From positions 1 to 35,124 of the forward strand of contig JAFWDD010000071.1 of assembly GCA_017534115.1 (NCBI GenBank): a DNA stretch of 35,124 bases. The letters are read 5' to 3'. Of this stretch, positions 1 through 35,124 are shown one piece after another; within the stretch, counting starts at the first letter, position 1; each line of letters begins with the position of its first letter. Under the pieces are notes generated by a model. That model did no database searches. It saw only the letters and a program-made list of their open reading frames with translations, and was not told the origin of the DNA. The translations under genes and the position numbers were made by a program. This DNA comes from Bacillota bacterium (GTDB lineage Bacteria > Bacillota > Clostridia > Lachnospirales > Anaerotignaceae).

Positions 1-6
1 TATAAT
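1..6 (+). promoter_or_regulatory. Possible -10 box of the SLH-protein promoter
   Basis: The window opens with TATAAT, 56 bases before the start codon of the SLH protein. The matching -35 box would lie outside the window, so this is only a suggestion. Confidence 0.3.
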
Positions 7-62
7 TGAAAACAACCGAAGTTATTTTTTGAAGTTATTTTTTAAGAGAGGAGATTATAATT

Positions 63-1982
63 ATGAGGCAAAGGATAAAAATCATAATAAGCTTACTGAC
101 AACAGTGGCTCTTGTTGCAGTTTTGCTTCCTGCTTCGGCAATGGCCAACACAGAAGAAGGCTATATATATGACGGGTTAGGGCATAGTGACACAGAAAAA
201 GGCGCAACATGGAATTATGATTATACAAACAGCAGCGATAATAACAGTAATTTAACTTATGAACAGATTTATACATTAACTGTTGATATAAACGGAGGAA
301 AACCAGGACCCAACTGGCAGGAATCCATTCAAATTCCAGCCGGATTTCCCTTTATAGTTACAGACCCGTCGTCAGATAGCGAAAACTTTTCGTATCCTCC
401 TGAAGGACTGGAGTTTTTAGGTGTTGAAGTCGACGGTATTAAATATGAACAAGGGGATGCGGTTCAGATAAACGGTGACACCATAATCAAACAGCTTTGG
501 GGAACTTTTATTACCATAGACAAGGTTAGTGTATCATTTACCGTACCTGTACACGGTGATCTTATTTGGGATGTAGACGAAAACGAATATATTGTACCCG
601 AGAACGGACACTATAGTATAGCCGCAAGAAGTTTTTATTTTAATAATGGAACACCCTTAGAAGATAACAGTACTTTTGAGGAAGGTTATGATTATACTCT
701 GCGTGTGTTACTTGAAGCCGATACAGGATATATATTCAAAGGCGGTGTAAAGGATACAGAAGGCGCAGAAGCTCCTGCTGTTGAAGACAGGGTTAAATAC
801 TATATGAACGGACACGATGTCACGGAGAATATAGTTGCACCTTATTTAAGAAAATATGTCGCAGCGGAATATACATTTATAGTACCGTATGTTATTAAAT
901 TAGATACAAACGGCGGAAAAGTTTCAGTTGAAGACATTAAAGTGTGCAAAGGAGACAGCATCGGAAAACTTCCGAAACCTGTTCGCCCAGGATACAGATT
1001 TGACGGATGGTTTACCGAGATCGAAGAAGGTGATGAGGTCACATCAGAAACAAAATTTAATGAAAGCACAACAATTTATGCTCACTGGACTAAAATTAAT
1101 TCATCCGGTGGTGGAAGTTCGGGAACTGTAAGCTATGTGCTTAAATTTGAAACTAACGGCGGCAATGAAGTGAAATCTATTACCGATAAAGCCGGTACAG
1201 TTATTAATCTTTCTGATTATACACCAACTAAAAACGAAGCCGTATTCGAAGGCTGGTATTCGGATGAACAGCTGACTTCAGAAGTTACATCCGTTACATT
1301 GAACAAAAATACGACCGTTTATGCCAAATGGTCCGACAGCATTGAATCTGTGCCTGCACCCGACAACAATAATTCCTCCGGAAATAACAATAATTCCTCC
1401 AAATTTAAAGATGTTGATCCGGGCAAATGGTATGCTGATGAAATCGATTTTGCTGTAAGCAATAACCTTATGACGGGTATTTCCGAAAATGAATTCGGTC
1501 CGGAATTATCTGTTACAAGAGGCATGATGATAACTACCCTTTACCGTATGGAAGGCGAACCTGCGGTTGAAGGAGCAGTTGAATTTAATGATGTTACGGA
1601 AAACACATGGTACACAAATGCAATCATTTGGGCAAGCAAGAACGGTATTGCTTCCGGATATACAGATGGTTCATTTAAACCCGGCCAGACTGTCTCACAT
1701 CAGGAATTGGCGCAGTTTATTTATAAATATGCTGAATTTAAGGGTTTAGACCTTACGGCAAAAGGCAAAATTAACATTTTTACAGATAAAGACGATATTG
1801 GCTCCTGGGCCGTTAACGCAGTTGAATGGGCAGTAGGAGCAGGCATTATAAATGGAATGGGAAACGGTACAATTGCTCCTGACGCTATATCCACAAGAGC
1901 TCAATTAGCTTCAATTCTCATGCGTTTGAATGGTCTTATGCCGTCAGCGGGAAAAGAGTCTGCAGAAACAGTATCTGAATAG
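63..1982 (+). CDS. Secreted S-layer-homology protein with InlB-type repeats
   Basis: 639-residue surface protein. A basic, hydrophobic signal peptide (about residues 1-28, cleavage likely after AMA) is followed by an unrecognised region to about 275. Two Listeria-Bacteroides (InlB B-repeat / Flg_new) repeats follow at about 276-343 and 357-424, each with the pattern DTNGG or ETNGG...GW(F/Y)...TT(I/V)YA(H/K)W. After an Asn/Ser linker come three SLH domains at about 446-498, 507-561 and 571-624. SLH triplets normally hold proteins to pyruvylated secondary cell-wall polymer, so the protein is probably displayed on the cell surface through its C-terminus, with the repeats as spacers or ligand binders. 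The start is set by an AGAGGAG site ten bases upstream. It is followed by its own terminator. Its ligand cannot be read from sequence. Confidence 0.9.
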   Translation: MRQRIKIIISLLTTVALVAVLLPASAMANTEEGYIYDGLGHSDTEKGATWNYDYTNSSDNNSNLTYEQIYTLTVDINGGKPGPNWQESIQIPAGFPFIVTDPSSDSENFSYPPEGLEFLGVEVDGIKYEQGDAVQINGDTIIKQLWGTFITIDKVSVSFTVPVHGDLIWDVDENEYIVPENGHYSIAARSFYFNNGTPLEDNSTFEEGYDYTLRVLLEADTGYIFKGGVKDTEGAEAPAVEDRVKYYMNGHDVTENIVAPYLRKYVAAEYTFIVPYVIKLDTNGGKVSVEDIKVCKGDSIGKLPKPVRPGYRFDGWFTEIEEGDEVTSETKFNESTTIYAHWTKINSSGGGSSGTVSYVLKFETNGGNEVKSITDKAGTVINLSDYTPTKNEAVFEGWYSDEQLTSEVTSVTLNKNTTVYAKWSDSIESVPAPDNNNSSGNNNNSSKFKDVDPGKWYADEIDFAVSNNLMTGISENEFGPELSVTRGMMITTLYRMEGEPAVEGAVEFNDVTENTWYTNAIIWASKNGIASGYTDGSFKPGQTVSHQELAQFIYKYAEFKGLDLTAKGKINIFTDKDDIGSWAVNAVEWAVGAGIINGMGNGTIAPDAISTRAQLASILMRLNGLMPSAGKESAETVSE

Positions 1983-2011
1983 CCCTGAAAATATTATTTC
2001 GAAAACTTATT

Positions 2012-2038
2012 AAAGCGGTACAACTGTGCCGCTTTTTT
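2012..2038 (+). terminator. Intrinsic terminator after the SLH protein
   Basis: AAAGCGG and CCGCTTT form a 7-bp stem around a 10-base loop, followed directly by a run of six T. It lies about 30 bases after the SLH-protein stop and just before the end of the convergent small gene. Confidence 0.85.
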
Positions 2039-2057
2039 GTATACATTAATTTGATTT

Positions 2058-2243
2058 TTACATCTGCTTTTTGACAGTTGTATATTCATCTCCCTGGCGG
2101 AAGTATGGACAGTCATAAAAAGTGTCGCTTATAAATCTTATCATTTCGTCTTCATCTAAATTTATGTTGCAAATATATTCTTCCCAATCATAGTCATAAT
2201 CGTAATTAATGCAGTATTCGCACATGGACTGAGTTTTTTTCAT
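2058..2243 (-). CDS. Small DUF6472-like protein
   Basis: 61-residue acidic protein with spaced cysteines (MCEYCINY, a later YICN, and DCPYFRQGDEY near the end) and the run NLDEDEM. From memory this Cys/Asp pattern and the CPYFRxGDEYxTV ending match DUF6472, a small clostridial family of unknown function; four cysteines would suit metal binding, which is inference. The frame is open further upstream, but AAAGGAG lies 10 bases before the third of three close ATG codons, so I start at MKKTQS. A start two codons earlier (2249) is also possible. It stands alone, convergent with the SLH gene. Confidence 0.75.
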   Translation of the reverse strand: MKKTQSMCEYCINYDYDYDWEEYICNINLDEDEMIRFISDTFYDCPYFRQGDEYTTVKKQM

Positions 2244-2352
2244 AACCATCATTCTCCTTTGATATTTATTATAATAGCATTTCGCGCGGAAGATTTCCAT
2301 AGTTTGCATTTCTTAAAAATGGATTACAAATAACGTAAATATTATTTTTTAA

Positions 2353-2380
2353 TTGTTACCGTGAGGTGTTGTATGATAAT
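2353..2380 (+). promoter_or_regulatory. Sigma-A promoter for the CBS gene
   Basis: TTGTTA at 2353-2358 and GATAAT at 2375-2380 with a 16-base spacer, about 50 bases before the CBS-protein start. Confidence 0.5.
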
Positions 2381-2430
2381 ATAAAAATACAAGAGCTTAA
2401 TACTTTTGCGCCTTAAGGAGGAGTTAAGTT

Positions 2431-2832
2431 ATGAAAAATATCGCGTTTTTCCTTACACCTAAAAATGAAGTAGCTTTTTTATATGATGATTTCACTTTGG
2501 AAGAAAGCCTGCAGAAAATGAGGCTTTACGGATATACATCCATTCCTGTAATAACCCGCAAATGCAAATATGTGGGAACTATAAGCGAAGGAGATTTCCT
2601 CTGGTACATTACTGACAACAATATTCGAAAAGACGAGTATAATGATATAACCGTAAAAGAAATCGACAATAATGAAAAGATTCAGCCTGTTCGAATTACC
2701 GTAGGCATAGATGAAATTCTGGAAAAGTCCATGAATCAAAATTTTATTCCAGTAATCGATGACATGGGGACATTTATAGGCATTGTTACAAGAAAGGAAA
2801 TTATCGGGTATCTTCAAAATAAAGAAGATTGA
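2431..2832 (+). CDS. Stand-alone CBS-domain pair protein
   Basis: 133-residue soluble protein made of almost nothing but two CBS motifs (about residues 17-65 and 86-130), with the typical sequences SIPVITRKCKYVGTISEGDF and FIPVIDDMGTFIGIVTRKEI. CBS pairs bind adenosine nucleotides such as AMP, ATP, SAM or c-di-AMP and act as sensors or allosteric partners; the ligand and partner are not visible here. A strong AAGGAGGAG site precedes the ATG. A small two-helix membrane protein follows 36 bases later with its own strong site, so the two are probably co-transcribed. Confidence 0.88.
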   Translation: MKNIAFFLTPKNEVAFLYDDFTLEESLQKMRLYGYTSIPVITRKCKYVGTISEGDFLWYITDNNIRKDEYNDITVKEIDNNEKIQPVRITVGIDEILEKSMNQNFIPVIDDMGTFIGIVTRKEIIGYLQNKED

Positions 2833-2868
2833 CATTGATTTATATATATTATGAAGGAGGAGTGCCAA

Positions 2869-3093
2869 ATGGGAAAAGATAAACCTATTCCGATAATACT
2901 TTTGATTTTTGCCGTAGTTCTTTTCGGAGCTATGTGTGCCGTAGTCGGTTATAATTACGCTTATCTTGATTATGCAGGCAGACATATGGGATTCAGCGCT
3001 CCGCCCAGTGTTGCATTTTTGTACGCGATTCCTTTTATTGCGGCAATATTGGTGATGCTCATTCTTGCCAAAAAGCTTTCTGATAAAGGTTAA
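2869..3093 (+). CDS. Small two-helix membrane protein, unknown
   Basis: 74-residue protein with two hydrophobic segments (about 8-28 and 46-68) joined by a short Tyr/Ala/Gly-rich loop, ending in a basic tail (AKKLSDKG). I do not recognise the family. An in-frame ATG lies 18 bases upstream but sits just before the AAGGAGGAG site, so the start is placed at MGKDKPIP. Position behind the CBS-pair gene suggests a membrane partner for that sensor, which is inference only. A weak TTCG-capped hairpin at about 3119-3140 near the convergent yunB stop may end the transcript. Confidence 0.7.
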   Translation: MGKDKPIPIILLIFAVVLFGAMCAVVGYNYAYLDYAGRHMGFSAPPSVAFLYAIPFIAAILVMLILAKKLSDKG

Positions 3094-3135
3094 TAGTTAC
3101 AATAACAGGGTTGAAACACAAAGATTTCGATCCTT

Positions 3136-3753
3136 TTATTTTTGGTCAGCATTAAAATAGGCATCTGGAACGCTGCCTTTTATTACGGAATCCACAATAA
3201 GGATTTCCTTTTGAAACATTACGGATTGTTCCTTAAAAGGCATTACTATTTTTGATTCTATCTCCACGTCAAAATATATTTTGTAATTCACCTGATTTAT
3301 TCCCGCTGATATTACCTGTGATTTTGTATTTATGTTTACCGCTCCGGCAGGCTTTACGTATATATTCAGATTCGGTCCCATATTGGAAAGCATATCTATT
3401 CCTGTAAGCATACCTATGGGGATTTCTGTTTTTAATCTGGATTTTTCCTGCATATAATCAGATATATACCTGCTTATTTTCGAAGAAAGATTGTTTATGA
3501 GAAGCATATCTGCAGAATAGGTATTTTCGGAATTATATATGAAAAAATCCGCTGCTTCCAAATTCATTTCCGATATGCTTGATGCAATAGCTTCATTTAT
3601 GGCCTCATTTGCCCGTTCTTTGGCCTCTATGGAAGAAATCTCGATAATTGTTCGTGAGATTTTTCCGTCGCAGAGAACCAAGAGAAAAACCGCTAAAAAT
3701 ATGAAAATTATCGCATATTTAAAAAACCGAGGTTTTATACATTTGATTTTCAT
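3136..3753 (-). CDS. yunB: Sporulation protein YunB
   Basis: 205-residue protein with one N-terminal membrane helix (about 10-28) and a large outside domain. The family signature is clear: IPIGMLTGID (111-120), GPNLNIYVKPAG (126-137), SAGINQVNY (149-157) and a near-terminal VIKGSVPDAY (190-199). YunB is a mother-cell (sigma-E in Bacillus) sporulation protein whose loss lowers spore formation; the biochemical role is unknown. The frame stays open 55 codons further upstream, but that part is AT-rich intergenic sequence, and the internal ATG with a weak TAAGGT site starts a normal signal-anchor. It is divergent from the penicillin-binding protein gene. Confidence 0.88.
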   Translation of the reverse strand: MKIKCIKPRFFKYAIIFIFLAVFLLVLCDGKISRTIIEISSIEAKERANEAINEAIASSISEMNLEAADFFIYNSENTYSADMLLINNLSSKISRYISDYMQEKSRLKTEIPIGMLTGIDMLSNMGPNLNIYVKPAGAVNINTKSQVISAGINQVNYKIYFDVEIESKIVMPFKEQSVMFQKEILIVDSVIKGSVPDAYFNADQK

Positions 3754-3861
3754 ATATTTTACCTTAGATTTTTTCTCAATATAATATGACGTAATTAAAA
3801 AATGTAAACTAAATTTAAGAAAAAAATATACCAAATCGACATTATTTTTCTTTAATTTCTC

Positions 3862-3890
3862 TTTAATTGATATAATAAATCTGTTATAAT
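3862..3890 (+). promoter_or_regulatory. Promoter region of the class A PBP gene
   Basis: Two -10 boxes lie 14 bases apart. TGATATAAT (3868-3876) has the extended -10 form; TATAAT at 3885-3890 has TTTAAT 17 bases before it. Either could drive the PBP gene, whose start is 27-40 bases downstream. Confidence 0.5.
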
Positions 3891-3916
3891 AACATCTGAT
3901 AAGGAGAGGATGTCTC

Positions 3917-6646
3917 ATGAACTATTCTAAAATACCTGATAACGATAAGTATCAGAAGAAAATAAAACGTAAAAGAACTAAAAACAGAGTAGGAGTAATT
4001 ATATTGAGAGTTATTATAATCGGAATAATCGTAGCGATTTTCTCTGTTTTGGGCGGAGCCATAGGCGCGTATATGGGAATTATAGGAAATGCTCCGGATA
4101 TTAATACCATAGACGTTGTGCCCAAAAACTATACTTCATTTGTTTATGATAAATGGGGAAACGAAATAGATTCCTTCCATGGAACAGAAAACAGGGAATA
4201 TGCTACAATCGATGAAATTCCTGACATTTTGCAGAAAGCCGTTGTTGCTATCGAGGATGAAAGATTCTATGACCACAACGGAGTTGATGTTAAAGGTATG
4301 TTCAGAGCTCTTTTTGAAAACCTGAAAAGCGGAGAGTTCTCACAGGGCGCAAGTACAATAACTCAGCAGCTCATCAAAAACGAGGTTCTTACAAACGAGA
4401 AAAAGCTTGAACGTAAGATTCAGGAGCAGTATTTAGCTGTTAATCTTGAAAAGAATCTTACCAAAAGCTTAGGATCAAAAGAAGCGGCAAAGAGCTATAT
4501 ACTCGAGCTTTATCTCAATACAATAGCTTTAAACCACGGACTTAACGGAGTTAAAACAGCGGCTGAATTCTATTATGGAAAAGAATTGTCAGAGCTTACA
4601 TTGGCGGAATGCGCGTCCATCGCGGGAATAACCCAGAACCCCGCCAAATATTCGCCTGTCAGTCATCCTGAGGAAAACATAAAAAGACAGAGACGTGTTC
4701 TCGATAAAATGAGAGAACTTAACTTTATAACAGAAGAGCAGTACCAGGAAGCTCTTAATGATGATTATCTTTCCAGAATCGTTGGTAAGAAAAACGATGG
4801 GGAAGACAGAGCGATCCACAGCTATTTTGTCGACCAGGTTTTCTTTGATGTGGCAGATGACCTTATGGAACAGAAAAACATGACAAAACAGCAGGCATAT
4901 AATCTTATATACAGCGGCGGACTTCAGATATATTCAACACAGGATATGTGGATGCAGAATATAGTAGATGAGTCATACAGAAATGATTCTCTTTTCCCGC
5001 CGAGAGGAAATTACCTTAATGCCACATACACCATTTCCATAATGGACAACGAAACGGAAGAACAGACCCATATTACCAGACAGCAGGCTGTAAACTCATG
5101 GGATGAAGCGGAAGCCTTCAAGCAGTCGGTAATAAACGAGGTCGTTAATGATTCAAATACTCTTGTTGCCGACAAACTGGATGTAAACCAGGCTCTTCAG
5201 TCCGCAATGGTTATTATTGATTACAGAACAGGCGCCGTAAGAGCTTTAATCGGCGGCAGAGGCGCTAAAAACGGCGACCTTGTATTTAACAGAGCTACAC
5301 AGGCTCTCAGACAGATGGGTTCCTGCTTCAAAGTCCTTGCTGCATATGCTCCCGGAATCGATTTGGGAATATATTATCCCGGAAGTGTAATTGTAGACGA
5401 ACCCTTAACCGTCGACGGCCATCAGTTCCATAACTGGTGGGGAAACAGTTACAGAGGTGCATCCACAGTCAGAGTCGGTATAAGAGACTCAATGAATATC
5501 CTTGCCGTAAAAGCTCTTATGAGAGTAGGTTATGACCAGTCGTTTGAGTATATGAAGAAATTCGGCTTTACAAGCCTTGTTGATTCAGAAGTAACACCGG
5601 ATGGAAGAATAGTCAGCGATAAAGTTCCCAGCCTTGCGCTCGGCGGTATAACCTACGGTGTAAGCGTACTTGAGCTTACGGCGGCATACGGAACAATCGC
5701 AAATGGCGGTTTATATAATAAACCCATAACATATACGAAGGTTCTTGACCATGACGGAAATGTAATCCTTGAAAATAAAGTGGAACCTACAAGAGTTCTT
5801 AAAGAAACATCCGCATATCTTCTTACGGATATGATGAAGGATGTAATCACAAGCGGTACCGGACGTCTGGCAAGATTCAAAAGCATTAAAATGCCTATTG
5901 CAGGAAAAACAGGTACAACAACCGATGACAAAGACCTTGCATTCGCAGGATACACTCCTTATTATGTGGCCGGAATATGGCTTGGATATGATGACCCTCA
6001 GGTAATGAAATATGATAAGAGTTATCATCTCCTTCTCTGGAGTGATATAATGGAAAAAATTCACGCAAATCTGGAGTATAAGGAGTTTGAAAGACCGGAA
6101 GGCATTACAACTCTTTCCCTTTGCGGTATTTCCGGACTTACTCCTACAAGCTTGTGCGGCAGAGATTATTTCGGAAACAGAATGTCCGGAGATTTATGTG
6201 ATGAAAACTTTGTTACAGAATCAGGCACATGTAATCTGCACAAGGAATACAGAGTATGTATGGCAACGGGAATGCTTGCAAATGAATATTGTGCAGCCTC
6301 AAATATAGTACTTGCAGTTGATTCCAGCGGCAGAGTCGTGAACCAGTCTTCTTCAGGCGTTCAGTTTAACCTTGGAAGTGTTTGTACTGTGCATAATGCG
6401 TCAAATCGCGGTTCCGCGGTTGTTATTGACCAGAATCCAACAGATGTAGTTTTGGATGAAAACGGAAATCCTATAACACCGGAACCCGGCGAAACTGATA
6501 CAAACACAAATACCAATACAGATACACGCACTGATACAAATACAAATACTGAAACAAATACAAACGAATCTGATCATCAGGATCTGTCTGAATATGGATT
6601 TGCATGGGATGAGCAAGAGGGAAGATATGTAGAAATACAAAACTAA
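3917..6646 (+). CDS. Class A penicillin-binding protein (PBP1a type)
   Basis: 909-residue bifunctional peptidoglycan synthase. A basic cytoplasmic tail and one membrane helix (about 26-52) precede the GT51 glycosyltransferase domain, with EDERFYDHNGVD from residue 113 and GASTITQQLIKN at 144-155. The transpeptidase domain carries SCFK (nucleophile S469), SMN (525-527) and KTGTT (664-668). It polymerises lipid II glycan and cross-links stems outside the membrane. The extension after about 730 is unusual: seven cysteines (736, 747, 761, 772, 781, 792, 823) and then an Asn/Thr/Asp repeat tail. Start is fixed by AAGGAGAGG. A strong terminator follows, so the gene is probably monocistronic. Confidence 0.95.
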   Translation: MNYSKIPDNDKYQKKIKRKRTKNRVGVIILRVIIIGIIVAIFSVLGGAIGAYMGIIGNAPDINTIDVVPKNYTSFVYDKWGNEIDSFHGTENREYATIDEIPDILQKAVVAIEDERFYDHNGVDVKGMFRALFENLKSGEFSQGASTITQQLIKNEVLTNEKKLERKIQEQYLAVNLEKNLTKSLGSKEAAKSYILELYLNTIALNHGLNGVKTAAEFYYGKELSELTLAECASIAGITQNPAKYSPVSHPEENIKRQRRVLDKMRELNFITEEQYQEALNDDYLSRIVGKKNDGEDRAIHSYFVDQVFFDVADDLMEQKNMTKQQAYNLIYSGGLQIYSTQDMWMQNIVDESYRNDSLFPPRGNYLNATYTISIMDNETEEQTHITRQQAVNSWDEAEAFKQSVINEVVNDSNTLVADKLDVNQALQSAMVIIDYRTGAVRALIGGRGAKNGDLVFNRATQALRQMGSCFKVLAAYAPGIDLGIYYPGSVIVDEPLTVDGHQFHNWWGNSYRGASTVRVGIRDSMNILAVKALMRVGYDQSFEYMKKFGFTSLVDSEVTPDGRIVSDKVPSLALGGITYGVSVLELTAAYGTIANGGLYNKPITYTKVLDHDGNVILENKVEPTRVLKETSAYLLTDMMKDVITSGTGRLARFKSIKMPIAGKTGTTTDDKDLAFAGYTPYYVAGIWLGYDDPQVMKYDKSYHLLLWSDIMEKIHANLEYKEFERPEGITTLSLCGISGLTPTSLCGRDYFGNRMSGDLCDENFVTESGTCNLHKEYRVCMATGMLANEYCAASNIVLAVDSSGRVVNQSSSGVQFNLGSVCTVHNASNRGSAVVIDQNPTDVVLDENGNPITPEPGETDTNTNTNTDTRTDTNTNTETNTNESDHQDLSEYGFAWDEQEGRYVEIQN
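6497..6565 (+). repeat. Low-complexity Thr/Asn/Asp tract in the PBP tail
   Basis: Degenerate 6-base repeats close to ACAAAT or ACAGAT encode alternating Thr with Asn, Asp, Glu or Arg at residues 861-883 of the penicillin-binding protein. It looks like a flexible wall-spanning spacer and could vary in length between strains by replication slippage. Confidence 0.75.
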
Positions 6647-6658
6647 ATAAGGTACAAG

Positions 6659-6689
6659 CGGCACGGTTCTTTTGAACTGTGCCGTTTTT
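6659..6689 (+). terminator. Intrinsic terminator of the PBP gene
   Basis: CGGCACGGTTC and GAACTGTGCCG form an 11-bp stem (one G-U pair) with a TTTT loop, followed by five T. Confidence 0.9.
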
Positions 6690-6702
6690 ATGAATAATCC
6701 AG

Positions 6703-6734
6703 AAAAAAAGCACCTTCGTTTCAGAAGGTGTTTT
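6703..6734 (-). terminator. Bidirectional terminator ending the folB-mltG-trmR-trhP operon
   Basis: CACCTTC and GAAGGTG pair around a 6-base loop. On the minus strand the hairpin is followed by seven T, on the plus strand by four T, so it mainly ends the leftward operon and backs up the PBP terminator. Confidence 0.8.
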
Positions 6735-6748
6735 GTTATCATAATAAT

Positions 6749-7996
6749 CTAATTCTTATCGGAAACTTTCCTAAGAATATCCATCTCGTGTACAGGCCTC
6801 GGAAATTCCATTTCCAATATCTCGTGAGGGTGAGGAGCTGAGGAAACCTCTTCGCCAATCTGATTTATGAGTTTTGTAACAGTCATTGTGAAAACCTCTC
6901 CTTTTGCCGGAAGAACCTCAATTTCGTCTCCTACACAGAATTTATTTTTCTGCATTATAACTGCTCGTCCTGTTTCCGGATTGTAATCCTTGTGGACTAT
7001 GGCGATAAAATCATAATCCCGCTTATATGAACTGTTTTCATAAATCTGGCCTTCACTGTCGGGATTCCCGAAATAAAAGCCGGTGGAATATATCCTGTGG
7101 CTCACTTTTTCTGTTTCGGCATAGTATTTGCCAATGTTTCTCCTGTAAAGCTCAGGATCCTCATAATAATCATCAATTGCCTGTCTGTAAGCCTTTACAA
7201 GAGCCGCAACATAATTATGAGTTTTCATACGGCCTTCTATTTTAAAGCTGGAAATTCCGGCTTCTATGAGCTCAGGAATATATCCGATGAGATTCATATC
7301 CTTTGAATTGAATATGAATGTGCCTCTGTCGTTTTCCTCGATGGGAAGGTAAGTATCAGGACGGGTTTCTTCCACAAGATGATACTTCCATCTGCATGGC
7401 TGTGCGCAGTCACCCTGATTGGAATCTCTTTGGGTAAGGTAATTGCTCAACAGACATCTTCCTGAATACGAAATGCACATAGCTCCGTGAATAAACGCTT
7501 CAATTTCCATATCCTCGGGGATTTTTGAACGGATTTCGCGAATTTCATCCAGAGAAAGCTCTCTTGCCACAACTATTCGTCTGGCGCCTAAATTGTACCA
7601 GAAAATTGCGCTTTGATAGTTTGTGTTATTTGCCTGAGTGGAAACATGAATTTCAGTGTCAGGAGCGACTTCTTTTGCCAGCATAAAAACTCCCGGGTCT
7701 GAGATTATAAAAGCGTCCGCTCCAATTTCCTCAAGAGTTTTAAGGTATTCCTTCATAGGCTCAAGGTCTTTATTGTGCGCAAATATATTTGCTGTTACAT
7801 AAACCTTAACTCCGTGTTCATGGGCAAATCTTATACCTTCTTCCATATCCGGAATATCAAAATTTTTAGCCTTCGCTCTCAGTCCGAAGCTCTTTCCTCC
7901 TATATATACAGCGTCCGCTCCGTAGGCAACAGCTATTTTCAAACGCTCTAAATCGCCTGCCGGAGCAAGAAGCTCAACCTTTTTTCTGTTTTCCAT
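6749..7996 (-). CDS. trhP: U32-family tRNA hydroxylation protein (TrhP-type)
   Basis: 415-residue U32 protein. The family signature EAFIHGAMCISYSGRCLLS is complete at about 166-184, followed by GDCAQPCRW, giving four conserved cysteines. U32 proteins were long called peptidases; members beside the YrrM methyltransferase (Bacillus YrrN/YrrO, E. coli TrhP) perform prephenate-dependent hydroxylation of tRNA U34 to ho5U. Here it directly follows trmR, which methylates that product, so TrhP is the best reading; the related RlhA 23S rRNA role is less likely. Bacillus has two TrhP proteins in this spot, here there is one. An ATGA overlap with trmR would give a start at 8005, but AGAGGA sits right against that ATG, so the ATG nine bases later is preferred. 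Confidence 0.85.
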   Translation of the reverse strand: MENRKKVELLAPAGDLERLKIAVAYGADAVYIGGKSFGLRAKAKNFDIPDMEEGIRFAHEHGVKVYVTANIFAHNKDLEPMKEYLKTLEEIGADAFIISDPGVFMLAKEVAPDTEIHVSTQANNTNYQSAIFWYNLGARRIVVARELSLDEIREIRSKIPEDMEIEAFIHGAMCISYSGRCLLSNYLTQRDSNQGDCAQPCRWKYHLVEETRPDTYLPIEENDRGTFIFNSKDMNLIGYIPELIEAGISSFKIEGRMKTHNYVAALVKAYRQAIDDYYEDPELYRRNIGKYYAETEKVSHRIYSTGFYFGNPDSEGQIYENSSYKRDYDFIAIVHKDYNPETGRAVIMQKNKFCVGDEIEVLPAKGEVFTMTVTKLINQIGEEVSSAPHPHEILEMEFPRPVHEMDILRKVSDKN

Positions 7997-8001
7997 TTTT
8001 A

Positions 8002-8673
8002 TCATTCCTCTTTTGCTTCTTTTACTTTATGGCAGAATGCAATTCCGTCTCCAATGGGAATCAATGCGGTTTCGAACACATCGCTGTGGCAGATTTCCCA
8101 GAGAAATGCACGCATTCTGCTGTGGATAGTACGCTGTCTTCTTGGAATCTCATATCTTGACTGGGAAATATTTCCGCCCTGGAATATATCGTCCGCAATA
8201 AGAATTCCACCAACATCAAGAAGCTTTTCTATATATGGCAGAAAATATATATACTGTCCCTTTGCGGCATCAAGAAATATAAAATCATATTTTCCTGTAA
8301 GGGTAGGAAGGATTTCTGCAGCATCGCCCTCAAGGACTGTTACCTTATCCTCAATACCCATAAATCCGAAAGTTTTCTTTGCCGAATTCAGCATAATCTC
8401 ATATCTGTCGATTGTAGTTATTCTTCCGTCCTCCGCAAGGTATCTGCTTATCAAACTTGCGGAAAAACCTGTCGCCGTTCCTATTTCCAGAACGTTTTTG
8501 GGACGCTTTATTGAAAGAATAACAGATAAAAACTTTGCGGTTTCCTTGGGAATAGCCGGAATATTATCCGCGTAGGCTTTTTTCTGTACCTCTCCTAATT
8601 TCCCGTCGAAAAAGTCTTCAAGTTCATTTATATATTTTATGGTTTCGTTTATATTTTCTGAAAGATTATCCAT
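8002..8673 (-). CDS. trmR: tRNA 5-hydroxyuridine methyltransferase TrmR
   Basis: 223-residue SAM-dependent O-methyltransferase of the YrrM/TrmR family. The SAM loop LEIGTATGFS is at about 62-71, the metal-site region FLDAAKGQY at 133-141 and LIADDI at 158-163. TrmR methylates ho5U34 of tRNA to mo5U34, a wobble modification that widens reading of codons ending in U, A or G. It lies between mltG and the U32 gene exactly as yrrM lies between yrrL and yrrN/yrrO in Bacillus. The frame runs open into mltG, but AGGTGA six bases before the ATG at 8673, 13 bases after the mltG stop, sets the start. A generic catechol-type methyltransferase is the alternative, unlikely in this context. Confidence 0.9.
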   Translation of the reverse strand: MDNLSENINETIKYINELEDFFDGKLGEVQKKAYADNIPAIPKETAKFLSVILSIKRPKNVLEIGTATGFSASLISRYLAEDGRITTIDRYEIMLNSAKKTFGFMGIEDKVTVLEGDAAEILPTLTGKYDFIFLDAAKGQYIYFLPYIEKLLDVGGILIADDIFQGGNISQSRYEIPRRQRTIHSRMRAFLWEICHSDVFETALIPIGDGIAFCHKVKEAKEE

Positions 8674-8686
8674 TTTTTCACCTGAA

Positions 8687-9793
8687 TTAGTTTGCTTTAT
8701 AGGCTGACTTTGCGGCAATGAAGGAGTCATAGTCTTCACAGAATACATGATTTGAACCGCTTGCGGACTCCAGTACATAATACAGATAATTTGTTTCCGC
8801 AGGCTCTATTGCGGCCTCAATGGAAGCAAGTCTGGGGTTAGATATGGGTCCTAAGGGCAGACCTTCATAAACATATGTATTGTATGGTGAGTCATACTGC
8901 AACTGGTTCACAGTAAGATTATCTGTGTGCATACCTATTGCATAAATAACAGTAGCGTCTATCTGAAGAGGCATTCCCTGATTAAGTCTGTTGTAAATAA
9001 CACTTGCTACAATAGGCCTTTCTTCATCAAGAAGTACTTCTTTTTCAATAATTGAAGCGACAGTTACAGCTTCATAAACAGATTTGCCGGAATCCTTGAG
9101 CTTGTCCTTAAGCTGATTCTGATAAATATTGTCAAACTGTTCAAGCATTACGTTTATAACATATTCGGCATTTGCTTCTTCAGCTATATAATAAGTATCC
9201 GGATATAAAAATCCTTCGAGTTTATATGTTACATTATCAGGTACGCCGTTAAGGAATTCATAATTGTATGTTCCGTTCTGTACCTGATTTATAAACTCAT
9301 CGTGAGTGCATATTCCTTCAGAGTCAAGATAATTTGCTATCTGTTCTATAGTATAGCCTTCGGGAATTGTAATGGATCTGTTCTCCGAATTTCCTCTTTG
9401 AAGAAGGAGCATGATTTCCTCATCACTGAGACCGGACGGAATATTATATACGCCGAATTTATATGTGCCGTCGTATCCACCGAAACGGCTCTTGAATCTG
9501 AACATAAGCTCGCTGTTGATAAGGCCTTCGTCTTTAAGGTTTTTAGCAATGTCAGCTGTAGAATCACCTTCCGATACGGTAATTCTTGATACATCCGAAT
9601 AATTTGGTCCTGTTTGCTCTGTGGATACAGTCTTAAACATATAGTTATAAGTATATGTTGCCGCTTTATAAACAGCAAAAATTACGGCCAGTGTAACAAC
9701 AATGTTTACAACTATTCGTATTCTGCTGTATCTTCTTTTCTTTTTTCTAGCTTTTTTTGTATTTTTAGTAGATGTTGATTTTCCTTTTGCCAT
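8687..9793 (-). CDS. mltG: Endolytic murein transglycosylase MltG
   Basis: 368 residues: a very basic cytoplasmic tail (1-25), one membrane helix (about 26-48), then an extracytoplasmic YceG/MltG domain. The LysM-like part is around 70-130, LEGFLYPDTY is at 192-201 and the catalytic motif ASIIEKE at 246-252, where E250 corresponds to the essential glutamate of E. coli MltG. PLGPISNPRLASIEAA near 315 closes the fold. MltG cuts nascent glycan strands and is thought to limit their length, working with bifunctional PBPs such as the one encoded nearby. A GGAG site lies eight bases before the ATG. Second gene of the folB-mltG-trmR-trhP operon. Confidence 0.95.
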   Translation of the reverse strand: MAKGKSTSTKNTKKARKKKRRYSRIRIVVNIVVTLAVIFAVYKAATYTYNYMFKTVSTEQTGPNYSDVSRITVSEGDSTADIAKNLKDEGLINSELMFRFKSRFGGYDGTYKFGVYNIPSGLSDEEIMLLLQRGNSENRSITIPEGYTIEQIANYLDSEGICTHDEFINQVQNGTYNYEFLNGVPDNVTYKLEGFLYPDTYYIAEEANAEYVINVMLEQFDNIYQNQLKDKLKDSGKSVYEAVTVASIIEKEVLLDEERPIVASVIYNRLNQGMPLQIDATVIYAIGMHTDNLTVNQLQYDSPYNTYVYEGLPLGPISNPRLASIEAAIEPAETNYLYYVLESASGSNHVFCEDYDSFIAAKSAYKAN

Positions 9794-9829
9794 AAATTCT
9801 GCTCCATTTCTGTATAAATGTTCTTGATT

Positions 9830-10681
9830 TTATATCTCCGATAAATCTATAAATCTCTTTTTGCTTAAAGGTTCCACTGCATAGGGAGAAATTTCCGATA
9901 TTGTCTTGATGTAAGCAGGATCTTCAAAAATTTCCGGGCTGGGAACATTTATAAATTCATCCGATGTTATAAGATCGTCATATAAAAGAATCTCCGTTTT
10001 TATATATTCGCCGGTATTATCTTCATCGCTGTCAATAATTTCTCCGTCGATTATTTCGTTTTCATCTTCAGGAGATTCAGGTTTTTGCGCATCTTCGTTT
10101 TGTCCGAATGAATTTTCAATTCCTATTCGTACAATATTAAACTCGTCAAGATTCAAAAGAGACTTCAGTTTAATGGCGCAGACCAGTTCAGATGAATTTT
10201 CGGAAGTTACAACAGATGAAACTTTTTCAACCAACGTATCTTCTGAATTAAACATGGGCAGAGCGTTATTTATGGTTTCCTGTCCGTTTATTTCATCCGC
10301 TTTCAATCCAACATATATGCTGTGCCACTTTCTTTCTATTTCAATTCCGAAGCTCTCTACGTTTTTCGCAGAATGAATCCAGGGTTTTTCAATCCTCAAT
10401 TTTATTCCTGTAAGAAGAGGGCAGGCTGTAAGAACTTTCAGGGCGCAGTCTTCCGCCATTGTTTCCAGAAGATTATATGATGTGCCCGTTAAAGTATTAG
10501 TAATTATATCCGTTACCTTGTGATAATTTTCCGTATAATCCACATTGTCTGTTTTTCCTGCCTTCTGCGAATCGAGACAGCACTCGCAGGATACTAAAAA
10601 CTTCTGGGGAGAAAGCTTTTCAACGGGCATAAGTCCGTGTACGCCGAATACTTCTAATTTATTAATTAAAATTTTATCCAT
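9830..10681 (-). CDS. folB: Dihydroneopterin aldolase fused to a degenerate HPPK domain
   Basis: 283 residues. Residues 1-118 are a normal-looking FolB domain: GVHG (13-16), E21 in PVEKLSPQKF, VDYTENY, NLLETMAED and the catalytic-type K99 in RIEKPW. From about 119 the sequence follows the FolK (HPPK) layout: SIYVGLKAD where GSNLGD is expected, a helix ending IVRIGIENSFGQ like the IExxLGR segment, then KTEILLYDDLI and INVPSPEIF...EISPYAVEP. The Mg-binding DxD of FolK is replaced by K-T-E, the PHP motif by PSP, and the following Arg is lost; an acidic insert sits at about 197-225. The aldolase (7,8-dihydroneopterin cleavage in folate synthesis) may work, while the HPPK half looks dead. First gene of its operon, with AGGAG nine bases upstream. 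Confidence 0.82.
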   Translation of the reverse strand: MDKILINKLEVFGVHGLMPVEKLSPQKFLVSCECCLDSQKAGKTDNVDYTENYHKVTDIITNTLTGTSYNLLETMAEDCALKVLTACPLLTGIKLRIEKPWIHSAKNVESFGIEIERKWHSIYVGLKADEINGQETINNALPMFNSEDTLVEKVSSVVTSENSSELVCAIKLKSLLNLDEFNIVRIGIENSFGQNEDAQKPESPEDENEIIDGEIIDSDEDNTGEYIKTEILLYDDLITSDEFINVPSPEIFEDPAYIKTISEISPYAVEPLSKKRFIDLSEI

Positions 10682-10729
10682 GGTTATGAACTCCTAAATA
10701 ATTATTTAATTGTTTTTTCATATAGGATA

Positions 10730-10758
10730 ATTATAAAATTTATTATGGAAAAAAGCAA
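10730..10758 (-). promoter_or_regulatory. Sigma-A promoter of the folB-mltG-trmR-trhP operon
   Basis: On the minus strand TTGCTT and TATAAT are separated by 17 bases, about 50 bases before the folB start. It is back to back with the response-regulator promoter. Confidence 0.7.
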
Positions 10759-10789
10759 TTACTATATTTTGATACTTTATTTAAAAAAT

Positions 10790-10818
10790 TTGAAAATAAG
10801 GTTATTTTTCAGTATACT
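10790..10818 (+). promoter_or_regulatory. Sigma-A promoter of the two-component operon
   Basis: TTGAAA (10790-10795) and TATACT (10813-10818) with a 17-base spacer. The leader to the regulator start is about 115 bases; I see no riboswitch in it. Confidence 0.6.
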
Positions 10819-10941
10819 ATTAATAAGAAGTTAAAATTTTAAATATAAAGTAATATCTTCTTAAGAATAATGTCAGGTATGAAATTGAAATTTGTGGTAA
10901 GTTTATTATAGGTTAATTTTAAATCTACAAGGAGTGATATA

Positions 10942-11652
10942 ATGGAAAAATTTAATATTTTAGTTTGTGACGATGATAAATCTATTGTAGATGCTATTGA
11001 AATATATCTGAAACAGGAAAATTATAATGTTATAAAGGCGTCTAACGGAGAAGAAGCTCTTAAAATCCTTGAAGGAAACGAGATACATCTTATTATCATA
11101 GACATTATGATGCCTAAGATGGACGGACTTACGGCAACGCTTAAAATCCGCGAAACGATGAACATACCTATAATTATTTTATCAGCAAAATCAGAGGATA
11201 CCGATAAGATAATAGGCCTTAATTTCGGCGCGGACGATTACATAACAAAACCCTTCAACCCTCTGGAGCTAATTGCCCGTGTAAAATCCCAGATGAGAAG
11301 ATACACAAGTCTTGGAAGCATTGAGGAAAAGAGCAACTCAATTAAAATAGGCACTCTTGAACTGGACAAGGATACAAAAGAGGTTACAGTCGATGGAAAA
11401 CCCGTTAAACTTACAGCTACTGAATACGGTATACTGAGCCTTCTCATGGAGAATGCGGGAAAGGTATTTTCCATAGAAGAAATATACGAAAAGGTATGGC
11501 ATGAGATGTCATTCGCGCCTGAAAATACAGTTTCAGTACATATCAGAAGAATAAGAGAAAAAATAGAGATAAATCCCAAAGAACCCAGATATTTGAAGGT
11601 GGTGTGGGGTATTGGATACAAGATTGAAAAAATCGCGCCTGTACTCAACTAA
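10942..11652 (+). CDS. OmpR/PhoB-type response regulator
   Basis: 236 residues. Receiver domain 1-120 with the acidic pair near D10-D12, phospho-acceptor D54 in IIIDIMMPKMDG, and K103 in ITKPF. Winged-helix DNA-binding domain at about 130-230, ending with ENTVSVHIRRIREKIE and the VWGIGYK hairpin. It is the transcription factor partner of the overlapping histidine kinase. An ACAAGGAGTG site precedes the ATG. Its targets are unknown; the divergent folB-mltG operon shares the 260-base intergenic region and is a possible one, which is inference. Confidence 0.95.
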   Translation: MEKFNILVCDDDKSIVDAIEIYLKQENYNVIKASNGEEALKILEGNEIHLIIIDIMMPKMDGLTATLKIRETMNIPIIILSAKSEDTDKIIGLNFGADDYITKPFNPLELIARVKSQMRRYTSLGSIEEKSNSIKIGTLELDKDTKEVTVDGKPVKLTATEYGILSLLMENAGKVFSIEEIYEKVWHEMSFAPENTVSVHIRRIREKIEINPKEPRYLKVVWGIGYKIEKIAPVLN

Positions 11653-13864
11653 ATTAAAAGCTCTCGCTGTCATAGCCATTATTCTTTGCGCTGTACTCAT
11701 TTGCCGCGGAATGTTAAACATTATAGAAAACAGCAGCATTTGGGGCGGTTTTACTTACGAATACAGCGACTATACAGATACGAGAGAATATAAGAATATA
11801 TTAAGCCAGTATATATATGATACTGTAAACACAAAGCTTTTATATATTGATGAAGACAACATACGCTCAGGCGCCGCTTTGGACAAAGAAATCGTTTTAT
11901 CCGGATTTTTCTCCCAGTATTCAATACCAAATGATGATCAGTGGAAGCTGGCAGAGCTTATAGACAGGTATAACACAGATGTCTATACCTATTTAAGAGG
12001 ATATGACGAACTGGATATTAATGATGAGATGGAGAAATATGAAAAATATATCTCCGATTATGATTCTTACAAAATGTATGCCATAAATGCTCAGCTTAAC
12101 GACTATAAACTGGCTAACCTGAGACTGGCAAAATATAAAAATATCGGATATTATCTTCAGGCAGACAGCCGTGCCGATAATGGCAACAGCGCTGATTTTG
12201 AACGTAAAGATTATTTCAATACCAGTCTGGAAAAAATAATATCCCAGGACAAATATACGGTAATTGACGGATCATATATAAACGGAATATATATACAGAC
12301 CATAGGATATTCCTTCAACAATTATGCTGGCAGCGCCGAATCCATACTTGAGGATAGGGGATATACCCTTTATGCAGGAGCAATTCTTCCTCTTGAATAT
12401 GAGGACGAGCTTTCTGAAAACTGGGCAAACTTTGATGCCAAAAAAGCGGATCTGCCTGTTGTGCTTGTTGAAGTAATTATCGGATTTGCTGTAATAATAG
12501 CTCTTTTCGCATATCTTGCCATAACGGCCGGACAAACAGAAAAGGGCGGAGAGGTTGTATTAAAAAGAATCGACAATATTTTTGCCGATGTGCAGACTCT
12601 GATAGTTATTTTTGCGATCGTTATGTCCGTATCCATCGGACTGTTCATGATAGGTGAGCTGAACAGCAACTACGCAGGCGGATTCACATGGATAGCTTTC
12701 ACAGCCAAAGTGGTTTTATATATTCTGGTTATAATCGATATGATAATCCTTATGTCTTATACGGTTTCCATTTCCAGACTTGTAAAAGCAAGAAAGCTTG
12801 TGGAAAAATCTCTTGTTGCTGAAATCGGAAGGAAGCTTGCCGGAGCCATAACCAGAAGGTCTTTAAAAGGCTGGATCGTTCTTTGTATGTGTCTTTACTG
12901 GCTTATAAATACATTTTTCATAACACTGATTTATAATTCAACAGGCTCAAAAACAGCTATAATTGTACTTATAATAATATTTAATGTACTTTCTATACTT
13001 TTCTGTGTCAGAGCGGTTACGACCTTATCGAAAATCATGAAGACCGTCAGGGAAATCTCCAAAGGAAACCTGAATTATAAAGCTGAGTATTCGAATGTGT
13101 CAGGAACATTCGAAGGCTTTGCCGGAGATGTTGAGCTCATGCAGGAGAGGTTCAAGGATGCAGTCAAAAATGAGCTGAAGGGTGAAAAAATGAGAATGGA
13201 TCTCATAACAAATGTTTCTCATGACCTTAAAACGCCTCTGACATCAATTATAACTTACGTAGATTTGCTAAAAAACGAGAAGCCATGCACCCCAGATGCG
13301 GAAAACTATATAAATATTCTGGATGAAAAAGCAAATAAATTAAAACAGCTTATTCAGGATCTTATTGAAGCAAGCAAGCTTTCATCGGGAAATATTTCCG
13401 TTGATAAAACAAAGGTCGACTTTAAGATGCTTCTGCTTCAGGCGGCCGGAGAATGCGAGGACAGCATTGAGGACGCAAATCTTTCAATTAAATATGACAT
13501 TGCTCCCGAAGATATAAAAATTTCCGCTGACGGAAAGCATATGTGGAGAATACTGGATAACCTTTTCTCAAACGCAGTGAAGTATTCAATGCCAAATACA
13601 AGAATACACATTGAGCTGAAAAATGAGGACGAATACGGTGTATTGACAATGAAGAACATCTCAATAAATCCTCTTGATGTTAAGCCGGAAAATCTTACCG
13701 AAAGGTTTGTAAGAGGAGACCAGGCAAGAAGCACGGAAGGCTCCGGACTAGGACTTTCCATAGCAAAAAGCCTTGCGGAAATCCAGGGAGGAGCTTTCGA
13801 AATCGAAATCGACGGAGACGTTTTCAAAGCAATATTAAAAATGCCTTTATGGCAGGATGAATAG
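11612..13864 (+). CDS. Multi-pass membrane sensor histidine kinase
   Basis: 750 residues, long for a kinase partnered with an OmpR-type regulator. One helix (about 16-36), an outside domain of about 245 residues rich in Tyr/Asp, then five helices (about 283-306, 328-348, 360-385, 420-441, 448-470), a HAMP-like linker, and the kinase core: H537 in NVSHDLKTPLTS, N-box asparagines 650 and 654 (LDNLFSNAVKYS), G-box GSGLGLS (710-716). The signal is unknown. The gene begins with TTG inside the regulator gene (41-base overlap), preceded by AAGGTGG; a second TTG at 11624 is possible. The overlap implies coupled translation. Confidence 0.9.
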   Translation: MDTRLKKSRLYSTKLKALAVIAIILCAVLICRGMLNIIENSSIWGGFTYEYSDYTDTREYKNILSQYIYDTVNTKLLYIDEDNIRSGAALDKEIVLSGFFSQYSIPNDDQWKLAELIDRYNTDVYTYLRGYDELDINDEMEKYEKYISDYDSYKMYAINAQLNDYKLANLRLAKYKNIGYYLQADSRADNGNSADFERKDYFNTSLEKIISQDKYTVIDGSYINGIYIQTIGYSFNNYAGSAESILEDRGYTLYAGAILPLEYEDELSENWANFDAKKADLPVVLVEVIIGFAVIIALFAYLAITAGQTEKGGEVVLKRIDNIFADVQTLIVIFAIVMSVSIGLFMIGELNSNYAGGFTWIAFTAKVVLYILVIIDMIILMSYTVSISRLVKARKLVEKSLVAEIGRKLAGAITRRSLKGWIVLCMCLYWLINTFFITLIYNSTGSKTAIIVLIIIFNVLSILFCVRAVTTLSKIMKTVREISKGNLNYKAEYSNVSGTFEGFAGDVELMQERFKDAVKNELKGEKMRMDLITNVSHDLKTPLTSIITYVDLLKNEKPCTPDAENYINILDEKANKLKQLIQDLIEASKLSSGNISVDKTKVDFKMLLLQAAGECEDSIEDANLSIKYDIAPEDIKISADGKHMWRILDNLFSNAVKYSMPNTRIHIELKNEDEYGVLTMKNISINPLDVKPENLTERFVRGDQARSTEGSGLGLSIAKSLAEIQGGAFEIEIDGDVFKAILKMPLWQDE

Positions 13865-13866
13865 AC

Positions 13867-13896
13867 AAAAACCACCTTTTAACAGGTGGTTTTTTT
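13867..13896 (+). terminator. Terminator of the two-component operon
   Basis: AAAACCACCT and AGGTGGTTTT pair around six bases, followed by a T run. The A run before the stem lets it serve the convergent small gene too. Confidence 0.9.
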
Positions 13897-13923
13897 GTGT
13901 CTAATATTTTTTCCGTAAAGGTT

Positions 13924-14166
13924 TTATTTCAAATATTTACCGTTTTCATCAATAATATCATCAGGTTCTCTGTCAATCACAGAATTTACATTCATGGTTT
14001 TGGGGCATTTCCACCATAATTCATATTTTATACCGGAATCATCAACTGCCGCGGCCAATACCCATTCATCAGAACTTATGGCAGACATGCATCCTATGCT
14101 GTCATGATACTCAAAATGGGGTTCTTCAATAAGAGTGTATTTTCTGTTATCATAAATTATATCCAT
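13924..14166 (-). CDS. Small acidic protein, unknown
   Basis: 80 residues, soluble and acidic, with several Trp (DEWVLAAAV, ELWWKCP) and an ending like REPDDIIDENGKYL. I do not recognise the family. It is a credible gene: AGGAGGTG sits five bases before the ATG, a good promoter lies just upstream, and a bidirectional terminator follows. It is transcribed alone. Confidence 0.7.
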   Translation of the reverse strand: MDIIYDNRKYTLIEEPHFEYHDSIGCMSAISSDEWVLAAAVDDSGIKYELWWKCPKTMNVNSVIDREPDDIIDENGKYLK

Positions 14167-14186
14167 ATCGCACCTCCTGTATTTTT

Positions 14187-14215
14187 ATTTTAATTTATGT
14201 AAAAAAACTTTTCAA
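14187..14215 (-). promoter_or_regulatory. Sigma-A promoter of the small acidic protein
   Basis: On the minus strand TTGAAA and TAAAAT are 17 bases apart, about 20 bases before the start codon. Confidence 0.55.
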
Positions 14216-14379
14216 CAGTTGTCTATAAATATTACATATATCATCAATAAGTATAAGTTATAGAATTTTAAGGGCATTTTTTACTATTTTTTGGGAATAC
14301 TTTCCATGTGTATTTTAAAATTCCTAAAAATTCAACAAGCAAAGCTGATATATATAGAAATTTTTGTTATACTCAATCA

Positions 14380-14408
14380 TTGAATGTCAAAATCAAATCC
14401 TTTATAAT
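14380..14408 (+). promoter_or_regulatory. Sigma-A promoter of the Na/Pi cotransporter gene
   Basis: TTGAAT and a perfect TATAAT with a 17-base spacer, about 100 bases before the start codon. No obvious PhoP-box repeat was seen. Confidence 0.7.
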
Positions 14409-14506
14409 AAAATCGTAAATAGTTTAAACTGAGTTTAATTTAATATTTATCAAAAACAGCAAATAAGACAAGTAGTCCCTTTAAAGTTGAAAGGAATGTT
14501 TTTAAT

Positions 14507-16276
14507 ATGAATTTAATTTCATTGCTCCCATGTATTGCAGGAATCGGTCTGTTCCTTTTCGGAATGAATATACTGGGTTCATCCCTCGAAAGACTTGCCG
14601 GTTCAAAAATGCAGGTACTGCTTGAAAAACTTACAAGCAACAGAGCTAAGGGAGCTCTGTTGGGAACAGGAGTCACGGCTGTTATCCAGAGTTCTGCGGC
14701 TACAACCATTATGGTAGTCGGCCTTCTCAATGCCGGCGTATTTACACTTGCCCGTGCTGTGCCTGTAATTATGGGCGCTAATGTCGGAACTACCGTAACA
14801 GCTCAGATTCTGCGTCTGGGTGATATATCCGGCGGTGGCAGTATTATACTTACTCTTCTTAAACCATCGTCTTTCGGAACCATACTTATTGGTATAGGTG
14901 CTGTATTAACAGTATTTATAAAAAACAAAAAGAAAAACGATATAGGATATATTCTTATCGGTTTAGGTATGATATTCTTCGGAATGAGTACAATGGAAGC
15001 AACATTTGCCGGATTAAGAGATAATCAGGGATTTATTGAAGGTTTCCTCAAATTCAGCCATCCGCTTTTAGGTATGCTTTTAGGCGCCGGCCTGACAGCC
15101 CTGCTTCAAAGCTCATCTGCTTCAGTCGGAATTCTGCAGGCTCTCTCGGCTACGGGAGTAATAACATTTTCTACGGCAATTCCTATTATATTAGGACAAA
15201 ATGTAGGTAAGTGTATTACCGTAATTCTGGCAAGCATAGGTTCCAAAAAGGATGCAAAAAGAGCAGTTTTTATTAACGTATTCAATAATATTCTGGGAAT
15301 GATAGCATTCTTTATCGTTATATATCTATTCCAGCATTTTGTTGGATTTTCCTTCTGGGAAAAAGCTGTTTCAAGAGGAGATATAGCGAATTTCCACTCA
15401 TTTTTCAACATAGTTACATCAGTGTGTCTTCTTCCTTTTGTTAATGGCCTTATTAATCTTTCTAAAAAGGCAATTAAGGATACCTATGAATCTGAGGGTG
15501 AAAAAGCTCTCGAAATGCTTGACAGCATACTTTTAAACAGTCCTAACTTAGCTGTTGAGCAGTGCAGAAAAACAGTTTTATGCATGGCGGATATAGCAGT
15601 GGAAAACTATAATTTAGCCATAGGGCTTTTTGATAACTTTGACAATGCGGCAATAGAAAAGATAAATGCCAACGAAGATATGCTGGATAAATTCGAAACT
15701 TCAATCGGTAACTACATATTGAAAATTACCGGTCTGGATATTAACAGCGAAGACAATATACGCGCCAATGAAATGCTTAAAACAATAAGTGATATTGAAA
15801 GAATTGGCGATTATGCAATAAATATATATGAAGTAGCGGAGTTCAATAAGGATAACGCATTGGACTTCTCTGAAAACGCAGGCAGCGAATTAAGGATAAT
15901 GAGCGGTGCAGTAAGCGAAATCTTAACAATAACATTGGATTCCTATAAAAATGATGATCCGGATAAAGCTCTGGAAGTGGAGCCTTTGGAAGAGGTTATA
16001 GACTATATTCAGGAAAGGTTGAAGAGCAAACACATCTCAAGACTGAGAGAAGGTTTATGCAGTATAAATACCGGTATTTCCTTTATAGAAATAACTACCA
16101 ATCTTGAAAGAATCGCGGATCACTGTTCCAACGTGGCTTTAAATGTAATCCAAAACCACTCCGATATAAATACAGATTTCAATTCTCATGATGTGCAGGA
16201 TAAAATGCATAATGAACCCACAAAAGAATATAAAGAAAGATATAAAATGTATCTGGAAAAATATAACGTTTCCTGA
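14507..16276 (+). CDS. Na/Pi cotransporter family protein with PhoU domain
   Basis: 589 residues. The membrane half (1 to about 325) contains the two inverted-repeat signature segments of the NptA/SLC34-like family, QSSAATTIMVV (from 61) and QSSSASVGILQ (from 201), with multiple Gly-rich helices. The cytoplasmic half (about 345-570) is PhoU-like, with a helical pattern and ERIGDYAINIYE and ERIADHCSNVALNV repeats. Known relatives carry sodium-coupled phosphate across the membrane; the PhoU part is thought to regulate this. The start follows AAAGGA with a rather long 11-base gap. Single gene with its own promoter and terminator. Confidence 0.92.
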   Translation: MNLISLLPCIAGIGLFLFGMNILGSSLERLAGSKMQVLLEKLTSNRAKGALLGTGVTAVIQSSAATTIMVVGLLNAGVFTLARAVPVIMGANVGTTVTAQILRLGDISGGGSIILTLLKPSSFGTILIGIGAVLTVFIKNKKKNDIGYILIGLGMIFFGMSTMEATFAGLRDNQGFIEGFLKFSHPLLGMLLGAGLTALLQSSSASVGILQALSATGVITFSTAIPIILGQNVGKCITVILASIGSKKDAKRAVFINVFNNILGMIAFFIVIYLFQHFVGFSFWEKAVSRGDIANFHSFFNIVTSVCLLPFVNGLINLSKKAIKDTYESEGEKALEMLDSILLNSPNLAVEQCRKTVLCMADIAVENYNLAIGLFDNFDNAAIEKINANEDMLDKFETSIGNYILKITGLDINSEDNIRANEMLKTISDIERIGDYAINIYEVAEFNKDNALDFSENAGSELRIMSGAVSEILTITLDSYKNDDPDKALEVEPLEEVIDYIQERLKSKHISRLREGLCSINTGISFIEITTNLERIADHCSNVALNVIQNHSDINTDFNSHDVQDKMHNEPTKEYKERYKMYLEKYNVS

Positions 16277-16290
16277 CATACAAAGAATTT

Positions 16291-16323
16291 ATCCCGATGA
16301 TTAAAAAATCTTCGGGATTTTTA
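16291..16323 (+). terminator. Terminator after the Na/Pi cotransporter
   Basis: ATCCCGATGATT and AATCTTCGGGAT pair with one mismatch around AAAA, followed by a short T run. Confidence 0.8.
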
Positions 16324-16345
16324 TATTTTGTGAAAACAGTATGTA

Positions 16346-16374
16346 TTTACAGACCAAATATCAAATGGTATAAT
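16346..16374 (+). promoter_or_regulatory. Sigma-A promoter of radC
   Basis: TTTACA and TATAAT separated by 17 bases, about 55 bases before the radC start. Confidence 0.65.
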
Positions 16375-16430
16375 TTATATAACAGTCAAAAAACATTCAA
16401 TTATACATATTACAATAAAGGATATACATC

Positions 16431-17126
16431 ATGACGGATAATCTGCACAAGGGACACAGAGAAAGAATGAAAAACAGAATCATTGAACATGGACCGAAAA
16501 ATCTTGCGGATCATGAGTTGCTTGAGGTCTTGCTCTATTATAGTGTTCCCATGAAAGATACAAACGGCCTCGCGCATAGAATTTTAAATGAATTCGGCTC
16601 TCTTAGCAATCTTTTGGGAGCGGATATTCCGACAATTATAAAAAGAACAAATGTTTCAAAAAATACAGCTGTGCTTATAACACTTATACCGGAATTTATG
16701 GACAGGTATAATGCTGAAAGATGGAGTGATAATAAAATAGATTTATCTTCATCGAAAACAGCCGTCGAATATGCGAAATCAATTTTAAATACAAAAACAA
16801 AGGAATGCTTTTATGCAATCTTTTTGGACGCCGGAAACAAACTCATAAAGAGTGAATTAATATCCGAAGGAGTTGTAAACGGTGTACTTGTAAATGTAAG
16901 AGGTGTTACGGAAAAGGCTTTAAAAAATAACGCTGTAAGTGTTATACTCGCGCATAATCATCCCGGAGGCAGTCTTATAGCATCAGCTGAGGATGTAGGG
17001 CTTACACAGACCATAATACACGCTTTGCGTTTTGTTGAGATAAATGTACTGGATCATATAATTGTGGCAAATAACGATTATGTAAGCTTTGTGGAGCTTG
17101 GCCTTATAAATAACGATAATAATTAA
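16431..17126 (+). CDS. radC: RadC family JAB-domain protein
   Basis: 231 residues. The N-terminal helix-hairpin-helix-type region (HELLEVLLYYSVP, LNEFGSLSNLLGA) is followed by an MPN/JAB metalloprotease-like domain with H175-N-H177-P-G-G and S185, D188, a full zinc-site motif. Once linked to DNA repair, RadC's real function is unsettled; similar domains in mobile elements suggest a DNA-related role. Start set by AAAGGA eight bases before the ATG. A PspC-type gene follows after 63 bases, with no terminator seen between, so co-transcription is likely. Confidence 0.93.
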   Translation: MTDNLHKGHRERMKNRIIEHGPKNLADHELLEVLLYYSVPMKDTNGLAHRILNEFGSLSNLLGADIPTIIKRTNVSKNTAVLITLIPEFMDRYNAERWSDNKIDLSSSKTAVEYAKSILNTKTKECFYAIFLDAGNKLIKSELISEGVVNGVLVNVRGVTEKALKNNAVSVILAHNHPGGSLIASAEDVGLTQTIIHALRFVEINVLDHIIVANNDYVSFVELGLINNDNN

Positions 17127-17180
17127 TATTTTTGAATTTTTTTATATTAAAAAGCAAATACTGGATATATACAGAAAGGG

Positions 17181-17200
17181 TGAACGGTAATGAACGGTAA
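17181..17200 (+). repeat. Tandem 10-base repeat across the pspC-like start codon
   Basis: TGAACGGTAA occurs twice in a row. The first copy ends with the A of the start codon, so the unit repeats the AACGGTAA context across the initiation site. Confidence 0.8.
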
Positions 17201-17471
17201 ACTTTACAGATCTTCAGAAAACAGAAAGCTTTGCGGAGTATGCGGAGGAATAGGGGAGCATTTCGGTATTGATGCCAATATTATAAGAATAATATGGATT
17301 GTTATTACTATAATTAATTTCCCTCTGGGAATTATTCTTTATATCGCATGTGTATTCCTTCTTCCGAAGGATGAATCTAAAGAAGCATCTTCTGATTTTG
17401 CAGAAAACATACAGGACGTGTATGAAGAGTATGAGGAAGATGAAGATGAAGATTTTGATGAAACAGAATAA
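17190..17471 (+). CDS. PspC-domain membrane protein
   Basis: 93 residues. A PspC domain spans about 3-58 (LYRSSENRKLCGVCGGIGEH, then GIDANIIRIIW and an ILYIACVFLLP helix), followed by a strongly acidic cytoplasmic tail. PspC proteins sense envelope stress; many Firmicute versions act through partner PspA/LiaI systems not present here. AAAGGGTGA lies ten bases before the ATG; a GTG in that site opens only a six-codon dead frame. A terminator follows directly. Confidence 0.92.
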   Translation: MNGKLYRSSENRKLCGVCGGIGEHFGIDANIIRIIWIVITIINFPLGIILYIACVFLLPKDESKEASSDFAENIQDVYEEYEEDEDEDFDETE

Positions 17472-17482
17472 AACAGCATTAT

Positions 17483-17517
17483 AAAGTGCAGTTTCTTTTA
17501 AAGAGACTGCACTTTTT
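17483..17517 (+). terminator. Terminator after the PspC gene
   Basis: AAAGTGCAGT pairs with ACTGCACTTT, with extra pairing inside the loop, then a T run. Confidence 0.88.
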
Positions 17518-17691
17518 GTATCTAAAAAAATACGAAAAAATGCACAAAAGCCAAAAACATCATTCTACCAGAAGTAAACACACATTGTCGAAACATCTCT
17601 GATTTATATCAGATAAATAATTTTTTAACAACCGTCATTTTGAGTACTCCACACAGGGACGCAAATCATTAATTGTTAAATTAATATCTAT

Positions 17692-18621
17692 CTATTTTAA
17701 GTCTTTATTATTAACTACTGAAATATCTCCATTCTCAAATAAAATTCTTGACCTGGAACTATCAAGTCCCGCAAGAGAATAAGGTAAACTGCTCATATCT
17801 TCAAGTACGGCAACCGTTTCTCCTGTTGGAATAAATACTTTTTCTCCAAGAATAAACTTTTCCCATTTATCGCTCCATGTATAAGTTTCTGTTATTATCC
17901 GGCTGTCTACATTTATGAAATCCTCATCAGAATTTATTCTTTCTGAGCTGTTTCCCTTTGCGCAGAAAAGATTTTGTTCTTTTGTGAGTATTATTTCCGG
18001 ACAATCTCCGCTGATCCATTTTACTTCACTTTTCTGAGTAATTTTTTCCCATTTATTTTCTGAACTTTCCGAAGAGAAATTATCATTCCAATATGTTTCA
18101 ATATCTGCGGTAATGGAAATAACTGGAGTTAAAATGTCATCTATGAATGCATATCCTCGTATGAATTCATCGGATTCAAAACATCCTAGAGACTGATTTA
18201 CCTTTTCTCTGAAAAAAACTGCGTTTTTTGACAAATTTTCCATATATCTGAATTCTACGCTTTCCACATCACAAAAAGGACCTAGCCGGCATATGTACTT
18301 GTATTTATTTCCATCTTTGTAATATACAGATACAAAGGTTGCATTGTCGAGTTTTATTACAACAACCATATCCGGAGCTTCATCCGCCGTTACATCTCCG
18401 TAAAAGATCGAAAAAGACGATATATCTTCCACAGAATATTCATCTTCAAGGTTCATATCTTTTATGCATCTTTTCTGGAGCTCTGCTGTTTCCTTATTTC
18501 CGTCATTTTCCACAAAAGAAACAGGAATACTATTATGGTAATTAAATACAGCTTGAAGCGATACTGCTGCGGCCAAAACTGCGAATATCGCTATAAATAA
18601 GACATTTTTTCTATTTCTCAA
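17692..18621 (-). CDS. Membrane-anchored extracytoplasmic protein, unknown
   Basis: 309 residues. A basic start and one hydrophobic helix (about 7-25) look like a signal anchor, with no lipobox cysteine. The outside part is acidic and rich in Ser, Glu and Trp; FYGDVTADEAPDMVVVI at about 73-89 resembles the Asp-rich loop of FG-GAP/VCBS beta-propeller repeats, but no full propeller is visible. I do not recognise the family. The start is TTG: GGAG lies eight bases before it, while the nearby ATG opens only three codons. Single gene, divergent from the thiolase. Confidence 0.75.
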   Translation of the reverse strand: MRNRKNVLFIAIFAVLAAAVSLQAVFNYHNSIPVSFVENDGNKETAELQKRCIKDMNLEDEYSVEDISSFSIFYGDVTADEAPDMVVVIKLDNATFVSVYYKDGNKYKYICRLGPFCDVESVEFRYMENLSKNAVFFREKVNQSLGCFESDEFIRGYAFIDDILTPVISITADIETYWNDNFSSESSENKWEKITQKSEVKWISGDCPEIILTKEQNLFCAKGNSSERINSDEDFINVDSRIITETYTWSDKWEKFILGEKVFIPTGETVAVLEDMSSLPYSLAGLDSSRSRILFENGDISVVNNKDLK

Positions 18622-18641
18622 ACAATCATCTCCGGAAAAAT

Positions 18642-18670
18642 ATTATATAAATACTGTATAGGGTGTTCAA
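18642..18670 (-). promoter_or_regulatory. Sigma-A promoter of the 309-residue membrane protein
   Basis: Minus strand TTGAAC and TATAAT with a 17-base spacer, ending about 20 bases before the TTG start. Confidence 0.65.
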
Positions 18671-18703
18671 TAAAACAAAAAAAACAAAATGGCAGAATAT
18701 TTG

Positions 18704-18732
18704 TTGACAATCTACGAAAGTACCTATAAAAT
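18704..18732 (+). promoter_or_regulatory. Strong sigma-A promoter of the thiolase gene
   Basis: Perfect TTGACA (18704-18709), a 17-base spacer and TAAAAT (18727-18732). The leader is about 60 bases. Confidence 0.8.
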
Positions 18733-18795
18733 ATAATTATCAATATAATTACTTAAAATTTATGTGAAAAATAATTAGTAGGAGGAACTTATATT

Positions 18796-19971
18796 ATGAG
18801 AGAAGTAGTAATCGCTAGTGCTGTTAGAACAGCTGTTGGAAGTTTCCAGGGAATGTATTCTGATACACCCGCTGCAAAATTAGGCGAAATCGTTATCGTT
18901 GAAGCTTTAAAACGTGCAGGAATTACACCTGACATGGTTGATGAAACCATTTTCGGTTGTGTACTTCAGGCTGGTTTATACCAGGGCGTTGCAAGACAGG
19001 CAGCAGTTAACGCAGGTATCCCCGTAGAAAAACCCGCTGTTACAATCAACATGATCTGCGGATCAGGTTTACGTTCTGTTGAAATGGCAGCTCAGGCTAT
19101 CAAATGCGGAGACGCTGACATTATCGTTGCAGGCGGTACAGAAAACATGACAATGGCTCCTTACGTTCTTGACAAAGCACGTGGCGGATATAGAATGGGC
19201 GACGCAACAATTTATGACTCAATGACAAAAGACGCTCTTACAGACGCATTCAACAAATACCATATGGGTATTACAGCTGAAAACGTTGCAGCTCAGTGGG
19301 GCATCACAAGAGAAATGCAGGACGCATTCGCATTAACAAGCCAGCAGAGAGCATCAGCAGCTCAGAAAGCAGGCAAATTCAAAGATGAGATCGTTCCCGT
19401 AGTAGTAAAAACCAAAAAAGGCGAAAAAGTTTGTGATCAGGACGAATTCATTAAACATGACGCATCAGCAGAAGGCCTTGCAAAATTAAAAGGCGCTTTC
19501 AAACCTGACGGAACAGTAACAGCTGGTAACGCTTCCGGTATCAACGACGGTGCTGCTTGTATCATCGTTATGGCTAAAGAAAAAGCTGAAGAACTCGGAA
19601 TCAAATACATGGCTACTATTAAAGGTTACGCTTCTGCAGGCGTAGATCCCAGCATCATGGGTGTTGGACCTATCGAAGCTTCAAGAAAAGCTCTTAAAGC
19701 TGCTGGTCTCGAAGTTAAAGATCTTGACCTCATCGAGGCAAATGAAGCTTTCGCAGCTCAGTCATGCGCAGTTGTTCATGATCTTGGACTTAACACAGAT
19801 ATCGTTAACGTAAACGGTGGCGCTATCGCTCTTGGACATCCCGTAGGCGCATCAGGTGCTAGAATCCTTGTTACACTTCTTTACGAAATGAAGAAACGTA
19901 ATTCCAAATACGGATTAGCTACACTTTGTATCGGCGGCGGCATGGGCACAGCTGTAGTAGTTGAGATGTAA
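18796..19971 (+). CDS. Acetyl-CoA acetyltransferase (biosynthetic thiolase)
   Basis: 391 residues, the usual length of thiolase II. It condenses two acetyl-CoA to acetoacetyl-CoA, the first step of clostridial butyrate formation. Catalytic residues are all present: C88 in [11 protein letters not shown]316 in [11 protein letters not shown]348 in [14 protein letters not shown] and C378 in [10 protein letters not shown]. Codon choice is visibly narrower than in neighbours (mainly AAA, GAA, GCA/GCT, GTT, CTT), and with the perfect -35 box and an AGGAGG site this points to very high expression. It stands alone: no hbd, crt or bcd genes are next to it. Confidence 0.95.
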
Positions 19972-20019
19972 TTTTGACATCTTAAACATGTCTGTTTATT
20001 AAAGTTTATTAACACAAAG

Positions 20020-20060
20020 GGGCTATGACGAGACTTCTGTCTTTTCATAGCTCTTATTTT
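20020..20060 (+). terminator. Terminator after the thiolase
   Basis: GGGCTATGA pairs with TCATAGCTC (one G-U), with an inner AGAC/GTCT pairing, followed by a TTATTTT tract. Confidence 0.75.
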
Positions 20061-20183
20061 AAATTAAGAAAAAATACATAGCTTTTAATAGGTCAGACAT
20101 ATATTTTTATTGGTTTACTATGTAGCTAATAAAAGTATATGTTTCATTTATTGAAAATATTTTAGAAAAAGGTTTGATAGATA

Positions 20184-21098
20184 ATGTTGGAAGTTTCATT
20201 GGTTGGAACAGGCGGTATGATGCCTATGCCGGGAAGATTCCTGGCTTCCATGCTTCTCAGATTAAACGGGAAAATGGTTCTTGTGGACTGCGGAGAATGT
20301 ACGCAGGTAAGCTTGAAAATCCTCGGATGGGGATTCAAAAATATAGACGCGATCTGCTTTACACACTATCATGCAGATCATATATCCGGACTTCCCGGAA
20401 TGCTTTTGACTATAAGCAATGCCGGAAGAGAAGAGCCGCTCACTTTAATGGGGCCCGAAGGACTGGAATATGTGGTAGAAGGCCTGAGAAGAATTGTACC
20501 GGAGCTTAGATTCCCAATCGAATTTGTTGAGTTTTCTCCCCAGAACGATAGAATCGTTTTCGGTGAGTATAACATCAGCGTTATTCCCGTACATCACAGA
20601 ATAAAATGCCTTGCTTACAGATTTGATATAAAGCGTCAGGGAAAATTCAATCCCGAAAAAGCAAAAGCTTTGAATATACCCATAAATTTATGGTCCAAAA
20701 TACAGAAAAACGGTTCCGCTGAATTTGAAGGCAGGATTTATACTCAGGATATGGTAATGGGCGAAGAAAGAAGAGGAATTTCTCTTTCATACTGCACAGA
20801 TTCCAGACCGGGTAAAGATATTGTAGACTTTGTTCAGGGAAGCGACCTTTTTATATGTGAAGGTATGTACGGCGACGAGGAAAAGCTTAAAAAAGCAAAG
20901 GAATACAAACATATGCTGTTTTCCGAGGCGGCCCGAATGGCAAGAGATGCCGATGTAGGAAAGCTCTGGCTTACTCATTACAGCCCGTCAATGAATAATC
21001 CCGAAGATTATCTGGATAATGTAAGAAGCATTTTCCGCAGAACAAATTTGGGAAAAGACAGGCTTACAACAATACTTTCTTTTATAGATGAAGATTAA
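20184..21098 (+). CDS. rnz: RNase Z-like metallo-beta-lactamase-fold enzyme
   Basis: 304 residues, the length of bacterial RNase Z. The metal-site motif [12 protein letters not shown] starts at H61; further ligands fit H137/H138, D206 in CTDSRP, H243 and H265 in LTHYSPS. RNase Z cuts tRNA precursors 3' of the discriminator, a need shown here by a tRNA-Thr gene without encoded CCA. Two details are atypical: the arm that normally carries a GP-type motif (NIPPGP in Bacillus) reads NIPINLW, and the usual SGDTR is CTDSR. It may be a divergent RNase Z or a related hydrolase. tsaD follows after 13 bases. Confidence 0.8.
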
Positions 21099-21111
21099 AA
21101 GAGGTTTTTTG

Positions 21112-22134
21112 ATGGAAAAAGATATTTATGTTTTGGCAATAGAATCTTCCTGTGATGAAACAGCCGCGGCGGTTGTCAAAAATGGAAGATACGTGCTTTC
21201 CAATGTGATTTCATCCCAGATTGATATTCACAAGATTTATGGCGGAGTAGTTCCGGAAATCGCCGGAAGAAAGCATATAGAAAATATTGACTGGGTTATA
21301 CAGAAGGCTCTTGATGACGCCAATATGAGTCTTAATGATATAGATGTAATCGGCGCCACATATGGTCCTGGGCTTGTAGGGGCTTTGCTCGTTGGATTAT
21401 CTGAGGCAAAAGCTATCGCGTACGCGGCTAAAAAGCCTCTTGTGGGAGTACACCACATAAAAGGCCACATTGCCGCCAACTATATACAGGATGTAAATTT
21501 TGAGCCTCCATATGTTGCTTTGGTAGTTTCCGGAGGCCATACAAATATAATCTACGCAAAGGATTACACCGAATATGAAATTTTAGGAAAAACGAGAGAC
21601 GACGCGGCAGGAGAAGCTTATGACAAAGTCGCCAGAGCTTTGGGAATGCCTTATCCCGGAGGTCCTGAAATAGATAAAGCGGCAAAGCTTGGAAATCCTG
21701 AAAACATTGAGTTTCCGCGCGCTCTTTTGAAGGATGAATCCTATGATTTCAGCTTCAGCGGATTGAAATCTGCTGTATTGAATTATCTGAATAAGAACAG
21801 AATGCAGGGAAAAGAAATTAACGCAAATGATGTCGCCGCCGCATTCCAGGAATCGGTAGCGGATGTGCTTGTAACAAAAACCATCCGTGCCGCAAAGGAA
21901 AAGGGCGTACAAAAGGTTGCTGTTGCAGGCGGAGTTGCCGCCAATTCTTATCTGCGCCTGAAACTTAAAGAAGAATGCGAAAAAAATGGATTTTCGCTTA
22001 ATATTCCAGATCCGATTCTTTGTACTGACAATGCGGCAATGATAGGTTCCGCGGCATATTTTGAGTACAAAAACGGCAAACGCGATAAGCTGGATTTAAA
22101 TGCCGTGCCGTATCTTAAATTAGGTGAAGATTAA
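21112..22134 (+). CDS. tsaD: tRNA N6-threonylcarbamoyladenosine transferase TsaD
   Basis: 340 residues, full length. [11 protein letters not shown] at the N-terminus, the metal motif HIKGH (H115, H119), VSGGHT and CTDNAAMIG are all present. With TsaB and TsaE it transfers threonylcarbamoyl to A37 of ANN-decoding tRNAs; tsaB and tsaE are not in this window. The frame extends eight codons upstream into the rnz end, but AGAGG seven bases before the ATG at 21112 sets the start. Co-transcribed with the RNase Z-like gene. Confidence 0.97.
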
Positions 22135-22146
22135 TTATTTTTTCTA

Positions 22147-22175
22147 TTTAAATATATACGAAATGCTGATATAAT
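22147..22175 (+). promoter_or_regulatory. Promoter of the zinc-ribbon/PP2C/Nudix cassette
   Basis: TTTAAA, 17 bases, then TGATATAAT, an extended -10 box. The -10 is inside a perfect palindrome listed separately. It lies between tsaD and the zinc-ribbon gene, so the cassette can be expressed apart from tsaD. Confidence 0.6.
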
Positions 22176-22184
22176 GATTATATC
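22168..22184. promoter_or_regulatory. Perfect palindrome over the cassette -10 box (possible operator)
   Basis: GATATAAT, a central G, ATTATATC: a perfect 8-bp inverted repeat covering the -10 box and the probable start point. This is a common place for a repressor site, but AT-rich palindromes also arise by chance. Confidence 0.4.
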
Positions 22185-22212
22185 GACAATATTTACGGTT
22201 AGGAGGATTAAA

Positions 22213-22752
22213 ATGATAAACTGTCCCGAATGCGGAGCCGAAATCGGTGATGAAATTACTGTTTGTCCCGAATGCGGAGTAGGTGAAAAATACTACTTTA
22301 CTTTGAAATTAATGCCTGATGCAATGCGCAGAACATTCTTCATGATAGAAGATGATGAAGGTATAGAAATATTCAAAACACTTTCAAAAGAAAATATCAG
22401 AGTTTTCCTCGGAGATTACGGTACTATTGCCGCTGTCCCCGTAAAAAAGGGTTTTTCAATTATGCCCAAATATATTATTAAACTTGATGATGAGGATATT
22501 GTTTTAAAACAAACCATGAAATCCTATTCAACCACTTGGGACGAGATTTCCTCCATATCTGAGGAAAGGCATGGATATTTGTATAAATTCATGGATAAAA
22601 AAGGTAATATAATGGCTACAATGATCATGAAGACAGGAGCCTTCAGAATAGACATTGAAACATATAACACCGACTTCCGTCTTATGTGCATAATGGCGAT
22701 TATAGCCGAAGGTATGCTTAAGATCCGTATGTCCAGACCTGCCGGTATTTAA
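22213..22752 (+). CDS. Zinc-ribbon protein, first gene of the unknown cassette
   Basis: 179 residues. A short zinc ribbon is formed by C4-x2-C7 and C18-x2-C21 (CPECG twice). The rest, about 25-179, is a mixed domain with alternating strands (IIKLDDEDIVLKQ, TTWDEISSIS, DKKGNIMATMIMK) and a final helix; the strand-then-helix order suggests a PH/GRAM-like fold, which is inference. I do not recognise a named family. AGGAGG precedes the chosen ATG; an upstream in-frame ATG lies in the promoter. The PP2C gene follows within 35 bases. Confidence 0.78.
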   Translation: MINCPECGAEIGDEITVCPECGVGEKYYFTLKLMPDAMRRTFFMIEDDEGIEIFKTLSKENIRVFLGDYGTIAAVPVKKGFSIMPKYIIKLDDEDIVLKQTMKSYSTTWDEISSISEERHGYLYKFMDKKGNIMATMIMKTGAFRIDIETYNTDFRLMCIMAIIAEGMLKIRMSRPAGI

Positions 22753-22785
22753 TTTTATTAGTTATATGGAAATGAGGTTTTTAAA

Positions 22786-23625
22786 ATCATCAAATATGTA
22801 ATTGATACCGAAAAAATATCCGCAAGCGGAAGCAACATAAATGAAGATGCGGTTGTTGTAAGCGAAAAGTTTATTGCTGTAATTGACGGCGCTACCGGTT
22901 TGGGCAGAAATAATAATATGGAAGCAGGCTCAGATGCATACTGGCTTGCCAGCAGGACTGCCGAAATATTGGAAAAAGATCTTGGCAATAACAAAAAATC
23001 ATTGCCTGATATATTATATTCCGCTATGAGTATTTTAAAAAGCGAATGGGTAGGCAATGAAACAGAAATGCCCTCATGCGGAATATCCATATTTAGAATT
23101 AATGAAGATAAAATAGAATATTTCGGTTTGGGGGACTGCTATGCGTCCGCTGTGTTTAATAATGGTGAATTTTTAAAATGGATCGAGAAAGATTTGACCA
23201 TCCTTGACGAAAAAGCTCTTTCCGAAATGTGTTATTTATCCAAAACAAAAGGGATTTCCATGGTTGATGCCAGAAAGGAAATATCTGATATCCTTGCAAA
23301 GCACAGAAACATGAGAAACAGAGAAGGCGGGTACTGGTGTTTAGACCCTTCAAGTACAGGCATTTCTCATGGAAGACAAGCTGTTTTTTCCGCAGAGGAC
23401 TGCAAGTCTCTTTTTTTATGTTCTGATGGCTTTTATCAGCTTGTGGGATTCAATTATTTCAATGATTTGCGTGAATTACACCAGGCTGCAGAAAAGAAAA
23501 GTCTGGAATGTTTAATGGACACATTGTTTTCTCTTCAAGAGCAGGATTATGAAATGACCAAGCTGCCAAGGTTTAAATTCCGGGATGATTCCAGTGCGAT
23601 TATAGGAAAAATACGGAGGATTTGA
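22786..23625 (+). CDS. PP2C-family phosphatase with an apparent non-AUG start
   Basis: About 279 residues. All PPM-family metal motifs are visible: NED (19-21), IDGATG (33-38), GDC (116-118), CSDG (212-215) and RDDSSA (266-271). PPM enzymes remove phosphate from Ser/Thr using two Mn or Mg ions. A start at the first ordinary codon of this frame (TTG at 22900) would remove the first two motifs, so translation must begin earlier. The frame is open from 22762 but has no ATG, GTG or TTG before 22900. TGAGG lies eight bases before ATC at 22786, taken here as the start; an ATC follows and an ATT is at 22801. A lost A near 22786 (which would give MRFLKIIKY) is the alternative. It ends four bases before the Nudix-like gene. 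Confidence 0.75.
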   Translation: MIKYVIDTEKISASGSNINEDAVVVSEKFIAVIDGATGLGRNNNMEAGSDAYWLASRTAEILEKDLGNNKKSLPDILYSAMSILKSEWVGNETEMPSCGISIFRINEDKIEYFGLGDCYASAVFNNGEFLKWIEKDLTILDEKALSEMCYLSKTKGISMVDARKEISDILAKHRNMRNREGGYWCLDPSSTGISHGRQAVFSAEDCKSLFLCSDGFYQLVGFNYFNDLRELHQAAEKKSLECLMDTLFSLQEQDYEMTKLPRFKFRDDSSAIIGKIRRI

Positions 23626-23629
23626 TAGG

Positions 23630-25060
23630 ATGAAAAAAGGTGATATGCCAATTAGCGTTCCCATGAAAAATTTCAGATCTTATTGGAGATACTGGTTAAA
23701 AATGTATACAAAAAGTGTACTTAACAATCTCAGTATGATTTCTACCTTACTTACATTTTTCGGAGTAATAAATCTGGTGCATCCTGTTATAAGCAGTAAA
23801 TACTATGTAGGTGTTTTAAAAGGAGCAATAGATTTTGCTCCTTTTGTTGTTGCCGTCATTTTATGGATCCTGGATTATAACCGCAATCTGGAAGACACAT
23901 ATTCCACAAAGAAAAACGTTGACGACGCATATGATGAAGTTATATATTCCAACTCTGCGTCACCTGATAATAATGACTGGGTAAGATGTACTCTTAAAAT
24001 AAACGCAAATACAACGGAAACCGTATATTATAACAGCAAAATTAATGACTGGCTCATGTCAGAAGAGCCCATAAGCATCGAAAGAGACAGAAATTACGAA
24101 AAAAAACTTCGGAAAAAGATAAACTCAAAATGGGAATCATTATATATGCCGTTTCTGAAGCAAAACTACCGTGATGCCATGTATCTTGGCAAACTGTTTT
24201 ATAACGAGCGGAAGTTCGGTATATCTCAGGAGCTTAATCCGGGCGATAAAAAAGTTAGGATTCACAAAACCTGTTACTATGATTCTTACCTGACCAATAT
24301 AATACCTGGCAGCAGGCTTTTAAGAAATAACGATTTTAAAGTTGTGGCGGACGCTAGCGAAGATGATGTAATGCCCTATATTTTCGATGATATATTAAAC
24401 GAGAAACATCTGCAGAAATATGAACATTTCATATCCGCCAACGAACCCGGCGTCACTACTGTGTGTATTCAGGAAAACGGATACATACAGCTTTGGACTC
24501 AGAATATAAAATCCATGTCAAACCAGGGTCAGATAGTGGCAACCGGAAGTGGTTCTGCCGACTGGACCGATTGCAGGAATAATTTTAAAAAACCTGACGG
24601 TTTCAGAGACACCATTATTTTTGGTATGGAGCGTGAAGCTTATGAGGAATCTAACGGAAATCATGATGTAAGCCGGGAAACATTTATGAAAGATATGGAA
24701 ACAAGAATTACCGGCTATTTCCGATGGCTGAAAAAGGCCGGCAAAGCTGAGTTTGTCGGGTTATCCCGAATTAATGAAAGCTATGAATTGTCTCCCGATA
24801 CTTCTGAAGTTTTCCAAAACAAAAGACCTGTTTTAATAAATGCTCAGACAATAGACCTCCTCAAAAAGAGCATTGAAAAATATATTAAAAAAACAGACGA
24901 ATATACATATGAAACATCAAATGTTTCTGTTTCCTGTACTATGGCCTTACTGGCTTTACACAGAGAGTGCATAAGGTATTGTGAATCCTGTAATAAAAAG
25001 GGTGAGCATAACTGCGAAAAATGCTCTGAAAATCCCTATTACGTTCTGTTTCATGAATAA
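23630..25060 (+). CDS. Membrane-anchored Nudix-like protein with C-terminal CxxC pair
   Basis: 476 residues. Two N-terminal helices (about 34-52 and 66-82) place the rest in the cytoplasm. A charged region follows (about 85-270). From about 272 a Nudix-like domain can be read: TVCIQENGYIQLWTQN, VATGSGSADW, then EREAYEES (334-341), which fits the REUxEE core of the Nudix box. The upstream box Gly and Glu are not clear, so the match is distant. TGYFRWLKKAGKAEFVGLSR (361-380) continues the pattern of some bacterial Nudix proteins. The end holds CESC and CEKC (451-454, 462-465), a likely zinc site. Nudix enzymes cut nucleoside-diphosphate compounds; the substrate is unknown. GGAGG precedes the start, four bases after the PP2C stop. 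Confidence 0.7.
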   Translation: MKKGDMPISVPMKNFRSYWRYWLKMYTKSVLNNLSMISTLLTFFGVINLVHPVISSKYYVGVLKGAIDFAPFVVAVILWILDYNRNLEDTYSTKKNVDDAYDEVIYSNSASPDNNDWVRCTLKINANTTETVYYNSKINDWLMSEEPISIERDRNYEKKLRKKINSKWESLYMPFLKQNYRDAMYLGKLFYNERKFGISQELNPGDKKVRIHKTCYYDSYLTNIIPGSRLLRNNDFKVVADASEDDVMPYIFDDILNEKHLQKYEHFISANEPGVTTVCIQENGYIQLWTQNIKSMSNQGQIVATGSGSADWTDCRNNFKKPDGFRDTIIFGMEREAYEESNGNHDVSRETFMKDMETRITGYFRWLKKAGKAEFVGLSRINESYELSPDTSEVFQNKRPVLINAQTIDLLKKSIEKYIKKTDEYTYETSNVSVSCTMALLALHRECIRYCESCNKKGEHNCEKCSENPYYVLFHE

Positions 25061-25094
25061 ATAATGCGCATTACTGGCAATGGCATAATAATTA

Positions 25095-25886
25095 TCAATT
25101 TTTTACCTGACGGCCTTCGTGGTCCATATGGTAATCATCTCTTATTATCAATTCGGATATGGGAACGATCTCATATCCTTTTTCTTTTAATCCCTTTATT
25201 ATCCTGTCCAGAGCCTGGGGTGTGTATTTTGCATCATTATGGAACAGTATTATGGAGCCGCTGCCCAAATGCTTGTGATTCAGCACCTGATTTATCTCTG
25301 ATTCAACACCATATTCTTTCCAGTCTAAACTGTCCACATCCCATTGAATTGTATAATATCCGCATTCTTCGGCGGTTTCTATGACCGAATTTGTATATTC
25401 TCCAAAAGGCGGACGGAAAAGATCCATTTCATATCCGGTTAATTCTTTTACTTCATTATGGCATTTGCGGAGCTCATCAGCTATCTGTTCTTTTGAAAAC
25501 CTGCTCATATGCGGGTGAGTGGAGGAGTGATTTCCTAAGTCATGTCCCGCTTCATATATAAGTTTTACTTTGTCCGGATATTTTTCCACCCAGTATCCGC
25601 ACATGAAAAACGTGGTTTTTACATCATTTTCTTTTAATATCGAAAGAAGCTCATCTGTGTCATCTGCTCCCCATGCAGCGTCAAAGGATATGGCTATTTT
25701 CATGTCTTTATTGTCTACACAGTATATGGGCAGCTTTTTCTCGCTTTTAGATATAGCTCTGGTTGCCATGGTATGTACAGTTTTGCCTGCCGGGGAGACT
25801 ATAATGGCAAATACTATAATAAGAGCTATTATAACTATTTTGTATGTAATCTTTCCTTTTAGATCTACTTTAGTGTGTTTTATCAT
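25095..25886 (-). CDS. pdaB: PdaB-type polysaccharide deacetylase
   Basis: 263 residues: basic start, one membrane helix (about 16-32), then a NodB domain. Motifs: SFDAAWGADDT (catalytic-type D69), HSSTH (H120, H124 metal ligands), RPPFG (158-162), WDVDSLDW and LFHN. The IYCVDNKDMKIAISFDAAWG stretch with Ala after the first Asp is typical of the PdaB-like sporulation group, which lacks one usual metal-binding Asp; relatives are needed for late spore or cortex stability. A vegetative peptidoglycan deacetylase is less likely. GGAG is eight bases before the ATG. Convergent with the Nudix-like gene, with no clear terminator in the 34 bases between. Confidence 0.85.
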   Translation of the reverse strand: MIKHTKVDLKGKITYKIVIIALIIVFAIIVSPAGKTVHTMATRAISKSEKKLPIYCVDNKDMKIAISFDAAWGADDTDELLSILKENDVKTTFFMCGYWVEKYPDKVKLIYEAGHDLGNHSSTHPHMSRFSKEQIADELRKCHNEVKELTGYEMDLFRPPFGEYTNSVIETAEECGYYTIQWDVDSLDWKEYGVESEINQVLNHKHLGSGSIILFHNDAKYTPQALDRIIKGLKEKGYEIVPISELIIRDDYHMDHEGRQVKN

Positions 25887-25997
25887 TAAATCAACTCCAG
25901 AATCTAATATTAGTAAATATATTAAACTTAAAATTTATTATTCCTGTTATTTTATTATTTTGAAACCTTGGATAATATAGGTATAATACTTGATTTT

Positions 25998-26026
25998 TTG
26001 GTATGTTTGTTATAAAATTATATAAT
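25998..26026 (+). promoter_or_regulatory. Sigma-A promoter of leuS
   Basis: TTGGTA, 17 bases, TATAAT. The leader to leuS is about 75 bases, too short for a T-box. A second match (TTGATT, 17 bases, TAAAAT) overlaps it from 25990. Confidence 0.6.
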
Positions 26027-26106
26027 GCTGTAAAGTAAATAAAATATTAAAATTTCGGTTTAAAAAACCTTATTTTCAGATAAAATGTTTCGAGGAGGAC
26101 TATTAG

Positions 26107-28518
26107 ATGAACAGCCGTTATGATTATGCAGCCATAGAGAAAAAATGGCGTGCTGAATGGGAAAAGAACCCCATCAATAAAGAAGATGACAAAAAACCCA
26201 AATATTATTGCCTGGATATGTTTCCTTATCCTTCAGGAAGCGGACTTCATGTAGGTCATTGGAGAGGATATGTATTAAGCGATGTTTTAAGCCGTTATAA
26301 GGTATTGCAGGGGTATCAGATTCTTCATCCTATGGGCTGGGACGCTTTCGGTCTTCCGGCAGAAAACGACGCAATCAAAAAGAATATACATCCAGCAATA
26401 GGAACAGCTAACAATATTGCAAATGTAAAAAGACAGCTTCATGAAATAAGCGCAATTTACGACTGGGATAGGGAAGTAAACACTACAGATCCCAAATTCT
26501 ACAAATGGACTCAGTGGATTTTCGCTCAGATGTTCAAAAAAGGCCTTGCGTATGAAAAGGAAATGCCTCTTAACTGGTGTCCTTCATGTAAATGCGTTCT
26601 TGCAAATGAAGAGGCTAAAAACGGCGTTTGCGAAAGATGCGGTTCTGTTGTAACAAAAAGAAACCTCAGACAATGGATGCTTAAAATCACAAAATACGCA
26701 GACAGGCTTCTTACAGATCTGGAAGGTCTTGACTGGCCTGAAAAGGTTAAAAAAATGCAGACAGACTGGATAGGCAAAAGCTATGGCGCAGAAGTTGATT
26801 TCCCAGTAAAAGGCACCGATTTGTCCCTTAAAGTATATACTACAAGACCTGATACGCTTTATGGAGCAACATTTATGGTCCTTGCTCCCGAGCATGAAAT
26901 GGTAAATGAAATCGCTACTCCTGAAAATAAAAAAGCTGTAGAGGATTATTGTTTTGCGGCATCAACCAAATCATCTGTTGACAGAATGACAGACAAAGAA
27001 AAAACAGGCGTATTTACAGGCGCTTACTGCATAAATCCTTTAACAGGAAAGGAAACTCCCGTATGGGTTTCCGATTATGTTCTTTCCGATTACGGTACTG
27101 GAGCAATTATGTGTGTACCTGCGCACGATGACAGAGACTTTGATTTTGCGAAGAAATTCAATCTGCCTATAATTCCCGTTATCTCTCCCGAAGGAGAAGA
27201 AGAGGGCGAGCTTGAAAAAGCATACACAGGCAACGGAAAAATGATAAATTCTCCCGCGTTTAACGGTATGACATCCGCTGAAGCAATTAAATTCGCACCC
27301 GGATATCTTGAAGAACACGGACTCGGAAAGAAAACAGTTAATTTCAAGCTTCGTGACTGGGTATTCTCCAGACAGAGGTACTGGGGAGAGCCTATTCCCA
27401 TAGTACATTGTCCTCATTGCGGAGCAGTTCTCGTTCCCGATGAAGAGCTTCCCGTGCTTTTACCCGAAGTTGAATCATACAAACCTACTGATACCGGAGA
27501 ATCTCCTTTATCATTAATAGATGAGTGGGTGAACACAAAATGTCCCAAATGCGGAGCGGACGCTAAAAGAGAGACAAATACAATGCCTCAGTGGGCAGGT
27601 TCATCATGGTATTTCCTGCGCTATGCGGACGTAAATAACGATAAAGAGCTGGCAAGCAAAGAAGCACTCAAAAAATGGCTTCCCGTTGATATGTATGTAG
27701 GCGGAATAGAGCATGCTGTATTACATCTTCTTTACGCAAGATTCTTTACAAAATTCCTCTATGATATAGGAGTAGTGGACTTTGAAGAGCCTTTCCTTAA
27801 GCTTTTCAATCAGGGAATGATAAACAAAGACGGCGCGAAAATGAGCAAATCCAAAGGCAATGTTGTTTCTCCCGATGATCTTGTAAGAGATTACGGCTGT
27901 GACTCTTTGAGAATGTATGAACTCTTTGTAGGTCCTCCGGAAATTGATTCAGAGTGGGACGACAGCGGAATTGACGGTGTATTCCGTTATCTCAACAGAG
28001 TTTGGAAGCTTATATACAATTACAAGGATAAAATAATCGCCGATACGAAAGAAACCGAATTTATCCGCAATAAAATGTCTTGCGAGATTACAACAAGACT
28101 GGAAGCTCTTACCATGAACACAGTTGTCAGCGGGTTTATGGAATATACAAACAAGCTCATTGATGAAGCCAAGAAAAACGATGGTATTTCAAGAGAAGCA
28201 CTTGAAACCCTCGTAATCCTTCTTGCTCCCTTTACACCTCATCTGTCAGAAGAGCTCTGGAAAGAGCTGGGGCACGAGAATTCTGTATTTGCAGAAAAAT
28301 GGGTAGAATGGGATGACAGCAAGCTTGTACTCAATACAAAGGAAATTCCTGTTCAGCTCAACGGCAAAATGAGAGCAAACATCACAATTTCCACAGATGA
28401 AAACAAAGAATCTGTTCTTGAAAAAGCTAAAGATGCATTAGAATCACGTTTAGAAGGATTAAACATAATCAAAGAGATTTATGTTCCCGGAAAAATTGTA
28501 AATATCGTTGCTAAGTAA
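26107..28518 (+). CDS. leuS: Leucyl-tRNA synthetase
   Basis: 803 residues, the bacterial length. Class I signatures HVGH (48-51, in GSGLHVGHWRGY) and KMSKS (578-582). Zinc-type modules CPSC...CERCG and CPHCG...CPKCG flank the catalytic insert; the editing domain carries TTRPDTLYGATFMVLAPEH and the GTGAIMCVPAHDDRDFDFA region for hydrolysing mischarged tRNA. The C-terminal anticodon-binding part is complete. A CGAGGAGGA site precedes the ATG. A coiled-coil protein gene follows after 37 bases. Confidence 0.98.
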   Translation: MNSRYDYAAIEKKWRAEWEKNPINKEDDKKPKYYCLDMFPYPSGSGLHVGHWRGYVLSDVLSRYKVLQGYQILHPMGWDAFGLPAENDAIKKNIHPAIGTANNIANVKRQLHEISAIYDWDREVNTTDPKFYKWTQWIFAQMFKKGLAYEKEMPLNWCPSCKCVLANEEAKNGVCERCGSVVTKRNLRQWMLKITKYADRLLTDLEGLDWPEKVKKMQTDWIGKSYGAEVDFPVKGTDLSLKVYTTRPDTLYGATFMVLAPEHEMVNEIATPENKKAVEDYCFAASTKSSVDRMTDKEKTGVFTGAYCINPLTGKETPVWVSDYVLSDYGTGAIMCVPAHDDRDFDFAKKFNLPIIPVISPEGEEEGELEKAYTGNGKMINSPAFNGMTSAEAIKFAPGYLEEHGLGKKTVNFKLRDWVFSRQRYWGEPIPIVHCPHCGAVLVPDEELPVLLPEVESYKPTDTGESPLSLIDEWVNTKCPKCGADAKRETNTMPQWAGSSWYFLRYADVNNDKELASKEALKKWLPVDMYVGGIEHAVLHLLYARFFTKFLYDIGVVDFEEPFLKLFNQGMINKDGAKMSKSKGNVVSPDDLVRDYGCDSLRMYELFVGPPEIDSEWDDSGIDGVFRYLNRVWKLIYNYKDKIIADTKETEFIRNKMSCEITTRLEALTMNTVVSGFMEYTNKLIDEAKKNDGISREALETLVILLAPFTPHLSEELWKELGHENSVFAEKWVEWDDSKLVLNTKEIPVQLNGKMRANITISTDENKESVLEKAKDALESRLEGLNIIKEIYVPGKIVNIVAK

Positions 28519-28555
28519 TTAAACTTATGTAATTTTGAACAGAGGAGGTCCGATT

Positions 28556-29158
28556 ATGGGATTTTTTGAAAGTTTCGGCAGCAAGGTTCAATCCGGAGCC
28601 AAAAAAGCCGCAAATAAATCGCAGGATATGATAGAAGTTGGAAAACTCAAACATAAAATCAACGAAAACGAGAAGCTTATAAAAAGCAAATATATGGATA
28701 TAGGAAAATACTTATATTCTAAATATCTTCAGGGAGAGGAAGTTCCCGAAGAGGTTCAGGGTTTTGTTGATATAATTACATTAAAAATGAAGGATATTGA
28801 CAGTCTGAAACATAAAATCGATGACATAAAGGAAAAGAGCAATATTCCCGAAGAAGATATGGATTACGAAGAATCTGTTGATAATGAAAACTATGATGAT
28901 TTCGAGGATGTAGAGGTTTCTGACAAAATCGAAGCATTAATGGGCGACATTATGGAAGAAGCTAAGGCTGACGACGTTATTTACGCCACAGGCGATGTAG
29001 CCGAGGATGTTGCGGAAGATATCAGCGAGGCAGTTGATAATACTGCAGAAACAGTTAAGGATGCGGCAGAAAATGCAGCTGATAAAGTTGAAGATTTAAT
29101 TGAAGATGCCGTAGAATCTGTTGAAGACGCTGCAGATGATATTGAAACAAAAGAATAA
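28556..29158 (+). CDS. Coiled-coil protein with acidic amphipathic tail
   Basis: 200 residues. The N-terminal part (FFESFGSKVQSGAKKAANKS, then helices to about 105) resembles small clostridial proteins that usually end in a zinc ribbon after such a coiled coil. Here no cysteine is present at all; instead an acidic tail of Ala/Val/Asp/Glu repeats (DVAEDVAEDISEAV, AAENAADKVEDLIEDAVE) forms long amphipathic helices, LEA-like in look. Function unknown. A perfect AGGAGGT site sets the start; an upstream TTG in frame precedes that site. Probably read through from leuS, with a terminator after it. Confidence 0.75.
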   Translation: MGFFESFGSKVQSGAKKAANKSQDMIEVGKLKHKINENEKLIKSKYMDIGKYLYSKYLQGEEVPEEVQGFVDIITLKMKDIDSLKHKIDDIKEKSNIPEEDMDYEESVDNENYDDFEDVEVSDKIEALMGDIMEEAKADDVIYATGDVAEDVAEDISEAVDNTAETVKDAAENAADKVEDLIEDAVESVEDAADDIETKE

Positions 29159-29193
29159 AAATAGTTTTAAAATAAATCATATTTTTAATAATT

Positions 29194-29237
29194 AAAATCA
29201 CTTTTATATAATTATATATTGTATAGAAGTGATTTTT
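29194..29237 (+). terminator. Terminator after the coiled-coil gene
   Basis: AAAATCACTT and AAGTGATTTT pair across an AT-rich loop that can itself fold, followed by T residues. Confidence 0.7.
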
Positions 29238-29281
29238 GTATTTGGTAAATATATTTAATATAAATTAATACGTATAAAAAT

Positions 29282-29425
29282 AAATATTTTTTTAAAGAAG
29301 CCTTTTCCAGAGATATGAGGAATATAGGTCATTATGGTACAGGTGATTTGGAACTTTCAATATCAAATGCGGAAGATTTTGAGAAGGCTAAGCTGTTAAT
29401 AGAGCAGGCTTATAATATCAACTGA
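29282..29425 (+). pseudogene. Remnant of a DUF5655 protein C-terminus
   Basis: An in-frame stretch ending in TGA reads FSRDMRNIGHYGTGDLELSI, then SNAEDFEKAKLLIEQAYNIN. This matches, from memory, the last ~45 residues of DUF5655 (COG3586, often called predicted transport proteins), where RDV.NIGHWGTGDLEV and EKAKPLIE.AY are typical. No ribosome binding site precedes it and the rest of the gene is missing, so it is a decayed or deleted copy. Confidence 0.7.
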
Positions 29426-29471
29426 GATATTTGAAAATGCTAACAGCAAATTCGATATAAAAAGACTGGAG

Positions 29472-29513
29472 ATATATTTATTCGCAAAACGTAAGTTTTA
29501 CGAATAAATATAT
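29472..29513. repeat. Long imperfect hairpin with GTAA loop
   Basis: Nineteen-base arms pair with a single C/A mismatch (29485/29500) around GTAA, a GNRA-type tetraloop. No T run follows on either strand, so it is not a standard terminator. It lies 46 bases after the DUF5655 remnant and could be a mobile-element end or a stable RNA structure. Confidence 0.7.
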
Positions 29514-29590
29514 ACTTAAATTTATAGAATAACTTATAATATTAAAAAGCACCTTGTTTTAGTTGTTAATTCTACTTCTATTAATAATTC

Positions 29591-29623
29591 GTAATTTTAA
29601 TTTATTGTCCACATTAAAATTAC
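29591..29623 (-). repeat. Inverted repeat downstream of spoVAE
   Basis: GTAATTTTAAT and ATTAAAATTAC are perfect 11-bp arms around an 11-base loop, about 28 bases after the spoVAE stop. It may end the spoVA transcript, but it is AT-only apart from one G-C pair and lacks a clear T run. Confidence 0.45.
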
Positions 29624-29650
29624 AATTTAACTTAAAATATTCTATTAAAA

Positions 29651-30007
29651 TCACTTTTCTTTAGGATTAAATACTAATGCCGCAATAAATCCAAACAAAA
29701 TTGTGGCGGAAATTCCTCCTGCGGCGGCTTTAAGACTGCCTGTAAAAATTCCTGTAAATCCTTTATCTGCAACTTCCTTTAAAACGCTTTTAGACAAATT
29801 ATGACCAAATCCTATTATTGGTACAGTTGCGCCGGCTCCTGCATAATCTGCAATAATCTTGTATATTCCGACACTGCCCAGAACAGCTCCGATACATACA
29901 TATAATACCAGAATCCTTCCTGATGTTAATTTTGTTTTATCTATTAATAACTGTCCAATCAAACATATAAATCCGCCAACCCAGAATGCTTTTAAAATCT
30001 CACTCAT
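29651..30007 (-). CDS. spoVAE: Stage V sporulation protein AE
   Basis: 118-residue membrane protein with about three to four helices. AFWVGGFICLIGQLLIDKTK, YAGAGATVPIIGFGHNL and GIFTGSLKAAAGGISATI are typical of SpoVAE (the SpoVAEb type). SpoVA proteins form the channel that moves dipicolinic acid into the forespore and releases it on germination. The ATG follows the spoVAD stop codon with no gap; GGGTGA in the end of spoVAD is its ribosome site. Last gene of the operon; no spoVAF follows. Confidence 0.95.
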   Translation of the reverse strand: MSEILKAFWVGGFICLIGQLLIDKTKLTSGRILVLYVCIGAVLGSVGIYKIIADYAGAGATVPIIGFGHNLSKSVLKEVADKGFTGIFTGSLKAAAGGISATILFGFIAALVFNPKEK

Positions 30008-31027
30008 TTATTTCACCCGGCTTTCTATTGCAATCGCGTGCGCTATTCCCGGGATACTTTCTCCCTGACCGCTGGATGTCGTACTCATAAGGGCTCCTGT
30101 AGGAATAAAAAGGATGTTTTTTAATTCTCCCGTTTTCAGCTTTGGATAAAAATATCCGCAAAATGTCACTGCGGAACAAGCGCATCCGCTGCCTCCGCTG
30201 TGCGTATCCTGAGCGGTTTTATTGAAAATCTCAATTCCACAGTCAGTTATCTTTTCTTCATTTATATAAATACCTTCCTGTGCCAAAAGCTGTTTTAATA
30301 ACGTATGTCCCACATATCCCAAATCTCCAGTAACGATCAAATCATAATAATTCGGAGAACGTTTCGTATCCTTCAGGTGTGTTACTATTGTATCGCAGGC
30401 AGCCGGAGCCATAGCCGCGCCCATATTATTGGCGTCTTTTACGCCCAGATCTACAATTTTTCCCGCAGTTACGTGAGTTATACGAGGTCCTGAGCCTTTA
30501 TTTGATATCACTACTGTGCCATCGCCTGTTATCGTCCATGTTGAGCTTTGAGGACGCTGATTGCCCATATCTAAAGGAAATCGAAACTGTTTTTCCGACG
30601 CGCAGAAATGGCTGGATGCTCCGGCAATGACATTTTTAGCGAAACCTCCGTCAATCGCCATTGCTGCAAGGCCCATAGCTTCTCCCATTGTTGAACAAGC
30701 CCCAAAAAGGCCAAAAAATGGCCGTCTGAAGTTCCGCACGCCAAATGTACTTCCTGTGTCCTGATTAAGTAAATCTCCGCCGAAAATATAGTCAATATCA
30801 TCTATTGTCAAACCAGCTTTGTATACAGCTATTTTTATTGTATTCTCAACAATTTTGCTTTCAGCCTTTTCCCATGATTTTTCACCCTTGAGATTATCGC
30901 TTAAAATCACGTCGAAATATTTTTTCAATGGACCCTCGCCTTCTTTTTTCCCTGCTATAGACGCGGCAGAAATTATAACCGGCGGAGATGCAAATTTTAT
31001 CGTTTGGTTCCCTATTTTCTTATTCAT
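30008..31027 (-). CDS. spoVAD: Stage V sporulation protein AD
   Basis: 339-residue soluble protein with a thiolase-like fold (FGACSTMGEAMGLAAMAIDG, GGSGCACSAVTFCG). SpoVAD binds dipicolinic acid and attaches to the SpoVAC/SpoVAE membrane part in the spore inner membrane. The chosen ATG lies eight bases after GGAGG and shares its A with the spoVAC stop (TGATG); an in-frame TTG five codons earlier overlaps that site and is rejected. It is not a metabolic thiolase despite the shared fold. Confidence 0.96.
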   Translation of the reverse strand: MNKKIGNQTIKFASPPVIISAASIAGKKEGEGPLKKYFDVILSDNLKGEKSWEKAESKIVENTIKIAVYKAGLTIDDIDYIFGGDLLNQDTGSTFGVRNFRRPFFGLFGACSTMGEAMGLAAMAIDGGFAKNVIAGASSHFCASEKQFRFPLDMGNQRPQSSTWTITGDGTVVISNKGSGPRITHVTAGKIVDLGVKDANNMGAAMAPAACDTIVTHLKDTKRSPNYYDLIVTGDLGYVGHTLLKQLLAQEGIYINEEKITDCGIEIFNKTAQDTHSGGSGCACSAVTFCGYFYPKLKTGELKNILFIPTGALMSTTSSGQGESIPGIAHAIAIESRVK

Positions 31028-31479
31028 CAGAAAAACCTCCAAAAATAGTATATTATTCCGGCTGCCATAGATGTTAGAACTCCGTATACGATTACCGGTC
31101 CGGCCACAACAAACATTTTCGAGCCCAATCCCATTACAATGCCTTCCTTTTTAAATTCAATTGCCGGAGCTACTACTGAATTGGCAAAACCCGTTATAGG
31201 CACAATGGTACCCGCTCCGCTGAACCGACCTATTTTACTGAAAAGGCCCAAACCTGTCAGAATCGCTGTTGCTAAAATAAAAATGATATTGGTTATAAGA
31301 GCCGAATCATCGCTTGAATACCCTGTTTTGATGAAATTATTTGTCAAAATCTGCCCAACAACGCATATTCCTCCACCTACAATAAACGCCTTTATACAGT
31401 CAAATAATATTGGACTTTTGGGTTCCGTATTTTTTACCATTCGCTTATATTTTTCTGCATCTCCTTTATAAAATTCCAT
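31027..31479 (-). CDS. spoVAC: Stage V sporulation protein AC
   Basis: 150 residues with several membrane helices after a charged start (DAEKYKRMVKNTEPKSP). FIVGGGICVVGQIL and FSGAGTIVPITGFANSVVAP are the SpoVAC signatures, paralogous to SpoVAE. In Bacillus SpoVAC acts as a mechanosensitive channel for dipicolinic acid. GAGGTGA precedes the ATG, nine bases after the spoVAB stop. Confidence 0.96.
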   Translation of the reverse strand: MEFYKGDAEKYKRMVKNTEPKSPILFDCIKAFIVGGGICVVGQILTNNFIKTGYSSDDSALITNIIFILATAILTGLGLFSKIGRFSGAGTIVPITGFANSVVAPAIEFKKEGIVMGLGSKMFVVAGPVIVYGVLTSMAAGIIYYFWRFF

Positions 31480-31488
31480 AAAATCACC

Positions 31489-31923
31489 TCAAATTTCAGT
31501 GTAAAATCCCGGTACAATATAATACAAAAGGGAACCTGCCAGCTTTCCAAACGCAAGAGACGTAACAATAAGCTGGGTCGCTCCAAATATCCTGAAACGC
31601 TTTACCGTTATGGGAATTATATTCAATATCTCTGCAAGTGACACAGCCAAACCTCCCACAAACATCCCTATAAAACAGCTTACAATAACAGCAGCAACAG
31701 CTCCCGCAGGAATACTGTAGTCTATGAAAAATGTTGTCGTACCCCATAATCCTCCCAAAATTATGGCATTTTCATATACAGGTATATTTTTTTCTGTTTT
31801 TGTCTTCTGGGCCAGCCTGGGAATAATTCCTATCATTGCTATAAACGCAAAAACACCTCCGGAAATCACCAGCCCCGATGAAAAGGAGATCAATATTACA
31901 ATCAAATTCTTCGCGAAAATCAT
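31489..31923 (-). CDS. spoVAB: Stage V sporulation protein AB
   Basis: 144 residues, four to five membrane helices (ILISFSSGLVISGGVFAFIA, AVIVSCFIGMFVGGLAVSLA). The pattern GVFAFIAMIGIIPRLAQKT with ENAIILGG matches SpoVAB. Its exact role in dipicolinate transport is not settled. Its ATG overlaps the spoVAA stop as ATGA. Several well-studied clostridia lack spoVAA and spoVAB, so their presence helps place the organism. Confidence 0.9.
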   Translation of the reverse strand: MIFAKNLIVILISFSSGLVISGGVFAFIAMIGIIPRLAQKTKTEKNIPVYENAIILGGLWGTTTFFIDYSIPAGAVAAVIVSCFIGMFVGGLAVSLAEILNIIPITVKRFRIFGATQLIVTSLAFGKLAGSLLYYIVPGFYTEI

Positions 31924-32528
31924 GTTCCTTCCCTTTCCTTATTGTCAATAATACTTTCGATCGTTTCTTTTTCGTATGTGGTCATTTCAACCTCTATGGG
32001 AGAAGGATCTATTGTGAGCTTAGCTTTTGAAAAATGGTTGAAAAAAATGATAATACCAAGACAGATGCCAATGGAATAAGGTATAGTCACCACAGCCGGG
32101 TTTATTTCATTTTTTCTGAAGAAAATATAGTAAAAATTCTCTAAGATCCGAGGAATCTGACCTTCAGAATTAAAGCTCATTATTGCCGTAGCGGATCCGA
32201 TAAATGTTATTATTGTTATCAACATTATCTTCATAAAATTTGTGAATTTTGTATCCTTTTTTGGTCTTGGAGTATAATCCACAACAATGTTGTTCTCCCC
32301 TACGTTTATTACCGTATTCCCAGGGAAATTAGTGTCCAGCAGCTTTATGATATCAATTACGGAAATTACTTCCGTATGATGAGCATCCTCCTTTATCTGC
32401 AGTACAATAAGATTATTAATTTCTGATTTCTGCCGAGATTTCGTATATATTTCCGCCACATCCTTCAGATATACGGATTTTCTCATGCTTATAAATACTT
32501 TTTTGGCAGGCTTAATATATATTTCCAT
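31920..32528 (-). CDS. spoVAA: Stage V sporulation protein AA
   Basis: 202 residues. A soluble N-terminal region (MEIYIKPAKKVFI, LKDVAEIY) is followed by two or three helices after about 105 and a charged cytoplasmic end. The MxIYIKxxxKV start and FTNFMKIMLITIITFIGSA helix match SpoVAA, first gene of the operon. AAAGGTGA lies seven bases before the ATG at 32528; an ATG two codons earlier sits too close to it. No clear sigma-G promoter (TGAATA / CATACTA type) could be read in the 140 bases upstream, though one is expected. Confidence 0.92.
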   Translation of the reverse strand: MEIYIKPAKKVFISMRKSVYLKDVAEIYTKSRQKSEINNLIVLQIKEDAHHTEVISVIDIIKLLDTNFPGNTVINVGENNIVVDYTPRPKKDTKFTNFMKIMLITIITFIGSATAIMSFNSEGQIPRILENFYYIFFRKNEINPAVVTIPYSIGICLGIIIFFNHFSKAKLTIDPSPIEVEMTTYEKETIESIIDNKEREGT

Positions 32529-32680
32529 TAGCATTCACCTTTTGGGATTTTTAAATTGACTTATACTTATTATTGCACTGATTTTAAATAATTATCGAGG
32601 AATTAAAAGGAAAAAATATAACACAAAATTCATTTATAAAATCCTATAAAGGACAGATAATAAATTGAGAGGTGATTTAC

Positions 32681-32875
32681 GTGGAAACAAAAGATATTCC
32701 CTTTGATTTGTTGAATGAACTTACGTCAAACGAAGCTGCTATGCGCAAATTTTCCATGCTTACCGGAGAGGAAAAAGAAAGAATATCCAATCTTACACAT
32801 ACATTTAACTCTAAATCCGAAATGAAAAAATTAGTCCAGAGAATTGCAGATGACGATTCATTCTGGAAAACGTAA
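32681..32875 (+). CDS. Small helical protein, unknown
   Basis: 64 residues, all-helical in look: IPFDLLNELTSNEAAMRKFS, then LTGEEKERISNLTHTFNSKS and a C-terminal helix. The order resembles the short C-terminal helical part of YdeI/OmdA-like proteins, but I would not assign it. The start is GTG, eight bases after GAGAGG; an upstream in-frame GTG lies inside that site. A terminator follows, and the spoVA operon is divergent. Confidence 0.65.
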   Translation: METKDIPFDLLNELTSNEAAMRKFSMLTGEEKERISNLTHTFNSKSEMKKLVQRIADDDSFWKT

Positions 32876-32878
32876 TTA

Positions 32879-32910
32879 AAATGTCCCAAAATCAAGGGGC
32901 ATTTATTTTT
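32879..32910 (+). terminator. Terminator after the small helical protein
   Basis: AAATGTCCC pairs with GGGGCATTT (one G-U) around eight bases, followed by ATTTTT. Confidence 0.8.
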
Positions 32911-32951
32911 TATAAAGTTTTCATGTTTCCGTATTTTGAAAATTAAATTGA

Positions 32952-32980
32952 TTGACTATTAAAAATTTTTATGATAAAAT
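32952..32980 (+). promoter_or_regulatory. Sigma-A promoter of the tRNA-Thr gene
   Basis: TTGACT, 17 bases, TAAAAT, ending 24 bases before the tRNA. Confidence 0.7.
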
Positions 32981-33004
32981 TAGTGACGTTATAGCAATTA
33001 TTTT

Positions 33005-33078
33005 GCTAATGTAGCTCAGTCGGTAGAGCACTTCATTGGTAATGAAGAGGTTCACGGGTTCGATTCCCGTCATTAGCT
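33005..33078 (+). tRNA. tRNA-Thr (anticodon GGT)
   Basis: Full cloverleaf read by eye: acceptor GCTAATG/CATTAGC, D-arm GCTC/GAGC, anticodon stem CTTCA/TGAAG with loop TTGGTAA (anticodon GGT, reads ACC and ACU), T-arm ACGGG/CCCGT with loop TTCGATT, discriminator T. The variable loop is six bases, one more than usual. CCA is not encoded, so 3' processing needs RNase Z and CCA-adding enzyme. It stands alone. Confidence 0.95.
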
Positions 33079-33156
33079 CTTTACAAAAGATTGACTTTGA
33101 AGGCTTTTTGCCTTTGGGGTCGATTTTTTTTGAGATTTTTCAGGGAGTTTTTTATT

Positions 33157-33606
33157 TTGGATAATTTGGATTTGATTTTTTATAAAGCAAAAACCGCTTA
33201 TGAGCATGGTAATTTGAATAAAGCTATTGAACTGTTTGATAAAATACTTGAAACAGATGATGGAAATAAAGAGGCTCAGACCGCAAAAAAACGGTCTATG
33301 GAGCTTTTGGAGGAGCCTAATGTAAAAATACTCAGGCTTAAACGTTTTCCCGGATGCGGAAGCAGAATTTCCTTTTATATAGACGGCAAATTAAAACACA
33401 AGTTCAAAAACGGAGAATTCCTAAGCTTTCGGCTGCCTGTGGGCAGATATACGTTTAATTTTGATTGTGAGGAAAGATGCACATATCTGGTTGAAATTAA
33501 AAATGATTATCATATTCTTGAAATAAATTGTTATAATTCAATGACCGGAGTCCATATGGAAACAAACGATAGATATATGGTACATTGGTATAAAGACATT
33601 TTCTGA
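33157..33606 (+). CDS. TPR-like protein with C-terminal beta domain, unknown
   Basis: 149 residues. Residues about 3-47 look like one TPR hairpin plus a capping helix (YKAKTAYEHGNLNKAIELFD). From about 55 the sequence turns beta-rich: FPGCGSRISFYIDGKLKHKF, then RLPVGRYTFNFDCEE, like the small PEGA-type domain that presents a loop on a beta sandwich. No signal peptide, so cytoplasmic. The start is TTG with GGGAG about nine bases before it; the frame is open upstream to near the tRNA but has no better site. Function unknown. Confidence 0.7.
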   Translation: MDNLDLIFYKAKTAYEHGNLNKAIELFDKILETDDGNKEAQTAKKRSMELLEEPNVKILRLKRFPGCGSRISFYIDGKLKHKFKNGEFLSFRLPVGRYTFNFDCEERCTYLVEIKNDYHILEINCYNSMTGVHMETNDRYMVHWYKDIF

Positions 33607-33615
33607 CAAAAATTC

Positions 33616-33640
33616 AGACCGCTTTTTATGGCGGTCTTTT
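33616..33640 (+). terminator. Bidirectional terminator between the TPR-like gene and sigH
   Basis: AGACCGC and GCGGTCT pair around eight bases, T run on the plus strand and an A-rich flank giving T residues on the minus strand. Confidence 0.85.
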
Positions 33641-34268
33641 ATACTGCTTTGATTTTCTGCCTTTCAACAAAATCGTTAATCTTCTTTTTCACGCGCTGAA
33701 GGGCATTATCAACTGATTTTTCATTTTTATGTGTAATTTCGGCAATTTCGGAATAGGATTTGCCGGAAAGATATAAGAAAAGCACTTCCTTTTCCATTTT
33801 GCTTAAAGATGTGTATATATGAGCAATAAGGGAATTTTTGCTTTCCTCACCTATTATAAGGGATTCCGGATTAATTGTTGATGAATTCTTGATTATATCC
33901 AAAAAACTTGCCCCTTCATCATCAGAATCGTAATTCACAGGATTGTTAAGTGAAATATATGTATTCAAGGGCATATGTTTCTTTCGGGAAGCCGCTTTTA
34001 CAGCGGTCAAAATCTGTCTGGAAACGCAAATCTCCGCAAAGGTGCTGAACTTGGACTTATCCTTGTCGTAATCCCTTATGGCGTTATAAAGGCCTATCAT
34101 TCCTTCCTGAATCAGATCCTCTGTGTCGCCGCCTATGATAAAATAGGTCCTCGCTTTGGATTTTACCATAACCCTGTATTTGGATATCAAAAAATCCATT
34201 GCTTCCCTGTCATTCGCTCTTATGAAGTCAAAAAGCTCTTCATCCGTTAAATAATTATAATTTTTCAT
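33639..34268 (-). CDS. sigH: RNA polymerase sigma factor SigH
   Basis: 209 residues, sigma-70 family without region 1. Region 2 holds DTEDLIQEGMIGLYNAIRDY (48-67) with FSTFAEICVSRQI; region 4 holds MEKEVLFLYLSGKSYSEIAE and a helix-turn-helix ending KSVDNALQRVKKKI. Length and the place after rlmB and rae1 identify SigH, the sigma factor that starts the sporulation programme with Spo0A. GAGG lies seven bases before the ATG. It closes the leftward operon. Confidence 0.95.
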   Translation of the reverse strand: MKNYNYLTDEELFDFIRANDREAMDFLISKYRVMVKSKARTYFIIGGDTEDLIQEGMIGLYNAIRDYDKDKSKFSTFAEICVSRQILTAVKAASRKKHMPLNTYISLNNPVNYDSDDEGASFLDIIKNSSTINPESLIIGEESKNSLIAHIYTSLSKMEKEVLFLYLSGKSYSEIAEITHKNEKSVDNALQRVKKKINDFVERQKIKAV

Positions 34269-34277
34269 TCCAAACCC

Positions 34278-34796
34278 TCATTTTTTGCCGAGACGCATAT
34301 TTTCAAGCCATGTGCGTGTTTCCTCATCCAGATTATCCGCCAGCATATTTTTCTTTGGCGGACGTTTTTCTATATAATTTTTCCGGATTTTGTTTTCCGT
34401 ATCAAATATCTCATCATGCAGCTCTCTCGCTGAAACACGTGTCGCTCCTCGTCCCATAACCATGATCTGTTCCAGATAGTCTGAGGTTGCAACTCTTATT
34501 TTTGTTTCCTTTGGTATAAGAGAAACCGCTTTTTCTATGTAATTATCCGCAGTCTGCCCTTCTTTTGTAAAAACCACACTGATGGTTTTATATTTCATTT
34601 TATTTTCCGTGCTTCGCTTTACATTATATCCGTCAAAAACAATTATGGTTTCGATCTCTGTAAAACCCTGGTAGTTAGCAATTATGTCTATCAGCTTTTC
34701 TCTTGCACTTTCAAGGCTTATTTCGGATTGAATTTTAAGTTCATCCCATGAATTTATTATATTGTATCCGTCAATGAATAAAACTTCATTTCTCAA
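34278..34796 (-). CDS. rae1: Ribosome-associated endoribonuclease Rae1 (YacP)
   Basis: 172 residues, NYN/PIN-like fold: FIDGYNIINSW with D9 at the N-terminus, IIVFDGYNV, and VATSDYLEQIMVMGRGATRV. Bacillus Rae1 enters the ribosomal A site and cuts mRNA. Two starts are possible: a GTG at 34805 lies inside the GAGGTG site, so the TTG at 34796, six bases after it, is preferred and gives the usual short N-terminus before the first strand. Order rlmB-rae1-sigH is conserved in Bacilli and Clostridia. Confidence 0.92.
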   Translation of the reverse strand: MRNEVLFIDGYNIINSWDELKIQSEISLESAREKLIDIIANYQGFTEIETIIVFDGYNVKRSTENKMKYKTISVVFTKEGQTADNYIEKAVSLIPKETKIRVATSDYLEQIMVMGRGATRVSARELHDEIFDTENKIRKNYIEKRPPKKNMLADNLDEETRTWLENMRLGKK

Positions 34797-34834
34797 TCCC
34801 GTCACCTCGCTTATGCCTGAATTTTTTGCCGCAA

Positions 34835-35124
34835 TCAGCTGAATTTTCTTTGTCTTACGATTTCATACATAATAAGTCCTCCCGCAACAGATGCGTTTAA
34901 TGAGGAAATTTTACCGAACATAGGTATTGAAATTATAAAATCACATTTTTCTTTTATTAAACGGCTCACACCGTCTCCTTCATTCCCTATTACAACAGCA
35001 ATAGGTCCTTTAAGATTTGATTCAAAATAGTTTTCGCCATCAGCATCTGCGCAGGCAATCCACAATCCCTCTTTTTTCAAGTCCTCTATGGTGCTTGCCA
35101 GATTTGTTACCTTTGCCACAGGCA
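34835..35124 (-). CDS. rlmB: 23S rRNA 2'-O-methyltransferase RlmB, C-terminal part
   Basis: The last ~96 residues of a SpoU/TrmH-family enzyme; the rest lies beyond the window. PVAKVTNLASTIEDLKKEG, WIACADADGENYF, AVVIGNEGDGVSRL (motif 2) and SLNASVAGGLIMYEIVRQRK (motif 3, knot and SAM site) are all present. RlmB methylates G2251 of 23S rRNA (E. coli number). The GTG near the window edge is an internal codon, not a start. rae1 follows after 38 bases. Confidence 0.93.
   Translation of the reverse strand, partial: PVAKVTNLASTIEDLKKEGLWIACADADGENYFESNLKGPIAVVIGNEGDGVSRLIKEKCDFIISIPMFGKISSLNASVAGGLIMYEIVRQRKFS

Follow-up and report, generated by a model that had tools for sequence, protein, structure and literature searches.

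The window, that is, the whole stretch of 35,124 nucleotides that was analysed, comes from a genome of 1.86 Mb and carries three closely spaced genes, g1, g2 and g3. Their features, with the basis of each assignment in brackets, are as follows.

22147..22175, plus strand: promoter-like site 5′ of g1, TTTAAA-17-TATAAT with an extended -10 (consensus match 10/12)
22213..22752, plus strand: g1, 179-aa protein with an N-terminal zinc ribbon (two CPECG) and a C-terminal part (Pfam Zn_ribbon_3 at 8e-5, below the curated cut-off)
22786..23625, plus strand: g2, PP2C/PPM-type phosphatase of 279 aa with an apparent ATC start (PP2C_2 at 1.7e-4; metal motifs invariant)
23630..25060, plus strand: g3, 476-aa protein with two membrane helices and a predicted NUDT22-like Nudix part (AF2 model, Foldseek/VIA, 12-member alignment)
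23732..23893, plus strand: two transmembrane helices of g3, residues 35-55 and 61-88 (model helices; hydropathy)
23972..24409, plus strand: g3 residues 115-260, a domain that precedes the Nudix domain and matches the NUDT22 N-terminal domain (VIA alignment; Y216, D218, T222 and N223 invariant or near-invariant)
24437..24979, plus strand: predicted Nudix domain of g3, residues 270-450 (model and structural comparison)
24632..24649, plus strand: REAYEE, the Nudix-box core of g3 (R335, E336, E339 and E340 invariant in 12/12)
24980..25024, plus strand: C-terminal Cys cluster of g3, CxxC...CxxC (in the near relatives of the window and in L014; absent in L022, L024 and others)

The three reading frames, the gaps of 33 bases (g1-g2) and 4 bases (g2-g3), read directly from the sequence, and all the motifs named in an earlier sequence-only reading of this DNA were found to be present. 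The unit had also been credited with its own promoter. Of the promoter-like sites in the region, that at 22147-22175 is the best; as the region holds 10 such sites against 13.3 in shuffles, with no excess in density, it constitutes weak evidence. GC content and codon use of g1, g2 and g3 resemble those of the neighbouring genes, and the idea of a horizontal island was rejected.

g1 begins at ATG 22213, with AGGAGG at 22201-22206, and both CPECG motifs lie within residues 4-22. Comparison with Pfam, NCBIfam, PADLOC, plasmids, relatives and class genomes returned just zinc-ribbon or chance matches, and no full-length relative was seen among 98 relatives or 245 class genomes. Single-sequence fold prediction gave an unusable model (pLDDT 36). 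A LURP-one/tubby-like fold, suspected from the look of the sequence, was supported by no result. As judged from these searches, g1 is an orphan zinc-ribbon protein, restricted to the window among the loci surveyed.

The full set of PPM metal motifs read earlier in g2 (NED, DG, GD, SDG and DD) was confirmed as that of a complete PP2C. In seven aligned sequences E20, D21, D34, G35, D117, D214, G215, D267 and D268 are invariant, all the acidic residues of the motifs being retained, and two relatives exceed the Pfam cut-off. From the in-frame stop at 22759 up to a TTG at 22900, g2 offers no ATG, GTG or TTG; starting at 22900 would remove the NED motif, which sits 5′ of it. The gene is in frame from ATC 22786, eight bases past a GAGG, and its relatives begin at about that place. 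Since no usual start codon lies 5′ of NED, either a rare-codon start (ATC 22786) or an assembly error at this position has to be assumed. The only Hanks kinase found in the genome of the window adjoins its own, other PP2C on contig C43; g2 is a second PP2C of this genome. Its subfamily is uncommon in the phylum, with 13 of 299 genomes carrying it.

Members of this PP2C subfamily were also seen beside other partners. At L037 (4393-5956), L064 (5699-7659) and L065 (4005-5965) the phosphatase gene lies directly 3′ of a gene for a TPR-like protein with three C-terminal membrane helices, a partner that is 33% identical across distant hosts (the family of the window itself versus a distant one) and makes up a second pairing of the PP2C with a membrane protein. 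The subfamily is also paired with an ABC transporter, and at L042 and L043 (plasmids), L066 and L068 its members adjoin an anhydro-N-acetylmuramic acid kinase and other amino-sugar genes. On the actinobacterial plasmids L045, L047 and L049 the relatives lie a few bases 3′ of a GntR or sigma-factor-like HTH gene, several of these HTH genes being annotated, probably wrongly, as integrase. g1 is absent from L037, L064, L065 and the other PP2C-partner loci.

In g3 the two membrane helices, the EREAYEES core (residues 334-341) and the CxxC...CxxC ending (451-465) are all present as previously described. The first 35 residues have a net charge of +6, and two helices near the N-terminus are found in most family members. 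When the Nudix box, GX5EX7REUXEEXGU, is compared with the 12 aligned members, RExxEE is invariant in 12/12, the first G, the first E and the last G are not conserved, and there is no Pfam Nudix match. N192, Y216, T222, N223, N271, G274, Q291, S307-S309, D314, T358, F375 and G377 are also invariant. Searches of the 12 members against Pfam, NCBIfam and PADLOC gave no convincing match; phmmer and profile searches against PDB sequences gave nothing of weight (NUDT5 at E 2 only).

A single-sequence search for g3 in genome contigs retrieved nothing, and the relatives were found with a two-row and then a four-row family alignment. They occur in Clostridia, Bacilli, Erysipelotrichaceae, a Synergistaceae bin, a Paludibacter bin and Monoglobus; counting the genome of the window, the family is present in 4/398 genomes of the phylum and 2/349 of the order. 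At L023 (7459-8843) and L034 (6889-8222) the relatives are split into two reading frames, and these are probably decaying copies or assembly errors. Taken together with the model described below, g3 represents a rare, unnamed family of membrane proteins with a predicted NUDT22-like fold.

AlphaFold2 was run on the 12-row family alignment and gave a model with pLDDT 82 and pTM 0.82, in which a helical hairpin (residues 35-88; confidence about 50-68) is followed from about residue 92 by a mixed alpha/beta part (confidence about 90). Structure prediction of the Nudix-like part, proposed as a check in the sequence-only reading, thus yielded a Nudix fold. In the Foldseek search against the PDB the six best matches were all human NUDT22. 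With VIA-align 2, residues 115-447 of the model were matched to residues -5..286 of NUDT22 (Z 19.2, 264 residues, rmsd 3.6), and the NUDT22 matches ranged over Z 18.8-19.2, 259-273 residues and rmsd 3.5-3.9. The top structural rows are all Nudix proteins, and NUDT22 stands about 7 Z units ahead of any other protein in the VIA comparison. IPP isomerase type I and YfcD-like Nudix proteins share the Nudix fold with g3 at Z about 12; their matches begin only at g3 residues 166-193 and leave the first domain mostly uncovered. The predicted model has the NUDT22 architecture, an extra first domain followed by the Nudix domain. The Nudix assignment of g3, a guess when it was made, is supported by a confident model with the metal core intact, and the observation behind it was correct.

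At the level of sequence the link to NUDT22 is weak. hhalign of the g3 family with NUDT22 gave a probability of 1%, the HMM score was beaten by 21 of 5000 shuffles, and the outcome of global alignment depended on the gap cost, with z about 2 under one setting and none under another. MAFFT sets corresponding motifs against each other, and their order agrees (CYYDSYLTN/SYRDFLGTN, EPGV/PLGV, REAYEE/QEICDE, AGKAEF/AGRASAEF for g3/NUDT22); the NUDT22 query agrees with PDB 5lor/5lf9 over 303 residues. By sequence alone, kinship of g3 with NUDT22 is not proven. g3 is best described as NUDT22-like, not as a NUDT22.

The neighbourhoods of the g3 relatives were then compared. Of about 16 independent g3 loci, four (the window, L017, L022 and L024) have a PP2C of the g2 subfamily next to g3, in three different layouts (L018 is cut on one side). 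At L017 the PP2C, 42% identical to g2, lies upstream of g3 in the same order as in the window; at L024 it lies 11 bp downstream; at L022 it is divergent from g3 at 62 bp, and this PP2C matches a PP2C model built without L022 at E 1e-9 for 5000 sequences. Since the subfamily is found in only 13/299 genomes, the adjacency is very unlikely to be due to chance. About 12 of the 16 loci are without an adjoining PP2C, and on the g3 tree the PP2C-adjacent label is scattered, at least three changes being needed. In two Paenibacillus-type genomes, about 94% identical in this region, a clean 1.34-kb presence/absence of g3 (L024 7586-8926 vs L063 5195-5203) is seen before the same, retained PP2C. The pairing of g3 with the PP2C is not obligate.

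Co-occurrence elsewhere had been set in advance as one refutation test for the three-gene reading, and one half of the expected pattern was found: the PP2C-Nudix pair recurs at L017, L022 and L024, and the set of g1, g2 and g3 was seen at no other locus, g1 lying beside no other g3 found. The cassette exists as a tight unit in the genome of the window and is confined to it. Its make-up matches no described system that was found, as had been stated. A three-gene system as such is not supported, and neither is a defence role for it.

At L022 the next two genes encode a UDP-glucose/GDP-mannose dehydrogenase and a nucleotide-sugar epimerase/dehydratase; such a sugar-gene context of g3 was seen at this single locus. 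At L019 (9597-10406) a gene for a tyrosine-phosphatase-family protein with a likely signal peptide lies 3 bases after the g3 relative. At L025, in the Paludibacter bin, a RelA/SpoT-type synthetase (3005-3700), 510 bp upstream of the g3 relative, and a type II restriction-modification pair (6639-7994) flank it. The remaining neighbours are mostly housekeeping genes.

Starting from what was computed (both gene families, the membrane hairpin, the predicted NUDT22-like fold, the metal core, the PP2C link and the rarity), we infer a substrate class, a topology, roles for g1 and g2 and a joint action of the three genes. The reading we tentatively prefer, though it falls somewhat short of an even chance, is that g3 may be a membrane-tethered UDP-sugar-type pyrophosphohydrolase under some phosphatase control. 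Its Nudix part would be tethered to the membrane and face the cytoplasm, in the two-domain layout of NUDT22, with a first domain that would hold the UDP and a metal-binding Nudix domain after it. The enzyme would split a UDP-sugar-type nucleotide sugar at the membrane, the site at which such sugars are consumed in making wall, capsule or lipid-linked glycans, and would release UMP and sugar-1-phosphate. g2, probably on the same transcript, would likely control how far g3, or an enzyme linked to it, is phosphorylated, and g1 could be a lineage-specific zinc-ribbon partner. UDP-sugars as substrates are suggested by the fold of NUDT22, a UDP-glucose/UDP-galactose hydrolase; the place of use is suggested by the membrane hairpin and phosphorylation control by the PP2C, each step being conjectural. 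In the structure work of Carter and co-workers of 2018 the N-terminal domain of NUDT22 is said to bind the UDP part. The top rank of NUDT22 over the whole length, the agreement in motif order, the recurring PP2C neighbour, the sugar genes of L022 and the amino-sugar genes beside PP2C relatives are consistent with this reading; the non-significant sequence link to NUDT22, the single sugar-gene locus, the many g3 loci without PP2C, the PP2C without g3 at L063 and the lack of a counterpart of g1 count against it.

The same domain could act on another nucleotide (an alarmone, ADP-ribose, a dinucleotide polyphosphate or capped RNA), the likeness to NUDT22 being one of fold only. Function is not shown by a shared fold, the sequence similarity is not significant, Nudix substrates are widely varied, and the synthetase at L025 would suit an alarmone. 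Against this, the structural comparison ranks NUDT22 far ahead of Nudix enzymes for ADP-ribose, CoA and other substrates, and the alarmone context is seen at one locus; we regard this alternative as rather unlikely.

The sequence-only reading had suggested that the genes could belong to a signalling or stress/defence pathway with a nucleotide signal; a nucleotide-signal defence pathway is not supported. An effector function was also considered. The helices of g3 would open a pore in the membrane or perturb it when a Nudix sensor binds or splits an infection or stress nucleotide, under control of the PP2C; g3 would do Cap16-like work without being a Cap16. Membrane helices with a Nudix domain are the architecture of Cap16 (PMC10419184), and the sporadic presence of g3, its clean presence/absence beside the PP2C and the surroundings at L025 agree with such a role. 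In six g3-family genomes, that of the window included, no CD-NTase was found with PF18144 and no SMODS-associated Nudix (Sa_NUDIX, PF18167) up to E 1, the latter being absent among the 12 g3 proteins as well; CBASS membership was rejected on these searches. PADLOC models gave no match of weight (just PtuB at E 0.02), no g3 relative was seen in viral contigs and phages, L025 alone lies beside a type II restriction-modification pair, and housekeeping genes predominate among the other neighbours. A protein that merely senses would have no need of the invariant catalytic core; the conserved metal core makes an enzyme likelier than a pure sensor. Nothing found marks the g3-PP2C set as a defence system, and the effector function is unlikely.

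It is more doubtful still that the PP2C governs the membrane hairpin protein in a signalling module, the NUDT22-like domain sensing or destroying a UDP-sugar-type signal and the same PP2C serving exchangeable membrane outputs such as the TPR protein with three helices (G014, G688, G712). Least likely is a coincidence of separate pathways under one promoter, which would suit the absence of the PP2C from most g3 loci and of g3 from most PP2C genomes, the uniqueness of g1 to the window and the scattered label on the g3 tree, but not the same PP2C subfamily at four g3 loci in three arrangements.

The genes can be set beside known systems as follows. With PrpC-type phosphatases g2 shares the PPM metal motifs and the PP2C_2 model; it differs in belonging to a distinct subfamily and in having no kinase adjoining. 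With CBASS Cap16 g3 shares membrane helices plus a Nudix domain; unlike Cap16 it has no PF18167 match, and no CD-NTase (PF18144) in the genomes tested. The comparison also delimits a protein family that had no annotation and a PP2C subfamily whose partners can be put to the test. Human NUDT22 converts UDP-glucose to UMP and glucose-1-phosphate (PMC10101856) and has been described as an outlier within the human Nudix group (PMC5688067, PMC10101856). g3 shares with it the predicted fold over 264 residues, first domain included, the modified Nudix box and the motif order. Identity is 12%, the core reads RExxEE in g3 and QExxDE in NUDT22, and the two N-terminal membrane helices and the Cys-rich tail of the near relatives set g3 apart. 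With a bacterial membrane family of matching predicted two-domain fold, NUDT22 would gain distant relatives for comparison, and there would be a simple system for probing what the first domain of NUDT22-type proteins recognises.
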